A DNA stretch of 64,000 bases, taken from positions 186,001-250,000 of the forward strand of contig NZ_JAMSLR010000004.1 of the NCBI RefSeq assembly GCF_023806485.1, in the 5' to 3' direction. Numbering within the stretch: the first letter of the stretch is position 1; every line of letters starts with the position of its first letter. The notes under the pieces are model-generated. The model saw nothing but the letters and a program-made list of their open reading frames with translations. It ran no database searches and was not told the origin of the DNA. This document shows positions 1 to 64,000 of the stretch, piece by piece. Made by a program: the position numbers and the translations under genes. This stretch comes from Thermalbibacter longus. Lineage in GTDB: Bacteria > Chloroflexota > Chloroflexia > Thermomicrobiales > Thermomicrobiaceae.

Positions 1-1
1 C

Positions 2-490
2 CTCGAGGCGATGGATACCGTTGGCTCCTCGTCGAGCAGGGAGAGCGCGGGAGCGAGCGAGCCGCCGGTTGGGCTCTATTTCGCGCGTCTGCTATGACCA
101 CCTGGCGGGCTGGCTCGCAGTGGCTATCCGATCTGCCTTGATCAGAAAAGGGATACTGGTCGAAGACGGCGCTGAGCATCGCGTCACGTCGACGGGTGAG
201 GCGTGGCTGAACACACTCGGCATCGACCTCGACCCTGCCCGGCGGGCGCGCCGCTCCTTTGCTCGTCGGTGTCTCGATTGGAGCGAGCGGCGCCCCACCT
301 GGCGGGCGCTCTGGGCTCCGCCCTGCTGCAACGGCTGCTCGAGCAGGGCTGGATCGTGCGCATGCCGGGTGAGCGTACCGTGGAGCTTATCGCTGCTGGC
401 CGGCGTCTCCTTGCGCGCGAGCTTAATCTCGAGGTGCCCTCTGCGTCGATCTCCGCTGGCCGCGCCTTTGACGCCCATGGGGCTAGGTAG
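2..490 (+). pseudogene. Broken ArsR-family winged-helix regulator, C-terminal part
   Basis: Translated pieces match the C-terminal half of ArsR-type transcriptional regulators, but they lie in different frames. The stretch ending LYFAR is in frame 2 (to about 88). CYDHLAG through CLDWSERRP is in frame 3 (about 90-296). HLAGALGSALL to the stop at 488-490 is back in frame 2. Together they rebuild the family signatures CYDHLAG, CLDWSERRPHLAGALG and the LTPAGR-like tail (here LIAAGR). Read in frame 2 throughout, a stop falls at 95-97, so no single frame gives the protein. The first shift looks like two lost bases (or one gained) and the second like one lost C in a run of Cs. The N-terminal DNA-binding part lies beyond the left edge. 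Decay is the simplest reading, but two sequencing errors are possible. Confidence 0.7.
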
Positions 491-510
491 AGCTGAGGGC
501 GCTGGGCAAC

Positions 511-1188
511 TCAGCGTTCGATGACGACGGCATAAGCGCGCACCGGGATCGAGGAGCCACCAGGAATCGGCAGCGGCGCCGCGTGGAAGCGGAAGCCGCG
601 TCGCGGTAGCCGCTCCAGCCCGCGCAGGTTCTCGATAATCGGTATTCCGTGGGCCAGCAACCGCGAGTGGACAGGCCGGGCGAGGTCTGCTACGTCATCC
701 ACGTTCCACGAGTCGATCCCCACCAGTGCTGCCCCGGCGGCGACCAGCACCTCGGCGGCCTCACCAGTAAGGTACGGATTTGCTGCCAGGTAGTCCGGCG
801 TACCCCAACGGGCATCCCAGCCAGTTCGGATGAGGACGGCGCAGCCGGTCATGTCCAAAGCCGTGAACCGCTCGGGACCGATTGCTAGGCGCCCGGCGTC
901 GACCTCGCTGGCCACGTCGACCATGACCCCTGGAAGATCGGCGGTTCGGTCCAGGGGCAGTGAGGCCAGATCCGGGCCATCTTCATACCGGTGATACGGT
1001 GCATCCAGGTACGTGCCGCTGTTCCCGATCAGCCGGTAGCGATGGATGACAAAGCTAACGCCCGGAGCGTAGCGCTCGCCCGATGCCTCGCGGCTGAGAA
1101 ACTCTTCGATCTCCGGGCCCGGAAGCCCTGGGAACATCGGAATCGCCGGGCCGAGCGGGTGCGTGAGATCCACGATCCGGGGTCGCAT
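511..1188 (-). CDS. Cyclase-family protein (kynurenine formamidase-like fold), atypical metal site
   Basis: A 225-aa protein of the cyclase family (Pfam Cyclase, which includes kynurenine formamidase), whose members are usually metal-dependent amide or ester hydrolases. It starts with the typical VDLTHPLGP segment. The metal site of the family normally reads HxGTHxDxPxH. Here the corresponding stretch is GNSGTYLDAPYH, so the first two histidine ligands are replaced by Asn and Tyr, while the Asp and the following PYH histidine remain. The length is normal and the reading frame intact. The MFS transporter gene is divergent from it. The substrate is unknown. Given the altered ligands, it could belong to a non-canonical subfamily with another metal site or other chemistry. 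Confidence 0.82.
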   Translation of the reverse strand: MRPRIVDLTHPLGPAIPMFPGLPGPEIEEFLSREASGERYAPGVSFVIHRYRLIGNSGTYLDAPYHRYEDGPDLASLPLDRTADLPGVMVDVASEVDAGRLAIGPERFTALDMTGCAVLIRTGWDARWGTPDYLAANPYLTGEAAEVLVAAGAALVGIDSWNVDDVADLARPVHSRLLAHGIPIIENLRGLERLPRRGFRFHAAPLPIPGGSSIPVRAYAVVIER

Positions 1189-1291
1189 CGCATTCTCCTC
1201 TCACCGTCTCCTCGGCTAAACGATAGCGTAAGTGCTGTGGCCAAAGTGGAAGCTGTACCGCAATAATCAGCGAGGCGAGGGAGCGGGCACA

Positions 1292-2572
1292 GTGGCACAG
1301 TGGATTCCAGCCCGGATACGGCAGTGGACGCTGGACCAAATTCTCCGTTACCCCCGTCCACTCTGGCTTCTGGCATCGGCCAATCTGGTGCTCTTCACAG
1401 CGCGGGGCATGGTGCTCCCCTTCCTGGTCATCTTTTTCGGCCAGGTGGTCGGGCTAGGGGAGGGGCTCGTAGGTGCCGGCCTTGCGGTTGCGGCCACCTG
1501 CGGGGTCGCCTTTACCTTGTTGCTGGCCGGGACGATCGACCATTTCGGGCCGCGGCCAGTCCTGATCGCCACTGTAGCGGGGCTCGGCCTTGCCTATATC
1601 GCTTTCCCCTGGGGGACCACCCCCGAGCGGTTCCTGGGGCTGATGGTTCTCTTCGGGCTGTTCGGTAACCTCTACTGGCCTGCCTCCGATGCGCTGGCGA
1701 CCTCGTTCTTGCCGCCAGCTCGTGCCGGAGAAGTATTCGCCCTGCTCCGAGTGGCCAATGCCACTGGTATCGGTGCTGGCGGCTTGATCGGCGGAGTACT
1801 GGTCTCTGGGGGAGGGCTCCCGGAATACCGGCAGCTCTACCTGCTCAGTGGTGGCCTCGTGTTCCTGGCGGCCGGTCTGATTCTCGTGCTCGTGCGCTCC
1901 TCAGGCAGAGCGGCCAGGGCAAAGCGAGAAGATGCTCCCGCGCTCCTCGGCTGGCGGGAGGTGATGCGTGATCGCTGGTTCATCCTGAGCCAGGTCATCC
2001 TGTTCATCCTGGTCACGGCCTTCACCCAGATCCAGGTCAGCGTTCCTCCTTATCTCCGAGAGTCTGCCGGCGTCGAGGAACGGGTGATCGGCGGGCTCTT
2101 CGCCGTCAACACCCTGATCGTCGTTGTCGCCCAGGTGCCGGTCGCCCGGTCCCTCTCCGGGCGGCGCTACGGCCTGACCTTCGCGCTCGCCGGTGTCATC
2201 TGGGGCCTCAGCTATGCGCTGTTCGCGTTGAGCCCCTGGCTCAGCGAGCTTGCGTTCCTAGCGATGATCGTCTACACGCTGGCCGAACTCCTCTTTATGC
2301 CGGCCTCCGGAGCGATCATCGTCGAGCTGGCGCCAGAAGGCCTGCGTGGTCGTTATCTGGCCTTCAGCAGCGTGGTCTGGGGGCTGTCCTGGGGTAGCTC
2401 TTCATGGGCGGCTGGCCTGGTGCTCGAGTCGTCGCGCCCCATCCTGCTCTGGCCGGGGCTCATAGCTCTGCTCCTGATCGGAGCAGCGATCAGTCTGCTG
2501 CTCGACCGCCGACCGAAGCTGCAGCCGGCGGACGCCCCGGCTGAGGAACCGGTCGCGGTTGGGCAGGAATGA
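1292..2572 (+). CDS. MFS transporter
   Basis: A major facilitator superfamily permease of about 426 aa with roughly twelve hydrophobic segments. These include LWLLASANLVLFTARG near the N-terminus, and the loop after the second segment (DHFGPRPVL) is the usual short charged motif-A type. I prefer the GTG at 1292 because a purine-rich GAGGCGAGGGAG lies just upstream. The ATG at 1232 would add 20 residues without a ribosome-binding site. The substrate cannot be told from sequence. The neighbouring TIM-barrel-like protein downstream (72 bp away, same strand) may be co-expressed with it. Confidence 0.85.
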   Translation: MAQWIPARIRQWTLDQILRYPRPLWLLASANLVLFTARGMVLPFLVIFFGQVVGLGEGLVGAGLAVAATCGVAFTLLLAGTIDHFGPRPVLIATVAGLGLAYIAFPWGTTPERFLGLMVLFGLFGNLYWPASDALATSFLPPARAGEVFALLRVANATGIGAGGLIGGVLVSGGGLPEYRQLYLLSGGLVFLAAGLILVLVRSSGRAARAKREDAPALLGWREVMRDRWFILSQVILFILVTAFTQIQVSVPPYLRESAGVEERVIGGLFAVNTLIVVVAQVPVARSLSGRRYGLTFALAGVIWGLSYALFALSPWLSELAFLAMIVYTLAELLFMPASGAIIVELAPEGLRGRYLAFSSVVWGLSWGSSSWAAGLVLESSRPILLWPGLIALLLIGAAISLLLDRRPKLQPADAPAEEPVAVGQE

Positions 2573-2644
2573 CACGCCGCGCCAAAGGCAGCTCGGGATA
2601 CAATGGCGCCGGCGGCACTTCCACACTGTAGGTGAGACCGGGGC

Positions 2645-3877
2645 ATGAAGGGCTCGATATTTCTTTTCGCCACCGACCTGCACGATGAAGGGCTGGAGGC
2701 TGTCCTCGACAACATTCAGGGACGCGCCGGGCTGGACGGGGTCAGTCTGGCCTGTGCATATCATCACGCCCGAGATGTGTTTCCACACAACCCAGTGCGC
2801 AAAGTTCGCTACCTGGAAGGAGGCACGGTCTTCTTCCGCCCCGATTCCCAGCGTTACCAGGATCTGCGCATTCGGCCACAGGTGAGCCAGCTTGCGGAGC
2901 AGGTCGGCATACTGGAGGCGCTGGTAGAAGTCGCGGGCCAGCGCGGGCTGGCCGTGCGCGCCTGGACGGTCTTTCTCCACAACACCAGGCTGGGCTCGCT
3001 TTATCCTGACTGTGCCATGCAGAACGCCTTCGGCGACCCTTACATTACCCAGCTTTGCCCGGCCAACCCTGAAGTGCGGGCCTTTGCGGCAGCGCTGGCG
3101 GCAGACATCGCCCGCTACGGGGTGGACGCAATCCTGGCCGAGGCGCTCTGCTACCTGGGGTTCGACCACGGCTATCACCACGAGCGCTGCTTCGTGCCGC
3201 TGAGCCCGATGGCCCGTTGCCTGCTCGGCCTCTGCTTCTGCCGGCACTGCCTGGAGACGGCTGGTGAGGCCGGCGTCGACGGCGAGCGCGTTCGCGATCT
3301 GGTCCGCCAGGTGCTGGAGGAGGCACTGGCGGGCTCGCCACCTGCCTGGCTCGCACTGGAGCTCACCTGGGACAACGTCGCCGGGCTGGCTGGAGGGGAA
3401 CTCGGCGGTTACCTTCTGGCACGGATGGGGGCTGTGACGACGCTCGCCCGAGCGGTGAGCCAGGCAGTGAAGCGAATACGGCCCGAGACGACTGTCTACT
3501 TCATGGACATGTCCGGTGCAGCCAAAGGTTACGCGACAGGCGAGCCCGCCGGCGAGCCTGCGCCGAACAGTGCCTGGCAGGACGGGGTAGATGTCGCGGC
3601 AGTGGCTCGCGCGGCTGGTGGCCTGGAGGCGATCGGTTATGCCCGCAATCCCGAGCGCTTGCGCTTCGACCTCACTGCCTACCGCGAGCTGCTCCCCGAG
3701 GCGACGCCCTTCTCCGTCGCGCTGCGGCCGATGCTGCCGGACTGCGACACACCGGCTAACCTGGCTGCCAAGGTAGCGGTGGCGAGCGAGGCGGGCGCCG
3801 AGTGGGTAGACTTTTACCATTATGGGCTGATGCCACTCGACCGCCTGGACTGGATCCGCCAGGCGCTCCACGGCTAG
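2645..3877 (+). CDS. Uncharacterised TIM-barrel-like protein
   Basis: A 410-aa soluble protein that resembles a conserved uncharacterised family in Actinobacteria and Chloroflexota, with glycosidase-like alternation of strands and helices. Conserved-looking blocks are AYHHARDVFPHNP (about 39-51), RAWTVFLHNTRLG (about 105-117), NAFGDPYITQLCPANPEVR, GYLGFDHGYHHER-like CYLGFDHGYHHER, and a cysteine pair CFCRHC. The last third carries DLTAYRELLP and a terminal strand. The many His, Asp and Glu residues on predicted strand ends fit an enzyme active site, but I cannot name a reaction. A TACAAT -10-like element lies at about 2600. No signal peptide is visible, so it is probably cytoplasmic. Confidence 0.7.
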   Translation: MKGSIFLFATDLHDEGLEAVLDNIQGRAGLDGVSLACAYHHARDVFPHNPVRKVRYLEGGTVFFRPDSQRYQDLRIRPQVSQLAEQVGILEALVEVAGQRGLAVRAWTVFLHNTRLGSLYPDCAMQNAFGDPYITQLCPANPEVRAFAAALAADIARYGVDAILAEALCYLGFDHGYHHERCFVPLSPMARCLLGLCFCRHCLETAGEAGVDGERVRDLVRQVLEEALAGSPPAWLALELTWDNVAGLAGGELGGYLLARMGAVTTLARAVSQAVKRIRPETTVYFMDMSGAAKGYATGEPAGEPAPNSAWQDGVDVAAVARAAGGLEAIGYARNPERLRFDLTAYRELLPEATPFSVALRPMLPDCDTPANLAAKVAVASEAGAEWVDFYHYGLMPLDRLDWIRQALHG

Positions 3878-4058
3878 CCTGCCGGGGGACAGGGAATGGT
3901 TATGGCGACGTGGGCTCTACCCGGCGCCGCTAGTACGTCCCGACTCGTCGAGAGAGCCGGGCAGCCCCATGTCGTCGTGAGCTGCCCACGCCGCCACTGT
4001 ACGCGATAGCCCTTCCGGGTCGGCTTCGGAGTGCCCAGCGGGTAGGGGAGGGATAGCG

Positions 4059-4508
4059 ATGCAGAGAGCGGATGGAGTTACATCCGTCCTCTTCGTGTGC
4101 CGCGGGAATACCTGCCGGAGCCCGATGGCGGCGGCGCTTGCTCGGAAGGTGCTGGGATCGGAGATCGAGATCCAGAGTGCCGGCATCGAGGCCTGCGACG
4201 GTGCTCCGGCTGCTCAGAACGCGGTCGCGGTGATGGCCGAGAGGGGGATCGACCTCAGCGGTCACCGCGCTCGCCGCGTCGACGCCGCTGGTCTTGCCTC
4301 CTTCGACCTGGTCGTCGCGTTGGATTCGGGTATCGCGGCGACGCTCCGGGCGTTGGGCGTAGACCCGGTGAGACTCGTTACGCTGGATGTCCCCGATCCG
4401 TTTGGCCAAAGCGTTGAAGCGTACCGAGCAACAGCGGAGCAGATCGCTCGGGCGCTCGAGGGGATCTTCCGGCCGGGTGGCCACATCGATGAGGAGGGAG
4501 GGACCTGA
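4059..4508 (+). CDS. Low-molecular-weight phosphatase, protein-arginine-phosphatase-like
   Basis: A 149-aa LMW-PTP fold protein. The phosphate-binding loop is C14-R-G-N-T-C-R20-S21 (CX5R), and the general acid loop is D113-P-F-G. Thr18 in the loop is the residue that in Bacillus YwlE favours phosphoarginine over phosphotyrosine, where tyrosine phosphatases have Ile. The DPFG loop is also YwlE-like. It therefore more likely removes phosphate from protein arginines than from tyrosines, although LMW-PTP and arsenate reductase of this fold cannot be excluded. No McsB kinase is in the window. The start is supported by GGGGAGGG a few bases upstream. Confidence 0.85.
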   Translation: MQRADGVTSVLFVCRGNTCRSPMAAALARKVLGSEIEIQSAGIEACDGAPAAQNAVAVMAERGIDLSGHRARRVDAAGLASFDLVVALDSGIAATLRALGVDPVRLVTLDVPDPFGQSVEAYRATAEQIARALEGIFRPGGHIDEEGGT

Positions 4509-4630
4509 GCCGATCCCGCACGTGTCGAACCGATCCGTCACCGGTGCTCGCGCCTGCGGTGTGGGCCGGCCTGTCGCCGTTAGGGAGTGTATCTTTCGCA
4601 TGCTGCAGTGCACATAGCCGGGAGGCACCC

Positions 4631-5119
4631 ATGAGCGACTATGCCTTCACGACGCTCTGGCTCGTCGGAGCGCCGGCGGATGCCGTCTGGGAGGCGATTT
4701 GTCATCCAGAGCACTGGCCGGTGTGGTGGAGGGGAGTCGAGCAGGTTGTCGAGGTCCAGCGTGGCGATGATCGCGGGGTGGGCAGCGTTCACCGCTACGC
4801 CTGGAAGAGCAGGTTGCCGTACCGGCTGACGTTCGACATGCGTACCGTGCGTGTCGAGCCGCCGGTGATCCTAGAGGGCGCGGCCAGCGGTGACCTGGAG
4901 GGCACCGGCCGCTGGTACCTCTGGAGCGATGCTCACTGGACGGTTGTCAGGTACGACTGGCAGGTGCGGACGACGAAGCGGTGGATGAACCTGGTCTCCA
5001 CGCTCGCCCGGCCGCTGTTTCGCTGGAATCACGATGTCGCGATGAGATGGGGAGCGCAGGGGCTAGCGAAGCGGCTAGGCACGCGGGTCATCGAAGGGCG
5101 CGAGCTCGGGAGAGCGTAG
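4631..5119 (+). CDS. SRPBCC (START/Bet v1-like) family protein
   Basis: A 162-aa protein of the polyketide cyclase/SRPBCC type: it begins with a strand and the VGAPADAVWEAICHPEHWPVWW helix-grip segment, followed by antiparallel strands and a long C-terminal helix. These small proteins bind hydrophobic ligands or act as cyclases or co-chaperones, and no specific role can be given. I chose the ATG at 4631 because GGGAGG lies directly upstream at the right spacing. The open frame extends upstream to 4544, but that part is not protein-like. Confidence 0.8.
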   Translation: MSDYAFTTLWLVGAPADAVWEAICHPEHWPVWWRGVEQVVEVQRGDDRGVGSVHRYAWKSRLPYRLTFDMRTVRVEPPVILEGAASGDLEGTGRWYLWSDAHWTVVRYDWQVRTTKRWMNLVSTLARPLFRWNHDVAMRWGAQGLAKRLGTRVIEGRELGRA

Positions 5120-5585
5120 CTTGGCTCGCCCAGCTCCCACGTCTACTCGAGAGCCTCTTCTCGGGTCTCCCCGTACGCCGAGATGTGGTCCGAGGCAGGG
5201 ACAAGAGTTACCGACAACTGTGCCTCAAGATCGTACTCGAGGAGGTCAGTGAAGCGGCGCAGCGGCAGCTCGTTTCTCCCTCAGGTCGGTTTGCCGCGCG
5301 GCGCGGGCGTGTACTGGCCCACTGTGCGGCAATGACCCGCATCCTGGTCAGGCCCTTGGAATCGAACCGGGCCAGGCGGCCTGTCCCAGAGGCCATCATC
5401 GGTCATGGTGCGGCGACGCGCGGTCGATCAAGCGCTATCTCCAAAGGTTGCTGGCGGGGGGTCGAGGTTCCTGCTTCGATCCTGGCGCTCTCGTACAATT
5501 GCGTTGAGCGGATCGAACGGTGGCTCTGGGCTTGCATGCCGGGCTCGCTACGCCGGCCGGCTGGTTCGCAAGTAAACGAGGCAGC
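5120..5585. other. Intergenic stretch without a recognised gene
   Basis: These 466 bases lie between the SRPBCC gene and recN. I see no ORF with family similarity on either strand. A TACAAT element near 5495 could be part of a recN promoter, but no good -35 sits at the proper distance. A T-arm-like sequence near 5355 on the minus strand does not extend into a tRNA. Confidence 0.5.
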
Positions 5586-7346
5586 ATGCTCCTGGAACTG
5601 GCAATCCGTGACCTCGCGATTATCCGCGAGCTGCGCCTGAGCTTCGAGCCGGGGCTCAACGCGCTGACCGGCGAGACTGGAGCCGGCAAGTCGATCATCA
5701 TCGATGCGCTCGGCGCCGCGCTCGGCGCGCGTGCCTCGGCGGATCTCGTCCGGACTGGCGCCAGCAAGGCCTGGGTCGAAGCTGTGTTCGATGCCCGAGA
5801 CCTGCTCGGGCGCGAGGACTTCCGAGCATTACTCGAGGAGGCTGGCATCGAGCCAGAGGATGGGCTCCTGATCCTGGCCCGCGATATCAGCGCCTCTGGA
5901 CGCAGCACCGCGCGGGTGTGCGGGCGGACCGTGCCGATCTCGGTTCTCACCGAGATCGGTCGCCGCTTGGTCGATATCCACGGACAGAGCGAGCACCTCT
6001 CGCTCCTCCGGCCCGAGACCCAGCTCGACCTGCTCGACCGTTTCGCTGGCACCTGGCCCGAACGGCAGGAACTGGCGGAGCGGGTTCGCGAGTACCGCCG
6101 CGCCTGGCGTGCCTACACCCAACTGGTGAGCGAGGAGCGCGAGCGAGCGCAACGAGTCGACTTGCTCCGTTTCCAGGTGCAGGAGATCACGGCTGCCCGG
6201 TTGCAGCCGGGCGAGGAGGAGGCGCTCGTTCGCGAGCGCTCTCTTCTGGCCAACGCCGAGCGCCTGGCAAGCCTGGCCCAGGAGGCGTATAGCTTGCTGG
6301 CTGGTGGCGACGGAGAAGGCGGGCTCTCGGCTGTCGACGCGCTGCGGCTGGCCACTGTGCGGCTGGAGGAGCTGTGCCAGCTCGATTCCGAGCAGCGCGC
6401 GCTGGCCGGCCAGGTGCTGGAGGCGACCTATGCGCTGGAAGAGGCGGCGCGCGAGCTGCGGAGCTACGCTGAGTCGGTCGAAGCCGATCCTGAACGGCTG
6501 GCCGCCGTGGAAGACCGGCTGGCGCTGATCAAGCAGCTCAAACGCAAGTACGGATCCACGATCGAGGAGGTCCTGGAGCACGCCCGCCGGGCGGCGGCGG
6601 AGCTCGAGCGGCTCGACACCAGCGAAGAGGAAGCAGCTCGGCTACGGTCGCAGATCGATGAGCTGGCCGCGGAGATCCGGGCGCGAGCAGAGCGCCTTTC
6701 ACAGCGGCGGCGCGCGCGTGCGGCGGAACTGGAGCGCCAGGTCGAGGAGGCAATGCGCCTGCTCAACATGGGCCGAGCTGAATTCGTGGTGGCCTTCCGC
6801 ACGTCGAGCGAGGACAACGCTGGTGGCGACCGGCTCGGCGTGGACGAGACCGGCGCGGATCGGATCGAGTTCCTGATCGCTCCCAACGCTGGCCAGGAAC
6901 CTCGACCGCTGGCGCGCATCGCATCGGGTGGGGAGACTGCCCGGCTCATGCTAGCGATCAAATCGATCCTCTCCGAGGTCGACGAGACGGCGACGCTGGT
7001 CTTCGACGAGGTCGATGTAGGGATCGGTGGCCGCAGCGGGCAGGTCGTCGGCGAGCGACTGTGGTCGCTGACCGACCGCCATCAGGTCATCGTCATCAGC
7101 CACCTGCCGCAGATCGCTGCTTTCGCCGAGGCGCACTTCCGAATCGCCAAGGAAGAGGTGCGGGGCGTTGCCGAGACCCGGGTCACGCGCCTCAGCGAGG
7201 AGGAACGGATCGACGAGCTGGCCGCGATGCTCGACGGCCTGCCGGTCACGCCGCAGTCGCGCGCCAACGCTGAGGCCATGCTCGAGCGCGTGCGGCACCT
7301 GAAGGCCCGGCGAGCACCGCTGGCGGCCGCGCGGAGCCGGCCGTAG
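5586..7346 (+). CDS. recN: DNA repair protein RecN
   Basis: A 586-aa SMC-like ATPase acting early in double-strand break repair. The Walker A motif is G29-ETGAGKS. A long coiled-coil middle (about residues 150-400, rich in Glu, Arg and Ala) separates the two halves of the ATPase. The C-terminal half has the ABC signature IASGGETARL and Walker B TLVFDEVDVGIGG. The length is normal for RecN (about 550-590). The ATG at 5586 follows an AGG-containing purine stretch. The frame runs upstream to 5520, but homologues start at MLLELAIRDL. Downstream is ybaB with its own promoter. Confidence 0.96.
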   Translation: MLLELAIRDLAIIRELRLSFEPGLNALTGETGAGKSIIIDALGAALGARASADLVRTGASKAWVEAVFDARDLLGREDFRALLEEAGIEPEDGLLILARDISASGRSTARVCGRTVPISVLTEIGRRLVDIHGQSEHLSLLRPETQLDLLDRFAGTWPERQELAERVREYRRAWRAYTQLVSEERERAQRVDLLRFQVQEITAARLQPGEEEALVRERSLLANAERLASLAQEAYSLLAGGDGEGGLSAVDALRLATVRLEELCQLDSEQRALAGQVLEATYALEEAARELRSYAESVEADPERLAAVEDRLALIKQLKRKYGSTIEEVLEHARRAAAELERLDTSEEEAARLRSQIDELAAEIRARAERLSQRRRARAAELERQVEEAMRLLNMGRAEFVVAFRTSSEDNAGGDRLGVDETGADRIEFLIAPNAGQEPRPLARIASGGETARLMLAIKSILSEVDETATLVFDEVDVGIGGRSGQVVGERLWSLTDRHQVIVISHLPQIAAFAEAHFRIAKEEVRGVAETRVTRLSEEERIDELAAMLDGLPVTPQSRANAEAMLERVRHLKARRAPLAAARSRP

Positions 7347-7402
7347 GGCCGGTGAATCCCTCGACCTGGACGGGGCTGCTGCCGAGCCCGCGTGCTCATC
7401 AG

Positions 7403-7411
7403 TGCTATACT
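7403..7411 (+). promoter_or_regulatory. Extended -10 promoter of ybaB
   Basis: TGC-TATACT matches the extended -10 element (TGn plus a -10 hexamer) about 53 bases before the ybaB ATG. No good -35 is seen, as is usual for extended -10 promoters. The same nine bases recur before ftsZ and before the first glycosyltransferase gene. Confidence 0.5.
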
Positions 7412-7463
7412 CCAGCCGTTGCGAGCGGAGCGGCGAGAGAGCATCGCTGAAGGAGCGTGCGCG

Positions 7464-7772
7464 ATGCAGCCCAACCTCAAGATGATCCAGCAGATGCAGG
7501 CCCGGCTGGCCCAACTTCAGGAGGAGCTGGCAGCGACTGTCGTCGAGGGAACGGCCGGTGGCGGCGCCGTGCGGGTCGAGGTCAACGGGCTGCGCGCCGT
7601 GCAGCGGGTCAAGATCGATCCTTCCGTGCTCGATCCCGACGATGTCGAGCTGCTGGAGGATATGATCGTCGCCGCGATCAACGAGGCGATGAAGCGAGCC
7701 GAGGAACAGGCGTCCCAGAAGCTCGGCGCGATCACCGGCGGGCTAGGGTTGAAGCTTCCGGGCTTGATGTGA
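7464..7772 (+). CDS. ybaB: YbaB/EbfC nucleoid-associated protein
   Basis: A 102-aa DNA-binding protein of the YbaB/EbfC family. These dimers bind DNA without strong specificity and are often linked to recombination (recR) or replication (dnaX) genes. The N-terminus is the usual amphipathic helix (KMIQQMQARLAQLQEEL), followed by the three-strand core VEGTAGGGAVRVEVNG and a C-terminal helix with EDMIVAAINEA. AGGAG lies about 8 bases upstream of the ATG at 7464. Here it follows recN rather than dnaX. Its last 41 bases overlap the end of the convergent beta-lactamase-like gene. Confidence 0.93.
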   Translation: MQPNLKMIQQMQARLAQLQEELAATVVEGTAGGGAVRVEVNGLRAVQRVKIDPSVLDPDDVELLEDMIVAAINEAMKRAEEQASQKLGAITGGLGLKLPGLM

Positions 7773-9021
7773 ACTCATGTTCGCTTCCGCGCTCTAGGCC
7801 ACCCTCGATCTCGGTACTCGGGTTGAAGTAGGCGTAGACCGCGGCCGAGAGTCGAGCGATCGGCTCCGATTGCCAGGCTGTCTCCGAGAGCACGACGATC
7901 ACGTAGGTGGCGCCGGGCGAGTACACGATCCCGGCGTCGTGCGTGGCGTTCTCCCAGTTGCCCGTCTTGTTGGCCACGATGACGCTCTCCGGCAGCAGGG
8001 CCGGCAGGCGATCCCGCACACGCTGCCGGGTAAGCAGACCGATCATCTCCCGGCTGGCCTGCTCGTCAACCGCTCGACCGCAGGCCATCCGTTCGAGCAG
8101 CCGGGCCAGGTCTGCGGCAGTCACCGGCAGCGCCGGGTCGTTGACCCGCATCGAGCGCAGGCCCAGCTCTCGCAACCCCTGATCGACGTTGTGCCAGCCT
8201 ACGAGATCTGCCAGGAGCACTGCCGAGGCGTTATCGCTGACCGTGATCATCGCCTCGACAGCCTGGCTCACCGTGATGACCGAGCCGGCCGACCAGCCGA
8301 GCAGCGCCAGGGTCCCGAGATCCTGCTCTGCTGCCTCCTCGGTGATCGTGAGCGACTCGGAGAAGGCGAGGCGTCCTTGGCGCTCCTGGCGGTAGACCTC
8401 GTAGAGGACAGCGAGCTTGTACAGGCTGGCAGCATAGAAAACCTTGTCCGGCTGCACGGCGGCTTCGGTGCCGCTGGTCAGATTGCGGACGACGACCCCG
8501 TACCGGCCGGCATCCGGCCCGAGCGCCTGCTCGATCAATGCCTCGAGCTGGGGATCGTACCGGAGCTCGGACGGTTCCCAGCACCGCGCCATGGGCAAAT
8601 CCGCCATGAAGGCCGGTCTGGGAGTCTCCGCAGGGATCGCTGGAGTAACCGTTGGCGATGCTGTTGCCGGTGAAGGCTGGGTCGATCGACCGGCTGCCCA
8701 CGGCACTGCGGTCGGTGCGGGTGCCGTAGAGGTGGCGCTGGGCGTCGGGGTTGGAATCACGGCCGATATAGGAGTGATCGCCGGATCGGCCTCGGGTGAA
8801 GGCCCAGGCGATCGCGAGCCTTCCAGCGAAGGAGGTGTAGGGGACAGCGGCTGGGGCGTTGCGAGTTCATCAGCCCCCTCGACGTTTCGCTCAACCTGGC
8901 TTTCGAGGGCGAGGAGCAGCGGTGGCAGCAGCGCCAGGATGAGGAATAGGGCAAACCCCAGCGCTACCCAGCGAGCGCCTCTTGCACACTTGGATGAAGA
9001 GAGGTCTGACCGCGGGCGCAT
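7732..9021 (-). CDS. Membrane-anchored class A beta-lactamase-like serine hydrolase
   Basis: A 429-aa protein. Residues about 15-37 form one transmembrane or uncleaved signal segment (WVALGFALFLILALLPPLLL). A Pro/Ser/Thr-rich linker of about 100 residues follows, and then the catalytic domain. The active-site motifs are S199-LYK202 (SxxK), S262-D-N264 (SDN) and K352-T-G354. The Glu of the omega loop is not obvious. The domain should face the cell exterior. A role in beta-lactam hydrolysis or in wall-peptide processing is possible. I chose the ATG at 9021 because AGGTGG precedes it, although the open frame extends to 9369. The gene ends inside convergent ybaB. Confidence 0.85.
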   Translation of the reverse strand: MRPRSDLSSSKCARGARWVALGFALFLILALLPPLLLALESQVERNVEGADELATPQPLSPTPPSLEGSRSPGPSPEADPAITPISAVIPTPTPSATSTAPAPTAVPWAAGRSTQPSPATASPTVTPAIPAETPRPAFMADLPMARCWEPSELRYDPQLEALIEQALGPDAGRYGVVVRNLTSGTEAAVQPDKVFYAASLYKLAVLYEVYRQERQGRLAFSESLTITEEAAEQDLGTLALLGWSAGSVITVSQAVEAMITVSDNASAVLLADLVGWHNVDQGLRELGLRSMRVNDPALPVTAADLARLLERMACGRAVDEQASREMIGLLTRQRVRDRLPALLPESVIVANKTGNWENATHDAGIVYSPGATYVIVVLSETAWQSEPIARLSAAVYAYFNPSTEIEGGLERGSEHEFTSSPEASTLARR

Positions 9022-9439
9022 GACCACCTGGCGAAGAGATATTGGAAACGCCGCGCCGATACAGTACCTCGCCGATTCCGCCGATAGCACCCAGGGCGAG
9101 GCGTGTTGGCTCGCGGGCCCCGACCATGCCGCTCCCTGACCAGCCAGGCTGCAAAGGCCGGCGTCGTCGCTCATCCAAGTAGCAGCGCCGGTCCCCTCGT
9201 CGCTCGCCGGGCTATGCGAAGGATACCGCGGGTGCCGGAGAAATGGGGCCCGGCGACGTGCGGGCCACAGGCGGATCCTGCCGGCGCTGGCTACGCTCCT
9301 GTTCCCCAGCGGGGGTTCTCCTGGGCATGGAGTTGCGATCGCGGACGGCCATTGCCATAGCTCGGTCACACATCCATAATGACCTCTGACGGGAGTTCAG
9401 GCCCGTCGGATCCCGCATTCGTCAGAGAGGTCGCCGGCT
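9022..9439. other. Divergent intergenic region
   Basis: About 420 bases between the beta-lactamase-like gene and a small membrane-protein gene, which are transcribed away from each other. The open frame upstream of 9021 is not protein-like. The only element I can support is the promoter at 9352-9380. Confidence 0.5.
9352..9380 (+). promoter_or_regulatory. Sigma-70-type promoter of the 9440 gene
   Basis: TTGCCA (9352-9357) and CATAAT (9375-9380) are separated by 17 bases. Transcription should start near 9387, about 53 bases before the ATG at 9440. Confidence 0.5.
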
Positions 9440-9790
9440 ATGGCGGGAAAGCCAGTCCAGTCCAAAACCTCGCCAGCGAATCCCGACATCCAGCAAGAGA
9501 TCGGCCTGCACATGGATGCTCTCCGCGAGCTCGGTCCGGGTTACAGCGATGCGGTCGCGGCCTCCTTGCTGGAGCGTCTCGAGCCGCTCATCGAAGCCAA
9601 AGTCGAAGAACGGCTCGCCCAGCGAGGCACGCCGGGCCGGCTCGACCAGCGACAGGTCGGCGCCCTCGCGATTACGCTCGGTTTGGCCATCCCCCTGACG
9701 GCCATCGCTGGAGGAATCGCTGGTCTGACCGGCATCGCCGTCGTCTGGGCAGCGATCCTGTTCATCCTCTGGCGCGTGCGCGTCCTCTGA
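9440..9790 (+). CDS. Small membrane protein of unknown function
   Basis: A 116-aa protein. The N-terminal 65 residues are soluble, with an amphipathic helical part (LLERLEPLIEAKVEERLAQR). Then come two adjacent hydrophobic helices, VGALAITLGLAIPLTAIAGGIAGLTGIAV and WAAILFILW, ending with a short basic tail. I do not recognise the family. The ATG follows AGAGAGG at a suitable distance, and a promoter-like pair lies about 60 bases upstream. It ends 61 bases before the convergent maf stop. Confidence 0.65.
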   Translation: MAGKPVQSKTSPANPDIQQEIGLHMDALRELGPGYSDAVAASLLERLEPLIEAKVEERLAQRGTPGRLDQRQVGALAITLGLAIPLTAIAGGIAGLTGIAVVWAAILFILWRVRVL

Positions 9791-9851
9791 AGCGGCGACC
9801 GGCATCGAGGCAGGCTGTCCCGCTGTTTGCGCAACCGGACGATCGGCGACC

Positions 9852-10520
9852 TCAGGATCCCGTATCCAGCCCGCGCCTGGAGCGTACGCTCGCGAGCAAC
9901 GGGCAGCAAGTGCACTCGGGTGGCAGGCGCTCTGGCGATGGGCACACAGCGATTCCTGCGCGCCTGAGCAGGTCGATTACCGTCCCGAGCGGCAGGCCGA
10001 CGACGTTGCAGTAGCAGCCGCGGTATTCGGCAACTGGATGGAAACGCTCGTCCTGGATGGCATAGGCGCCGGCCTTGTCGAAGGGGTCGCCGCGAGCGAT
10101 CGAAGCTGCGATCTCGTGGTCGCTGTACTCGCGCATCCGCACCCAGGTCACGGCGTGACCGACCCAGATGCGTCGACCTCTCGCGACTGCGACCGCGGTG
10201 ATGACCCGGTGCCAGCGGCCGCGCAGCTCCCGCAGCATCGACCAGGCCTCGGCCTCGTCCACCGGCTTGCTGAGCAGCCGGCCGCTGCGGACGACGACTG
10301 TGTCGGCGGCCAGGACGGGGAGCGCCGGGTAGCGAGCCGCCACGGCGAGCGCCTTGGCGCGCGCCAGCCGGCGAGCGACGCGCTCCGCTCTCGAGTCCTG
10401 AGCGGGCAACTCCTCCGGGATGCCGGCCGGGTCGACGTCGAAGGCCACGCCGAGGCGGCCGAGGAGCTCGCGCCGCCGCGGCGAAGCCGAAGCCAGGACG
10501 AGGACAGGAGCGCGTCTCAC
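9852..10520 (-). CDS. maf: Maf-family nucleotide pyrophosphatase
   Basis: A 222-aa Maf/Ham1-fold protein that hydrolyses non-canonical or methylated NTPs (dTTP/UTP or m7GTP types) to monophosphates. Visible motifs are [12 protein letters not shown] (substrate loop, near the start), ADTVVV (catalytic Asp), SKPVDEAEA and DKAGAYAIQ. The GTG start at 10520 overlaps the rlmD stop (GTGA), so the two are probably translated from one message. The C-terminus runs past the usual end with about 25 residues holding a CTCC cysteine cluster, a small oddity of unknown meaning. Confidence 0.92.
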
Positions 10521-11707
10521 GCCAGCTCCAGTGTGGCTACGGACTCGATGTGGTACGTCTGCGGGAACATGTCGAGCGGCGTGACGTCGAGCAAGCGATA
10601 ACCGTCGTCGCAGAGCCGCCGCAGGTCGCGTGCCAGGGTCGAGGGGTCGCAGGAGACGTAGATCAGCCGCCGTGGCCGCAGCTCGAGGACGGCGTCGAGC
10701 GCGCGCGGATGGCATCCTACCCGGGGCGGGTCGAGGATCACGACGTCGGGCGTCACCTCGAGCTCGCCGAGCACGTCCTCCACCTTCGCGCACACGTACT
10801 CGATGTTCTGGAGCCCCTGCATGTTGTGCTGAGCGTCCTCGGCCGCCGAGGGGGACTCCTCGATCGCGACGACTCGTCGAACCGAGGGGGCGAGGAGCAC
10901 CGCAAAGGTGCCGACACCGGCGTAGGCGTCGACCACCACCTCATGGCCCTTCGGATCGATCCGCTCGCGCACGAGTTCGACCAGCCGCTCGGCCTGGCGG
11001 GTGTTCGTCTGAAAGAACGAAGAGGCCGAAATGCGAAACCGCCGCCCGAGCAGCTCCTCCTCGTAGAACGGTTGCCCGGACGGGATATCGGGTACCAGGT
11101 GCGTCAGGTCGGGCTGAACCAGAAGCTGGCCAGTGTGTACCCCGTAGCGGATCACGACCTGATGCTTCACCTGTGCCTTGCCCTGGATCGCCGCCAGCAC
11201 CTCGTTGATGGCCGGGTGCATGATCAGGCAACGATCGATACGCATGAAATGGCGGCCCTGCCCCGCTCGCGAGACGAAGCCGAGGTTTCCCTCCCGTCTG
11301 ACCGTGAAGCGCGCCTGGTTGCGGTAGCCGTAGGGCTCGGGCGAAGGGACGGTCGGTGAGACCGGCGGGTCGTCGAACTTACCGATCCGCCGGAGTTGCT
11401 CGCGCACGATGTGCCGCTTGAACTCGAGTTGCTGCTCGTAGGCGATGTGCTGCCATTGGCAGCCACCGCATTCGCCGAAGTAGGGGCAGGGCGGCTCGAC
11501 GCGGGAAGCCGCGGGCACGTGCACGGCGACGACTCGTCCCTGGCTGTAGTCACGGCGTTCCCGCTCGACCTCGACGACGACCTGCTCGCCGGGGATGCCG
11601 AAGTCGGCGAACACGACACGACCATCGGCTCGCCCGATGGCCGCACCCTGAAAGGCGATGTCGGTCAGCTCGACCTGGATCTGGGCGCGTTGTCGTGACT
11701 CGGCCAT
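10517..11707 (-). CDS. rlmD: 23S rRNA (uracil-5)-methyltransferase, RlmD/RumA type
   Basis: A 396-aa SAM-dependent RNA m5U methyltransferase. The N-terminal TRAM domain (about 1-60) is followed by the iron-sulphur cysteines [10 protein letters not shown] and a later Cys in RCLIMHP, as in RumA. The methyltransferase part holds [13 protein letters not shown] (SAM-binding), ILDPPRVG and [11 protein letters not shown] with the catalytic Cys. GGAGGA precedes the ATG at 11707. RlmD, TrmA and RlmC are hard to separate by eye; the four Fe-S cysteines favour RlmD or a close paralogue. It lies upstream of maf with a 4-base overlap. Confidence 0.92.
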
Positions 11708-11851
11708 CGCTCCTCCATTCGGTCTGCTAAGTGTAGGAGCGCGGCAAGCGACCGCCAAGGCGAGCGCGGCCCGCTTGAGAGCGAGGGAGCGAACGGCTAT
11801 GCTTGCGTTCGCGCAGAACGCCGGAGGAAATGACCGGAGGCGAGGGCAGCC

Positions 11852-12829
11852 GTGATCCGGCTGGAGCTGTTGACGGGCAACGAGCGACGAGCAGGGGAAG
11901 TTTCGCTCGACGATCTCGACGCCATCGTCGCTGATCCGCGCCATCTTCTCTGGATCGACCTGCAGGACCCGACAGAGCGCGACTTCGAGCTGCTCCGGCG
12001 CGAGTTCGGATTCCACCCGCTCGCGCTCGAGGACGCGCGCCGGCGCCACGAGCGTCCGAAGCTCGACCTCTACGAGGACTATCTCTTCCTGGTCTTTTAC
12101 GCGGTGCGGGCCGGCGGAGAGGGGCAACTCTTCGCCACGCAGGAACTGTCCCTGTTCATCGGCAAGAACTATCTCGTCACCGCGCACCATGAGCCGTGCC
12201 CGGAGATCGAGGCGATCGCTGAGCGCTGGCGCGAGCAGGCTGACCAGATAGCGGAGTCGAAACAGCGTGTCGCGCTGCTTCTCTACACCCTGCTCGATAC
12301 CATCGTCGACAACTACTTTCCCATCCTCGACACGCTGGCCGACCGTACGGACAGGCTGGAGGAGGCGATCTTCCAGGGCAATGATCCGCAGGCGCTCGAG
12401 GAACTCTTCCAGCTTCGCAAGGGCTTGCTGGCGCTGCGCCGGGTCGTCGGGCCGGAGCGCGATGTGCTCAACCTGCTCACCCGGCGCGATATCGAGCTAC
12501 TCGGGCCAGACACCGCCGTGTACTTTCAGGACGTCTACGACCACATCCTGCGCGTAACCGACGCGATCGATACCTACCGGGACTTGTTGGCCAGCGCGCT
12601 CGATGCGTATCTCTCGGTCGTGTCGAACAATCTCAACAAGGTGATGCGAACGCTGACCGCCTGGAGCATCATCTTGATGTCGCTCGCGCTCATCGCCGGC
12701 ATCTACGGGATGAACTTCCATCTAACTCCCTCCGAAGACTGGCCCCTGGGTTTCGAGTTCGCGACCGCGCTGATGGTGGTGCTCGGGGTGTCCTTGTTCA
12801 CCATCTTCAAGGCGATCGACTGGCTCTAG
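11852..12829 (+). CDS. corA: CorA-family magnesium/cobalt transporter
   Basis: A 325-aa 2-TM-GxN metal ion channel. The large N-terminal cytoplasmic funnel domain (about 1-255) has the [27 protein letters not shown] segment. The two C-terminal transmembrane helices flank the selectivity signature Y-G286-M-N288, and the short tail ends FKAIDWL. The length is normal. The GTG at 11852 follows GGAGGCGAGGG. The gene is divergent from rlmD. No Mg riboswitch is visible in the 144-base gap. Confidence 0.95.
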
Positions 12830-13079
12830 TGCCGGGGCCTGCCAGTCTAGGTGATCGACGCCTGTCACCTATGGGTGCGAGACTCGTGGACAGCACGGCT
12901 CGGCCCGAGCCACGCGCCTGGGCCACTGGATGGGCCAGTGGTGAGACGTCTCGATCGGCTGGCGAGTTCCCGAACTGCGGTACACTAGGGCAGCAAGCAA
13001 TCCCAGGCTACTCCGCCGAGAGACGGCCGCGCGCATCGAGCGGCCAAGCCGGCGCCGCCGGCAGGAAAGGGGAAGCACC

Positions 13080-14375
13080 ATGCCGCGCGACAGCTTGATC
13101 CCGACCGAGACTGTCATCGCGCTCGACAGTGTGCCCATCCGTTTCGGGCTCGGCGCCTCGCAAGAGCTCGGGTACGAGCTGAACCGGCTCGGCGTGCGCC
13201 GCGCTCTCCTCGTGGCCGATCGCAATCTGCGGCAGTTCGGCTTGGTCGAGAAGCTGGAGCGGATCGTCCGCGACGCTGGGGTGGAGCTCGACGTCTACGA
13301 TGACGTCCATGTGGAGCCGACCGACCGATCGATCAACGAGGCGATCGCCTACGCTCGCAAGACCCAGCCCGAAGCGTTCATCTCGCTCGGCGGCGGCAGC
13401 ACCATCGATACCGCTAAGGCGATGAACCTCTTCTCCACTCACCCTGGCGAGCTGATAGACTACATCAACAAGCCGATCGGCCAGGGGAAGCCGGTGCCAG
13501 GCCCGCTCAAGCCGCACATCGCTCTCCCGACCACCTCCGGCACCGGGAGCGAAACGACGGCCGTCATCGTGCTCGACCTGCTGCAGCTCAAGGTCAAGAC
13601 CGGCATCTCCCATCGCTACATCCGCCCCACGCTCGCCATCATCGACCCGCTCAACACGTTGTCCTGCCCACCCATGGTCACTGCCTGCGCCGGCTTCGAC
13701 GTGCTGTGTCACGCGATCGAGTCCTATACCGCGCGGCCGTACAACGTGCGGCCGGCGGTCGAAAACCCGGCTGAGCGACCGATCTATATCGGCTCGAACC
13801 CCATCTCGGATCTCTGGTGCCGCCAGGCCATCGAGTGGTGCGCTCGGTACCTGCGCCGGGCGGTATTCAACCCGCTCGATCTCGAGGCGCGCAGCTACAT
13901 GGCCCTGGCCAGCACCTTCGCCGGCATCGGCTTCGGGAACTCAGGCGTGCATATTCCGCACGCCATGTCGTATCCAGTGGCGGGTATGGTGCGGGACTAC
14001 TTCCCGCCGGATTACGACGTGGACGAGCCGCTGGTGCCGCATGGCCTCTCGGTGATCATCAACGCGCCGGCCGCCTTCCGCTTCACCGCCCCGGCCTGGC
14101 CTGAGCGCCACGCGGAGGTGGCAGCGATCCTCGGCGTGGAGACTCGCGGTATGCCGGTGCGCGAGGCGGCGGATGCGCTGGCTGATGCCATCAAGCAGCT
14201 TATGCGCGATCTCGGCATTCCCAACGGCCTGGAGGAGCTTGGGTACAGCGAGCGTGACCTGCCAGGGCTGGTCGAGGGGACGCTCAAGCAGCAGCGCATC
14301 CTGGTCGGCTCGCCTCGACCTGTCGGCGAGAAGGAGCTCGGGGAGATTTTCCGCGCCGCCATGCGCTACTGGTAG
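13080..14375 (+). CDS. Iron-containing alcohol dehydrogenase, hydroxyacid-oxoacid transhydrogenase-like
   Basis: A 431-aa group III Fe-dependent dehydrogenase. The NAD-binding part has FISLGGGSTIDTAKAMNL and PTTSGTGSETT. The metal ligands are in GFDVLCHAIESYTA, VHIPHAMSYPVAG and PLVPHGLSV. The insertion NPISDLWCRQAIEW and overall length match the ADHFE1/hydroxyacid-oxoacid transhydrogenase branch, which moves hydride between gamma-hydroxybutyrate and 2-oxoglutarate. Simple alcohol dehydrogenase activity is the alternative. AGGAAAGGGG precedes the ATG. A hairpin terminator follows. Confidence 0.88.
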   Translation: MPRDSLIPTETVIALDSVPIRFGLGASQELGYELNRLGVRRALLVADRNLRQFGLVEKLERIVRDAGVELDVYDDVHVEPTDRSINEAIAYARKTQPEAFISLGGGSTIDTAKAMNLFSTHPGELIDYINKPIGQGKPVPGPLKPHIALPTTSGTGSETTAVIVLDLLQLKVKTGISHRYIRPTLAIIDPLNTLSCPPMVTACAGFDVLCHAIESYTARPYNVRPAVENPAERPIYIGSNPISDLWCRQAIEWCARYLRRAVFNPLDLEARSYMALASTFAGIGFGNSGVHIPHAMSYPVAGMVRDYFPPDYDVDEPLVPHGLSVIINAPAAFRFTAPAWPERHAEVAAILGVETRGMPVREAADALADAIKQLMRDLGIPNGLEELGYSERDLPGLVEGTLKQQRILVGSPRPVGEKELGEIFRAAMRYW

Positions 14376-14397
14376 GCCATCTTAGGGCAATCCATAC

Positions 14398-14422
14398 CCC
14401 CGGATCGATCCTCGATCCGGGG
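14398..14422 (+). terminator. Hairpin after the Fe-dehydrogenase gene
   Basis: A perfect 11-bp stem (CCCCGGATCGA pairing with its complement) closes a 3-base loop 22 bases past the stop codon. No T-run follows, so it may act as a pause or RNA end-protecting hairpin rather than a classical intrinsic terminator. Confidence 0.55.
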
Positions 14423-14481
14423 ACAGTGCGACCGGCGGCGAGGGGAGGGAGCAACGGGCGACAGCGGACGGAGGCCGGAGG

Positions 14482-14919
14482 ATGACGCCACGGGTGCATA
14501 CTGGTCTTCGGGCTATCGGCTGGGTCGTTCTGGCCTGGCTCGGCTACCACGCGGTGAGCCTGGTGCGCGTGCTGCCGCTGGAGGTCTACGAGTGCGGCGA
14601 GTGGCGCGGGCGCGAGCTGGCCCCCTTCATCGTCATCCTCGACTTGCCCCTGCTGCTTGCGGGGTTGCTCCTGCTGCTCGGTGTCCGCCGTCCCTGGGCC
14701 TACCTCCCCAGCCCGCTCGCAATCGGGCTCGTGTACGCCCGGCCTGAGCTGCACTACCTTCGGCTGATCGGGCTGACCGCGGTGCCGTGCGCGCTCGGCA
14801 TTCCGCGCTGGGAGTGGCTTCTTCACCTGAGTGTCGGCATCGACGCGGCCATCGCGGTGCTGTGCCTCGGGTTGGCGGGCTGGTACTGGCGTGGCTGGCA
14901 CCTCCAGGTGAGCCGGTAA
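14482..14919 (+). CDS. Small integral membrane protein
   Basis: A 145-aa protein with about four hydrophobic helices (AIGWVVLAWLGYHAVSL, FIVILDLPLLLAGLLLLLGV, YLRLIGLTAVPCALGI, SVGIDAAIAVLCLGLAGWYW) joined by short charged loops. I do not recognise the family. GGAGG lies a few bases before the ATG. The decayed-looking membrane gene starts one base after its stop, so the two were probably an operon. Confidence 0.65.
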   Translation: MTPRVHTGLRAIGWVVLAWLGYHAVSLVRVLPLEVYECGEWRGRELAPFIVILDLPLLLAGLLLLLGVRRPWAYLPSPLAIGLVYARPELHYLRLIGLTAVPCALGIPRWEWLLHLSVGIDAAIAVLCLGLAGWYWRGWHLQVSR

Positions 14920-14920
14920 G

Positions 14921-15460
14921 GTGAGAACTTGCTTGGCCCGGATGGAGGTGTGCGGTTTCGGTGGACCATCGTGGAACGTTGCTGCGCCTCGCCGGGGGGC
15001 CGCCTGCCTGGTCGTGCTGGCGCTTATCGGTTGGGTCGGCTTGGCTACGGCCGGTCACCTGCTGGTGGGATGGGCGAGGCGCTCGTCGCCGCACGCTGGT
15101 ACGTGATCGGGCTGGGCGGTGCGGGGCTCGTCTATGCGCTCGTCGGCGCGTCGCTGGTGACGCGCGGGCGCTCGCGGCGCTGATTGCTCGCGCTCGCCCT
15201 GCTCGCGGGCGCGATCTATGCCGCCCTCGCCGCGCTCGTGCCTACCGGCCTGGTGCCGCGCTTCGATGACCCGGTCTCGCTCAGCCATTTCGGGCTGGGC
15301 CTGCTGGCCTTCGTCTGCCTCGCGCTCGCGCTGTACTACTGCTGCCACGGGCGAGAGCAGCCGCCTGATGCCGAGGCCCCCGGTGCCGGCTCCGCTCCCG
15401 GCTCCCCCGCGAACGCTCCAGGCGGCCCGAGCGCTCGACCTACGGCGGCCGGAGGAGTGA
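14921..15460 (+). pseudogene. Disrupted multi-helix membrane protein
   Basis: Two frames share one membrane-protein pattern. Frame 2 holds ACLVVLALIGWVGLATAGHLLVG and stops at 15106. Frame 1 continues with ARWYVIGLGGAGLVYALVGASL, meets a TGA at 15181-15183, then resumes in the same frame with LLALALLAGAIYAALAALV and FGLGLLAFVCLALALYY. A one-base deletion near 15065-15075 plus a nonsense codon would explain this. The helices with a GHLLVG loop resemble small four-helix proteins of the DUF4383 kind, but that is only an impression. The alternative is two or three tiny overlapping genes. Confidence 0.45.
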
Positions 15461-15540
15461 ACGCACGGGAGTCGCTTCGAACCGGCGGAGCGAGGAGCTG
15501 GGCGACGGCGTTGACGTTCCGTCGCGTCGCCGACGGGCGC

Positions 15541-15549
15541 TGCTATGAT
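15541..15549 (+). promoter_or_regulatory. Extended -10 promoter of the acyl-CoA carboxylase genes
   Basis: TGC-TATGAT lies 45 bases before the TTG start of the beta subunit. A TTGACG at 15511 is too far away to be its -35, so the extended -10 would have to carry recognition. Confidence 0.4.
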
Positions 15550-15593
15550 AGGCGCGAGCGCGGCACAGGGGGCCTGCTGGAGGGTGGACGACG

Positions 15594-17144
15594 TTGCGGG
15601 AGATCGGCAGCAAGCGGGAACGCCTGGAGGCGATCCGGGCGGAGATCGCGGCGCAGGAGGCGGAGGCGGCGCGCCGGCAGCACGAGAGGGGCAAGCTCAC
15701 TGCCCGGGAGCGGATCGAGCACCTGCTCGACCCTGGCTCGTTCATGGAGCTCGACGCGCTGGTCCAGCATCGCTCCACCTTCTTCGGGATGGAGCGTCGT
15801 CGCCCCTACGGGGACGGCGTGGTCACCGGCTACGGCACGATCGATGGCCGCACCGTGGCCGTCTTCTCGCAGGACTTCACCGTCTTCGGTGGCAGCCTGG
15901 GTGAGGCCTTCGCCGCCAAGATGGTGAAGGTGATGGATCTCGCGCTCAAGATCGGCTGCCCGATCATCGGGATCAACGACTCGGCCGGTGCCCGGATCCA
16001 GGAGGGGGTCGAGGGGCTGGCCGGGTACGGTGAGGTCTTCTACCGTAACGTCCAGGCCTCGGGCGTGATCCCTCAGATCTCGATCATCGCCGGTCCCTGT
16101 GCCGGCGGAGCGGTCTACTCGCCGGCCATGACCGACTTCGTCTTCATGGTCCGCGGCATCTCGCAAATGTTCATTACCGGGCCGGACGTGATCCGCACGG
16201 TGACTGGCGAGGAGGTCACCCACGAGCAGCTCGGCGGCGCGGAGACGCACACCAGCTTGAGTGGGGTGGCGCACTTCGCTGCCGACGATGAAGACGAGCT
16301 CTTCCAGCAGGTGCGTGCGCTCCTGAGCTTTCTGCCGTCGAACAACCTGGAAGACCCGCCATACGTGACGCCGAGCGACGCCCCGGAGCGCGAAGACCCG
16401 GCACTCGACGACCTGGTGCCCGAGATCAGCAGCAAGCCCTATGACATGCACGAGGTCATCGCCCGGATCGTGGATGACGGTGAGTTCTTCGAGGTGCAGC
16501 CGGCCTGGGCGCAGAACATCATCATTGGCTTCGCTCGTCTGGATGGCCATCCGGTCGGCATCGTCGCGAACCAGCCTCGGGTGCTGGCCGGCACGCTCGA
16601 CATCGATGCCTCGGTGAAGGCGGCGCGGTTCGTGCGCTTCTGCGACGCCTTCAACATCCCGCTGATCACGCTGGTGGACGTGCCGGGCTTCCTCCCTGGC
16701 ACTCAGCAGGAGTACGGGGGGATCATCCGCCATGGCTCCAAGCTGCTCTACGCCTACTGCGAGGCCACGGTACCGAAGCTCACTGTGATCACTCGCAAGG
16801 CCTACGGTGGCGCCTACGTGGTGATGGCGTCGCGCGCGCTGCGCTCGGACTTCAACCTCGCTTGGCCGACTGCCGAGATCGCGGTGATGGGCCCGGAAGC
16901 AGCGGTAAACCTGCTCTTCCGGCGCGAGCTGGAAGCCGCCGCAGATCCCGAGTCTCGCCGGCGGGAGCTGGTCTCCGAGTACGAGCAGCAGTTCGCCACC
17001 CCATATCAGGCCGCGGCTCGCGGCTTCGTCGACGACGTGATCCTGCCGCGGCAGACCCGCCCCTGGCTGATCCGCGCGCTGCGGGTCGCCCGGGAGAAGC
17101 GAGTGAGCCGGCCGGCCCGCAAGCACGGGAACATCCCGCTGTGA
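15594..17144 (+). CDS. Acyl-CoA carboxylase beta (carboxyltransferase) subunit
   Basis: A 516-aa carboxyltransferase that moves the carboxyl group from biotin to propionyl-CoA, or possibly acetyl-CoA. The N-domain contains [31 protein letters not shown] and the oxyanion-hole region [17 protein letters not shown]. The C-domain contains [13 protein letters not shown] and the [12 protein letters not shown] loop. The length (516) is that of PccB/AccD-type enzymes. The TTG start follows GGAGGG. The epsilon-like gene overlaps its stop by 4 bases and the biotin carboxylase follows, so the three form a holoenzyme set. By subunit pattern, propionyl-CoA is the best guess for substrate. Confidence 0.94.
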
Positions 17145-17401
17145 CGGAGCAGCGCTGGATGACGGTGGGAGACACCGAGCTCAGACTTCGTGTCCAGCCG
17201 GAGCCCGAGCCGGTCGAGCTGGCTGCTCTGCTCGTGGCGCTCCGTCGTCACCGCTCGACTAGGGGCGTGAGCGCGGGTGCAGCGTGGTCGGCCGAGCGCT
17301 GGCGGCGTGAAGGCCGCGTGGCCAGCCGGTGGCGGCCGACCGCCGGGTGGCGAGAGGTCGCTCGATCGGAAGGGGTGGGCTCCAGTCATGGTTCGCTCTA
17401 G
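17141..17401 (+). CDS. Acyl-CoA carboxylase epsilon subunit-like small protein
   Basis: An 86-aa protein starting at a GTG that overlaps the beta-subunit stop (GTGA). The segment [20 protein letters not shown] followed by [15 protein letters not shown] and a TAGWREVAR end matches the layout of the actinobacterial acyl-CoA carboxylase epsilon subunit: an N-terminal strand-helix with ELAAL, then a Trp/Arg-rich tail. In Streptomyces and Mycobacterium this subunit stabilises or activates the alpha-beta complex. The position between the beta and alpha genes supports the assignment. Similarity is short, so the call rests partly on context. Confidence 0.65.
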
Positions 17402-17514
17402 GCGTGAGGGCGTCACTCCGAAGGGCCAGTGAACCGGGTGGAGATGGACGTGCTTGAACTGTCGAGATCGGGAAGGGGAGGGCGTTCCGTGCCCGCGCGT
17501 GTATGCCGGAGAGC

Positions 17515-19302
17515 ATGAGCCGGGTGACGAAGCTGCTGGTGGCCAACCGCGGGGAGATCGCGCTGCGCGTCATGCGCGCCTGCCGCGAGCTAGGTATCCG
17601 CTGCGTGGCCGTCTACGGCGAGGGCGAGCAGCAGGCTCCACACGTGCGCTATGCCGACGAGGCCTGGCGCATCCCCTCGGTGGCCCCGCTGCCGTACCTC
17701 GACATCGAGGCGCTGCTGGACGTGGCCCGGCGGGCTGGTGTTGATGCCGTGCACCCAGGCTACGGCTTCCTAGCCGAGAATCCGGACTTCGCCCGAGCCT
17801 GCGCGGACAGCGGGTTGGTCTTCGTCGGCCCGCCGCCAGGGGCGATCGCGCTGATGGGGGACAAGGTCGCGGCGCGCCGCGTGGCGGCTGAGGCGGGGGT
17901 GCCGGTCGTTCCCGGGACCAGCGGGCCGGTGACGGTCGAGGAGGCGCGGGCGTTCGGCGACACTCACGGGTACCCGATCGCGATCAAGGCCGCAGCGGGC
18001 GGCGGCGGGCGGGGTTTCCGGGTGGCCTGGGGGCCGGACGAGGTCGAGGCGGCCTGGCTCGGTGCGAGTGGAGAGGCGGAGCGCTATTTCGGCAATCCTG
18101 CTGTCTACACCGAGCGCTACTTCGAGCGTCCGCGGCACATCGAGATCCAGGTGTTCGCCGATGCGCACGGCGCGGTCGTGGCGCTCGGCGAGCGGGACTG
18201 CTCGATCCAGCGCCGGCACCAGAAGCTGATCGAGGAGGCGCCCTCACCGGCGCTCGGCCAAGAGACCCGCGCGCGCATGTGTGCCGCCGCCACGCGGCTA
18301 GCGTGCCAGGTGGGCTACGTCAATGCTGGGACGGTCGAATTCCTTTACCAGGACGGCGAGTTCTACTTCCTGGAGATGAATACCCGCATCCAGGTGGAGC
18401 ATCCCGTGACCGAGGAGATCACCGGCATCGACCTGGTCAAGGAGCAGATCCTGGTTGCGCTGGGCCGGCCGCTCTCGTTCAGCGAGCCGGTCGGCTTCAC
18501 CGGGCATGCCATCGAATGCCGGATCAACGCCGAGGATCCGGCCCACGCCTTTGCGCCTGCTCCCGGAACGGTGGCCGCCTGCCGGCTGCCGGCCGGTTTC
18601 GGCGTGCGGGTGGATGGCGCGGTGGAACCAGGTTACGAAGTGCTGCCGCAGTACGACTCGCTGCTCGCCAAGCTAGTCGTATGGGGGCGAGACCGCGATG
18701 AAGCGCTCGCCCGGCTGCGCCGGGCGCTTGCGGATTTCTCGGTCGAGGGATTGCCGACGACCCTGCCGTTTCACGCGCGCGTCGTCGAGCACCCGACCTT
18801 CATCGGTGGTGACTACGACACGGGCTTTCTGACACGACACCCGGAGGTGTTGGATGGGCTGGAGCAGCGCGTAGGGGGCAGCGATTCCCGGTCGCAAGAT
18901 CATCACGTCGGCGAGTCCTATATCGTCGAGGTTGCAGGCAGGCGCTTCGATGTGCGTATCTACGCGCCATCCTCTGCTAACCCGGTCCCGTCCCGGCGCG
19001 CGCGGCTACCGTCGACCCGACCGGCAACCCTGCGGTCCGGAAGTCGCGACGAGGTGCGAAGTCCGATCCAGGGCACTGTGCTGCGCGTGGCGGTGGAGCA
19101 AGGGGCTCGGGTCGAGGCCGGCGCGCTCCTCTGCGTGATCGAAGCCATGAAGATGGAAAACGAGATCACCGCTCCCCACGGCGGGATGGTGCGAGCGGTC
19201 GAGATTGTGCCAGGGCAGACGGTGCAGCCGGGCGCGCTCCTCGTGGTCATCGAGCCGGCTGGGGAGGCTGGCTCGGAAGCTGCAACCGGGCGCGGCGGAT
19301 GA
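17515..19302 (+). CDS. Acyl-CoA carboxylase alpha subunit: biotin carboxylase fused to biotin carrier
   Basis: About 595 aa. The ATP-grasp biotin carboxylase occupies residues about 5-450 (KLLVANRGEIALRV, AAAGGGGRGFRV, EMNTRIQVEHPVTEEITGIDL). The C-terminal biotinyl domain carries EAMK546MEN, where the lysine is biotinylated. A linker of about 50 residues rich in Arg, Ser and Pro joins them. With the beta and epsilon-like genes upstream it should make a complete ATP-dependent carboxylase. Start candidates are ATG 17503, ATG 17515 and GTG 17524; GGAGAG at 17508 best suits 17515 or 17524. Confidence 0.94.
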   Translation: MSRVTKLLVANRGEIALRVMRACRELGIRCVAVYGEGEQQAPHVRYADEAWRIPSVAPLPYLDIEALLDVARRAGVDAVHPGYGFLAENPDFARACADSGLVFVGPPPGAIALMGDKVAARRVAAEAGVPVVPGTSGPVTVEEARAFGDTHGYPIAIKAAAGGGGRGFRVAWGPDEVEAAWLGASGEAERYFGNPAVYTERYFERPRHIEIQVFADAHGAVVALGERDCSIQRRHQKLIEEAPSPALGQETRARMCAAATRLACQVGYVNAGTVEFLYQDGEFYFLEMNTRIQVEHPVTEEITGIDLVKEQILVALGRPLSFSEPVGFTGHAIECRINAEDPAHAFAPAPGTVAACRLPAGFGVRVDGAVEPGYEVLPQYDSLLAKLVVWGRDRDEALARLRRALADFSVEGLPTTLPFHARVVEHPTFIGGDYDTGFLTRHPEVLDGLEQRVGGSDSRSQDHHVGESYIVEVAGRRFDVRIYAPSSANPVPSRRARLPSTRPATLRSGSRDEVRSPIQGTVLRVAVEQGARVEAGALLCVIEAMKMENEITAPHGGMVRAVEIVPGQTVQPGALLVVIEPAGEAGSEAATGRGG

Positions 19303-19591
19303 AGCGTGGAGATCTGATCCTGCGCTGGCGCGGCCGGCCAGCCGGCGTTGTGCTCGCCCTGAGGATCCAACGGTTTCACGCAGTGGCGACGCGCTCTAGC
19401 AAGGTGCCGGCCGCCACGAGCAAACCGGAGCAGCGCGCAAGGAACCGCGTGTGATGTGCCCTCAGGTACCTGCCCCCTGACGCTCTCTCCCGGCTGTTTC
19501 GCTTTCCCCTCTCCGGGGCGGATGCCTGGTGGCGGAAGCCGCCGGGTGTCCGGACGCTTTGTACGAACACCGATGAGTTGACAGAAGATCA

Positions 19592-19620
19592 TTGCGCCGG
19601 GGGGTGTACGTATGTATCAT
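19592..19620 (+). promoter_or_regulatory. Candidate promoter of the mraZ/dcw operon
   Basis: TTGCGC (19592-19597) and TATCAT (19615-19620) are 17 bases apart, giving a start near 19627. A perfect TTGACA at 19578-19583 lies close by, but no -10 sits at 16-18 bases from it. The promoter call is strengthened by the TGGG repeats that begin at the expected start site. Confidence 0.45.
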
Positions 19621-19621
19621 T

Positions 19622-19690
19622 GTGGACAACGGTGGGGGAAGGTGGGGATAAGTGGGGACCACTGTGGAAAACAGGGTGGCCGGGTGGGGG
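19622..19690 (+). promoter_or_regulatory. MraZ operator: TGGG direct repeats with 10-bp period
   Basis: GTGGGG occurs at 19632, 19642 and 19652, exactly 10 bp apart, preceded by GTGGAC at 19622 in the same phase. It is followed by looser copies at 19664 (GTGGAA), 19676 (GTGGCC) and 19684 (GTGGGG). E. coli MraZ is known to bind TGGGN direct repeats separated by 5 bases, that is, a 10-bp period. The array overlaps the predicted transcription start about 150-210 bases before mraZ, which fits autorepression of the whole operon. Confidence 0.75.
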
Positions 19691-19835
19691 ATGGGCCTCC
19701 TAAGACCGGGTGTCTCCTCGCTGGCATTCCCGATCTCCTCACCGCGCGGGCGAACGATGCTCCCCGCGATCGGGCCGGCATGGACAGATGCCTCGCGGTA
19801 CCAGCGCCGGGCAGACGAACGGGACTCGACCTGCG

Positions 19836-20264
19836 ATGTTTCTCGGCCGCTATAGCCACACGATCGACGAAAAGGGCCGTCTCGCGATTCCGGCCCGGTT
19901 TCGCGACCTCTTCGGAGGCGAAGCTGTCCTGACTCGCGGTATCGACCGCTGTCTCACGCTCTATCCGATGGCTGCTTGGCGCCCGCTGGCCGAGAAGGTC
20001 TCCGCGCTGTCGATCAGCGATCCGGACGCCCGCACCTTCCGGCGCATGGTCTTCGCTGAGGCGACCGTAGTCCAGTTCGACCGCCAGGGGCGCATCCTGC
20101 TTCCCCCGGAGCTGCGCGATTACGCCGGGCTGGAGCGCGATGCCGTCGTGGTCGGCGTGAACACCTACGTCGAGATCTGGAGCCCGTCCGCCTGGTCGGC
20201 TCAGGCGGAGATGATCGAGCGCGAGGGTGCCTCGATCGCCCAGCGCCTGGCAACGCTGATCTAG
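19836..20264 (+). CDS. mraZ: Transcriptional regulator MraZ
   Basis: A 142-aa protein with the two AbrB-like repeats of MraZ. Each has a DxxxR signature: [16 protein letters not shown] (about 11-26) and [16 protein letters not shown] (about 77-92). MraZ forms ring oligomers, binds TGGG repeats upstream of its own gene and represses the dcw cluster. An array matching that site lies upstream. The ATG at 19836 (MFLGRYSH) is the conserved start, although the frame is open from 19710. It is the first gene of the cluster. Confidence 0.96.
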
Positions 20265-20334
20265 CGTGCGGCACTCGGCGGCCGGGAGATCCTCGGCTTC
20301 CGCACCTTCCCCGGCAACAGCACGGAGCAGGACG

Positions 20335-21321
20335 ATGCGCGAGAGGGTCATCACCACAATCTACCCTGAGGCGCCGCGGGCCGGGTCAGGAGGATCGTCG
20401 CTCCACCGGCCGGTGCTGCTCCGACCGGCGATCGAGCTACTGGCCGTGCGGCCTGGAGGGCGCTATATCGACGCGACGTTCGGTGGGGGAGGGCACACTC
20501 GGGCGATCCTGGAGGCCAGCTCCCCGGACGGCGTAGTACTGGCGATCGATGCTGATCCCGAGGCGATCGCGCGGGCCGAAGCGCTGGCGCGCGAGTTCCC
20601 AGGCCGGGTCGTTCCCTGCCAGGGTAACTTCGCCGCGCTCGCCGAGCTGGCGCGCGTCCGCGGCTTTGTCGAGGTCGATGGGATACTCTTCGACCTCGGT
20701 CTCTCCTCGTTCCAGCTCGCCGCCCCCAGCCGTGGTTTCTCCTTCCAGCTCAGCGGGCCGCTCGACATGCGCTTCGACCCCACACGCGGCCAGCCTGCCT
20801 CGGTCATCGTCAATACTTGGCCTGTCGATCGGCTGGCCGAGTTGCTTACCAAGTACGGGGAGGAGCCACGAGCGCGCCGGATTGCTCGGGCCATCGTAGA
20901 GGCGCGGCAGCGTGCGCCGATCGAGACGACCGGGCAGCTTGCGGAGATCGTGAGCCGCGTCGTGGGCCGTCGCCGCGGTATCCATCCCGCGACGCAGACC
21001 TTCCAGGCACTGCGAATCGCGGTGAATCAGGAACTGGAGGCGCTGGAAGCGGGTCTCGCCGCGTCAGTCGAGCTCCTTCGACCGGGCGGCAGGCTGGTGG
21101 TGATCTCCTTCCACTCGCTCGAGGATCGGCTAGTAAAGCAGTTCCTGCGGGCGGAGGCGCAACCGTGCCGCTGCCCACCTGGTGTGCCGGTCTGCGTGTG
21201 CGGGCAACAGCCGCGGCTGCGGATCCTCACCCGCAAGCCGGTGCGACCGGATCCCGAGGAAGTTCAGGTCAACCCACGGAGCAGGAGCGCGCGCCTGCGA
21301 GCAGCGGAGCGACTGCCATGA
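20335..21321 (+). CDS. rsmH: 16S rRNA (cytosine(1402)-N4)-methyltransferase
   Basis: A 328-aa SAM-dependent enzyme that methylates C1402 in the 16S rRNA P-site. Motifs are [14 protein letters not shown] near the start, [14 protein letters not shown] (SAM loop), [12 protein letters not shown], and [20 protein letters not shown] towards the end. A Cys-rich stretch [13 protein letters not shown] is typical of the family. GGAG and AGGA precede the ATG at 20335; the frame extends to GTG 20266 but homologues begin later. ftsL overlaps its stop (ATGA). Confidence 0.96.
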
Positions 21322-21827
21322 GTACAACGGTAAGGCCGCGAGCGAGCATGGGGACCGCTGCGTTTCGGCCAGCGCGCGAATCCCGCGCCGCGAGGGCCGT
21401 ACGGGCGGCCGGGGGATTGAGCAACGTGGCGATCGCGGTCATCGTAGCGCTGGCCCTCGGCGGGTTGAGCGTGCTCTATTTGATCCAGACGAGCCAGGTC
21501 GTGCAGCTCGGCTATCAGCTCACCCACCTTCAGGACGAACACGATACGCTGGTTCTGGAGAACTCGCGCCTGCGTTACGAGATCGCTCGTTACCAGTCGC
21601 TGGACACGATCGAGCGGATGGCGCGGGACGAGCTGGGCATGGTGCCTGTTCGACGAACGCTGTTCCTCGATGTCGAACGGCCGCCGCAATCCGAGTCAGA
21701 ACCCGCTGCCGGGCCCGCAACGGGTACAGTATCTCGCTGGCAGCGTCTCTGGGACCTGATCTGGGGTATCGGACGGGCGCGCGATCCTGAGGACCGGGCG
21801 CCAGCGAGCGGGCAGGGGGGCGGGTGA
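21318..21827 (+). CDS. ftsL: Cell division protein FtsL/DivIC-type
   Basis: A 169-aa bitopic protein. It has a basic cytoplasmic N-terminus (about 1-34), one transmembrane helix ([20 protein letters not shown], about 37-56), and an extracellular coiled coil with leucine-zipper-like spacing ([26 protein letters not shown]). The end of the coil, [12 protein letters not shown], is the classical FtsL/septum-formation-initiator motif. It probably pairs with FtsQ (DivIB) to activate FtsW-FtsI. The last 60 residues are a low-complexity extension. It sits in the canonical place between rsmH and ftsI. Confidence 0.88.
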
Positions 21828-23557
21828 TGCATCGCCCAGGAGGGACCTCTTCGCGGCGAATCTACCTGCTATACGCCTGCTTCGTGCTCTTCGCGGGCGC
21901 AGTAGGCTATCGCGTCTTCTCCTTCCAGGTGATGCAGGGGCCGGCGCTCGCTCAGCGCGCTGAAGAGTTCCGTTACCGCGAGGATCTGGTTCCGGCGCAC
22001 CGGGGCGACATCCTCGATGCCCGCGGCCGCGTGCTCGCCACCGACGTGCCCGCCGACCGGATCTCAGCCATCATCCAGGAGGTGGAAGATCCCCGAAAGA
22101 CGGCTCAGTTGCTCGCGCCGCTGATCGGTCGAAGCGAGGATGACATCTTCGCTGCTTTGACCCAGCCCGATAAGGAGTGGGTCGTGCTGCAGCGGCGGCT
22201 CTCTTCGGAGGCGTCCCAGCGGATTCGCGAGTTGAATCTCCCCGGGATCGTGCTCGCTCCCGAGCCACGCCGTGTCTATCCGATGGGCAGCTTCGCGGCG
22301 CAGGTGATCGGTTTCGTGAACTGGGAGTACGCCGGAGCCTACGGGATCGAGGCGGCCTACGACGACGTAGTCGGTGGTGTCCCCGGGCAGTTGATCGGTG
22401 AGCGAGACGCCGCGGGTAACGTGATCGCGCTGGGTCAAAGCGTCTGGAACCCACCCCGCGATGGGGCCACGCTGGTGCTTACGATCGACAGCGCCGTGCA
22501 GCGCATCGCCGAGCAGGCGCTCCGCGAGGCGGTCGAGGAGCAGGAAGCGGCCGGCGGGACGATCATCGTTCAGGACCCGAAGACCGGGGCCATCCTCGCC
22601 ATGGCGAGCCTGCCATCGTTCGACCCGAACCACTTCGAGGATGTCGAAGATCCGGGGCCGTTCGGCAACCCGGCGGTGTCGGCCGGCTACGAGCCGGGTT
22701 CGACGTTCAAGATCATTACCATGGCGCTCGGGCTCGATGCCGGCGTGGTGACGCCCGGCACCACCGTGGATGGCGGCGCCTATCGGGAGCTGCCTGACGG
22801 AACCCGCATCTACAACGCGTTGCACCAGGAGTTCGGCATCGAGACGATGACCGAGGTGCTCGCGCACTCCAGCAATGTGGGCGCGATGTTCGTGGCGGAC
22901 CGGCTCGGTGCCGAAGCGTTTTACGAGGGTGTTCGCCGCTTCGGGTTCGGGGAGCCGACCGGTGTCGACCTTCCAGCCGAGTCGGGGGGCATCGTCCACG
23001 CTCCGGATAGCCCGCTCTGGTCGCTCACCACGTTCTATACGAACGCCTTCGGTCAGGGAGTGACGGTAACGCCGATCCAGCTCGTCAACGCGGTGTCTGC
23101 CATCGCCAACGGTGGCACCTTGATGCGCCCCTATGTCGTCCAGGAGATCCGCGATGACGAGAAAACGACAGTGACTCATCCGGAGCCGGTACGACGGGTC
23201 GTTCGCCCGGAGACAGCAAAGCAACTCACTGACATGCTGGTCCAGGTGATGGAAACAGAGTATCGAGGAAAGTTCGATATCCCTGGGTATCGGGTCGCCG
23301 CCAAGACGGGCACTGCCGAGATCCCGTCGCCGGCGGGTGGCTATGAGACCGGGGACGGCTCGACGATCGCCTCGGTGGTTGGGTTCGGGCCGGTGGAGGA
23401 CCCGCAATTCACCGTGCTGGTCAAGATCGACCGGCCGAAGAAATCGCCCTGGGGCGAGCGGGCGGCCGGGCCAGCCTTTCGCAAGGTGTTCCAGGAGCTG
23501 TTCTTGCTCTACGGTATCCCACCGAGCCAGCCGGCTGAGCTGGACGGTGGATCGTGA
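21827..23557 (+). CDS. ftsI: Septal penicillin-binding protein (class B transpeptidase)
   Basis: A 576-aa class B PBP that cross-links septal peptidoglycan. It has one N-terminal membrane anchor (IYLLYACFVLFAGAVGY), a pedestal domain with RGDILDARGRVLA, and the transpeptidase domain with S292-TFK (nucleophile), S348-S-N350 and K493-T-G495. There is no PASTA domain at the C-terminus. A GTG at 21824 is an alternative start; the ATG at 21827 reuses the last base of the ftsL stop. FtsW, its glycosyltransferase partner, is encoded further down the cluster. Confidence 0.94.
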   Translation: MHRPGGTSSRRIYLLYACFVLFAGAVGYRVFSFQVMQGPALAQRAEEFRYREDLVPAHRGDILDARGRVLATDVPADRISAIIQEVEDPRKTAQLLAPLIGRSEDDIFAALTQPDKEWVVLQRRLSSEASQRIRELNLPGIVLAPEPRRVYPMGSFAAQVIGFVNWEYAGAYGIEAAYDDVVGGVPGQLIGERDAAGNVIALGQSVWNPPRDGATLVLTIDSAVQRIAEQALREAVEEQEAAGGTIIVQDPKTGAILAMASLPSFDPNHFEDVEDPGPFGNPAVSAGYEPGSTFKIITMALGLDAGVVTPGTTVDGGAYRELPDGTRIYNALHQEFGIETMTEVLAHSSNVGAMFVADRLGAEAFYEGVRRFGFGEPTGVDLPAESGGIVHAPDSPLWSLTTFYTNAFGQGVTVTPIQLVNAVSAIANGGTLMRPYVVQEIRDDEKTTVTHPEPVRRVVRPETAKQLTDMLVQVMETEYRGKFDIPGYRVAAKTGTAEIPSPAGGYETGDGSTIASVVGFGPVEDPQFTVLVKIDRPKKSPWGERAAGPAFRKVFQELFLLYGIPPSQPAELDGGS

Positions 23558-23650
23558 TGTTTTCAGCGGTCATACTTGGCGTTTGGGAGTGGGGAAGCGC
23601 TGACTGTCCGATGTGCAGGGCTTCGACTCCGGGAATGGAGGGCGACACCC

Positions 23651-25054
23651 GTGATCTCGCTACGCGACATCCTCGAGGGGAGCGGAGGCGTCCTCCGCGG
23701 AAACGCGCATCCCGATCTTCTCCTGCGGCATATCCGGCATGACTCGCGAGAGGTCGAGCCGGGTGACCTCTTCGTCGCGATCGTGGGCGAGCGGCACGAC
23801 GGTCATGACTTCGTTTCGGACGCGCTTGCGCGGGGCGCTCGTGCGGTCATGGTCGACCGGCAGCACGCGCCGTCACTCGAGGAGTTGTCGGTCCCAGTGA
23901 TCGTGGTCGACGACACCACGGCTGGATTGCAGCGCCTGGCGTCGTACTGGCGCTCACTGTTCGATGTGCGGGTTGTCGGGATCACCGGGAGCATCGGCAA
24001 GACCAGCACGAAGGAGGCGGTGGCGTCGGTGGCGTCGCAGCGCTACCAGGTGGTCCGTACCCGGCGGAGCTACAACACCGATATCGGCGTTTCCCTGGCG
24101 CTGCTGGAGATTACTCCGGATACCGAGGTCGTCGTGCTGGAGCTGGGTGAAGCCTATCGGCTGAACGAGGTGCGCGAGCTATGCCAGCTCGGCCGACCAT
24201 CGATCGGGGTCGTGACCAACGTCAGCTACTCGCACCTGGGCCGGATGGGCACGCTCGAGGCGATCGCCGAGAGCATCGCCGAGCTGCCCGAGTCGCTGCC
24301 GGACGACGGTGTGGCGGTGCTCAACGGCGATGACTTCCGGGTTCGCGCCATGGCGGAACGATGCCGTTGCCCGGTGGTGCTCTATGGCTTGGCTCCGGAT
24401 TGCGACGCTCGGGCGGAGGCGATCGAGAGTCACGGGCTGGCCGGCATCTCCTTCGATCTGATTCTGGACGGCCAGCGCAGCCGCGTGCGACTACCACTGC
24501 TCGGCAGGCACAGCGTCCACACCGCCCTGGCCGCGATCGCCACCGGTCGTGCCCTGGGCATGACGCTCGACGAGATCTTGCCCGGCTTTACTGACCCGAC
24601 GGTACAGGTCAGGCTGCTGACGGTGCCGGGCATCAACGGCTCCACGATCCTCGACGACACCTACAATGCCAATCCGACGTCGTGCTTGGCAGCGCTGAGC
24701 TTGCTGGGAGAGATCCCTGCTAGGCGGCGCATTGCCGTCTTCGGCGACATGTATGAGCTCGGATGGTACGAAGAGGAAGGGCATCGGCTGGTCGGCCGGC
24801 GTGCCGCCACGATCGTGGATCGGCTATTCACGCTCGGGCCGCGCGCTCGACTGATCGCCGCCGAGGCAGTCAACGGCGGCCTGCCCGCGGTCTCGGTGAT
24901 CGCGACCGAGGATCGGCGAGAGCTCATCGACCTCTTGCGCGATACCCTGGAGCCGGGTGACTTCGTGCTGATCAAGGGAGCACGGGGGATGCGCATGGAA
25001 GAGATCGTCGAAGCGTTGCGCGCCCCCGATCAGCAGGCGGAAGGGGTGAAGTGA
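23651..25054 (+). CDS. murF: UDP-MurNAc-tripeptide--D-alanyl-D-alanine ligase
   Basis: A 467-aa Mur ligase, the last cytoplasmic ligase of the peptide stem. It has an N-terminal UDP-binding domain with HDSREVEPGDLFVAI, the ATP loop GITGSIGKTSTKE (near residue 110), the LELGEAYRLNEV region, DDTYNANPTS, and the C-terminal KGARGMRMEEIV typical of MurF rather than MurE. The GTG at 23651 follows GGAGGG at 9 bases; the open frame begins at 23576. In most clusters murE precedes it, but here a 93-base gap follows ftsI and murE is absent. Confidence 0.93.
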   Translation: MISLRDILEGSGGVLRGNAHPDLLLRHIRHDSREVEPGDLFVAIVGERHDGHDFVSDALARGARAVMVDRQHAPSLEELSVPVIVVDDTTAGLQRLASYWRSLFDVRVVGITGSIGKTSTKEAVASVASQRYQVVRTRRSYNTDIGVSLALLEITPDTEVVVLELGEAYRLNEVRELCQLGRPSIGVVTNVSYSHLGRMGTLEAIAESIAELPESLPDDGVAVLNGDDFRVRAMAERCRCPVVLYGLAPDCDARAEAIESHGLAGISFDLILDGQRSRVRLPLLGRHSVHTALAAIATGRALGMTLDEILPGFTDPTVQVRLLTVPGINGSTILDDTYNANPTSCLAALSLLGEIPARRRIAVFGDMYELGWYEEEGHRLVGRRAATIVDRLFTLGPRARLIAAEAVNGGLPAVSVIATEDRRELIDLLRDTLEPGDFVLIKGARGMRMEEIVEALRAPDQQAEGVK

Positions 25055-26091
25055 GCGAGCTTCTCGGACTCGTTACAGGCACCTGGACGCTCTTTCGAGC
25101 GCACAGCGTGCTCCCGCGTGATCCAGGGGAAAACCTCGCGCTGTCACTGGCGCTCTCCGGGGTGGCGTTCATGGTGACTGTGCTGGTGGGTGCTCCCTAC
25201 ATCCGGTGGTTACGCCGGCACAACATCGGCAAGCGGATCCGCATCGAGGGACCGGAGGGGCACTTCTACAAGATGGGCACACCGACCATGGGCGGCTTCA
25301 TGATCACGGTGCCCGTTATCCTCCTGACACTCATCTTCAACCTCGCGGGCCGTCTCTCTATGCTCCTCCCGCTCGGCGTGCTGATCGGCACTGCCACGCT
25401 CGGGGCCATCGACGACCGGATGAATCTCGTGGGCGGCTCGCGTACCGGGATGACGGCACGCTTCAAGATGGCCTGGCTCTTGCTCTTCTCGATCATCAGC
25501 GCGCTGATCCTGCACTTCCCGCTCGGGCTGCGCAGCATCTATATCCCGGTATTCGGCAAGTACGATATCGGCCTCCTCTATATCCCGATCGCGGTGATCG
25601 CTATCGCTGGCACGGCCAATGCGGTGAACCTGACCGACGGGCTCGATACGCTGGCTGGCGGGACTGCAGCCGTTGCCTTCACGGCCTATGGGATCATCGC
25701 CTTTCTCCAGGGGCAGATTCAGGTAGTGACCTTCTGCTTTACCATGGTGGGCTCGCTGCTCGGCTTCCTCTGGTATAACGCGCATCCGGCCCAGGTATTC
25801 ATGGGGGACACTGGCTCGCTTGCGCTCGGCGCGGCGCTCGCGACAGCGGCGTTCATGACCGGCCAGTGGCTGCTCCTGCCGTTGATCGGCATCGTCTTCG
25901 TCGCCGAGGCGGTCTCAGTCATGTTGCAGGTCGCCTACTTCAAGCTGACTGGCGGCAAGCGACTCTTCCGGATGACGCCGCTGCACCATCACTTCGAGCT
26001 GCTGGGCTGGTCGGAGACGCAGATCACCCTGCGCTTCTGGCTGGTCGGCATGATGGCTGGCCTGCTCGGCATGGCCCTGGCCCTCATCTAG
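25051..26091 (+). CDS. mraY: Phospho-MurNAc-pentapeptide transferase
   Basis: A 346-aa integral membrane enzyme that makes lipid I from UDP-MurNAc-pentapeptide and undecaprenyl phosphate. About ten transmembrane helices are visible. Signature loops are KMGTPTMGGF, the Asp pair in IDDRMNLV, NAVNLTDGLDTLAGG, FMGDTGSLALG and the histidine cluster PLHHHFELLGW. The GTG start overlaps the murF stop (GTGA) and AAGGGG lies upstream. It needs MurG to finish lipid II, but murG is not in this cluster. Confidence 0.96.
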   Translation: MSELLGLVTGTWTLFRAHSVLPRDPGENLALSLALSGVAFMVTVLVGAPYIRWLRRHNIGKRIRIEGPEGHFYKMGTPTMGGFMITVPVILLTLIFNLAGRLSMLLPLGVLIGTATLGAIDDRMNLVGGSRTGMTARFKMAWLLLFSIISALILHFPLGLRSIYIPVFGKYDIGLLYIPIAVIAIAGTANAVNLTDGLDTLAGGTAAVAFTAYGIIAFLQGQIQVVTFCFTMVGSLLGFLWYNAHPAQVFMGDTGSLALGAALATAAFMTGQWLLLPLIGIVFVAEAVSVMLQVAYFKLTGGKRLFRMTPLHHHFELLGWSETQITLRFWLVGMMAGLLGMALALI

Positions 26092-26100
26092 AGGTGTCCC

Positions 26101-27522
26101 ATGAGTGAGCGATCGACACCGCTGGATCTTCGAGGCAAGCGCGTGTTGGTGATGGGCCTCGGCACCCGCAGCGGCGGGTTGGGAGTGACCCGCTGGCTCG
26201 TGGCCCAGGGAGCCGAGGTCACGGTGACCGACCTCAGGCCGGCGGATGCGCTCCGACCGAGCGTCGATGCGCTCGCCGATCTGCCGGTGCGCCTGGTTCT
26301 CGGCGAGCACCGGCGCGAGGACTTCGAGCAGGCCGAGATCGTAGTCCGGAACCCGGCCGTGCCAGTGGACTCGCCGTGGCTGGCGCTCGCGCGGGCGGCC
26401 GGCGCGCGAGTCGAGATGGAGATGTCGCTGTTCTTCCGCGCCTGCCCAGCGCCGATCATCGGGGTGACTGGCACGAAGGGCAAAACGACCACCGCCACGC
26501 TCTGCGCCGAGATCTTGAAGAGCTGGCGCCCCGATACGGTTCTGGCGGGCAACCTCGGGCGCTCAGCGTTGGAGACGCTGCCGGCGATCACGCCAGAGAC
26601 ACCGGTCGTGCTGGAGCTCTCGAGCTGGCAGCTCGAAGGACTGGCTGAGCACGCCATGAGCCCGCACATTGCCGTACTGACGATGATCAGCGAGGATCAC
26701 TTAGATCGCTACCCCTCGATGGAGGCGTACATCGAGGCGAAGTGCCACATCGCGCGCTTCCAGGCACCGGTTGACTGGTTCGTCGTCAACCAGGAGGAGC
26801 CCCGGGCCTGGAGCTGTCGTCGCGCTGGGGCCGGCACCGTGGTACCGTTCGGCCCTGACACTGGAGACTCGACTGGCGCTTTCCTGGTGAATGACCGGCT
26901 GGTCTGGCGCTTCGCCGGGAAGGAGCACGAGATCTGCCGGCGGGACGAGCTGCCGCTCCCCGGAGACCACGTGGTGCCCAACGCGCTGGCTGCCATCGCC
27001 GCGGCTTGCCTGCGCGGCGCTGGCCCGGAGCATGCCCGGGAGGGCCTCTTGCGGGCGCAACCGGTGCCTCACCGGCTAGAGCACGTCGCGACCGTCAGTG
27101 GGGTGGACTTCGTCAACGACTCGGCGGCGACGGCTCCAGCCGCGGTGCTTGCCGCTCTCGCGACGTACCGGCAGCGCCCGGTCGTCCTGATCGCGGGGGG
27201 AGCCGACAAGGGGGTCGACCTGCGCCCGCTCGCGCAGGAGATCGCCGCGCAGGCGCGCGCGGTCGTCCTGCTCGCCGGTACCGCGACGCCGGCCTTCCAC
27301 GACGCTCTGCGCGCGGCCGGGGCCGGTGTCTACGGCCCATGCGGGTCGATGGACGAGGCGGTCGAGATCGCGGCCCGGCTGGCCCGTGCCGGGGACGTGG
27401 TGTTGCTCTCGCCCGGGTGCGCCAGCTTCGGTCTCTTCCGAGACGAGTTTCACCGTGGGGAGTCCTTCCGAGAGGCGGTGCGGCGGCTAGCGATGGCCGC
27501 GACTGCGGGGAAGGAGACGTGA
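26101..27522 (+). CDS. murD: UDP-MurNAc-L-alanine--D-glutamate ligase
   Basis: A 473-aa Mur ligase. The N-terminal Rossmann part starts GKRVLVMGLGTRSGG. The ATP loop is GVTGTKGKTTTAT, the ELSSWQLEG segment is typical of MurD, and the C-terminal domain has LSPGCASFGLFRDEFHRGESF. The conserved NDSKATN of many MurD proteins reads NDSAATAP, a variant found in some lineages. It starts 9 bases after mraY, and ftsW overlaps its stop (GTGA). Confidence 0.95.
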   Translation: MSERSTPLDLRGKRVLVMGLGTRSGGLGVTRWLVAQGAEVTVTDLRPADALRPSVDALADLPVRLVLGEHRREDFEQAEIVVRNPAVPVDSPWLALARAAGARVEMEMSLFFRACPAPIIGVTGTKGKTTTATLCAEILKSWRPDTVLAGNLGRSALETLPAITPETPVVLELSSWQLEGLAEHAMSPHIAVLTMISEDHLDRYPSMEAYIEAKCHIARFQAPVDWFVVNQEEPRAWSCRRAGAGTVVPFGPDTGDSTGAFLVNDRLVWRFAGKEHEICRRDELPLPGDHVVPNALAAIAAACLRGAGPEHAREGLLRAQPVPHRLEHVATVSGVDFVNDSAATAPAAVLAALATYRQRPVVLIAGGADKGVDLRPLAQEIAAQARAVVLLAGTATPAFHDALRAAGAGVYGPCGSMDEAVEIAARLARAGDVVLLSPGCASFGLFRDEFHRGESFREAVRRLAMAATAGKET

Positions 27523-28880
27523 TCTTGGGGCGCCTGCTGGTGCGACCATTCGTGGCCCTGCTTCGCCCGCCCGGAGAACGGCGTCGCCTGCACGAGCCTG
27601 ACCTGTGGTTGCTGGCGACGCTGCTGGTGCTGGTCATGTTCGGCACGGTCATGGTGTTCAGCGCCAGCTTTGCCCTTGGGGTGCGCCAGCCAGGCAGCAA
27701 CGGCTACAGCTACCTGATTCGCCACCTGCTCTGGCTCGCGGTCGGGCTGGTCGGCATGACGGTGGCCTATCTCATCGACTACCGCGTGTGGCGCCGCGTC
27801 TCGCTGCTGGGGATGGTGCTGGCCCTGGGGCTGCTGGCCCTGGTGCTGGTACCAGGGATTGGCGTCGAGATCTGGGGCGCGCAGCGGTGGATCCGCATCG
27901 GGCCGCTCTCCATCCAGCCGGCTGAGCTGGCCAAGCTGGCGCTGGTCATCTACCTGGCCGACTGGCTCGCCCAGAAGGGGGTGCGGATTCGACAGTTCAG
28001 CTACGGGCTGGTGCCGTTTACCCTGCTGATTGGCCTGCTCGTCGGCCTCGTGATGCTCCAGCCTGACCTGGGTAGCTCGACCATCCTCGCTGTCATCGGA
28101 ATCAGCATGTTCTTCGTGGCTGGCGCGCCGCTGTTCCAGTTTGCCTTGCTGCTCGTGTCGGGAGCAGCCGCGTTCCTGATGCTCGCGCTGAGCGCGCCGT
28201 ACCGGAGAGACCGCCTTCTGTTGTTTCTGAGCCCAGATAGGGATCTCCTCGACCCGGAAAGCAAGCTTCTCGGCTTGGGCTGGCAGATCGCCCAAGCGCG
28301 GCTCGCGTTCGGCAGTGGAGGACTGTTCGGGGTAGGCCTGGGAGCGAGCCGGCAAAAGTTTCTCTGGCTCTTCGCCGCCCATAGCGATGCCATTTTCGCA
28401 GTTATCGGGGAGGAGCTGGGGTTGGTCGGCTGCCTTTTCGTGATCGGGCTCTTTCTCTTCCTCGCCTGGCGCGGGTACCGGGTTGCCCGCAAGGCGCCCG
28501 ATAGCTTCGGCTCCCTTCTGGCTGTCGGGATTACTACCTGGGTGATTGCCCAGGCCGCTATCAATATCGGCGGGATCACCTCGACGATCCCGTTCACGGG
28601 CATCCCGCTCCCGTTCCTGAGCTACGGTGGATCCTCGCTCGCAGTAACCCTCATCGCGATGGGTATTTTGTTGAACATCTCGCGAGCGACGGTTCGGACC
28701 CGCGAGCGCGAATCATCCGAGGGAGCTGCCGTGCTGCGGCCGGAGAGAGTCCCCGCCGGTACCCAGGCATGGCCGGAACCGAGCGGAGTGCCTGTCCATC
28801 GCGGCGCGGCGATTCGCGGCACGTTCGGTCGCGGCCGGCGTGCGCGTTCACGCCGCTGGGTACGGAGTGCCGGGCCATGA
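27519..28880 (+). CDS. ftsW: SEDS peptidoglycan glycosyltransferase FtsW
   Basis: About 453 aa with ten predicted transmembrane helices, the SEDS polymerase that acts with FtsI at the septum. Key blocks are VMVFSASFALG, GAQRWIRIGPLSIQPAELAKLALVIYLA, LVMLQPDLGSSTIL (catalytic Asp region), FGVGLGASRQKFLWLFAAHSDAIFAVIGEELGL and the end PFTGIPLPFLSYGGSSL. A cytoplasmic tail of about 70 residues, rich in Arg and Pro, extends past the family core. The GTG start overlaps murD, and its stop overlaps murC (ATGA), where murG would normally lie between the two genes. Confidence 0.95.
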   Translation: MILGRLLVRPFVALLRPPGERRRLHEPDLWLLATLLVLVMFGTVMVFSASFALGVRQPGSNGYSYLIRHLLWLAVGLVGMTVAYLIDYRVWRRVSLLGMVLALGLLALVLVPGIGVEIWGAQRWIRIGPLSIQPAELAKLALVIYLADWLAQKGVRIRQFSYGLVPFTLLIGLLVGLVMLQPDLGSSTILAVIGISMFFVAGAPLFQFALLLVSGAAAFLMLALSAPYRRDRLLLFLSPDRDLLDPESKLLGLGWQIAQARLAFGSGGLFGVGLGASRQKFLWLFAAHSDAIFAVIGEELGLVGCLFVIGLFLFLAWRGYRVARKAPDSFGSLLAVGITTWVIAQAAINIGGITSTIPFTGIPLPFLSYGGSSLAVTLIAMGILLNISRATVRTRERESSEGAAVLRPERVPAGTQAWPEPSGVPVHRGAAIRGTFGRGRRARSRRWVRSAGP

Positions 28881-30268
28881 TGCTGCGCTGGCCGCCGAAC
28901 CTTGCCCATCTCCAACCTCCAGCTCACGTCCACTTTATCGGCCTGGGCGGGATCGGCATGAGCGGACTGGCCCGCATGCTGGCGCAGCTCGGGTACCGGG
29001 TTAGCGGTTGCGACGCGGCCGACTCACCGCTGCTCGAGACGCTGCGAGCCGAAGGGATCATCGTCCACCTGGGTCACGACCCGGCACATGTCCAGGACGC
29101 GGATCTCGTCGTTATAACCTCCGCCGTTCATGCTGCCCATCCTGAGGTCACTGCGGCGGTCACTCGCCGGCGACCGGTGGTTAAGCGGGCTGCACTGCTG
29201 GGCTGGCTGACCGCCGGCACAACCTGTGTCGCGGTGGCGGGAACACATGGGAAGTCCACTACGGCCGGGATGATTTCCCTGATTCTAGAGCGAGCGGGAT
29301 TGTCGCCGTCTTTCGCGGTCGGCGCCGAAGTGCGCGACCTCGGCGCGAATGCGCGGCTCGGTAGCGGAGCAGCCTTCGTCGTCGAGGCGGACGAGTACGA
29401 CTACAGCTTCCTGCACCTCGAGCCAGAGGTCGCGGTGGTACTGAACATCGAGCATGACCATCCTGACCTCTTTCCTACGCAAGCGGCCGTGGAGGCTGCC
29501 TTTCGACGCTTCCTAGAGCGCGTTCGGCCGGGCGGTTCAGTCGTCCTCTCTCGGGATGATCCCGGCGGTCGACGCCTGGCGCACGCGCTGGCCCGTTGCG
29601 AGGTGCGCACGGTGACGTTCGGGACGAGCGAGCTGGCCGACTGGCGGGTTACCGGTGAGGTGAATCCTGTCCTTGCCGGGCCGGGTGGGAGAAGCTGGAA
29701 CTTGGGGCTTCGAGTGCCGGGCTGGCACAATCGTTTGAACGCGGCAGCGGCGGTAGCGGCGGCTGCTGCGCTGGGCGTCGATCCGGAGACGAGCCTCCGG
29801 GCGCTGGAAGCGTTCTCCGGCGTCGGGCGCCGGTTCGAACTCTGGGGACAGGGCCAGGGGATTGCGGTGATCGTCGATTACGCTCATCACCCGAGCGAGA
29901 TACGCGCCACAATCGCGGCGGCCCGAGAGCGCTACCCCGATGCCCGTCTCTGGGTGATCTTCCAGCCGCATACCTATAGCCGTACCCGCGCCTTTTTCAG
30001 CGATTTCGCAGCCGCGCTGGGACTGGCCGATCAGACGATCCTGACACCGGTGTACGCGGCCCGTGAGGCGGATCCTGGCGATGTCTCGCTCGAGCGCCTG
30101 GCGCTCCGCATCGAGCCAGGACCGGCGCGGTTGGCCGCGAGTCCCCAGGCGGCTGCCGAGCTCGTGGCCGAGCTGGCGGGGCCAGGGGATGTCGTGCTGG
30201 TCCTCGGGGCTGGCGATGTCTGGAAGGCCGCCCCGGCCCTGCTCGAGTACCTGGGAGGAAGCGCGTGA
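28877..30268 (+). CDS. murC: UDP-N-acetylmuramate--L-alanine ligase
   Basis: A 463-aa Mur ligase adding the first residue of the peptide stem. The N-terminal UDP-binding motif is HFIGLGGIGMSGLARML. The ATP loop reads AGTHGKSTTAGM, with Ser where most have Thr. Also present are VEADEYDYSFLHLEP, NIEHDHPD, and VDYAHHPSEIRATI with FQPHTYSRT. The start at 28877 uses the ATGA overlap with ftsW. The open frame extends upstream to 28769 but overlaps the ftsW tail. Confidence 0.96.
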   Translation: MMLRWPPNLAHLQPPAHVHFIGLGGIGMSGLARMLAQLGYRVSGCDAADSPLLETLRAEGIIVHLGHDPAHVQDADLVVITSAVHAAHPEVTAAVTRRRPVVKRAALLGWLTAGTTCVAVAGTHGKSTTAGMISLILERAGLSPSFAVGAEVRDLGANARLGSGAAFVVEADEYDYSFLHLEPEVAVVLNIEHDHPDLFPTQAAVEAAFRRFLERVRPGGSVVLSRDDPGGRRLAHALARCEVRTVTFGTSELADWRVTGEVNPVLAGPGGRSWNLGLRVPGWHNRLNAAAAVAAAAALGVDPETSLRALEAFSGVGRRFELWGQGQGIAVIVDYAHHPSEIRATIAAARERYPDARLWVIFQPHTYSRTRAFFSDFAAALGLADQTILTPVYAAREADPGDVSLERLALRIEPGPARLAASPQAAAELVAELAGPGDVVLVLGAGDVWKAAPALLEYLGGSA

Positions 30269-31206
30269 CCGAAGCCATCAGGGTGCCCACTGAGCGGGGG
30301 GTGCTCACGATCAAGCGTGACCAACTGATGTCGCTGCACACGACGTTCCGCATCGGCGGGCCGGCTGACTTCCTGACGCGGGCCGGATCCGAGCCGGAGC
30401 TGCTGGCAGCGATCGACTGGGCCGAGCGCCACGATCTGCCGGTCACGGTCATCGGTGGTGGCAGCAACCTGCTCGTGGGCGATCGAGGCATCCGTGGACT
30501 GGTGATCCTGGCGCGTACGCCGGGGAGTGCCCTCGACGGGCACGTCGACCTCGCCGTGGAGGGTGAGCGCGCGCGGCTGACGGTGCCGGCCCAGGCGCCG
30601 ATCTCCTGGCTCGGGCACTTCACCGCCTCGCGCGGGTGGGCTGGGCTCGAGTGGGCCGCTGGTTTGCCAGGCGTGGTCGGCGGGGCGGTGGTCAACAATG
30701 CGGGTGCTCATGGCGGGGAAATGGCCGATCACCTCACCAGCGTAGAGCTGCTCGACCTTGCGGAAAGGCGGGTCACGCGTTGGAGCCGCGAGCAGCTCCA
30801 GGCGCGCTACCGGTACACCGTGCTCAAGTTCGAGCCCCGCCCGCGGCGCTGGGTCGTGCTCCGGGCGACGTTCGAGCTACCCCCGGGCGAACGGGAGGAA
30901 CTCACCGCCAGGGCGGCCTCGTACGCGCAGTGGCGCCGGCAGGCCCAGCCCTCCGGCGCGTGCGCCGGATCGGTGTTCACGAATCCTCCGGGGACATACG
31001 CTGGCTATCTCATCGAGCAGGCCGGGCTCAAAGGGCGCCAGGTCGGCGGCGTGCGCGTCTCGGAGCTCCACGGTAATTTCTTCATCAACACCGGAAACGC
31101 CACGGCGGCCGACGTGCGAGCGTTGATCGCGCTGATCCAGGAGGAGGTCTTTCGCCGGTTCGGCATCGAGCTCGTGCCGGAGATCGAAGAGATAGGAGAA
31201 GCCTGA
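30265..31206 (+). CDS. murB: UDP-N-acetylenolpyruvoylglucosamine reductase
   Basis: A 313-aa FAD enzyme that reduces enolpyruvyl-UDP-GlcNAc to UDP-MurNAc. The FAD domain has HTTFRIGGPADF, VIGGGSNLLVGD and GLEWAAGLPGVVGGAVVNNAGAHGGE. The catalytic Ser is in CAGSVFTNPPG, and the C-terminal substrate part has GRQVGGVRVSELHGNFFIN. The GTG start overlaps murC (GTGA) and GGGAGGAA lies just upstream. Confidence 0.96.
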   Translation: MTEAIRVPTERGVLTIKRDQLMSLHTTFRIGGPADFLTRAGSEPELLAAIDWAERHDLPVTVIGGGSNLLVGDRGIRGLVILARTPGSALDGHVDLAVEGERARLTVPAQAPISWLGHFTASRGWAGLEWAAGLPGVVGGAVVNNAGAHGGEMADHLTSVELLDLAERRVTRWSREQLQARYRYTVLKFEPRPRRWVVLRATFELPPGEREELTARAASYAQWRRQAQPSGACAGSVFTNPPGTYAGYLIEQAGLKGRQVGGVRVSELHGNFFINTGNATAADVRALIALIQEEVFRRFGIELVPEIEEIGEA

Positions 31207-31207
31207 C

Positions 31208-32326
31208 ATGGCACGCAGGATTCGCGTCGGCGTCATCTTCGGCGGTCGATCTGGCGAGCACGACGTCTCGCTGCGGTCGGCGCAGGCTGTCATGCGGGCG
31301 ATCGACCCCGAGCGGTTCGAGGTCGTCCCCATCGGGATCACGCGCGAGGGGCGCTGGCTGGTCGGTGGAGACCCGCTCCGTGCCCTGGCTGCGTGCTCTC
31401 GCCTGCCGTTGGAACTGGAGCCGGGCGAGGTAGAGGAAGTCGAGAAGACGACGCTGCCGGCGAGGTTGGACTCGCAGTCGCTTGCGGTAACCGAGCCCAC
31501 CTGGGCACGCACCGTGGATGTCGTCTTTCCGGTGCTGCACGGGCCGAACGGCGAAGATGGCATGGTGCAGGGGTTGCTGGAACTGGCGGACATCCCCTAC
31601 GTTGGCTGTGGCGTGCTCGCCTCAGCCGTAGCGATGGACAAGCCGACAGCGAAGCGCCTGTTCGCTCAATCCGGCCTGCCGATCGCCCGCTGGTTCGCTT
31701 TCACCTGGCGAGAGTGGGTGCGCGAGCCGCGAGCGATCGCTGAGCGCGTAGAGCGGGAGTTCGGCTACCCGTGCTTCGTCAAGCCGGCCAACCTCGGCTC
31801 GAGCGTCGGCGTGACCAAGGTGCATGCTCCTGAGGAACTCCCAGCGGCTATCGAGGAGGCGAACCGCTATGACCGCAAGATCGTCATCGAGGAGGCGATC
31901 GACGCGCGCGAGCTCGAAGTCAGCGTGCTCGGGAACGACGACCCGATTGCCTCGATCGTCGGCGAGATCGTGCCGTCGCGGGAGTTTTACGACTACGAGG
32001 CGAAGTACGTGGACGACCGGTCGCAACTGCTGATACCGGCGCCGATCACGGAAGAGCAGGCGGAGACGGCGCGTTCGATGGCCGTGGCTGCCTTCAAGGC
32101 GATCGACGCGGCCGGAATGGCGAGGGTCGACTTCTTCCTGGAGCGGCCGACCGGGCGGATCCTTGTCAACGAGATCAATACGATTCCCGGCTTCACGGCC
32201 ATCAGCATGTACCCCAAGCTCTGGGAAGCTAGCGGGCTCTCGTTCCGTGACCTGGTCACCCGGCTCATCGAACTGGCGCTGGAGCGACACCAGGAGCGGG
32301 CAGCCCGGTGCCAGACATGGACGTAG
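31208..32326 (+). CDS. ddl: D-alanine--D-alanine ligase
   Basis: A 372-aa ATP-grasp enzyme that makes the D-Ala-D-Ala dipeptide for MurF. It begins VGVIFGGRSGEHDVSLRSA and contains FPVLHGPNGEDGMVQGLLEL, PCFVKPANLGSSVGVTKV, DFFLERPTGRILVNEINTIPGFTAISMYPKLWEASG. The Tyr/Phe position that predicts D-Lac or D-Ser variants was not examined in detail; the EYDYEAKY-like segment (YDYEAKYVDD) is the D-Ala type. AGGAGA lies upstream of the ATG, one base after the murB stop. Confidence 0.96.
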   Translation: MARRIRVGVIFGGRSGEHDVSLRSAQAVMRAIDPERFEVVPIGITREGRWLVGGDPLRALAACSRLPLELEPGEVEEVEKTTLPARLDSQSLAVTEPTWARTVDVVFPVLHGPNGEDGMVQGLLELADIPYVGCGVLASAVAMDKPTAKRLFAQSGLPIARWFAFTWREWVREPRAIAERVEREFGYPCFVKPANLGSSVGVTKVHAPEELPAAIEEANRYDRKIVIEEAIDARELEVSVLGNDDPIASIVGEIVPSREFYDYEAKYVDDRSQLLIPAPITEEQAETARSMAVAAFKAIDAAGMARVDFFLERPTGRILVNEINTIPGFTAISMYPKLWEASGLSFRDLVTRLIELALERHQERAARCQTWT

Positions 32327-33060
32327 GTCATCCCATAGCCGGCAGAGCGCGTCGGCGCTCGCGCGGTCGGTTCAGTCGCTTCCTGCTCCGCGGAACCGTC
32401 ACTGGTCGCTTGCCTGCCTTCCTGCTGGCAGTCGGGCTGAGCGTGCTGGCAGCCGGCTTCTTGGGTGCAGAGGACTACACCGTCCGGTCGGTCAGGGTCT
32501 ATGGAAACCAGCTCGCGTTCGTGGACACGATCGTGGCGAGCAGCGGGGCTCTCGGGCAGCCGATCTTCTGGCTCGATACCGGGGCGGTCGCGCAGCGCGT
32601 TGCCGAGCATCCGGCCGTGGCTGCCGCGGAGGTGCGGGCCGAGTTTCCGGATCAGCTCGTGATCCGGCTGCGTGAGCGCGAGCCAGCGGTCGTCTGGCGC
32701 CAGGGTGAGCAGACAGTGCTCGTAGATCGAGACGGGTGGGTGATTGCCACCGCGGATCGGCCGGAGTTGCCACACATCGAGCAGGTCGACGGCCGATTAC
32801 CGTCTCCAGGTGAGCGATTGCCTGCCAGTATCGTGCAGGCGGTCACCGTCCTGCGCGAGCGGCTCGGTGGGCAGGCGCGGGCGTTCGAGTATTCAGCGCG
32901 AGCCGGGGTCAGCGTCTATCTGACTGATGGCCGGATCGTTCATTTCGGCACAGCCGAGCGCTTGCCGGAGCAGATCCAGGTATTGAACGCGATCGAGCAG
33001 GCGGGGGTGAGCTGGGGCAATCTGGATCTCCGTGACCCGGAGCGGCCTGTGCTCTGGTGA
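32308..33060 (+). CDS. ftsQ: Cell division protein FtsQ/DivIB
   Basis: A 250-aa bitopic protein. The Arg-rich cytoplasmic start is followed by one membrane helix (LPAFLLAVGLSVLAAGFL, about 34-51), then a POTRA domain (YTVRSVRVYGNQLAFVDTIV) and the beta domain with REREPAVVWRQ, VLVDRDGWVI and the C-terminal strand. It bridges FtsL and the septal enzymes. The GTG at 32308 lies inside the ddl end; an ATG at 32317 is an alternative. ftsA, which often follows, is absent. Confidence 0.9.
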   Translation: MPDMDVGHPIAGRARRRSRGRFSRFLLRGTVTGRLPAFLLAVGLSVLAAGFLGAEDYTVRSVRVYGNQLAFVDTIVASSGALGQPIFWLDTGAVAQRVAEHPAVAAAEVRAEFPDQLVIRLREREPAVVWRQGEQTVLVDRDGWVIATADRPELPHIEQVDGRLPSPGERLPASIVQAVTVLRERLGGQARAFEYSARAGVSVYLTDGRIVHFGTAERLPEQIQVLNAIEQAGVSWGNLDLRDPERPVLW

Positions 33061-33122
33061 GCGCAGCGATCACAGAGGGGCTGGGGCAGATGAGCACAGC
33101 TACACGAGGAGGGAAAGCCCAG

Positions 33123-33150
33123 TTTACACCCGCGGAGTCTGTGCTATACT
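33123..33150 (+). promoter_or_regulatory. ftsZ promoter
   Basis: TTTACA (33123-33128) and TATACT (33145-33150) are 16 bases apart, and TGC immediately precedes the -10, making it an extended -10 as well. Transcription would start near 33157, leaving a leader of about 280 nt. This is the strongest promoter match in the window. Confidence 0.75.
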
Positions 33151-33346
33151 GCGACATATACCACAGTGGCGGGATGGGAACGAGCGGGAACCGGTCGCAC
33201 CGTACAGTCAGCGCTTGCCGAAACTGGTTCCAGGATCTGCTGGTGGGCGAGGGAGACACGTGCCACCTCGTTCGAACATGGTTCGCGAGCGACCGGAACC
33301 GGGGATGGGAGCGAGGATCCGGGGCCAGGTAGGGTGTGCCTGAGCT

Positions 33347-33378
33347 GGCCGTGAGGCGAAGCCCGACCGCGCACGGCC
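33347..33378 (+). promoter_or_regulatory. Hairpin in the ftsZ leader
   Basis: GGCCGTG (33347-33353) pairs perfectly with CACGGCC (33372-33378) around an 18-base loop, about 60 bases before the ftsZ start. No T-run follows, so attenuation is not indicated. A role in message stability or translation is possible. Confidence 0.35.
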
Positions 33379-33439
33379 ACGGTGCGGTAGAGTGTTGGGC
33401 GGGGAGCTGGGGCGCGTTCGAGGCTAGTGGAGGTTGGGC

Positions 33440-34543
33440 ATGTTCAGCGCGCACGACGAGGAATTCACCTCGAACAACTTCGCGCGGATCAAGGTCATCG
33501 GCGTTGGTGGTGCTGGGGGCAACGCCATCAATCGGATGATCGAAGCCGGTCTCGATGGCGTGGAGTTTATCGCGATCAACACCGATGCACAGGCGCTGTT
33601 GAATTCGTTGAGTCCGCTGACCATCCGGATCGGCGACAAGCTCACCAAGGGTCTGGGTGCCGGAGGGCGGCCGGAGATCGGCGAGCGGGCGGCTGAGGAG
33701 AGCGCTGATACCCTTGCTGAGGCCGTTCGCGGCGCGGATATGGTGTTTATCACCGCCGGCATGGGTGGCGGCACGGGTACGGGCGCCTCGCCGATCATCG
33801 CCCGCCTGGCTCGTGAGGCCGGCGCATTGACCGTCGGTATCGTGACCAAGCCCTTCGACTTCGAAGGGGCGAAACGGCGCCGGATCGCCGATGAAGGCAT
33901 TGCGGTGCTGAGGGAGCACGTAGACGCGCTGATCACGATCCCCAATCAGCGACTGGTTACCTTCGTCGATCCCAAGACGCCGTTCTCCGAGGCGTTCCGG
34001 ATCGCCGACGATGTCCTCCGGCAGGGTATCCAGGGAATCTCCGAGCTGATTACCAAGCCAGGATTGATCAATCTGGACTTCGCTGATGTCAAGACAATCC
34101 TGCGCGATGCCGGCTCGGCGTTGATGGCCATTGGCCGCGGGACAGGCGAGAACCGCTGTGTGGATGCGGCTCGTGCCGCGATCGAGAGCCCGCTGCTGGA
34201 GCTGGGCATCGACGGAGCCACGCGGGTGCTCTACAACATCACTGGTGGCCCAGACCTCTCGATGGCTGAGGTGAGCGAGGCGGCGGAAGTCATCCGCGCG
34301 ACCGTCGATGAGGAAGCCGAAATTATCTTTGGCGCTAACCCAGATGAAGCCATGGGACGCGATGTGACGATCACCCTGATCGCGGCGGGTTTCACTGGAA
34401 CCGGTCAGCAGCGGCGGACTCGACCGACCGAGCGGCGCTTCCGCTCGGAGATGGCTCGCACGCAGGCCCCGCCGCGCACCCCGATCCTGCCGGACGACGA
34501 GTGGTCGGAGCCGTCAATTTTGCGTTTCCTGCGCGACCGGTGA
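33440..34543 (+). CDS. ftsZ: Cell division GTPase FtsZ
   Basis: A 367-aa tubulin homologue that forms the Z-ring. The N-terminal GTP-binding part has [16 protein letters not shown] and the tubulin signature G109-GGTGTG115. The T7 loop shows [13 protein letters not shown], and the core ends near residue 320. A short linker and the conserved C-terminal peptide [11 protein letters not shown] remain for binding membrane anchors, although FtsA is not encoded next to it, so SepF or another anchor must serve. GGAGGT lies 5 bases before the ATG. It has its own promoter. Confidence 0.97.
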
Positions 34544-34625
34544 TGCGTGCGTGGATTCTTCGGGTGGGATACCGCTGAGCATGGCGCCGCGTCGCACGCG
34601 AGGAGCATGAGTCGAGGAAAAGGCT

Positions 34626-35099
34626 GTGCGCTGTCCCTACTGCGGTGCTCGAGACAGTCGCGTCATCGACTCCCGTGAACTCGGGGCCGGTGACAGCATC
34701 CGTCGCCGGCGAGAATGCCCTACCTGCGGCCGGCGCTTTACCACATACGAGCGGGTCGAGCCGAGCGGGCTCATGGTCATTAAGCGAGATGGGCGACGGG
34801 AGGAGTTCGACAGCCGCAAGCTGCGAGACAAGCTGCGACTAGCGCTGACCAAGCGCCCGGTTTCCCAGGAGGAAGTCGACCGCATTGTCGCGACCGTCGA
34901 GCGCGAGCTGCTCGCAATGGGCACGGTCGAAGTTCCGAGCACGGTGATCGGTGAGATCGTGCTTCGCGAGCTGAAAGAGCTGGACGAGGTGGCATACATT
35001 CGTTTTGCCTCGGTCTACCGGCGCTTCGCTGACCTCGAAGACCTTCGCCGGGAGATGGAGGCGCTCGGCGGGCGGCGCAGCGAAAGCGTCAGCTCGTGA
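34626..35099 (+). CDS. nrdR: Transcriptional repressor NrdR
   Basis: A 157-aa repressor of ribonucleotide reductase genes. The zinc ribbon has C3-PYC6 and C31-PTC34, and the ATP-cone follows from about residue 49 (MVIKRDGRREEFDSRKLRDKLRLAL). ATP or dATP binding to the cone changes its oligomeric state on NrdR boxes. No ribonucleotide reductase genes are in the window. It starts at GTG 34626, 82 bases after ftsZ, and probably shares its message. Confidence 0.95.
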   Translation: MRCPYCGARDSRVIDSRELGAGDSIRRRRECPTCGRRFTTYERVEPSGLMVIKRDGRREEFDSRKLRDKLRLALTKRPVSQEEVDRIVATVERELLAMGTVEVPSTVIGEIVLRELKELDEVAYIRFASVYRRFADLEDLRREMEALGGRRSESVSS

Positions 35100-35103
35100 T
35101 CTC

Positions 35104-36249
35104 ATGCTCTCGCTACGCGTGCTAACCGGTGATGGTCACCCGGTAGAACGCCTCCTCTACTGCAGCGAGCGCGGCGGTCGCTTCTCCTACCGGCCACCAC
35201 GCCTCCAGGTCCTGGCACAGCTACACGATCCCCGGGCTGAAGGCGCACTCCGCTACCGGCTGTCACTCCCCGTGGGCTGGCTGGCATTGCCGGACCAGCA
35301 GCTCAGCACATTCGGGGACCGGCCAGTAACCTGGCTGGTTTTTCCCCAGGGAAATCCTCAGGGATTCCATCTCAGGATCTCGGTCGCGGTCTTCGATCGT
35401 GGACGGTCGATCGCGCGGGCGGAGCGGCTGCTCGGCATCGAGCTGTACGGCGAGAGTCCGTTCGACCCGGCGCGCGACCGGCTCCCCTGGGCGAACCGCG
35501 CGAGTGAGTTCGGCCAGGTCAGGCCGGACGAGCGGTATTTCCGGGCAACTTATGACCTGGCGCTGTTCCCGGAGTCGTTCCGGCGAGGCCTGTATAGCGC
35601 GGTCGTGCGCCTGGGCGATGCCCGGGAGGGCGGGGGCGTCTGCAGCGGCATGGCGCGGGCAGCGCTGGCGTGTAGCCTGGGCATGCTGCGCGCTGAAGGC
35701 GAGGATCTGCGCGATCAGGTCATCGTCCTCCATGGTCGCCAACTGACCGACCGTGCTCTGCTGGCTGGGATACCCCAATTCCTCTGGCCCAGCCCGCGCC
35801 GGGCATACCGGCGGTTTGTCGGCGATCTACTGCGGCGCGGCTGGAGCGATCTCTGCTTCGACGTGAACGTTCCGAAGCCTTGGAGACGAGACGTGATCCG
35901 GGCATTGCTGGGCCAGGGGCACACTGTGGTCCCGTACGCCTTCCGGCAGCGCGCGCCGGATCAGGCCGAGGTGCTGGTCTGGGATCCGAGTCGTCCGGAG
36001 GATGCCGGGGAGACGGTGATCACGTTCGACCTCCAACACGACCGCTATCGCTACCCCCCGCTCGTCGACTACGAGGACGCGGTGACGATCGTCGCCGTGC
36101 GGCAGCACGCATACCTCCGCGGCCGAACGGCGTTGCTCAGCAGTCTAGCCAGCCTCGTGCTGTTCTCTCCCCGGGCGCGGCAGGCCCTGATCGGCGGCGT
36201 CGTGAGCCTAGCCCTGGGTTTGGGAGTGCTCAAGCTCGCCCGCAGGTAG
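35104..36249 (+). CDS. Predicted papain-fold (C39-like) protein with C-terminal membrane segment
   Basis: A 381-aa protein of no named family that I recognise. The middle carries a plausible Cys-His-Asp triad in papain-fold order: GGVC180SGMARAAL (nucleophile at the head of a helix), QGH273TVVPYAF and VLVWD294PSRPED. This pattern resembles an uncharacterised bacterial family with LCGGM, NHQVLA and YDPNHP motifs. The N-terminal 170 residues look like a beta-rich domain. The C-terminus has hydrophobic stretches (LLSSLASLVLF, LIGGVVSLALGLGVL) that may anchor it. The start is near the nrdR stop, without a clear ribosome-binding site. Confidence 0.6.
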   Translation: MLSLRVLTGDGHPVERLLYCSERGGRFSYRPPRLQVLAQLHDPRAEGALRYRLSLPVGWLALPDQQLSTFGDRPVTWLVFPQGNPQGFHLRISVAVFDRGRSIARAERLLGIELYGESPFDPARDRLPWANRASEFGQVRPDERYFRATYDLALFPESFRRGLYSAVVRLGDAREGGGVCSGMARAALACSLGMLRAEGEDLRDQVIVLHGRQLTDRALLAGIPQFLWPSPRRAYRRFVGDLLRRGWSDLCFDVNVPKPWRRDVIRALLGQGHTVVPYAFRQRAPDQAEVLVWDPSRPEDAGETVITFDLQHDRYRYPPLVDYEDAVTIVAVRQHAYLRGRTALLSSLASLVLFSPRARQALIGGVVSLALGLGVLKLARR

Positions 36250-36302
36250 CGGCCCAGGCGATCCGAGCAGGATATCCGTTTGTCCTCGCTGAGTGCTTTT
36301 GC

Positions 36303-36629
36303 TTAACTGAGATGCTTCTCGATCTGCTGCAGCAGGCGCTGCTTCGGCTGAGCACCGATAATCCGCTCCACTGGCTGGCCGTTCTTGTACAGGATCAGAG
36401 TGGGGATGCTGCTGATGCCCAGTTGCATCGCGACGCGCATGTTCTCGTCGACGTTGACCTTGGCGACCTTCAGTGCCTTCGATTTCTCTTCGGCGATCTC
36501 TTCGAGGATGGGGGCAATCATGCGGCAGGGCCCGCACCAGGCGGCCCAAAAGTCGACCAGGACGGGAATGTCGGACTGGAGTACCTCTTCCTCGAATGTC
36601 TCATCGCTGACGTTCACCGGCTTGGGCAT
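36303..36629 (-). CDS. trxA: Thioredoxin
   Basis: A 108-aa classical thioredoxin with the redox motif W31-C-G-P-C35, the preceding VLVDFWAAW strand, the cis-proline loop ISSIPTLILYKNG and a C-terminal helix. It reduces protein disulfides, including those of ribonucleotide reductase. GGAG and GAGGAT precede the ATG at 36629. Its own promoter lies about 40-75 bases upstream. It is convergent with the papain-fold gene. Confidence 0.96.
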   Translation of the reverse strand: MPKPVNVSDETFEEEVLQSDIPVLVDFWAAWCGPCRMIAPILEEIAEEKSKALKVAKVNVDENMRVAMQLGISSIPTLILYKNGQPVERIIGAQPKQRLLQQIEKHLS

Positions 36630-36674
36630 ATCCTCGCTCCCTCCGTCCGCCTCCCACGATGAGGCTCGGCCTTC

Positions 36675-36704
36675 ACTATACGAGAACACTCCCATTGACG
36701 ACAA
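36675..36704 (-). promoter_or_regulatory. trxA promoter
   Basis: On the minus strand, TTGTCG (36704-36699) and TATAGT (36680-36675) are separated by 18 bases. The leader would be about 40 nt. Confidence 0.55.
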
Positions 36705-37087
36705 TGTTCCCGCTTGCGCTTCGGCGATCTCCGAGCGACATCCGCCGCGGTGTCGACCGAGGTATCTATTCTCCGGAGCCCGAGCCCGCTCGGTGCTCGA
36801 TCGCCGGAGCCGTCCGTGTCCTGCGGCTCCTGTTGCGCTGGCAGGAAGGGAAGCGACGCGAAGACTTCCCCAGTAGCTGTTCAGGGAGGACCTGGCCGCG
36901 GCCTCGTTGACCGCCACCGCGGGCAGGGGGATGGCGCCCGGGCGATGGTTCACCCCGGAACGCGGGAAGCGCCGAATCCATCCGGTGTACACGTCGTCCG
37001 GGGCTAATAACCTTCACGCGGCCGACCCAGGGCATGCGCACGCGGGGGGATGGCAGGAGTATCCTGGGCGATATCGCCTTCGGTGGC

Positions 37088-37096
37088 TGCTATACT
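37088..37096 (+). promoter_or_regulatory. Extended -10 promoter of the glycosyltransferase pair
   Basis: TGC-TATACT lies 22 bases before the ATG at 37119, so the leader would be about 16 nt. It is identical to the elements before ybaB and ftsZ. Confidence 0.45.
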
Positions 37097-37118
37097 CCCG
37101 CTTTGGCATGGAGGGGGC

Positions 37119-38267
37119 ATGGAGCACGCCCTGACCATCGCGCTCGACGGTGCCTTCAGCCGGGAACCGCTGACCGGCAGCGGCCAGTACACGCTCGGGC
37201 TGTGGAACCAGTTCTCGGCCGGGGATGCCTGCTGCCGGGTCGTGCTCTTGCTCCCCGGGTCGGACAGTTCTGGCCCACCGAAGCCGTTTCGTACCGGCAA
37301 GCTAGCCAAGCTCTGGTGGGAGCAGCGTGGCGTCGTCGAGGCGGCGCGGGCTACAGGCGCGACGCTCCTGCACGTGCCCTATTTCGCCGGCCCGCTACGG
37401 TCACCGCTCCCGCTCGTCGTCACCGTGCACGATGTCATCCCCTTCCTCTTCCCGGCCTACCGGGCCAGCCTCGCGATGCGACTCTATCTTCGACTGGTCA
37501 GCCGCGTCGCCCGCCGGGCTCACGTCGTCATCACCGACTCCGAGCACTCCAAGCGCGACATCGTGCGCGTGCTCGGCATACCCCCCCAACGGATCGTGGC
37601 AATCCCGCTGGCCGCTGACCGGCGCTTCCGTCCAGCGGCCGATCCGGGGCGCCTGGCTGAGCTTCGGCAACGCTTCGCTCTGCCCGGCCCGGTCATCTTC
37701 AATGTCGGCGGGCTCGACGCGCGCAAGAACCTGCCCGCGCTGGTCGAGGCTTTCGCGATCGCCATGCCTGAACTCGACTCCGACACGCGGCTGGTCATCG
37801 CCGGCCGCCCACATGCCGAGAACTCGCGGCTCTATCCGCCGCTCGAGCCGGTCGTGCGTCGCTTCGGGCTGGAGCGTCACGTCGTTCTGACTGGCGCGGT
37901 GAGCGAGGAGGACAAGCTCGGCCTCTACCAGCTCGCAGATCTCTATGTCTACCCTTCGCTCTATGAAGGCTTCGGCCTCTCGCCGCTGGAGGCGATGGCA
38001 TGCGGGACTCCAGTGGTCGCGGCGAACCGGTCGAGCCTGCCCGAGGTCGTGGGCGAGGGCGGGCTGCTGGTGGAGCCGGATCCACGCGAGCTGGCGGCCG
38101 CGATCCGCCGGGTGCTCCTCGACGACCGGTTGCGCCAGGAACTCGCGCGCCGGGCGCTCGACCAGGCGGCGCGCTTCTCGTGGGAGCGCACCGCGAGGGA
38201 GACCCTCGCGGTGTACTATCAGGTATTGGGAAGCCACGCAGAGGACCGGAGGGCGGGCGGCCGGTGA
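37119..38267 (+). CDS. GT4-family glycosyltransferase (1)
   Basis: A 382-aa GT-B fold glycosyltransferase. The N-terminal acceptor half has GSGQYTLGLW and VVTVHDVIPFLFP. The C-terminal donor half has NVGGLDARKNLPALVEAFA, and the EX7E-type loop is in SLYEGFGLSPLEAMACGTPVV. The exact sugar donor and acceptor are unknown. Glycolipid, exopolysaccharide or carotenoid decoration are all possible. The ATG at 37119 follows GGAGGGGG. It overlaps the second GT4 gene by 4 bases (GTGA). Confidence 0.9.
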   Translation: MEHALTIALDGAFSREPLTGSGQYTLGLWNQFSAGDACCRVVLLLPGSDSSGPPKPFRTGKLAKLWWEQRGVVEAARATGATLLHVPYFAGPLRSPLPLVVTVHDVIPFLFPAYRASLAMRLYLRLVSRVARRAHVVITDSEHSKRDIVRVLGIPPQRIVAIPLAADRRFRPAADPGRLAELRQRFALPGPVIFNVGGLDARKNLPALVEAFAIAMPELDSDTRLVIAGRPHAENSRLYPPLEPVVRRFGLERHVVLTGAVSEEDKLGLYQLADLYVYPSLYEGFGLSPLEAMACGTPVVAANRSSLPEVVGEGGLLVEPDPRELAAAIRRVLLDDRLRQELARRALDQAARFSWERTARETLAVYYQVLGSHAEDRRAGGR

Positions 38268-39403
38268 AGGTCCTGATGCTGTCGAAGGCCCTGGTCAACG
38301 GGGTCTATCAGAAGAAGCTCGAAGAGCTGGCAAAGCTGCCAGAGATCGAGCTGCTGGCGATCGTCCCGCCCTACTGGCACGAGTCCCGCGTAGGCGTGGT
38401 ACAGCTCGAACGGCGCTACACCGAGGGCTATGAGCTGATCGTAGAGCCGATGTGGTTCAACGGGCACCACCACGTCCACTGGTATCCTGGCCTGGCCCGG
38501 CACGTGCGTCGATTCCGGCCAGATATCCTGCACGTCGACGAGGAGCCGTACAACCTGGTGACGTTCCACGCTGCGCTGCTCGGTCGCGTCTACGGGGCGC
38601 GGGTCATCTTCTTCACCTGGCAGAATCTCCATCGCCGCTATCCGCCCCCGTTTTCCTGGTTCGAGCGGATCAATTACCGGCTCGCCGCGGCTGCTGTCGC
38701 CGGGAGCCAGGAGGCAGCCAGCGTCCTTCGCCGCAAGGGCTACCGCGGTCCGTTGGAGGTCATCCCGCAGTTCGGCGTCGACCCCGAGCTCTTTCGCCCG
38801 ATGCCCGTCGAGCGGTCGACGCTGCCGACTATCGGCTTCGTTGGCCGGCTGGTACCGGAGAAGGGGGCCGACGTGCTCTTGCGCGCGCTCGCCCGCATGC
38901 GGACGCGCGCCGCTGTCCAGATCGTGGGCAGCGGCAGCGAGCGCTCGCGGCTCGAGCTCCTGGCGACTAGCCTGGGCGTGCGCGACCGCGTGACCTTTCG
39001 TGGCAGCGTCGCTCCAGCTATGATGCCGCAGACGCTCAACATGTTCGACGTGCTGGTAGTTCCCTCGCGCACGCGCCGGAACTGGAAGGAACAGTTCGGT
39101 CGGGTGATCATCGAGGCGATGGCGTGTGGCGTGCCGGTCGTCGGCTCTGACTCCGGCGAGATCCCGCAGGTCATCGGTGAAGCGGGGCTGGTCTTCCCGG
39201 AAGACGACGCGACGGCGCTGGCCCAGGCGCTGGACATGCTGCTCGGGGATCCGGCGCGCCGGCAGGAGCTGGGCCGCCTCGGACGACAGCGCGTGCTGGA
39301 GCTCTTCACCCAGGCTCGGGTGGCCGAGCGCTACTACGAACTGTATCGCTCGCTCGGATCAACGTGGCGATCGTATGCCACGGTAGGCAGGCTGGGTCAG
39401 TGA
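38264..39403 (+). CDS. GT4-family glycosyltransferase (2)
   Basis: A 379-aa GT-B fold enzyme. The start MLSKALVNGVYQKKLEELAK and LHVDEEPYN in the acceptor half, then TIGFVGRLVPEKGADVLLRALA and FGRVIIEAMACGVPVVGSDSGEIPQVIGEAGLVFPE in the donor half, are typical of group 1 transferases. It shows only fold-level similarity to its upstream partner. Translational coupling suggests that both act on one pathway. No flippase or polymerase gene adjoins. Confidence 0.9.
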   Translation: MKVLMLSKALVNGVYQKKLEELAKLPEIELLAIVPPYWHESRVGVVQLERRYTEGYELIVEPMWFNGHHHVHWYPGLARHVRRFRPDILHVDEEPYNLVTFHAALLGRVYGARVIFFTWQNLHRRYPPPFSWFERINYRLAAAAVAGSQEAASVLRRKGYRGPLEVIPQFGVDPELFRPMPVERSTLPTIGFVGRLVPEKGADVLLRALARMRTRAAVQIVGSGSERSRLELLATSLGVRDRVTFRGSVAPAMMPQTLNMFDVLVVPSRTRRNWKEQFGRVIIEAMACGVPVVGSDSGEIPQVIGEAGLVFPEDDATALAQALDMLLGDPARRQELGRLGRQRVLELFTQARVAERYYELYRSLGSTWRSYATVGRLGQ

Positions 39404-39433
39404 GCGAGCGGGGATCTTGGAGCGGGTGAGGAA

Positions 39434-40012
39434 ATGCCGAGCAAGTCGCCGCGTGACTCTCGCCAGGCGGCCCGTCTGCTCGAGCCTGGGCCGGTCGTGC
39501 TGGTGACCGCACAGTTCCGATCCCAGCCGAACGTCATGACGGCCGCCTGGGTAATACCGCTAAGTCTCGATCCGCCGCGCGTGGGCGTGGCGATCCATCC
39601 CTCGCGTTTCACGCACGAGCTGGTGACGCGCGGTGAGCTCTTCGTCCTAAACGTGCCGACGCTCGAGCTGATTGACGCGGTGCATCGCTGCGGCATCGTC
39701 TCGGGACGCGAGTTCGACAAGTTTCTCCAGGCTGGCCTGCACCCGGTCGACGCCCTGGCGGTCGACGTGCCGGTCATCGAAGAATGTGCCGCCCACATCG
39801 AGTGTGGCCTCGTCGAGCGGCTAACGCTGGGCGATCACGACCTGTTCGTGGGCGAGGTGCTGGCCGTCTCCGCCGACGACGAGCTGTTCACCGATCGATG
39901 GCAGATTTCGGACGACTCGCCGCTGATCCACCATGTGGCCTTAGACCTCTACGCTGGCCTGTCCCGGCCCTATACTGCCCGTCCAGAGCGGGAAGAGGAC
40001 GAAGAGGACTGA
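39434..40012 (+). CDS. Flavin reductase-like (FMN-binding split barrel) protein
   Basis: A 192-aa protein of the flavin reductase-like family. The segment PVVLVTAQFRSQPNVMTAAWVIPLSLDPPRVGVAIHPSRFTHELV is the FMN-binding beginning, and RGELFVLNVPTLEL follows. FMN-dependent electron transfer or reductase activity is likely. The partner is unknown. The last residues are highly acidic (REEDEED). TGAGGAA precedes the ATG, 30 bases after the glycosyltransferase stop. Confidence 0.85.
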   Translation: MPSKSPRDSRQAARLLEPGPVVLVTAQFRSQPNVMTAAWVIPLSLDPPRVGVAIHPSRFTHELVTRGELFVLNVPTLELIDAVHRCGIVSGREFDKFLQAGLHPVDALAVDVPVIEECAAHIECGLVERLTLGDHDLFVGEVLAVSADDELFTDRWQISDDSPLIHHVALDLYAGLSRPYTARPEREEDEED

Positions 40013-40027
40013 GGACGTCACAGCGTC

Positions 40028-40066
40028 CTAGATCAAGCTGACGATGACCTAGCTCAAGCTGACGAT
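40028..40066. repeat. 21-bp tandem duplication over a gene end
   Basis: CTAGATCAAGCTGACGAT (40028-40045) and CTAGCTCAAGCTGACGAT (40049-40066) differ at one base and are spaced 21 bp apart. Read on the minus strand, each copy encodes IVSL and a TAG stop of the MqnA-like gene, so the 3' end including the stop codon is duplicated. Confidence 0.85.
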
Positions 40067-40837
40067 TTCGACCGCGTCTATGCTGGGTACGCCGAGATCG
40101 CGGCCGGTACGGTGGAGCAGCTCCCGTAACCCGCTGCGCGCGCGTTGGGTCAGCCTGTGGGTCTGATCGGCCAGGAGCGCGTTCACGCGCTCCCGGTTCA
40201 GCGCGTGCTCGCCCATGAGCTGTTCCAGCAGCTCTCCCGGCCGCGCCATTGCTGCCTCGCGAGCGGCGTGCAGCTCCCTCACCAGGAGCCGGAGCGCCTC
40301 CTCTTGCTCGGCGAGCATCCGTCGGGGTGCCACCAGGACATGGCTCGGGAAGGGGAGGGAGGACAGGATGAACCACGCCCGGCCCAGGTCGTGCATCCGT
40401 TCGGAGAGCGGCTGGGCCAGCGCCTCGTCGTCTTCGAGTATCGTGACCGGGCCGTGCTCGGAACTTCGACTCCAGGCCGTCACGCCGATCCCGTAGAAGG
40501 GCGTCACCGTCGCTCGGGCCAGCGCTTCGGCTGTCAGGCTGACACTGTCCAGGGCCACGCTGACCTCGTCGAGCGTGTCTGGCCGCCCGCTCGTCTGCAT
40601 CGCCACGCCACTCGTGTGCTGGCTTACCAGCGCGACATCGGCGATGACGACGAACTCGTTCGCGAGCTGCGTGGCCTCGACCGCGTCCAGCAGGGCGGGC
40701 AGGCCGCGCGAGCGCACGACCTCGGCGGTCAGGTACCTCTCGAGCATGAAGCTCGTGGTCGGCTCGACCCAGCCCTGCGCGATGGGTAGGGAGTAGACGG
40801 CAGTCGTGACGCTCTGTTCGATGAAGCAGTCCGGCAT
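40049..40837 (-). CDS. MqnA/MqnD-family-like protein (menaquinone futalosine pathway fold)
   Basis: A 262-aa protein with the periplasmic-binding-protein-like fold of the VitK2 biosynthesis family. The stretch HDLGRAWFILSSLPFPSHVLVAPRRM resembles the DLGEEW...LTGLPFPFAVW block of MqnA (chorismate dehydratase), and the C-terminal helices match the ligand-domain end. The N-terminus departs from the usual substrate-binding motif, so function could differ. No other mqn genes are nearby. It overlaps one copy of the 21-bp duplication. GGAAGGG is upstream of the ATG. Confidence 0.55.
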   Translation of the reverse strand: MPDCFIEQSVTTAVYSLPIAQGWVEPTTSFMLERYLTAEVVRSRGLPALLDAVEATQLANEFVVIADVALVSQHTSGVAMQTSGRPDTLDEVSVALDSVSLTAEALARATVTPFYGIGVTAWSRSSEHGPVTILEDDEALAQPLSERMHDLGRAWFILSSLPFPSHVLVAPRRMLAEQEEALRLLVRELHAAREAAMARPGELLEQLMGEHALNRERVNALLADQTHRLTQRARSGLRELLHRTGRDLGVPSIDAVEIVSLS

Positions 40838-40926
40838 CTCATGAGCCCTTCCACGGAGTGAAGCTCTTCGGCTCGGCGAGCGGGCTACCAGCGCGGTTGG
40901 GGCGAATTACTGGCTCGCCGCTCGGA

Positions 40927-43407
40927 TCAGCTCAGATCGCCCGCGCCGGACTGCCAGAAGCGCCGCACCTGCTCGCGGAGCAGGCGATGCTCCGGCCTGC
41001 GGAGCTCGGGATCGATCTCGATGATCCGCTCGGCCTCGCGTCTGGCCTGCTGGAGCGTGACCACGTCGGCCAGGCTGGCGAAACGGAGATCGGGCATGCC
41101 GCTCTGGCGAGTGCCCAGGAACTCGCCGGGTCCACGCATCTGCAGATCGATCTCGGCCAGCCGAAAGCCATCGAAGGTGTGCACCAGAGCCTCCAGCCGG
41201 TCACGGGCCTCCTGGCCCTCCGAATCCGAGATCAGGATGCAGTACGACTGGGCCGCGCCACGCCCTACCCGGCCGCGGAACTGGTGCAGTTGAGCCAGGC
41301 CGAATCGATCCGCTCCTTCGATAAGCATCACGGTCGCGTTCGGCACGTCGATCCCAACTTCCACCACAGCGGTCGAGACCAGGATGTCCAGCTCGCGGTC
41401 GCGGAACGCGGTCATCACCGCGTCCTTCTCGGCCGGACGCATACGGCCGTGGAGCAGCCCGAGCCGGAGGTCGGGAAACACCTCCCGTTGTAGCCGTTCG
41501 AACTCGACTGTAGCGGCGCGGGCGTCGATGGCCTCGGACTCTTCCACCAGCGGGTAAATGATGAAGGCCTGGTACCCCTCGGTCACTTGCTTGCGGATGA
41601 ACTGGTACACGCGCTGGCGCATGTCGCTCTTGACGGCATAGGTCTGGACTGTCTGTCGTCCCGGCGGCATCTCATCGATGATCGAGACGTCGAGGTCGCC
41701 GTGCAGCACGAGAGCTAGGCTGCGCGGGATCGGCGTGGCGGTCATCACCAGCACATCGGGATTGTCCCCCTTTGCCCGCAGGGTGGCTCGCTGGAGGACG
41801 CCGAAGCGGTGCTGCTCGTCGATGATCGCTAGGCCGAGCCGCTGGAACTGGACCCAGTCTTCCAAGATGGCATGAGTCCCGATCAGGAGCTGAATGCTCC
41901 CGTCGCGAAGCCCCTGTTCGATCTCCTGGCGGGCACGCTCAGGCGTGCTGCTGGTCAACAGCGCCACGGCCGGGCGGGCATCCGCGGGGAAGCCAGCATA
42001 GAGGCTCCGGAAGCTCTGGGCGTGCTGCTCGGCGAGGATCTCGGTCGGCGCCAGAACGGCGACCTGGTAGCCACTCGCGCTGGCCGCCAGCGCGGCGGCC
42101 GCCGCTACGACCGTCTTGCCCGACCCGACGTCGCCCTGGAGCAGCCGGCTCATCGGCCGTGGCTGAGCCATATCCTCCAGGATCTCGTCGAGCGCGCGGG
42201 CCTGCGCGTTCGTGAGGGCGAAGGGCAGGCTACGCAAGAAGGTGTCGATCCTGGCCCGGTCGATGGGGATGGCGTTACCTGGCTGGGCCTGCCACTCGGC
42301 CTTGCGCCGGACCAAACCGAGCTGCAAGGCCAGGAACTCGTCGAAAGCCAGGCGCCGGCGAGCGATCTCAGCTTGCTGGCTCGATTCCGGGAAGTGGAGC
42401 TGGCCGATCGCTTCGGGCAGCGAGGGGAGCCCATAGCGCTTCCGAGTATCCTCGGGCAGCGGATCGATGACGAGGTGCAGTCCCGCGTCGAGCGCGGCGC
42501 GAGTAAGCTGCCGGAGCTGCTTCTGATACAGGTTCCGGGTCAGCGGATAGACCGGCACGATCCGCCCGGTGTGCAGCAGGTCCTCATCGGCCGGCTCCCA
42601 CTCAGGGTTGCGGAAGCAGACGATGGCTCGCTGGCGCTCCAGCCGCCCGCTCAGCGCGATGCGCATGCCGGGGCGAAGTTGCCGAGCGACATAAGGGTTG
42701 AACCAGATGGCTGGAATCGTGCCGGTTGGATCGCTGATCTCCGCATGGACGAGGCGTCGCCCGCTCGCGGTCTCTCGCTCCGACACCTCGGTGACCTCGC
42801 CGATGACTGTGCAGCGGATCTCCTCACTTCCGGTGCGATAGAACAGGTGGGCGATGCGGCCGATCGGCTGGACCTGCGTGTAGTCCTCGTAGCGGCGGGG
42901 GAGAAGATACAGCAGGTCGCGCACGGTGTACACCCCCAGCGCCTCGAGCTGGCGAGCACGCTGCGTGCCCACACCCGGCAGGATGGTCACCGGGTCGTCG
43001 AGCGAGGAAATCGCCGGCGCGCGCAAGGTCTTGGCCGGCTGGCTGTTCTGGCGCCCGTCGCGACGCCGGGCTTCGATGGCGTGCTGGGCGTGGCCGGGAT
43101 CGCGATGGCGTTGGACCGGCGTGATCCGAGCAGGCGCAGTCAGAAGCTGCCGCGCGGCCGCGATGCGCCGGGCCCGTTCAGCCGGGGCTAGTGCCGCGTA
43201 GTCGTCCAGCAGTTCCGAGAGCCGCCGGAGCGTCGCAGCGAGCGCCGGCCTGGCGGTGAGCCAGGTTCCGGCGTTGCGAGCCAGCAGCGCGGCCAGCCCA
43301 CCCGTGACTGCGGTGTCCTGAAAGCCCTTGCGCTCCTCCAACGCGAAGACCTTTTCGAGGAGCAGCGCCGGGTCTTGCCTGTCCACGTCGGATGAGCGCA
43401 CCGTCAT
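40927..43407 (-). CDS. recG: ATP-dependent DNA helicase RecG
   Basis: An 826-aa branch-migration helicase. After an N-terminal extension of about 130 residues comes the wedge (OB-fold) domain with ILPGVGTQRARQLEALGV and IPAIWFNPYVARQL. The helicase domains follow, with Walker A GDVGSGK431T, the D530-EQH box, TATPIPRSLAL, STAVVEVGIDVPNATVM and FGLAQLHQFRGRVGRG. It remodels stalled forks and Holliday junctions. No ribosome-binding site stands out before the ATG-like start. Confidence 0.96.
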   Translation of the reverse strand: MTVRSSDVDRQDPALLLEKVFALEERKGFQDTAVTGGLAALLARNAGTWLTARPALAATLRRLSELLDDYAALAPAERARRIAAARQLLTAPARITPVQRHRDPGHAQHAIEARRRDGRQNSQPAKTLRAPAISSLDDPVTILPGVGTQRARQLEALGVYTVRDLLYLLPRRYEDYTQVQPIGRIAHLFYRTGSEEIRCTVIGEVTEVSERETASGRRLVHAEISDPTGTIPAIWFNPYVARQLRPGMRIALSGRLERQRAIVCFRNPEWEPADEDLLHTGRIVPVYPLTRNLYQKQLRQLTRAALDAGLHLVIDPLPEDTRKRYGLPSLPEAIGQLHFPESSQQAEIARRRLAFDEFLALQLGLVRRKAEWQAQPGNAIPIDRARIDTFLRSLPFALTNAQARALDEILEDMAQPRPMSRLLQGDVGSGKTVVAAAAALAASASGYQVAVLAPTEILAEQHAQSFRSLYAGFPADARPAVALLTSSTPERARQEIEQGLRDGSIQLLIGTHAILEDWVQFQRLGLAIIDEQHRFGVLQRATLRAKGDNPDVLVMTATPIPRSLALVLHGDLDVSIIDEMPPGRQTVQTYAVKSDMRQRVYQFIRKQVTEGYQAFIIYPLVEESEAIDARAATVEFERLQREVFPDLRLGLLHGRMRPAEKDAVMTAFRDRELDILVSTAVVEVGIDVPNATVMLIEGADRFGLAQLHQFRGRVGRGAAQSYCILISDSEGQEARDRLEALVHTFDGFRLAEIDLQMRGPGEFLGTRQSGMPDLRFASLADVVTLQQARREAERIIEIDPELRRPEHRLLREQVRRFWQSGAGDLS

Positions 43408-43790
43408 CCCCGTTCTCGACCGAACGCGCCGCCATCCAAGTGAACTGGCCGGTCAGATGGCTGTCAAGCGCGGATAGCTCGTCGTGCCCCACAGAGGGTG
43501 GAGCGGGATCCCGAGCGAGTTCAACAGGAACCAATCGCCATATCAGTACCGGAGCGGACCTGACGCAGAAGCTCAGGCAACGCTAGCCGCCTGCAGCGTG
43601 CTCCATCCGCGCGATACCCGGCGGCTTCTCACGGCTGGTCGCCGGCGAACACGCCAGGGGCAAGAAGCGACGCGCGGGCATCGGCCGTCGAGGCGCCGGC
43701 ACGGTCGCGCCGGCCATTAGGATTAGGTCATCGGATACCGGCGCGTAGCAGCGATGACTCGCTGCTGTCCGACAGGAAAGGAGCGCGGGC
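43408..43790. other. Divergent intergenic region without a recognised gene
   Basis: About 380 bases between recG and the iron-permease-like gene. I see GCCGGC inverted copies near 43695 and short open frames without family resemblance, and no convincing promoter. Confidence 0.5.
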
Positions 43791-44243
43791 GTGTATCGCG
43801 GTTCGCCCTTCACTCGATTCGCCAAGTGGACGTCTCATGCTGCCGGGCATCCCGCTGCCTTTGCAGTCGCCGTGCTCATCGTCGGCGCCTGGGCGCTGAC
43901 TGGCCCCATCTTCGGCTTCAGCGATACCTGGCAACTGGTCATCAATACCGGAACCACGATCGTGACGTTCTTGATGGTCTTCCTTATCCAGAACACCCAG
44001 AATCGGGACAGCACTGCGTTACAGCTCAAGCTGGACGAGCTGATCCGCGCGCTCGAAGGCGCGCACAATGCGATGCTCGATCTCGAGGAGCTGGAGGATA
44101 AGGAACTGGAACAGATACGCCAGCGATACGAAGAGCTCGCCCGGCGAGCACGGTCGGAGATGCGCCACGGCCACAAGGATACCGACGTGGAGCAGGTGGA
44201 AGTCGGCGACGCCACGAGCGAGGGAGATGTCCGGCGGCCGTGA
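43791..44243 (+). CDS. Low-affinity iron permease-like membrane protein
   Basis: A 150-aa protein related to the low-affinity iron permease (Fet4-type) family. Two membrane helices (FAVAVLIVGAWALTGPIFG and LVINTGTTIVTFLMVFLI) flank FSDTWQ, and the diagnostic IQNTQNRDSTALQLKLDELI follows, with a helical acidic tail. Bacterial members are shorter than the fungal permeases, and transport activity is inferred only. GGAAAGGAG precedes the GTG start. Confidence 0.85.
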   Translation: MYRGSPFTRFAKWTSHAAGHPAAFAVAVLIVGAWALTGPIFGFSDTWQLVINTGTTIVTFLMVFLIQNTQNRDSTALQLKLDELIRALEGAHNAMLDLEELEDKELEQIRQRYEELARRARSEMRHGHKDTDVEQVEVGDATSEGDVRRP

Positions 44244-44250
44244 GACGGTC

Positions 44251-45120
44251 TCAAGACCCAGACCGAGCCGCCTGAACCAGCCCCACGAAGCCGAGAGCGC
44301 CGGGGCCGGCGTACGTGCCGACGACCGTTCCGATCTTGGAGAGAGGGATCTGGAGTTCCGGTTGTAGGGCCTGAAGCTGGTCGCGGAGCTCGCGTGCTGG
44401 CCCCTCGGAATCGAGGTGCAGCACTGCTAACCGGTCGAAAGGCGCGTGCTCCCGCGCGAGGTCGAGCAGGCGCTCAACGCCGCGCCGAAACGTGCGCACG
44501 CGCTCGACCGGCTCGACCGCTCCGTCACGGACGGTTATGATGGGCTTAACCTGCAGCGCCGAGCCGAGGAACGCCGCCGCCCGGCCGATTCGCCCGCCCT
44601 TCTGCAGGTATTCGAGCGTGTCCAGCATCGCGAAGAGCCGGACGTGCTGCCGGCGTCGCTCGAGATACTGAACAATTGCCGCTGCCGGCTGGCCGCTCGC
44701 CGCGAGTTCGGCGGCCTCGATGACCAGCCAGCCCAATCCCATCGAGACGGAGCCGGTGTCGCAGAGGTGGATGCGATCTGAACCGAGCGCCTGGGTGGCG
44801 GCACTCGCGGAGTTGAGCGTTCCGGAGAGCGTCGCGGCGATATGGATCGACACGATCTCGTATCCCTGGTCGAGCAGGTCTTGATAGACCTCCTGGAAGG
44901 CACCGGCCGGAGGCTGTGACGTGCGTGGCAGCACGCCCCGGCGAAGCTTTGCGAGAAACTCGTCCGGGCTCAGATCGACGCGATCCCGATAGCTGCGTCC
45001 CTCGATCTCGACGATCAGCGGTACAACGGTAACTGGCATTCCCTCGATCAGCCCGGGAGGGAAGTCAGCCGTGCTGTCGGTTACGATCCAGGCTGGTCGC
45101 GAGGGCGTCGACATCTCCAT
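44251..45120 (-). CDS. fakB: DegV-family fatty acid-binding protein FakB (1)
   Basis: A 289-aa DegV-fold protein that presents a fatty acid to FakA for phosphorylation. Motifs: VTDSTADFP at the start, TSQPPAGAFQE, SIHIAATLSGTLNSA, DTGSVSMGLG, LEYLQKGGRIGRA and GTYAGPGALG. I chose the ATG at 45120 because AGGAGGAGA precedes it, although the frame opens at 45153. It overlaps the second fakB by 56 bases. This copy keeps all usual family motifs. Confidence 0.9.
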   Translation of the reverse strand: MEMSTPSRPAWIVTDSTADFPPGLIEGMPVTVVPLIVEIEGRSYRDRVDLSPDEFLAKLRRGVLPRTSQPPAGAFQEVYQDLLDQGYEIVSIHIAATLSGTLNSASAATQALGSDRIHLCDTGSVSMGLGWLVIEAAELAASGQPAAAIVQYLERRRQHVRLFAMLDTLEYLQKGGRIGRAAAFLGSALQVKPIITVRDGAVEPVERVRTFRRGVERLLDLAREHAPFDRLAVLHLDSEGPARELRDQLQALQPELQIPLSKIGTVVGTYAGPGALGFVGLVQAARSGS

Positions 45121-45970
45121 CGGTCTCCTCCTCTGATCCCCCCATGCTGGCATCGATCGCCATTCCCACAGCCTCAGGGCCGAACCAGCTCATCAGCGCC
45201 GCCGAGAACGTCGTCTCCAACCGTCGCGTGGGCGGACAGATCGACCACAAGAGAGCATCGAGCTCAGTCTCCCGAAGCTCCGGGCTCCGGATCACTGCCA
45301 GGCGCTCGATTCGTGGAAACTCTGTCGCCAGCTCGTAGAGCTGGCTGATTCCGTGCGGGCGAGCCCAGGCTCGGGTGACCGGGACGACGACCCCTTCAGA
45401 CATGGTCAGTAGTGGCCTGATCCCGAGCACGTCGGTCAGCAGGCCGGCAGCCCATCCGATGCGGCGGCGTTGCCGTAACGGCCCAGTGCTTCCAAGCAAA
45501 AAGAAGACCGAGACCGATTCGGCAGCGAGCTGGGCCGATGCCACGACCTCTCCTAGTGACGCGCCGGCCAGAGCTGCCTGGGCGGCCCGTAGCGCAACGA
45601 AGCCGAGACCCATCGAGACGGAGCCGGAGTCGAGCACGCGCACAGCCACCTGAGCGCTCACGGCTCGGCTCGCTTCGAGCGCGCTGTGGAGAGTTCCACT
45701 TAGACGTTGAGAGAGGTGAATCGAGACAATGGCCTCATGCGCTTTGCCCAGTTGGCGGTATGTTTCGACGAAGCGGCTGGGTGGAGGGTGGTACACGCGC
45801 AGCCTTTCCGAGGTGGACGACCGCGCGATCGTCAGCGCCAGTTCCGGCCTGTCGTCGAGGACTTGCCCGTCGTGCTCGATCGACATCGGGACGACCGTGA
45901 TCCCGTATCGATAACACAGGGAAATCGGAAGATCGGCCGTGCTGTCGGTGACGACCGCGACGCGCGGCAT
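45065..45970 (-). CDS. fakB: DegV-family fatty acid-binding protein FakB (2), divergent
   Basis: A 301-aa DegV-fold protein. It retains VTDSTADLP, SIHLSQRLSGTLHSA and DSGSVSMGLG, but the TSQPP loop is replaced by RVYHPPPSRF, and the GGRIGR site reads RRRIGWAAG. The differences around the fatty-acid pocket suggest another chain preference than the neighbouring copy. It follows fakA by 9 bases and its end overlaps the other fakB, so the three form one transcription unit. Confidence 0.85.
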   Translation of the reverse strand: MPRVAVVTDSTADLPISLCYRYGITVVPMSIEHDGQVLDDRPELALTIARSSTSERLRVYHPPPSRFVETYRQLGKAHEAIVSIHLSQRLSGTLHSALEASRAVSAQVAVRVLDSGSVSMGLGFVALRAAQAALAGASLGEVVASAQLAAESVSVFFLLGSTGPLRQRRRIGWAAGLLTDVLGIRPLLTMSEGVVVPVTRAWARPHGISQLYELATEFPRIERLAVIRSPELRETELDALLWSICPPTRRLETTFSAALMSWFGPEAVGMAIDASMGGSEEETDGDVDALATSLDRNRQHG

Positions 45971-45979
45971 ATGGCCCTC

Positions 45980-47680
45980 TCACTCTAGTGACAGCAGGAG
46001 CGGATAGTGTGGCTGGCCACCGGCCACGATCTCGATCTCCAGAGCAGGCCAGCGTGCTCGAATTGTCTCGACCAGTGACTCGAGCTCGGCTCTTGCCGTG
46101 CCTGCTCCGGTGAAGATGGTCAGGAGCTCGAACGAGGAGGGGTCTGCCTGATCTAGCAGCGCGGTCACCGCACACGAGAGGTCGTCAGTCGCAACGACCA
46201 GACGGTCGTCGAGCAGGCCGATATACTGGCCCCTCTTGACCTCCACACCGTCGATGGCGACGTCCCGCGTTGCCTGCGTTACCGCCAGCGAGCGCACCCG
46301 CTGGAGCGCTTCGCTCATCGCCTGGACGTTCTCCTCCAGGTCTTCGGCGAAGCTCAGCGCTGCCAGCGCGGCGATGCCCTGCTGCACGCTGCGTGACGGC
46401 ACGACGCAAGCCTGCTTGTGGGTCAGCCGAATCGCCTGCTGGGCGGTAGGTATGATATTTGGGTCGTTTGGGAGCACGATGACCTGATCCTGCGGGAGGC
46501 GTTCGATGGCTGAGAGGATGTCCTCCGTGCTCGGGTTCATCGTCGGCCCGCCAGGCACGACGGTCGCCCCGAGCCCCTCGAAGGCTCGAACCAGCCCTTC
46601 GCCGCGAGCCACCGCGACGACGCCGATCGGGCTGACCCGAGCCCGCTCTCGGGCCGCTTCGCGCTCGGCCAGCAACTCGCGCGTCTGCACGTTCATGTTG
46701 TCGATGCGCACGGCGTGCAACTCGCCGAAGGTGAGCGCCGCTTCGAGCACGAGCCCCGGCCGTTCGGTATGCACGTGAACTTTCAGCGTGCGGCGGTCGC
46801 CGACAATGACTGCTGAGGCGCCGAGTTGTTGAATCCGCTGTCGGAACTCGTCCAAGGGGATGTCTTCGCCCATGAGCACGAAGTTGGTGCAGTAGCCGAA
46901 TGCTTCCTCACCATGGAGCTCGTCGAGTCGGTCGAGAAACGCCATCGACTCGGCGATTCGTCCCGCCGCCAGCGGCATCTCCGGTAGCTCGATCAGTGGT
47001 TCTGAACCGGTGGCGAACGCGGCCAGCGCGTCGACGATGACCGCGAGCCCCTGGCCACCGGCATCGACGACTCCCGCCTGGCGCAAGATCTCCAGCAGCT
47101 CGGGAGTACGTCGAACCGTCTGGATGGCTGCCTGGCGCGCAGCCAGGAGCGCGCTGGCGATCCTCGTGTCGGATTGCGCTGCCTCCGTCGCGGCCTGCCC
47201 CATCTCTCGCAGGACGGTCAGCATCGTGCCCTCGACCGGGTTCAGAACAGCCTGATATGCCAAGCGAGTGCCGGCAGTAAGACCGCGTGCCAGGGCGGCG
47301 CCGTTGATCGTCCATTCCCCGATGGCCCCTTCGGCCAGACCGGCGAAGACCTGGTAGAGAATGACGCCCGAGTTCCCACGCGCGCCCATGAGTGCCCCGC
47401 GGGCGGCTTCTCGCAAGAGCTCGCCAGCGGTCTGTGCCCGGGAACCCTGGGCCGCACGCACGGCTGCCTCTAACGTGAGAAGCATGTTGGTGCCGGTGTC
47501 GCCGTCAGGAACCGGGAAGACGTTCAGCGCATTGATGCTCGGGACATGAGGCCGGAAGCGTTCGAGCGCGGCCTCGAGCGCGCCGACGAGCAGCGGGGCT
47601 GACCAGGCCGCATCCAGATGACCTTCGCTCGACCCCGCTGACTCTCGTGGTAATCCGCGTGCTGGTTCACGGTGCTTCAC
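45980..47680 (-). CDS. fakA: Fatty acid kinase catalytic subunit FakA (YloV type)
   Basis: A 566-aa protein. The N-terminal DhaL domain (about 25-220) has the nucleotide and Mg loop NVFPVPDGDTGTNM, MGARGNSGVILYQVF and the GVVDAGGQGLAVI end. The middle domain contains GYCTNFVLMGE and RTLKVHVHTERPG, and the C-terminal domain has GGPTMNPSTEDIL and VLPNDPNIIP. FakA phosphorylates FakB-bound fatty acids to acyl phosphate for phospholipid synthesis. It is first in the operon with two fakB genes. The start is GTG with GAAAGG upstream. Confidence 0.93.
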   Translation of the reverse strand: MKHREPARGLPRESAGSSEGHLDAAWSAPLLVGALEAALERFRPHVPSINALNVFPVPDGDTGTNMLLTLEAAVRAAQGSRAQTAGELLREAARGALMGARGNSGVILYQVFAGLAEGAIGEWTINGAALARGLTAGTRLAYQAVLNPVEGTMLTVLREMGQAATEAAQSDTRIASALLAARQAAIQTVRRTPELLEILRQAGVVDAGGQGLAVIVDALAAFATGSEPLIELPEMPLAAGRIAESMAFLDRLDELHGEEAFGYCTNFVLMGEDIPLDEFRQRIQQLGASAVIVGDRRTLKVHVHTERPGLVLEAALTFGELHAVRIDNMNVQTRELLAEREAARERARVSPIGVVAVARGEGLVRAFEGLGATVVPGGPTMNPSTEDILSAIERLPQDQVIVLPNDPNIIPTAQQAIRLTHKQACVVPSRSVQQGIAALAALSFAEDLEENVQAMSEALQRVRSLAVTQATRDVAIDGVEVKRGQYIGLLDDRLVVATDDLSCAVTALLDQADPSSFELLTIFTGAGTARAELESLVETIRARWPALEIEIVAGGQPHYPLLLSLE

Positions 47681-47944
47681 AGGAGACCTTTCCGGTCAAG
47701 TCGTTCAACCTCTCCGTTTGTACCCAGCGCAGGATACCAGTTCGCCGCCGCTCGGGACTGCGACTGGTTGCGCGCCGGGTACGAGGAATCGGCCGCCGTT
47801 GGCAGCGCCGCGATGCCTGTGCTAGGCTTGCTGCGATGCCGAACGCGGCAGGCGAGAAGGGAATTGCGACAAGTTCTCATCAGGATCATTGTAACTGAAC
47901 GTACGTCTGCATGCGACTCGACGACCTGGGTGGAGGAGTGACCA

Positions 47945-48136
47945 GTGGCAACCTGCGAACTCTGTGGGAAAAAGCCGGGGTTCGGGCATAACGTCAGCCA
48001 CTCGAACCGCAAGACCAACCGCAAGTTCAAGCCGAACATCCAGCCTGTGACCATCCTCGTAGACGGTGTAAGGCGGCGGATGCGGATCTGCACGCGGTGC
48101 CTGCGCACGCTGCACAAGCAGGCGAGAACCGCGTAA
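47945..48136 (+). CDS. rpmB: 50S ribosomal protein L28
   Basis: A 63-aa ribosomal protein of the zinc-binding (C+) type: CELC near the N-terminus and CTRC near the C-terminus. The core is GFGHNVSHSNRKTNRKFKPNIQ. The GTG at 47945 follows GGAGGAG. It is divergent from fakA, a gene pair that is often seen next to each other in Firmicutes and Chloroflexota. Two hairpins follow. Confidence 0.95.
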   Translation: MATCELCGKKPGFGHNVSHSNRKTNRKFKPNIQPVTILVDGVRRRMRICTRCLRTLHKQARTA

Positions 48137-48143
48137 CCTCCGT

Positions 48144-48207
48144 GCTCCCTTCCAGGGAGCCAGCGAAAGCCGTATGTAAGGGAGTGACTCACCTAGTCGC
48201 TCCCTTA
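48144..48207. terminator. Tandem hairpins between rpmB and prmC
   Basis: The first hairpin is a perfect 7-bp stem, GCTCCCT (48144-48150) with AGGGAGC (48154-48160), loop 3. The second is a 13-bp stem with one G-T wobble at 48177-48189 and 48195-48207, loop 5. Both lie between the convergent rpmB and prmC genes and could stop transcription from either side. Confidence 0.7.
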
Positions 48208-48290
48208 GCCGTGTCTGTTCCTGACTCACCGGTTCCCGATGCGGGCCATCCCCCTGTCTCCTCTCCGGTACTCTCGGGCGTCCGCGTGTT

Positions 48291-49142
48291 CTATGCCAAC
48301 TCGATCGTAAGGTAGCGGTCCAGCCCGGCCAGATCAGGCAGGATCTGGACGCGCGCCGCCGGGAGGAGGGCCTGCGCGGTCTCCCGCGCGAGCTGGCGCT
48401 GGCCAGGGTCGATCTCGCAGATGATGCCCCCGTCAGGACGCAGGAGCGCGGCGGCCTGATGCAGCAGGCGGCGGTAGAGCGCGAAGCCGTCCTCGCCGGC
48501 GTAGAGTGCTTGTGGTGGCTCGAACGCTAGCCCGCTGTGGGCCTGGTCGGGCCGGAGATAGGGGAGATTAGCGGTGACCAGGTCGAGCGGCCCACGGCAC
48601 CAATCCAGCAGGTCGCCACAGATGAGCTCGACCTGCCGGGGCGCCAGCCGATCCCGGTTCACCCGGGCGACCTCCAGCGCTCGCCGCGAGATATCGCTAC
48701 CGACCAGCGTCCCTTGCCAGGCCGGCCCCAGCGCGTGCGCTAGCGCGACGGCAACGGCGCCGCATCCGGTTCCCACGTCGACGCAGATCGAGCGCCGAGC
48801 GCGCTGGCGAAGCCGCTCGGCGGCCCAGGTGACCAGGAACTCGGTCTCCGGTCGAGGGATCAGGACGGCTGGCGTCACGAAAAATTCGAGCCCGTAGAAC
48901 TCGCGCCGGCCCGTCAGGTACGCAACCGGCTCACCCCGCGCACGCCGCTCGACCAGTTGGAAGAACCGGTCAGCAGCCTCAGGCGAGACCGGCTCCCGCA
49001 GGTTGCGGTAGAGCCCGGCACGATCTTGTCCGAGCACGGCCATCAGCAAGATCTCGGCGTCCAGCCGCGGAGTCCCGATTCCAGCCGAGCGCAACCGCTC
49101 CGAGGCCCGCCGGAGCAGTATGCTGATCGTCGGTCGAGCCAT
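48291..49142 (-). CDS. prmC: Release factor glutamine methyltransferase PrmC
   Basis: A 283-aa SAM enzyme that methylates the Gln of the GGQ motif in RF1 and RF2. The N-terminal helical domain has EPVAYLTGRREFYGLEFFVTPAVLIPRPETE. The SAM motif is DVGTGCGAVAVALA, and the catalytic NPPY box reads ANLPY. Its substrate prfA lies just upstream (3 bases), a common pairing. Confidence 0.94.
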   Translation of the reverse strand: MARPTISILLRRASERLRSAGIGTPRLDAEILLMAVLGQDRAGLYRNLREPVSPEAADRFFQLVERRARGEPVAYLTGRREFYGLEFFVTPAVLIPRPETEFLVTWAAERLRQRARRSICVDVGTGCGAVAVALAHALGPAWQGTLVGSDISRRALEVARVNRDRLAPRQVELICGDLLDWCRGPLDLVTANLPYLRPDQAHSGLAFEPPQALYAGEDGFALYRRLLHQAAALLRPDGGIICEIDPGQRQLARETAQALLPAARVQILPDLAGLDRYLTIELA

Positions 49143-49145
49143 CGC

Positions 49146-50240
49146 TCACTGGATACCGGCTGCGCGCAGCCGCTCGGCCTGCTCCAGGGCCTGTAACTCG
49201 CTGATGAACGGCTCGAGTTCACCGTCGAGCACCGCCGGGAGGTTACTGACGCTCAGCTTCAGCCGGTGGTCGGTGACCCGATCCTGCGGGAAGTTGTAGG
49301 TTCTGATCTTCTCCGAGCGCTCGCCAGTGCCCACTTGCGAACGGCGCATCCCGGTGCGCTCCTCTTCCAGCCGGCGCCGCTCCAGGTCGTAGAGCCGGGC
49401 GCGCAGCACGGCCATCGCCTTGAGCCGGTTCTTGAGCTGTGAGCGCTCGTCCTGGCAGGTTACGACGATGCCGGTGGGCAGATGCGTGATGCGCACAGCC
49501 GAGTCGGTGGTGTTGACGCTCTGCCCGCCATGACCGCTGGAGCGGAACACCTCGATGCGCAGGTCATCTTCGTCGATGTGGACGTCTACCTCTTCGGCCT
49601 CTGGAAGCACGGCCACCGTGGCAGTCGAGGTGTGGATCCGCCCTCCCGACTCCGTCACCGGCACGCGCTGAACACGATGCACGCCGCTCTCATGCTTGAG
49701 GTGGCTGTACGCGCCTCTCCCGCGGACCTCGAAGATGATCTCCTTGAAGCCGCCCAGTTCAGTCGGGCTGCTCGAGAGGACTTCGACCTTCCAACCCTGC
49801 CGCTCAGCGTAGCGGGAGTACATCCGGAACAGGTCGGCGGCGAAGAGCGCGGCTTCCTCCCCGCCTGTTCCGGCGCGGATTTCCACGATGACGTCCTTCT
49901 CGTCGTTGGGATCTCGTGGGGCCAGCCGCGAGCGCAGATCCTGGTAGAGATGGTCACGGAGCTTGCGCAGCCGTTCCAGCTCTTCGGCGGCCAGTTCGGA
50001 CAGGTCGGGATCTGGCCCGTCCAGGAGCTGTTCAGCTTCCAGGATCTCCTGGTCCGTCTGACGAAGTTGCCGGTAGAGCTGGACGACTTCCTCGAGTTCA
50101 GCCCGCTCGCGGGCGAGCTGGGCTAGCCGCGGAGGGTCGCTTACGACTTCGGGATCGGCCAGCAGGTGATCGAGCTCGATATAGCGCTGCTCGAGATCGT
50201 GCAGTTTGTCGAGAACGCTCACTGCCTTCGTCATGTCCAT
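49146..50240 (-). CDS. prfA: Peptide chain release factor 1
   Basis: A 364-aa release factor for UAA and UAG. The N-terminal domain is a long helical hairpin. The stop-codon recognition motif is PVT in [11 protein letters not shown], where RF1 usually has PAT or PVT, and the peptidyl-hydrolysis motif GGQ is in [16 protein letters not shown]. The frame opens with TTG at 50252, but the ATG at 50240 (MDMTKAV) has GAGGAG at 6 bases and was chosen. prmC follows immediately. Confidence 0.96.
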
Positions 50241-50356
50241 CACGCTCCTCAAGGTAGCGACATGAAGTATGGGCGAGCAACAGTTCTCTGGCCACCCGGC
50301 CCACGCGTGCGGGCCGGCGGCGTATGGCGGAGGAACGCGGTGCTGGTCGTGCTCGG

Positions 50357-50848
50357 CTAGGTAGGAGAAGCCCTCGAAACCCCGGCGAGCGCTAGCTCGA
50401 TGGCCTGGTCCACGGTCACCGCCTGGCGGTAGAGTTGTTGGGCTTCCTGGCGGGCCAATCGCTGGTCCTCGAGTGCCCAGCTTCCCAATGAGACGACGCG
50501 CTTGCCGAGCTTGAGCGCGAGCGCGATCTCCGATAGCGTACCGAGCCCGCCACCCACGGCGATCACGACGTCAGCGGACGCCACGATGATGGCGTTGCGG
50601 GCCTCACCCATCCCGGTGCAGATCGCGTAATCGACCCAGGGGTTGGCGGCGCGTCGATCGTATCCCGGCAGCACGCCGATGGTGACACCGCCTGCTCGCT
50701 TGGCCCCTCGGCACGCCGCCGCCATCACTCCATCCCGTCCCCCGCAGATAACGGCACACCCCCGGCGAGCCAACGCCTCGCCGACGGCCTCAGCCAGCTC
50801 GGCCTCTTCCGGAGTCGCCTCGTTGGGCCCGCAGACGGCGACCATCAT
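50357..50848 (-). CDS. LOG/TIGR00725-family nucleotide-binding protein
   Basis: A 163-aa Rossmann-fold protein of the TIGR00725/LOG-like group. [28 protein letters not shown] is the first block, and [43 protein letters not shown] the second, with GGGLGTLSE taking the place of the usual PGGxGTxxE. Some relatives are nucleoside 5'-monophosphate phosphoribohydrolases, but this subgroup is uncharacterised. Its first ATG overlaps the thpR stop. Confidence 0.8.
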
Positions 50849-51429
50849 CGGCCGGCCTCCAGAGCGAAGGTGTCGACGACCGAGTAGATCGCTCCGGTTG
50901 GGCGCAGCTCGCTGCGGTAGAGCGTGAGCGCGCGAACCGGGATAGGGAGCGATGGCAGCGTCGCAAGTCGCGCCACCTGGCGCTCAAGCCCGCGAAGCGA
51001 GGAGAGATCCTCCGGACGAAAGCGAGCGAGTGTCAGGTGCGGGTGATATGGCCGCTCCTCGGTCGAGAACCCGAGCTCCACGCTGAGCTCCTCGACGCGC
51101 CGCTGTAGCCTGGCCAGAGCTTCGACCTCGCCACCGACACCGAGCCAGAGAACGCGTGGTCGACCCAAGCGCGGGAAGACGCCGGCTCCTGCGGTCTCCA
51201 GCGTGAAGGCCGGCAGATCGGACACGCCAGCACGTAGCGCTTTCCGAAGTTGGCCCACTGCCTGGAGCGGGACCGAGCCGTAAAACTTGACGGTAAGGTG
51301 GCTTCCCTCCGGGTTCACCCACTTCGCCCGCCAGCCGAGCCGGCGCAACCGCTCGATCTCTTCGCCGATTCGCTCCCGCACTGGCTCGGGTAACTCGATT
51401 GCTGCAAAAAGCCGCCACTGTTCATTCAT
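50845..51429 (-). CDS. thpR: RNA 2',3'-cyclic phosphodiesterase (2'-5' RNA ligase family)
   Basis: A 194-aa 2H-phosphoesterase. The two catalytic HxT motifs are in SHLTVKFYG and HPHLTLARF. It hydrolyses 2',3'-cyclic phosphates in RNA ends, and its physiological role is not settled. The start (MNEQWRLFAAIELP) follows a GGGAGCGAG. It overlaps the LOG-like gene by 4 bases, so the two are coupled. Confidence 0.92.
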   Translation of the reverse strand: MNEQWRLFAAIELPEPVRERIGEEIERLRRLGWRAKWVNPEGSHLTVKFYGSVPLQAVGQLRKALRAGVSDLPAFTLETAGAGVFPRLGRPRVLWLGVGGEVEALARLQRRVEELSVELGFSTEERPYHPHLTLARFRPEDLSSLRGLERQVARLATLPSLPIPVRALTLYRSELRPTGAIYSVVDTFALEAGR

Positions 51430-51767
51430 GGCGGCACTCGCTCCCCACTGTCGCATTGCCCGCATACAAGTATACCGCTTCAATCCCTTCTCCGTATCCA
51501 GATACCGGCACGAACTGAGCTACCTGTGATCCGTGTTCGGGAATTCGACAGGTGGCGCTGTGAGTAACGTGTCTTTGCGGCATGGTGAACATTCTCGGCC
51601 TCGCACGCATGGTCCGGAAGATGGCTCGCGCGCAGCAGGCGACGGGCTAAACTGCCCAGAATGTGTTATCAACTGTCAAGCCGCGTGTTATTGTCTACAA
51701 GCGGAAGGGGTGAGCGCTCCCTCGGTCTCTGACCGACCCGGCTACAAGCTTGGAAAGGAGAGGGGTT
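51430..51767. other. Divergent intergenic region with a weak promoter
   Basis: About 340 bases between thpR and the PRC-CBS gene. TTATCA (51666-51671) and TATTGT (51689-51694) are 17 bases apart and could drive the PRC-CBS gene. No gene is recognisable. The AT-rich stretch around 51665-51700 stands out in this GC-rich window. Confidence 0.45.
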
Positions 51768-52703
51768 ATGAGTTCGGAGCGGCTCTGGGTTCAGCCGGGG
51801 ATGAACGTGTTCGGCGCTGACGGTGAATACGTCGGCCAGGTCAAACAGGTGCGCGAGCGAGATTTCGTCGTGAGCCGGCCCCGGCATCGTGATATCGCTA
51901 TCCCGCGCGATGCCGTGCGCGAAGCGCTCACTAGCGAGCAGCGACTCGAGCTGGGTATCTCGAGCAAGGAGGTGGACCAGATGGGTTGGGAAAACGAACC
52001 GACCAATCCGCCGGCCGGTCATCTGCCCTCCGGGCAGGAAACGATCGCGGAGGGGCGCCGGGTTGCTGACCTGATGGTCCAGGCGCTCGATGTGGTGTCG
52101 CCTGATCAGGCTGTGCGGACGGCGCAGACCCGACTGGGCGGCGAGGCGCGGCTGTCGCTGATCGTCGTCGAGGGAGAACGACCGGTCGGGATCGTGCGCT
52201 GGCGGGAGATCATGGGGCTGGCGGGCGAGGATGCGGAGCGGCCGGTACGGGAGTTCATGGTCCGCGAGTTCCCGCACCTCACGCCCTCGCAGACGATCAC
52301 GGAGGCGCTGGCGCATCTCAACGAGTTCGAAGACCAACTCTCGGGAATCGACTACTTGCCGGTGGTCGACGAAGAGGAACGACTCGTCGGGGAGATTCCG
52401 GCGATGGCGCTCGCGCATGCCGAGCAGCGCGCCGTCGTCGTGGAGGAGGCCGCGGATCTCGGGTTGCGTTCGGGCATGACGGTCGTCGGTGCTGCTGGGA
52501 AGAAGCTCGGCACGGTGTCGGAGCTGATTCGCGATACGATGACCGGCGAGCTTGCTGGCTTCGTCGTGGCGCATGGCCTGCTCGGCCGCAAGCATAAGCG
52601 TCTCACCCCAGAGGTAATCGATCGAGTCGAGGGCGACACCGTGGTGCTCAAGATCGACGCGCGCGAGTTCAATTTGCTGACCGACATCGAGGCGCAGAGC
52701 TGA
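51768..52703 (+). CDS. PRC-barrel / CBS-pair / PRC-barrel protein
   Basis: A 311-aa soluble protein with a symmetric layout. An N-terminal PRC-barrel-like or DUF2171-like domain (about 1-60: GMNVFGADGEYVGQVKQVRE and RDIAIPRDAVREAL) is followed by a pair of CBS domains (about 100-220: VADLMVQALDVVSPDQAV and VREFMVREFPHLTPSQTITEALAHLNEF). A second PRC barrel follows (about 225-311: GMTVVGAAGKKLGTVSELIRDTMTGELAGFVV). CBS pairs bind adenosine nucleotides and PRC barrels mediate protein binding, so a sensor or scaffold role is likely. GGAAAGGAGAGGGG precedes the ATG. Confidence 0.8.
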   Translation: MSSERLWVQPGMNVFGADGEYVGQVKQVRERDFVVSRPRHRDIAIPRDAVREALTSEQRLELGISSKEVDQMGWENEPTNPPAGHLPSGQETIAEGRRVADLMVQALDVVSPDQAVRTAQTRLGGEARLSLIVVEGERPVGIVRWREIMGLAGEDAERPVREFMVREFPHLTPSQTITEALAHLNEFEDQLSGIDYLPVVDEEERLVGEIPAMALAHAEQRAVVVEEAADLGLRSGMTVVGAAGKKLGTVSELIRDTMTGELAGFVVAHGLLGRKHKRLTPEVIDRVEGDTVVLKIDAREFNLLTDIEAQS

Positions 52704-52720
52704 GATGCGCCGTCATCGCT

Positions 52721-52763
52721 GCGAGGAGGCGCGAGTGCCTGACCGGGCACTCGCGCGCCTCGC
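52721..52763 (+). terminator. Hairpin after the PRC-CBS gene
   Basis: Arms at 52721-52739 and 52746-52763 form an 11-bp stem (GCGCGAGTGCC with its complement) and a lower 6-bp stem (GCGAGG) joined by a small bulge, closing a 6-base loop. It lies 17 bases past the stop codon. The following bases are only moderately T-rich. Confidence 0.65.
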
Positions 52764-52861
52764 ATTGATCGCTTCTAGGCCATGTAAGGTGGCGGTATAG
52801 TTGACTGTGGGCAAGCATCGCGCGGTCGGGCTTGTTCGACCAGGTGGGGAAACGGAGACGG

Positions 52862-53077
52862 ATGCTGGGGGAGCGACAGCCCCTCCTCGAGTGGCTGCGC
52901 GGCCGGAGAGTCTATTGCTCGTGTGGGGAAGTCCTGGGGATCTTCCGGCGCAGGCGCTTCTACCCACTCGTCGATCCGCTGCTCGCGGATGGCGGGGAAG
53001 TCGTGCTGCGGTGTCCCGCCTGCGGGAAAGCGCAGCGCCTGCGAGATCTCGTGAGGGAGTGGGAACGCCGGCGTTGA
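52862..53077 (+). CDS. Small zinc-ribbon-like protein
   Basis: A 71-aa basic protein with two cysteine pairs, CSC (VYCSCGEVLG) and CPAC (VLRCPACGKAQR), separated by an Arg-rich stretch. This spacing fits a zinc ribbon that may bind nucleic acid or protein. I do not recognise the family. I chose the ATG at 52862 with GGAG upstream; a TTG at 52832 would add 10 residues. It lies directly before the pheA promoter. A TATAGT near 52796 might belong to its promoter. Confidence 0.55.
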   Translation: MLGERQPLLEWLRGRRVYCSCGEVLGIFRRRRFYPLVDPLLADGGEVVLRCPACGKAQRLRDLVREWERRR

Positions 53078-53088
53078 AGCCGCGAGAG

Positions 53089-53118
53089 TTGCTCGAGACT
53101 GCGCGGGCAGCCTATACT
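53089..53118 (+). promoter_or_regulatory. pheA promoter
   Basis: TTGCTC (53089-53094) and TATACT (53113-53118) are 18 bases apart. The start near 53125 would leave a leader of about 28 nt before the GTG at 53153. Confidence 0.5.
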
Positions 53119-53152
53119 GCCGGGCGTCGTGGGTTGGAGAGGGTAGCACGAC

Positions 53153-54013
53153 GTGCGGCTCGCCTACCTGGGTCCGGCAGGGACGTTTAGCGAAGAAGCT
53201 GCGCTCGCTCAAGCGGCGCGCGACGGGGCGGTGCTGATACCGCTGAGCTCGATCCCGGCGCTGGTCTCGGCTGTCGAGACCGGCCTGGCCGATCGAGCCA
53301 TCTTGCCGATCGAGAACTCCATCGAGGGGACGGTGAGCGCCACCGTAGACCTCCTGATCCACGAGACGTCGCTGCAGATCTGTGCGGAGCTCGTCTTGCC
53401 GGTTCGACACTTCCTGCTTGCCCGGCCCGGCACGACGCTCGGGCAGATCCGAGCAGTGAAGTCGCATCCCCAGGCACTGGGGCAGTGTCGTCGTTTTTTG
53501 GAACGATGCCTGCCGGCAGCAGAGCAGATCGCGTCGCTCAGCACCGCGGCGGCGGTGGCCGAGATGATGCAGAGTGGGGACGATTCGTGCGCTGCCATCG
53601 GCACTCTGCGAGCCGCTGAGTTGTACGGCGCTGAGGTGCTGGCCTGGGATATCCAGGACCACCGCACGAACATGACACGATTCATCGTCCTGGCCGCGCA
53701 CGATGCCGAGCCGACCGGCCAGGATCGAACGTCGCTCTGCTTCACGGTGAAGCGGAACGTCCCGGGTGCGCTCGTCGAGGTCTTGAACGAACTCGCAGCC
53801 GCCAACATCCAGATGACCAAAGTGGAGAGCCGTCCGATGAAGTCAGCGCTGGGTGACTACTATTTCCTCGTCGACATCGAGGGGCACCGGCGCGATCCGC
53901 ACATCGCCGAGGCGCTCGCGCGCATGGCGGAGAAGGCGGCGGAGCTGAAGATTTTCGGCTCCTATCCCCGCCACGAGATCGGGATAGAGGAAGCTCGCAT
54001 CCCGCGCCGGTAG
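53153..54013 (+). CDS. pheA: Prephenate dehydratase
   Basis: A 286-aa stand-alone prephenate dehydratase (no chorismate mutase domain). The catalytic part spans about 1-185 with YLGPAGTFSEEAA, LPIENSIEGTVSATVDLL and VKSHPQALGQCRRFL, and the NMTRFIVLA end bears the conserved TRF. The C-terminal ACT domain (about 195-275: VPGALVEVLNELAAANIQMTKVESRPMK) contains ESRP for phenylalanine feedback binding. It catalyses the step to phenylpyruvate. GGAGAGGG lies upstream of the GTG. Confidence 0.95.
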   Translation: MRLAYLGPAGTFSEEAALAQAARDGAVLIPLSSIPALVSAVETGLADRAILPIENSIEGTVSATVDLLIHETSLQICAELVLPVRHFLLARPGTTLGQIRAVKSHPQALGQCRRFLERCLPAAEQIASLSTAAAVAEMMQSGDDSCAAIGTLRAAELYGAEVLAWDIQDHRTNMTRFIVLAAHDAEPTGQDRTSLCFTVKRNVPGALVEVLNELAAANIQMTKVESRPMKSALGDYYFLVDIEGHRRDPHIAEALARMAEKAAELKIFGSYPRHEIGIEEARIPRR

Positions 54014-54050
54014 CCGGGGCACTGGCGATGCGAGAGCGAGGCGACCGGGC

Positions 54051-54641
54051 ATGCGGGTAATCGGCGGCACCGCGCGCGGTCACCGGTTGAAAGCGCCGCG
54101 AGGCATGCGCACGAGACCGATGGCGGACAAGATCCGGGAGGCGTTGTTCTCGATGCTGGATTCGTTAGGCGTGCGCCCGCGGCGGGTGGCCGATCTCTAT
54201 GCTGGCAGCGGGGCGATCGGCATCGAGGCCCTCTCCCGTGGTGCCGAGTGGGTGGACTTCGTCGAGCGAAGCCCGGCTGCCTGTGCGGTCATCCGGGAGA
54301 ACCTGGAGCATACCGGATTCCGCGACCGCGCGGCGGTTCACTGCACGACGGTTACCTCGTTCCTAGCTCGGCGGGGCGCGGTCGACGTACCGTATGACTT
54401 CATCATCATGGACCCGCCGTATGCCGACCCGCAGATCCTGACGATGATGGCAGCCGTTGCCCGCTGGCCCGCCGCCTCGGATGGAGCTGTGCTCGTGGTG
54501 GGCCACTCCCCGCGTGTCGCTCTCCCAGAGACCCTGGACGGGTTGGAGCGGTTGAGGGACCGATGTCACGGTGATAGCTGCGTGGCGATCTACCGGTTGC
54601 AGCGAGGGGCGGCGAGCGGAGCGTCAGCGATGGAGACATGA
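54051..54641 (+). CDS. rsmD: 16S rRNA (guanine(966)-N2)-methyltransferase
   Basis: A 196-aa SAM-dependent enzyme that modifies G966 of 16S rRNA. RVIGGTARGHRLKAPRGMRTRPMADKIREALFSML is the family opening, DLYAGSGAIGIEALSRGA the SAM loop and MDPPYADP the catalytic box. It starts 37 bases after pheA. coaD overlaps its stop (ATGA), the usual rsmD-coaD pair. Confidence 0.95.
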   Translation: MRVIGGTARGHRLKAPRGMRTRPMADKIREALFSMLDSLGVRPRRVADLYAGSGAIGIEALSRGAEWVDFVERSPAACAVIRENLEHTGFRDRAAVHCTTVTSFLARRGAVDVPYDFIIMDPPYADPQILTMMAAVARWPAASDGAVLVVGHSPRVALPETLDGLERLRDRCHGDSCVAIYRLQRGAASGASAMET

Positions 54642-55147
54642 GCGTGAAGCACATCGGGCTGTATCCGGGAGCTTTCGACCCGATCACGAACGGTCATATC
54701 GATGTTGCCCAGCGGGCGGCCCGGCTGTTCGACCTGCTGATCGTCGGGATCTACGCGGGGGCCGACCGGCTGGACAAGCCCCCGCTCTTCAGCCCGGAGG
54801 AGCGCCGGGCGATGGCGGAAAAGGCCCTGGCCGGGCTGCCCAATGTTCGCGTTGACATCTTCAGCGGGCTGACCGTAGACTATGCGCGGGCAGTGGGGGC
54901 GCAGACGATTGTCCGCGGACTACGGGCGGTCTCGGACTTCGAGTATGAGTTCAAGCTGGCCCACATGAATCGCCATCTGGCCCCCGAAATCGATGTCGTC
55001 TGCCTGATGACGAGTTCGCAGAACTCCTTCATCAGCTCTAGCCTGATCAAGGAAGTCGCGCGGTTAGGCGGTGACGTCTCTGGTCTCGTTCCAGAACACG
55101 TCGTCGAGGCACTAGCGCGGAAGTTCGAAACGCTCTTCGCGGAATAG
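54638..55147 (+). CDS. coaD: Pantetheine-phosphate adenylyltransferase
   Basis: A 169-aa nucleotidyltransferase in coenzyme A synthesis that transfers AMP to 4'-phosphopantetheine. The T/HxGH motif is in YPGAFDPITNGHIDV, VRGLRAVSDFEYEFKLAHMNR is the central loop, and the ISSSxxKE loop reads SFISSSLIKEVA. The length is normal. The ATG overlaps the rsmD stop. Confidence 0.97.
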   Translation: MSVKHIGLYPGAFDPITNGHIDVAQRAARLFDLLIVGIYAGADRLDKPPLFSPEERRAMAEKALAGLPNVRVDIFSGLTVDYARAVGAQTIVRGLRAVSDFEYEFKLAHMNRHLAPEIDVVCLMTSSQNSFISSSLIKEVARLGGDVSGLVPEHVVEALARKFETLFAE

Positions 55148-55153
55148 CGCAGG

Positions 55154-55648
55154 ATGGCGATGGTAAGCGTGGATGACGTACGGGGATACCCAGCAGCAGA
55201 GCCGGTCACCGACCTCAACGAGCTGATCGAGCGGCTGGAAGAGGTGATCACCCGAGGCTCGCGCGTGCCGCTCACGAACCGGGTGATGGTCGAAGAGGCA
55301 GAGGCGCTCGTCCTCATCGAACAACTTCGGCGGTCTTTGCCACGCGAGCTGATCCAGGCTCGGCGAGTCCTCCAGGAGCGACAGAAGATCATCCTCGAGG
55401 CGCAGATGGAGGCGCAGAAGATCCTCTCGACGGCTCAGGAGCGTGCCCAGTACATCATGAGCGAGCAGGGGATCGTCAACGAAGCCAAGGCGCGCTGCGA
55501 GGAGATGCTGCGGCAAGCCAAGGACCAGGCCAAGCGTGCCAAAGGCGAGGTGGACCTGTACGCGCTGGAGCTGCTGTCGCGTGTTGAGGAGGCCCTGCAA
55601 GAGAGCTTGAGCCGCATCCAGCACGTGAAGGATCAAGTAACCCGCTGA
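55154..55648 (+). CDS. Coiled-coil protein of unknown function
   Basis: A 164-aa, mostly helical protein. After about 50 residues (LNELIERLEEVI) it is a continuous coiled coil rich in Glu, Gln, Ala and Arg (LIQARRVLQERQKIILEAQMEAQKIL and onward), like ATP synthase subunit b or DivIVA-type stalks but without a membrane segment. Proteins of this kind are often found beside coaD in Chloroflexota. It starts 6 bases after coaD and probably shares its message. Confidence 0.6.
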   Translation: MAMVSVDDVRGYPAAEPVTDLNELIERLEEVITRGSRVPLTNRVMVEEAEALVLIEQLRRSLPRELIQARRVLQERQKIILEAQMEAQKILSTAQERAQYIMSEQGIVNEAKARCEEMLRQAKDQAKRAKGEVDLYALELLSRVEEALQESLSRIQHVKDQVTR

Positions 55649-56153
55649 TCTCTCAGCGGTGATCGTCCTGCGTTCCCGTATGTCTCCCGGGTTGCTCTCC
55701 TGGTTGGCGTCGCAACGCGGTGTACTTTGCGTGCGCGCGAAACCAGGAACGTAAAGCGACAGCTCGCTGCTCTGGCCGCCTTCGCTCTCCACACTCGAGA
55801 AGTTAGTGAAACGTTGCGGGGTCCAGGACCCAGCGTGCCATTGTCCTGCCCTTGCCTTCATCCCGATGCATTGGCAAAGCCAGCCGCGCTGGTGGATCGC
55901 TCCCCGCTGGTCATCCAAGTTGCAGGTGCCCCGAATTGCCGGTAAGATCTCGCCAAGTCGTATCGTGCCCGTGACGGCTCGCTCCGCGTTCCGGCCCGAC
56001 CTCGCCGGACGGTACGCCGAGCTCCACCGCGTCGCCGAGATGCTGCCGTCAGGCGTCGACCCACCCCAGCGTTCCCGAAGAGAAGCCTCGCAGCATCGGA
56101 ACAGAACTCAGGTCGGGCGCGCGGCGGGCGGCCACTGTGAGGAGGAGCGAAGG
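55649..56153. other. Intergenic region before the ABC transporter genes
   Basis: About 505 bases. The open frame from 55806 runs into the solute-binding protein gene but looks non-coding before 56154. The only element I can support is the promoter at 55920-55948; the leader after it, about 200 nt, matches no riboswitch that I recognise. Confidence 0.55.
55920..55948 (+). promoter_or_regulatory. Promoter of the peptide ABC transporter operon
   Basis: TTGCAG (55920-55925) and TAAGAT (55943-55948) are 17 bases apart. The start would be near 55955, about 200 nt before the ATG at 56154. Confidence 0.5.
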
Positions 56154-57938
56154 ATGAAGAACGAACGCGCGTTCGAAGGCTGGTTGCGCACCCTGATCGA
56201 GGGGCGCTCCACGCGCCGGGATGTGCTGCGCCGTGGCTTGCTGCTCGGCATGGGCGCTTCGGCCGTCGGCCCCCTGCTCGCTGCCTGCCAGCGGGAAGAG
56301 CCCGCGCCGGCTCCCGGCGGCGCAACGCCGCCGCCTGAGAGCCCGGCGCCGGGTGCTGGAACTCCGACGATGACGGGGACTCCTGAGGCTGGTACGCCGC
56401 CACCGGCTGAGCGCCAGGTGCTCAACTATGGCGCCAATGCCGCGGACATCACAACGCTCGACCCACATTTCGCTGCCGCTACACAGGATCGCAACATCGT
56501 CGACATGGTGTTCAACGCTCTGATCCGCTATAAGCCGGGCGATAGCTCCGAGTTCGAGCCTGATCTCGCGGAGGAGATCCCAGAACCTGAGGAGACGGCC
56601 GATGGCAAGCAGGTCTGGACTTTCACGCTGCGCCGGGGCGTCATGTGGCACGCGGGTCCGCAGAACGAGTCCTACGAGCTGACGGCTGACGATGTCGTCT
56701 ACTCGCTCCAGAAGTCGGCCAACAAGGATCGCTCGGCCTACTCGGCCGACTACGCGGGGATGACGTTCGAGAAGGTCGACGACTACACGGTTCGGATCAC
56801 GGTAGATCCCCCGCTCTCGCCCACACTCTTCCTGCCGAAGGTCGCCAACTACAACGGCGGCTTCATCGTCAGCCAGCGAGCCGTTGAGGCGATGGGAGAC
56901 GAGGCAATCAAGACCCATCCGATCGGTACCGGCCCCTTCAGGTTCAAGTCCTACGCGTCGAAGGATCGCGTGGAGCTGCAAGCGAACGACGACTACTTCC
57001 GCGGCTCGCCCAGGCTAGCGGGGGTCCAGGTGCGCTTTATGAGCGATCCGACCAGCCGGGAGCTCGCCCTCAAGTCCGGGGAGATGGACGTTGTCGGGGG
57101 TGTCGCCGACTCGACCTGGGTACAGAAGATCAATGAGGAACCGAACCTGCAGGCGGACGTCTTCGGGGTGGGCGAGGTCGCGTTCCTCAACCTCAACATG
57201 GCACGGGAGCCGTTGAATGACATCCGCGTGCGGCAGGCGATTCTCTACGCGATCGACCGCGAGGCGCACCTGGCGGTCTTCGGCGGCCCACCGGTAGCGG
57301 AGAGCGTGTTTTCGGTCGTGCCGGCTCAGTTCATGCCTGGTGGGCTGACCCAGGAGGAAGCCGAGCAGGCCGGGGTTGCTTATGGCCGCGACCTCGACCG
57401 CGCGCGCCAGTTGCTCGCGGAAGCTGGCCTCGGTGATGGGTTCTCGCTCACGTTGGTGACGTCGGAGATGGATGCCTATCGCAAGAACTACGAGGTGCTT
57501 CAGGAAGAGCTGCGCGAGATCGGGATCACGGTAGAGCTGGATGTGGTGGATCACTCGACCATGCACCGGCTAATCCGCGAGGATGTCAACCCGATCGTGA
57601 TCTACATCGCGTTCCGCCCGAACGCCGATGTCTACCTGACGCAGTTCTTCCACTCGGACTCGATCGTGGTTACCGGTCCGAGGCCGAACACGAACTTCTC
57701 CCACTACAACCAGATCGATGACCTGATCGAGCAGGCGCGCGTCGAGACCGATCCCGAGCGTCAAGAAGAGTTGTGGAAGCAGGCCAATATCAAGATTCTG
57801 CAAGACGCCGTAGGGTTTCCGCTGCACTACATCAATCAGGTCTATGGCCGGTCCAAAGCAGTCGACTACGGGCACGAGGTGAAGTCCAGCCTGGCTCTCT
57901 ACCCTGGCTTCACCGAGCAGACAACCGTTCAGCGGTAA
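56154..57938 (+). CDS. Peptide/nickel-type ABC transporter solute-binding lipoprotein
   Basis: A 594-aa family 5 solute-binding protein. The N-terminus holds a twin-arginine motif (STRRDVLRR, about 19-27), a hydrophobic segment and the lipobox LAAC45, so it is probably a Tat-exported lipoprotein. A Pro/Thr-rich linker follows. The binding domain starts NYGANAADITTLDPHFAAATQDRNIVDMVFNAL and has the HPIGTGPFRFKSY block. Oligopeptides, metals or sugars are possible substrates. GAGGAGGAGC precedes the ATG at 56154. The open frame from 55806 is non-coding upstream. Confidence 0.92.
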   Translation: MKNERAFEGWLRTLIEGRSTRRDVLRRGLLLGMGASAVGPLLAACQREEPAPAPGGATPPPESPAPGAGTPTMTGTPEAGTPPPAERQVLNYGANAADITTLDPHFAAATQDRNIVDMVFNALIRYKPGDSSEFEPDLAEEIPEPEETADGKQVWTFTLRRGVMWHAGPQNESYELTADDVVYSLQKSANKDRSAYSADYAGMTFEKVDDYTVRITVDPPLSPTLFLPKVANYNGGFIVSQRAVEAMGDEAIKTHPIGTGPFRFKSYASKDRVELQANDDYFRGSPRLAGVQVRFMSDPTSRELALKSGEMDVVGGVADSTWVQKINEEPNLQADVFGVGEVAFLNLNMAREPLNDIRVRQAILYAIDREAHLAVFGGPPVAESVFSVVPAQFMPGGLTQEEAEQAGVAYGRDLDRARQLLAEAGLGDGFSLTLVTSEMDAYRKNYEVLQEELREIGITVELDVVDHSTMHRLIREDVNPIVIYIAFRPNADVYLTQFFHSDSIVVTGPRPNTNFSHYNQIDDLIEQARVETDPERQEELWKQANIKILQDAVGFPLHYINQVYGRSKAVDYGHEVKSSLALYPGFTEQTTVQR

Positions 57939-58137
57939 GGGGAGCACTCGACCCGGAATGCGTGTTCAACGGGTAGCGGCCCAGTAGTGAACACAACCCC
58001 ACTTCTCGCCTGAAGCGCCGGGCACACCCAACAGTGGCCGCGCTACCCGCGTTGAAGGACACGGAAGGGCAAGTCGTGGACGCATCCGGCCCGATACCCG
58101 TGAGGATGCTGAGGAAGAACGATCGGGGACGCTCTCC

Positions 58138-59079
58138 GTGGTACGCTACACCGTCCGCCGGCTGCTGCTCGCGATTCCGACGCTGCTGGCAGTACTGACG
58201 ATCATCTTCGTTATCGTCCGAGTGGCACCGGGCGACCCGGCGACCGCTGCGCTCGGCGACTATGCCTCGGAAGAGGCTGTCCAGGCCCTTAGACAGCGGA
58301 TGGGCCTGGATCGGCCGCTCTGGGTCCAGTACGTGCGTTTCCTGGCTGACCTCGCTCGTGGCGATCTGGGTCGATCGCTGATCACCGGACAGCCCGTGAT
58401 CGACCAGATCCGCCACGTCCTGCCTTATACCCTCGAGCTCACGGCCGCGGCGATCCTGGTGGGACTGGTGATCGGTGTCCCGATCGGGATCGTAACGGCG
58501 GTTCGCCGGAATACCGCCGTGGACTATGTCGGGCGGGTGGTCTCGCTCGCTGGACTCTCGGTGCCGGCGTTCTACCTGGGCATCCTGCTGATCTACTTTT
58601 TCGCGGTCAGGCTGCGGCTGTTCCCGGCCCTCGGCGCCGCCGAGTTCTCGAAGCCAGGAGCCCATCTTCACGCCCTGGTGCTCCCGGCGCTCAGCCTGGG
58701 GCTGATCGAGGCGGCCTACGTTACCAGGATGACGCGCTCGGTGGTGCTGAGCGTGCTGAACGAGGACTATGTGCGCACCGCGCGGGCCAAGGGGTTACCG
58801 GAGCGCGTCGTTCTCTTCGGCCATGCCCTGCGCAGCGCCATGATCCCGCTGGTCTCCCTGATCGGGCTGTTTGCGATCTCGTTGATCGGCGGCTCGGTGC
58901 TGACCGAAGAGGTGTTCGCCCGGCCGGGGCTGGGCAAGCTGATGATCGGCGCGATGAAGCAGAAGGACTACACGATGCTGCAGTCGATCATGGTCGTGTA
59001 TGCCTTCATCATCGTGCTGATCAACCTGGTGACGGATCTGCTCTACGGCGTGGTCGACCCGAGGGTACGGTACGAATGA
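58138..59079 (+). CDS. ABC transporter permease, DppB/OppB type
   Basis: A 313-aa permease with six transmembrane helices: RRLLLAIPTLLAVLTIIFVIVRVAPGDP at the N-terminus is typical of OppB, and the cytoplasmic EAA loop reads EDYVRTARAKGLPERVVLFGHALR. It works with the next gene as a heterodimer and with the solute-binding protein upstream. GTG start at 58138, 200 bases after the solute-binding protein. The second permease overlaps its stop (ATGA). Confidence 0.93.
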   Translation: MVRYTVRRLLLAIPTLLAVLTIIFVIVRVAPGDPATAALGDYASEEAVQALRQRMGLDRPLWVQYVRFLADLARGDLGRSLITGQPVIDQIRHVLPYTLELTAAAILVGLVIGVPIGIVTAVRRNTAVDYVGRVVSLAGLSVPAFYLGILLIYFFAVRLRLFPALGAAEFSKPGAHLHALVLPALSLGLIEAAYVTRMTRSVVLSVLNEDYVRTARAKGLPERVVLFGHALRSAMIPLVSLIGLFAISLIGGSVLTEEVFARPGLGKLMIGAMKQKDYTMLQSIMVVYAFIIVLINLVTDLLYGVVDPRVRYE

Positions 59080-59954
59080 TGGCTGTGGCGCGAGAACTGC
59101 CGGTCGCAGGGGTACGCGAACGTCGCTGGCGCGGCGTGCAGGCGTTCGCACGGAACCGTACTGCGCTGGTTGGGCTGGTGATGGTCGCGCTCCTGCTCCT
59201 AATCGCGGTCGCCGCCCCGGTCTTTGCGCCGCACAGCCCGATCGAGCAGAGCACGATTCACCGGCTGGAACCGCCGTCACGCGAGTACCCGTTCGGGCGC
59301 GATGACTTCGGACGAGATATTCTCTCGCGCGTGATCTACGGGACGCGCATCGCGCTGCTGGTGGGACTGCTCTCGGTCGCACTCGGTGGGATCCTCGGGA
59401 CGGCAATGGGTGTCGTTGCGGCGTTCCGAGGAGGCCGGACCGAAGCCTGGCTGATGCGTCTCACTGATGTGCTGCTCGCCTTCCCGGACCTGATCACTGG
59501 GCTCCTGATCTTGGCAGTGCTCGGCCCGGGCCTGTGGAAGATGATCATCGCCATCGCGCTGACGATCACCCCGCGATTCTCCCGGATCGCCCACGGCCCG
59601 GCGCTCTCGATCAAGCGGCGAGACTTCGTGGAGGCGGCCCGCGCCATCGGGGTGGGAGATGCTCGGATCCTCTTCCGGCATATACTCCCCAATATCGTCG
59701 GTGAGCTCCTGGTGCTGGCGAGCCTGTGGACGGCCTCGGCTATCCGGCTAGAGGCGAGCCTCAGCTTCATCGGGCTCGGCGTGCGCCCACCGACACCGAC
59801 TTGGGGTCAGATGATTCGCGACGGGACCGTGCACTTGACCAATGCGCCCTGGTTCTCGCTCTTCCCGGGCCTGGCGCTGCTGTTGACCATCCTGGCGTTC
59901 AACCTGGTGGGTGACGGCCTGCGTGACGCACTCGACCCGAAGACCCAGGCATGA
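59076..59954 (+). CDS. ABC transporter permease, DppC/OppC type
   Basis: A 292-aa permease of the OppC type. FARNRTALVGLVMVALLLLIAVAAPVFAPHSP is the first helix and PFGRDDFGRDILSRVIYGTRIALLVG the family block. The EAA loop is EAARAIGVGDARILFRHILPN. The partner of the upstream permease. No ATP-binding subunit gene (DppD/DppF) follows; the next genes are on the other strand, so the ATPases must come from elsewhere. Confidence 0.93.
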   Translation: MMAVARELPVAGVRERRWRGVQAFARNRTALVGLVMVALLLLIAVAAPVFAPHSPIEQSTIHRLEPPSREYPFGRDDFGRDILSRVIYGTRIALLVGLLSVALGGILGTAMGVVAAFRGGRTEAWLMRLTDVLLAFPDLITGLLILAVLGPGLWKMIIAIALTITPRFSRIAHGPALSIKRRDFVEAARAIGVGDARILFRHILPNIVGELLVLASLWTASAIRLEASLSFIGLGVRPPTPTWGQMIRDGTVHLTNAPWFSLFPGLALLLTILAFNLVGDGLRDALDPKTQA

Positions 59955-60002
59955 TTCCCGGCGTGCCGCCGGCTCTGGCTGGCCAGGCAGGGGAGCTGGA
60001 GG

Positions 60003-60902
60003 CTATGGCATCGAGGTAGATGGGCGCGCTGGGCGATCGACGGCTTCGAGCGGGATGCGTAGCTCCCGGGCGCTGAACCGCAGCGTCACTCGCCGACCTG
60101 GATCGAGCGCGAGCTCGTACTGTGCCTCGATCGGCACGAAGTCGCTGGGACGTCGTGGCGATGGGCGGGCCAGGAGCGGTACGGGACCGAGTTCACCGGG
60201 CGGCTGCCGAAGCGTGACCAGCAGGTGACTGCGCGCGATCGTGCGCCAGTGATCTGCGTTTCCTCGTGGGGCGTCCACTACGCCGATCTGTACCTCACCG
60301 AGGCGGATCGAAACGTGCCCACCGCGGGCTTCGCGGCCATCGGGCGCCGGGTACAGCACGAGCCAGACCGTTTCCGACAGCTCCACGCGCTGCGGCTCGG
60401 CTACGAAGGTGACCGCTACTCCGCGCCTCTGGGCCGCACGCTCGAGCGCGGTCCAGGCCGGCTCGTTGCCGGGAAGGCCGAGCACGGCAAGTCGCCGCAC
60501 CCGACCACGCGTCACCAGCTCCAGGGCGCCGGGAAGATGCTGCTCATCCCAGGCGGGCACGACCAGCAGGTCGATCTGGCGATCCCAGGGGAGCGTCGAG
60601 CGATCGACGAAATCGACGAGGTCGGAGCGTGAACTCCCGCCGCCTATCACGATCCGCCGGCCATCCAGTTCCAGGAGCACGCTGAGCTCCTGGCCCGTCC
60701 CCCCGATGACGAGCCGATCGCCGGGCGACCACTGCGAGAGCAGCCAGCCGGCGACCAGTCCCAGCGCCAGGCCACCGGCCAGCAGCAGCGCGCAGCGTAT
60801 CGGCGCGAGCGACCACAGGCGGGAGTGCGGGGCTGAGCGGGTATGCTCCTCGCTCACCTGGGCGGTCGCCTTCGACGCGGGCGAGGACACCGTCGCCACC
60901 AT
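60003..60902 (-). CDS. Membrane-anchored metallo-beta-lactamase-fold protein without metal ligands
   Basis: A 299-aa protein. One N-terminal membrane helix (CALLLAGGLALGLVAGWLL, about 38-56) is followed by a domain resembling the ComEC C-terminal metallo-beta-lactamase fold: LLELDGRRIVIGGGSSRSDLVDFVDR, then IDLLVVPAWDEQHLPGALELV where HxHxDH metal motifs normally stand. The reading PAWDEQH lacks the usual histidines, so catalysis by metal is unlikely. It follows the PASTA kinase gene in the same direction with 126 bases between. Function unknown. Confidence 0.6.
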   Translation of the reverse strand: MVATVSSPASKATAQVSEEHTRSAPHSRLWSLAPIRCALLLAGGLALGLVAGWLLSQWSPGDRLVIGGTGQELSVLLELDGRRIVIGGGSSRSDLVDFVDRSTLPWDRQIDLLVVPAWDEQHLPGALELVTRGRVRRLAVLGLPGNEPAWTALERAAQRRGVAVTFVAEPQRVELSETVWLVLYPAPDGREARGGHVSIRLGEVQIGVVDAPRGNADHWRTIARSHLLVTLRQPPGELGPVPLLARPSPRRPSDFVPIEAQYELALDPGRRVTLRFSARELRIPLEAVDRPARPSTSMP

Positions 60903-61028
60903 GGCCCGAGGCCTGCCCTGCGCATCACGGAGAGCGGAACCCGGGCCGCCCCTCGGGCGACGGCCCCGCTGGGGTGACGACCCGACAACGCGCCGCTCAG
61001 TGGCCCTTCCACACTCCCATGCTGGAGG

Positions 61029-62882
61029 TCAGTCCTGGGCCTCGCGATCATAGTAGGCAATGTCGATGGCCGAGCCACGCGGTACCCAGGAGTTCCACTG
61101 CAGTGTCCCGCTGACGACACCGCCGTCGGGGAATCTCTGGCAATCGAACGATGGGTCCTGGCTCCGAATGTACTGGCAACTCTGGGGCGTTACGCTGCGA
61201 ACCACCAGCCCTGCCTGCTCGAGCTGCTGCCTCGCCTGCTGGTAAGGGACTCCGAAGACATCGGGAACGCGAACCTTGTCACCCACGCTGACGTAGACGG
61301 TGACTGTCTCACCGCTCCGCACCTGGCCTGACGGCTCAGTCCGGATGACCAGCCCCTCAGCCACGTCACGGCTGGGCTCCTCGACCCGCTCGTAGTTCAA
61401 CCCCAGTTCCTGTATCTGGCGGATGGCGTCGGTGAATGGCTGGCCGGTCAAATTCGGCAACGTGACGAACTCTGGCCCCTTAGAGACCGTGACGCGGATC
61501 TCGGAACCCTTCGGCAGCGGAGTGCCCGCCTGTGGATCCTGCTCGAAGATAACCCCAGCCGGCGTCACGTTGTCGAACACCTCCTCGACCACGAGCTGGA
61601 AGTCGCCCACGGCCGCCGCTGCCTCGGCCTGCTCGAGGGTCGAGCCGAGCAACTGGGGAACCAGCGCTGTTTCGGGCGTCGGCGAAGGTGTTGGCGCCGG
61701 TGTGGGGGTGGGAGTGGGGGATGCGGTGCGGGTCGGTGCCGGCGAGGGGGTGCCCGAGCCGGGGGTGGCTGTTCCCACTCCTGCGACGACTTCAGTCGGT
61801 GTCGGCGATGGTTGGGTGCCGGTGCCCAGAGGGTTGAGGTCGACCATCCGGAAGGCCAGCAGCACCAGTGCCACGATGCCGATGAGGATCGCCGAGCCGA
61901 TCAACCAGGTCGCGCAGCCGAGCTCGTCGCCGCGTGAGAGAGCCCGAGGTGGGGGAGGGGGAGCGCCTTGCACGCGCGCCGGCCGGGCTCGAGGGCCCAT
62001 CGCTCTCGTCGCTTCGCTCGAGCCTCGGCCTGCCGGTGGAGGAAAGGCAGCGCCGGCCGTTGCCGGCTGCTGGTGCCAGCGGGACAGCGCCTCGGCGAGT
62101 GCCCCGGCACTGGGGAATCGCTGGGCCGGGTCCTTGGCCAATGCGCGGAGCACGATCGCCTCTACCTGCGAAGGGAGATCGGGGTTGTACTGCCGCGGCG
62201 ACGGCGGTGGCGCGTTGACGTGCTGCATGGCCAGGCCAATCGGGTTGTCAGCGTCGAAGGGAAGGCGGCCGGTCAGCATCTCGTAGAGGACTACACCCAG
62301 TGAATAGATATCCGAAGCTGGGGTGGCCGGTTCGCCTCGCGCCTGCTCAGGGGACACATAGTGCACTGTCCCCATGCCGATGCCCGCCTCGGTCAGGCTG
62401 GCGTCGGTGAGCCCCTTGGCGATGCCAAAATCGGTGACCTTTACCGTGCCCTGCTCGTCGACCAGGATGTTTTGAGGCTTGATGTCGCGGTGCACGAGGC
62501 CGTGCCGGTGGGCGTAGTCGAGCGCGGCGGCGACCTGGCTGACGACGTACGCAGCCTCTTCGACCCGGAACGGTGCCTGGCGCAGGATCAGGTGCTTCAG
62601 GGTCTGGCCGCGCACATACTCCATGACGATGTAGTGGACGCCGTTGTCGTGACCAACATCGTAGACATTGACGATGTTCGGGTGAGCGAGGCGAGCGGCG
62701 GACTGGGCCTCCCGCTCGAAGCGGCGGAGAAAGCTGGCATCGCTCCCATATTGGCCGCGCAGGATCTTCACAGCTACCGGCCGGTTGAGGGCGAGGTCGT
62801 AGCCGCGGTACACCACGGCCATCCCCCCCTCACCGATCAGTTCTTCCAGGCGATATCGTCCATTGAGGACTTTCGTCTGCAC
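61029..62882 (-). CDS. Ser/Thr protein kinase with PASTA domains (PknB type)
   Basis: A 617-aa Hanks-type kinase. The catalytic domain (about 1-265) has GEGGMAVVYRG, Lys39 in VAVKILR, HRD133IKPQN, DFGIAKG and APE-like SPEQARG. A proline-rich juxtamembrane part and one membrane helix (ATWLIGSAILIGIVALVLLAF) follow. After a Thr/Pro linker come about three PASTA repeats (VPQLLG, LPNLTG and VPDVFG) that sense wall fragments or beta-lactams. The GTG start follows GGGAGAGG. Probably coordinates wall synthesis and division. No PP2C phosphatase is adjacent. Confidence 0.94.
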   Translation of the reverse strand: MQTKVLNGRYRLEELIGEGGMAVVYRGYDLALNRPVAVKILRGQYGSDASFLRRFEREAQSAARLAHPNIVNVYDVGHDNGVHYIVMEYVRGQTLKHLILRQAPFRVEEAAYVVSQVAAALDYAHRHGLVHRDIKPQNILVDEQGTVKVTDFGIAKGLTDASLTEAGIGMGTVHYVSPEQARGEPATPASDIYSLGVVLYEMLTGRLPFDADNPIGLAMQHVNAPPPSPRQYNPDLPSQVEAIVLRALAKDPAQRFPSAGALAEALSRWHQQPATAGAAFPPPAGRGSSEATRAMGPRARPARVQGAPPPPPRALSRGDELGCATWLIGSAILIGIVALVLLAFRMVDLNPLGTGTQPSPTPTEVVAGVGTATPGSGTPSPAPTRTASPTPTPTPAPTPSPTPETALVPQLLGSTLEQAEAAAAVGDFQLVVEEVFDNVTPAGVIFEQDPQAGTPLPKGSEIRVTVSKGPEFVTLPNLTGQPFTDAIRQIQELGLNYERVEEPSRDVAEGLVIRTEPSGQVRSGETVTVYVSVGDKVRVPDVFGVPYQQARQQLEQAGLVVRSVTPQSCQYIRSQDPSFDCQRFPDGGVVSGTLQWNSWVPRGSAIDIAYYDREAQD

Positions 62883-63272
62883 CCGCGAGCGGCCTCTCCC
62901 ACTGCCTCAACGCCCGGCGCCGGAGCCCATTCCCTCCCTGGCCCTTCCGGCAGCCGCCTCGATCCGAGGTTATCGTACTATGCCCGCTGGGATCGAACCC
63001 AGCCGCCACCGGAAGACGGCTCGACAATAAAGGTTGCTCGTCGTGGCGTACGGAGCAGTTCTCTCGGGTATCGTGCATTGTACCCTCATCCAGCTCGAGT
63101 GGCCCCGACCACGCCATTGGGAATAGGCGGTTACACCCCGGGGTTAGAGGTGATGCCGGAGGCGACAGCGGTCTTCGAGCCACGTACTCCGCCACCCAGT
63201 TTGGCTCTGGATCTGCGCGACGCAGCCTGGACGCTTCTGGCATCATTGAGGCCGGTACAGTGGGTAGGGGTC
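62883..63272. other. Divergent intergenic region
   Basis: About 390 bases between the kinase and cysM. A 6-bp stem around a 7-base loop (62985-63003) mimics a tRNA T-arm on the minus strand but has no acceptor or anticodon arms. A TACAGT at 63256 could be part of a cysM promoter. If cysM starts at 63153 instead of 63273, about 120 bases belong to its N-terminus. Confidence 0.45.
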
Positions 63273-64000
63273 ATGGGATCGCGAGCGCATTGCATCAAGG
63301 GTGAGCAACTCACTGAGCGCATCGGCCGAACACCGTTACTTCGCCTTGCGCGCGTGCCCGCGCAGCTCGGGGTAGGCACTGAGGTGCAGATTCTGGCTAA
63401 AGCCGAGTGGTTCAACCCTGGTGGCTCGGTCAAAGATCGCGCCGCGCTCCGGATCGTCGAAGACGCGCGCCGCGATGGCCGCCTGCGCCCGGGCATGACC
63501 CTCCTCGATGCCACGTCCGGGAATACGGGCATTGCCTATGCGATGATCGGCGCGGCGTGGGGCTTCCCGGTGACGCTGGTCGTCCCGGCGAGCATCGGAG
63601 AGGAGCGGCGCCGTATCCTGCTCGCCTACGGTGCCAACCTTATCTTCAGCGACCCGTACGAGGGCACCGACGGCGCGATCCGGCTAGCCCGCGAGCTAGC
63701 CGCCCGCGAGCCGGATCGGTACTTCTATGCCGATCAGTACAGCAACCCATCGAACTGGCTAGCGCACTACGATACCACCGGTGTCGAAATCCTCGAGCAG
63801 ACCGGTGGTGAAGTGACCCATCTGGTCGCGGGGCTCGGCACGACGGGCACTATGATGGGAACTGGGCGGCGGCTGAAGGACGCCAACCCGGACGTCGTCC
63901 TGATCGGCGTGCAGCCGGACGACGCCTTCCACGGGCTTGAGGGGTTGAAGCACCTGCCGACGGCGATGCTGCCGGCGATCTACGATCCTTCGCTGGTCGA
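63273..64000 (+). CDS. cysM: Cysteine synthase (CysM-type), cut by window end
   Basis: At least 242 codons, open at the right edge. A PLP fold-type II enzyme: ERIGRTPLLRLARV at the start, the PLP lysine in GGSVKDRAALRIV, ATSGNTGIAYAMI and GLGTTGTMMGTGRRLK. The later GLEGLKHLPTAMLPAIYDPSLV resembles the CysM branch (O-phosphoserine or thiocarboxylate sulfhydrylase) more than CysK. The start is uncertain between ATG 63273 and ATG 63153. Confidence 0.9.
   Translation, partial: MGSRAHCIKGEQLTERIGRTPLLRLARVPAQLGVGTEVQILAKAEWFNPGGSVKDRAALRIVEDARRDGRLRPGMTLLDATSGNTGIAYAMIGAAWGFPVTLVVPASIGEERRRILLAYGANLIFSDPYEGTDGAIRLARELAAREPDRYFYADQYSNPSNWLAHYDTTGVEILEQTGGEVTHLVAGLGTTGTMMGTGRRLKDANPDVVLIGVQPDDAFHGLEGLKHLPTAMLPAIYDPSLV

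Follow-up and report, generated by a model that had tools for sequence, protein, structure and literature searches.

Organization of the mraZ promoter region

In most bacteria, mraZ forms the head of the dcw cluster. The same arrangement is found in the window, by which we denote the entire stretch of 64,000 nucleotides that was analyzed, where mraZ is followed by rsmH and a gene for a penicillin-binding protein (Table 1). The start codon of mraZ is the ATG at 19836; a longer open reading frame beginning with GTG at 19710 was without support in the family alignment. The modeled MraZ of the window (mean pLDDT 91.7) reached TM-scores of about 0.8 against chains of the MraZ-DNA complexes 9sz7 and 9r4j, and G4, D11, R15, P19, R23, D82, G85 and R86 are among the residues invariant in 26 MraZ proteins of the Chloroflexota. 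Genes for a carboxyltransferase and a biotin carboxylase are located 5' of mraZ (15594-19302). A gene of the biotin carboxylase/biotin carrier type is the upstream neighbor of rsmH in several genomes lacking mraZ, indicating that this linkage is old.

The predicted mraZ promoter consists of the elements TTGCGC and TATCAT at a spacing of 17 bp. TTGACA at 19578-19583 was rejected as a -35 element, as its distance of 31 bp from TATCAT does not fit. Direct reading of the sequence confirmed the four GTGG copies in strict phase that an earlier note on this DNA had described: they start at 19622 (reading GTGGAC), 19632, 19642 and 19652, exactly 10 bp apart. According to the same note, the boxes start at the predicted +1. 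They do adjoin the promoter, but a single base (T 19621) lies between the -10 element and the first GTGG, so that box 1 spans the start site, which is predicted at about 19626-19628. Three looser copies had also been listed and are present as GTGG at 19664 (+12), 19676 (+12) and 19684 (+8); however, all are off phase, and only the copy at 19664 is conserved throughout the order. No Rfam match that would indicate an RNA leader element was obtained for 19300-20000.

Table 1. Features of the mraZ promoter region and related sites. Positions are those of the window unless a genome or locus is named; G000 is the genome of the window.
Feature	Position	Strand	Remarks
Palindrome TGTACGAACA, consensus TGTACGNACA	19560-19569	+	62 bp before box 1
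-35-like element TTGCGC	19592-19597	+	Read from the sequence; weak consensus match; TTGC about 17 bp 5' of the -10 element repeated among family members
-10 element TATCAT of the mraZ promoter (predicted)	19615-19620	+	TATAAT, TATCAT, TATGCT or TATTCT abuts box 1 in nearly all relatives
Box 1, TGTGGACAAC	19621-19630	+	First in-phase box; across the predicted +1; DnaA-box-like, reverse complement TTGTCCACA
Box 2, GTGGGG, MraZ core box	19632-19637	+	GTGGGG kept across the order
Box 3, GTGGGGATAA, MraZ core box	19642-19651	+	Most invariant box; 9 of 10 positions fixed in 32/32 order promoters
Box 4, GTGGGG, MraZ core box	19652-19657	+	GTGG in 32/32, AA directly 5' in 32/32
Box 5, TGTGGAAAAC	19663-19672	+	+12 bp after box 4; DnaA-box-like, reverse complement TTTTCCACA
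Two loose copies, GTGG 19676 and GTGGGG 19684	19676-19689	+	Out of phase; probably not core
mraZ, autoregulator, first dcw gene	19836-20264	+	TIGR00242, 137.5 bits (cut-off 98.35); fold match to MraZ-DNA complexes
rsmH (mraW), second dcw gene	20335-21321	+	TIGR00006, 340 bits
Penicillin-binding protein gene, ftsI/spoVD type, dcw gene	21824-23557	+	Downstream of rsmH
Candidate origin clusters	G000:C56:101900-101960 (L111 2760-2960); L210 3394-3640; L211 3318-3725		DnaA-box clusters
TGTACGNACA sites	G000:C1:633832; L236, L231, L241, L243, L274, L234, L210, L212		G000:C1:633832 lies before dnaA

Conservation of the phased boxes

Searches with PF02381 identified mraZ in 40 of 61 relatives. The order set comprised 32 non-redundant promoters of the Thermomicrobiales, i.e., 30 returned loci and two near loci added by similarity (L123 and L124); as these promoters are related by descent, counts within the set do not represent independent events. 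All 32 promoters display the same layout, in which the -10 element is followed by GTGGA(T/C)AA(C/G)n, GTGGGGnnnn, GTGGGGA(T/C)AA, GTGGnnnnnn, two further bases and GTGGANAA(C/G). Conservation of the 10-bp phase in relatives, the check proposed in the earlier note, was borne out: at least three phased boxes were present in 32/32 promoters when one-base variants were included, and four exact ones in 29/32, with almost nothing at periods of 7-9 and 11-13. Box 5 occurred at +12 (once +11) in all 32 promoters, with the profile (T/G)GTGGANAA(C/G). The loose copy at 19684 is retained in two genera (g1 and g2) and that at 19676 in the nearest relative only. Thus, an array of up to seven boxes, as had been suggested, was ruled out, since the fifth box is conserved but offset and the last two copies are out of phase and limited to near relatives. 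Among other Chloroflexota, 76 of 102 promoters had at least three exact boxes spaced at 10 bp and 24 had four exact boxes, and all 16 Firmicutes promoters had at least three; the three central GTGGGG boxes constitute the part that is common to the phylum.

The GC content is about two thirds, and patterns of three boxes occur by chance about twice per genome, which would be in line with a chance repeat in GC-rich DNA. Three phased GTGG yielded no match in 100 shuffles of the window. Within the whole 3.63-Mb genome, the three-box pattern occurred at the mraZ site alone, as two overlapping matches, and this genome-wide pattern search revealed no further promoter with three phased boxes that might be regulated by MraZ. 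As the reversed control also matched twice, three boxes by themselves can arise by chance, and it is conservation and the fourth box that carry weight. For four phased GTGG, the expected frequency is about 2e-7 per 250 bp and about 0.005 per genome; none occurred in 1e7 simulated positions, and the place of the array before mraZ is fixed in 32/32 relatives. Expectation and conservation therefore rule out a chance repeat, the probability of which we regard as negligible.

The array as a probable MraZ operator

The array comprises at least three phased repeats directly 3' of a predicted -10 element, its cognate mraZ is adjacent, and it is kept in relatives with mraZ and gone where the gene has been lost. 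Phase, position and the mraZ gene downstream support the proposal of the earlier note that the array serves as the MraZ operator at the dcw promoter, and period-10 arrays in other Chloroflexota, in Firmicutes and in Escherichia coli mark it as a standard one. We assign a probability of roughly 85% to the reading, which is derived from the sequence, that MraZ controls its own dcw promoter through this array; autoregulation by MraZ is very likely, while its tightness, as suggested in the earlier note, is an inference.

Operators of this kind have been described in several bacteria. TGGG repeats at the E. coli mraZ promoter go back to Eraso et al. (2014), as cited in PMC4446571 and PMC7761207. 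As read by us, the E. coli array is GTGGGAAATT GTGGGGCAAA GTGGGAATAA GGGG; its phase is likewise 10 bp, so the likeness in spacing noted earlier holds. As in the window, GTGGG boxes lie just 5' of mraZ and in the same orientation, but the E. coli operator has three full boxes and a weak GGGG and is devoid of DnaA-type end boxes. In Burkholderia cenocepacia, MraZ was shown by EMSA to bind a fragment with four 7-nt repeats and 3-nt spacers just after the -10 element and over the start site, as in the window, whereas no fifth offset box or DnaA-type boxes are described there (PMC7761207). Mycoplasma genitalium MraZ on a four-box promoter has been solved by cryo-EM (9sz7), and the site in Mollicutes consists of AAAGTG(T/G) repeats (Fisunov et al., 2016, as cited in PMC8475190). 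Direct repeats, four boxes and the MraZ fold are shared with the window. Compared with the Mollicutes consensus as cited there (PMC8475190), boxes 3 and 4 of the window are similarly preceded by AA or AG, whereas boxes 1 and 5 lack AA(A) before GTG and carry an ANAA(C/G) tail. The claim that the array is an unusual, longer version of the operator could hence not be upheld, as four-box operators are known from B. cenocepacia and M. genitalium and occur in the other Chloroflexota mentioned above. The operator is genuine and belongs to a known type; this core finding is ordinary, since three- and four-box MraZ operators with a 10-bp period are known and a four-box MraZ-DNA complex has been solved.

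In the proposed mechanism, RNA polymerase would bind at 19592-19620, and MraZ multimers would occupy the boxes on one face of the helix in successive turns from the start site to about +45. Bound MraZ would block promoter opening or escape, so that mraZ, rsmH and the division genes would be under negative feedback, and the block on initiation would be relieved when the level of MraZ falls. Here, we infer repression rather than activation, which the sequence of a 10-bp array alone does not prove. Box 5, with its offset of 12 bp, is at odds with a simple one-face model.

For the mraZ promoter region of Staphylococcus aureus, a G-quadruplex has been reported to affect dcw expression (PMC11796246), and with this precedent the G-rich repeats might act in the same way. 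One canonical motif, GGGTGGCCGGGTGGGGGATGGG at 19674-19695, is located just 3' of the array; it is formed by the two loose copies and not generally conserved. The array of the window itself is without such a motif, and a canonical one occurs inside the array in 5/32 order promoters, so that a G-quadruplex was ruled out as a conserved feature of the array and a role for it does not fit. What is conserved is the GTGG phase and the AYAA tails and not the number of G runs, and we consider a function as DNA G-quadruplex very unlikely.

The end boxes resemble DnaA boxes

The earlier note missed that boxes 1 and 5 differ from boxes 2-4 and resemble binding sites of the replication initiator DnaA. Across the order set, the sequence of boxes 2-4 is GTGGGG or close to it, whereas boxes 1 and 5 read GTGGANAA(C/G). 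Box 1 has a T before GTGG in 32/32 and the profile GTGGA(T/C)AA(C/G). Position 5 is an A in 32/32 copies of both boxes and position 7 in 32/32 copies of box 5 and 31/32 of box 1; the position between the two is free, and the last one is mostly C or G. The opposite strand of these boxes thus reads (C/G)TTNTCCAC(A), which is the form of a DnaA box; TTGTCCACA (box 1) and TTTTCCACA (box 5) are each one change from the DnaA box TTATCCACA.

No DnaA boxes were found at the dnaA promoter of the window's genome, and candidate origins were therefore sought by box pairs in 31 relatives. This search recovered the mraZ site in most genomes, often along with one other cluster. Two of the clusters, with 7 and 9 boxes in both orientations within less than 450 bp, are origin-like candidates. 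In the window's genome and in G008, a member of another genus, the clusters adjoin related oxidoreductase genes; the candidate origin of the former is not beside dnaA, and the GC skew around it is weakly suggestive. A DnaA profile was built from 36 boxes of eight candidate origin clusters in the order and compared with that of boxes 2-4, with scoring confined to positions that the search itself had left free. It was favored by 32/32 copies of box 5 (mean 7.7 bits) and all 31 testable copies of box 1 (8.4 bits); the end boxes are indistinguishable from the DnaA boxes in the candidate, not proven, origins of the same genomes. For the order set, the density of TGTGGATAA per 10 kb was 42 in the 220 bp preceding mraZ compared with 0.11 in the flanks, and other orders of the tail letters (TGTGGAATA, TGTGGTAAA and TGTGGAAAT) yielded one occurrence in total.

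DnaA-type boxes also appear in other lineages. In families f26 (L051, L056-L060, L063) and f45 (L035, L036, L038, L041, L062) of the phylum, TTATCCAC boxes are arranged in tandem on the opposite strand at a distance of 11 bp from each other; they lie 5' of the -10 element, in most cases with an inverted copy, and a plain MraZ array is located on the 3' side. Their physical separation from the array argues against regarding the DnaA-type boxes of dcw promoters as mere degenerate versions of MraZ boxes. In Patescibacteria, TGTGGATAAC boxes are situated in or after the array. None were present in the Firmicutes promoters examined, and promoters of the Chloroflexales type are also without them.

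Several genera within the order and families within the phylum (L198-L206, L215-L230) have lost mraZ at the head of their dcw cluster, and the array is always gone too. Neither GTGGGG arrays nor TTNTCCAC boxes were found before rsmH in the mraZ-less genomes (9 informative in the order, 16 in the phylum). In some of these the gap before rsmH has disappeared altogether, indicating that the whole promoter left with mraZ, and in L203-L206 a promoter-like -10 element without boxes remains. The promoter has thus in some cases clearly been removed or rebuilt with mraZ.

Two readings of boxes 1 and 5 have to be weighed. The promoter may carry a composite operator, in which boxes 2-4 serve MraZ and the end boxes are genuine DnaA boxes; DnaA bound over the start site would then, jointly with MraZ, adjust the dcw genes to the replication state. 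We place the probability of this reading slightly below even odds. The match of the end boxes, and not of boxes 2-4, to the candidate-origin profile, the enrichment of TGTGGATAA with near absence of its tail permutations, and the boxes located apart from the array in f26 and f45 or similar ones in Patescibacteria all point in this direction. DnaA is moreover known to bind promoters of division genes, including ftsL of Bacillus subtilis (PMC11019786). There, as in the window, a DnaA-type sequence lies at the promoter of an operon with rsmH and division genes; in B. subtilis, binding is experimental, while in the window it is predicted from a sequence that is embedded in an MraZ array. However, independent DnaA sites would not usually show a fixed orientation and a fixed +12 spacing, 9 of 32 copies of box 5 end with C and not with the canonical A of TTATCCACA (as do some origin boxes), and the boxes are absent before rsmH in the mraZ-less genomes and from Firmicutes and Chloroflexales-type promoters.

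In the other reading, all five boxes would be read by MraZ alone, with the end boxes as specialized terminal half-sites whose likeness to DnaA boxes stems from the common GTGG core; we give this possibility somewhat less than an even chance. Such an array would lie on one strand with fixed spacing and be lost jointly with mraZ, as observed. A divergent first in-phase box is likewise found in families without DnaA-like boxes, e.g., GTGGCG..AG in f6. This reading leaves unexplained why the tail matches the DnaA form ANAA(C/G) exactly, down to the free position seen in origin boxes, and why separate clusters occur on the opposite strand 5' of the -10 element in other families. With respect to independence from MraZ, the boxes are lost with mraZ in the order, yet they stand apart from the array in f26 and f45. 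Co-loss with mraZ, the fixed orientation and the fixed 12-bp offset favor that boxes 1 and 5 are tied to MraZ, and because of this evidence the odds of a DnaA input at the mraZ promoter are put at about even. As a working model, the end boxes would belong to the MraZ-dependent array and be readable also by DnaA, which, at roughly even odds, would compete or cooperate with MraZ and thereby tie dcw transcription to the replication state. If MraZ alone reads the boxes, binding of MraZ should be kept when box 5 is changed to GTGGGGAAA, and DnaA should never bind; if DnaA is involved, it should bind wild-type box 5 and lose binding with GTGGGGAAA as well as with GTGGTAAAC. No description of DnaA boxes at mraZ promoters was found in the literature searched.

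A conserved palindrome upstream of the promoter

The second feature missed by the earlier note is a conserved palindrome upstream of the promoter. Copies with no more than one mismatch (eight forms were allowed) were found 20-115 bp before box 1 in 22 of 29 testable order promoters, compared with 2.8% of random segments. The window's genome contains 29 copies of the consensus TGTACGNACA and 3 of its reversed control, a difference of about tenfold. Sites at orthologous genes in the window's genome and G008 include mraZ, rplI (followed by dnaB), alaS and dnaN; bactofilin, a LysM protein, Thy1/thyX and the intergenic stretch that separates dnaA from a MarR-type gene are also common to both, and copies lie inside two candidate origin clusters. 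The list of targets suggests a regulon of replication and envelope genes, and TGTACGNACA is a candidate mark of a cell-cycle regulon in two genera.

Taken together, we tentatively propose, at clearly less than even odds, that the dcw promoter of the Thermomicrobiales is a cell-cycle hub with three inputs, i.e., feedback by MraZ, DnaA on the end boxes and the putative palindrome factor, as TGTACGNACA targets including dnaA, dnaN, rplI-dnaB, thyX, bactofilin and LysM would place replication and division genes under one regulator. The dcw promoter may be the place where replication and division are tied. As far as we found in the literature searched, a composite layout with DnaA-type end boxes and a palindrome common to replication genes is undescribed.

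At the E. coli mioC promoter, a reported MraZ site overlaps a DnaA box (PMC4446571), and the array described here could show whether there is competition between MraZ and DnaA for GTGG sites, as is hinted at there. If the link to DnaA or to the palindrome is true, the promoter would represent a direct circuit coupling replication to division in the Chloroflexota, a phylum in which, to our knowledge, cell-cycle control has been little studied.
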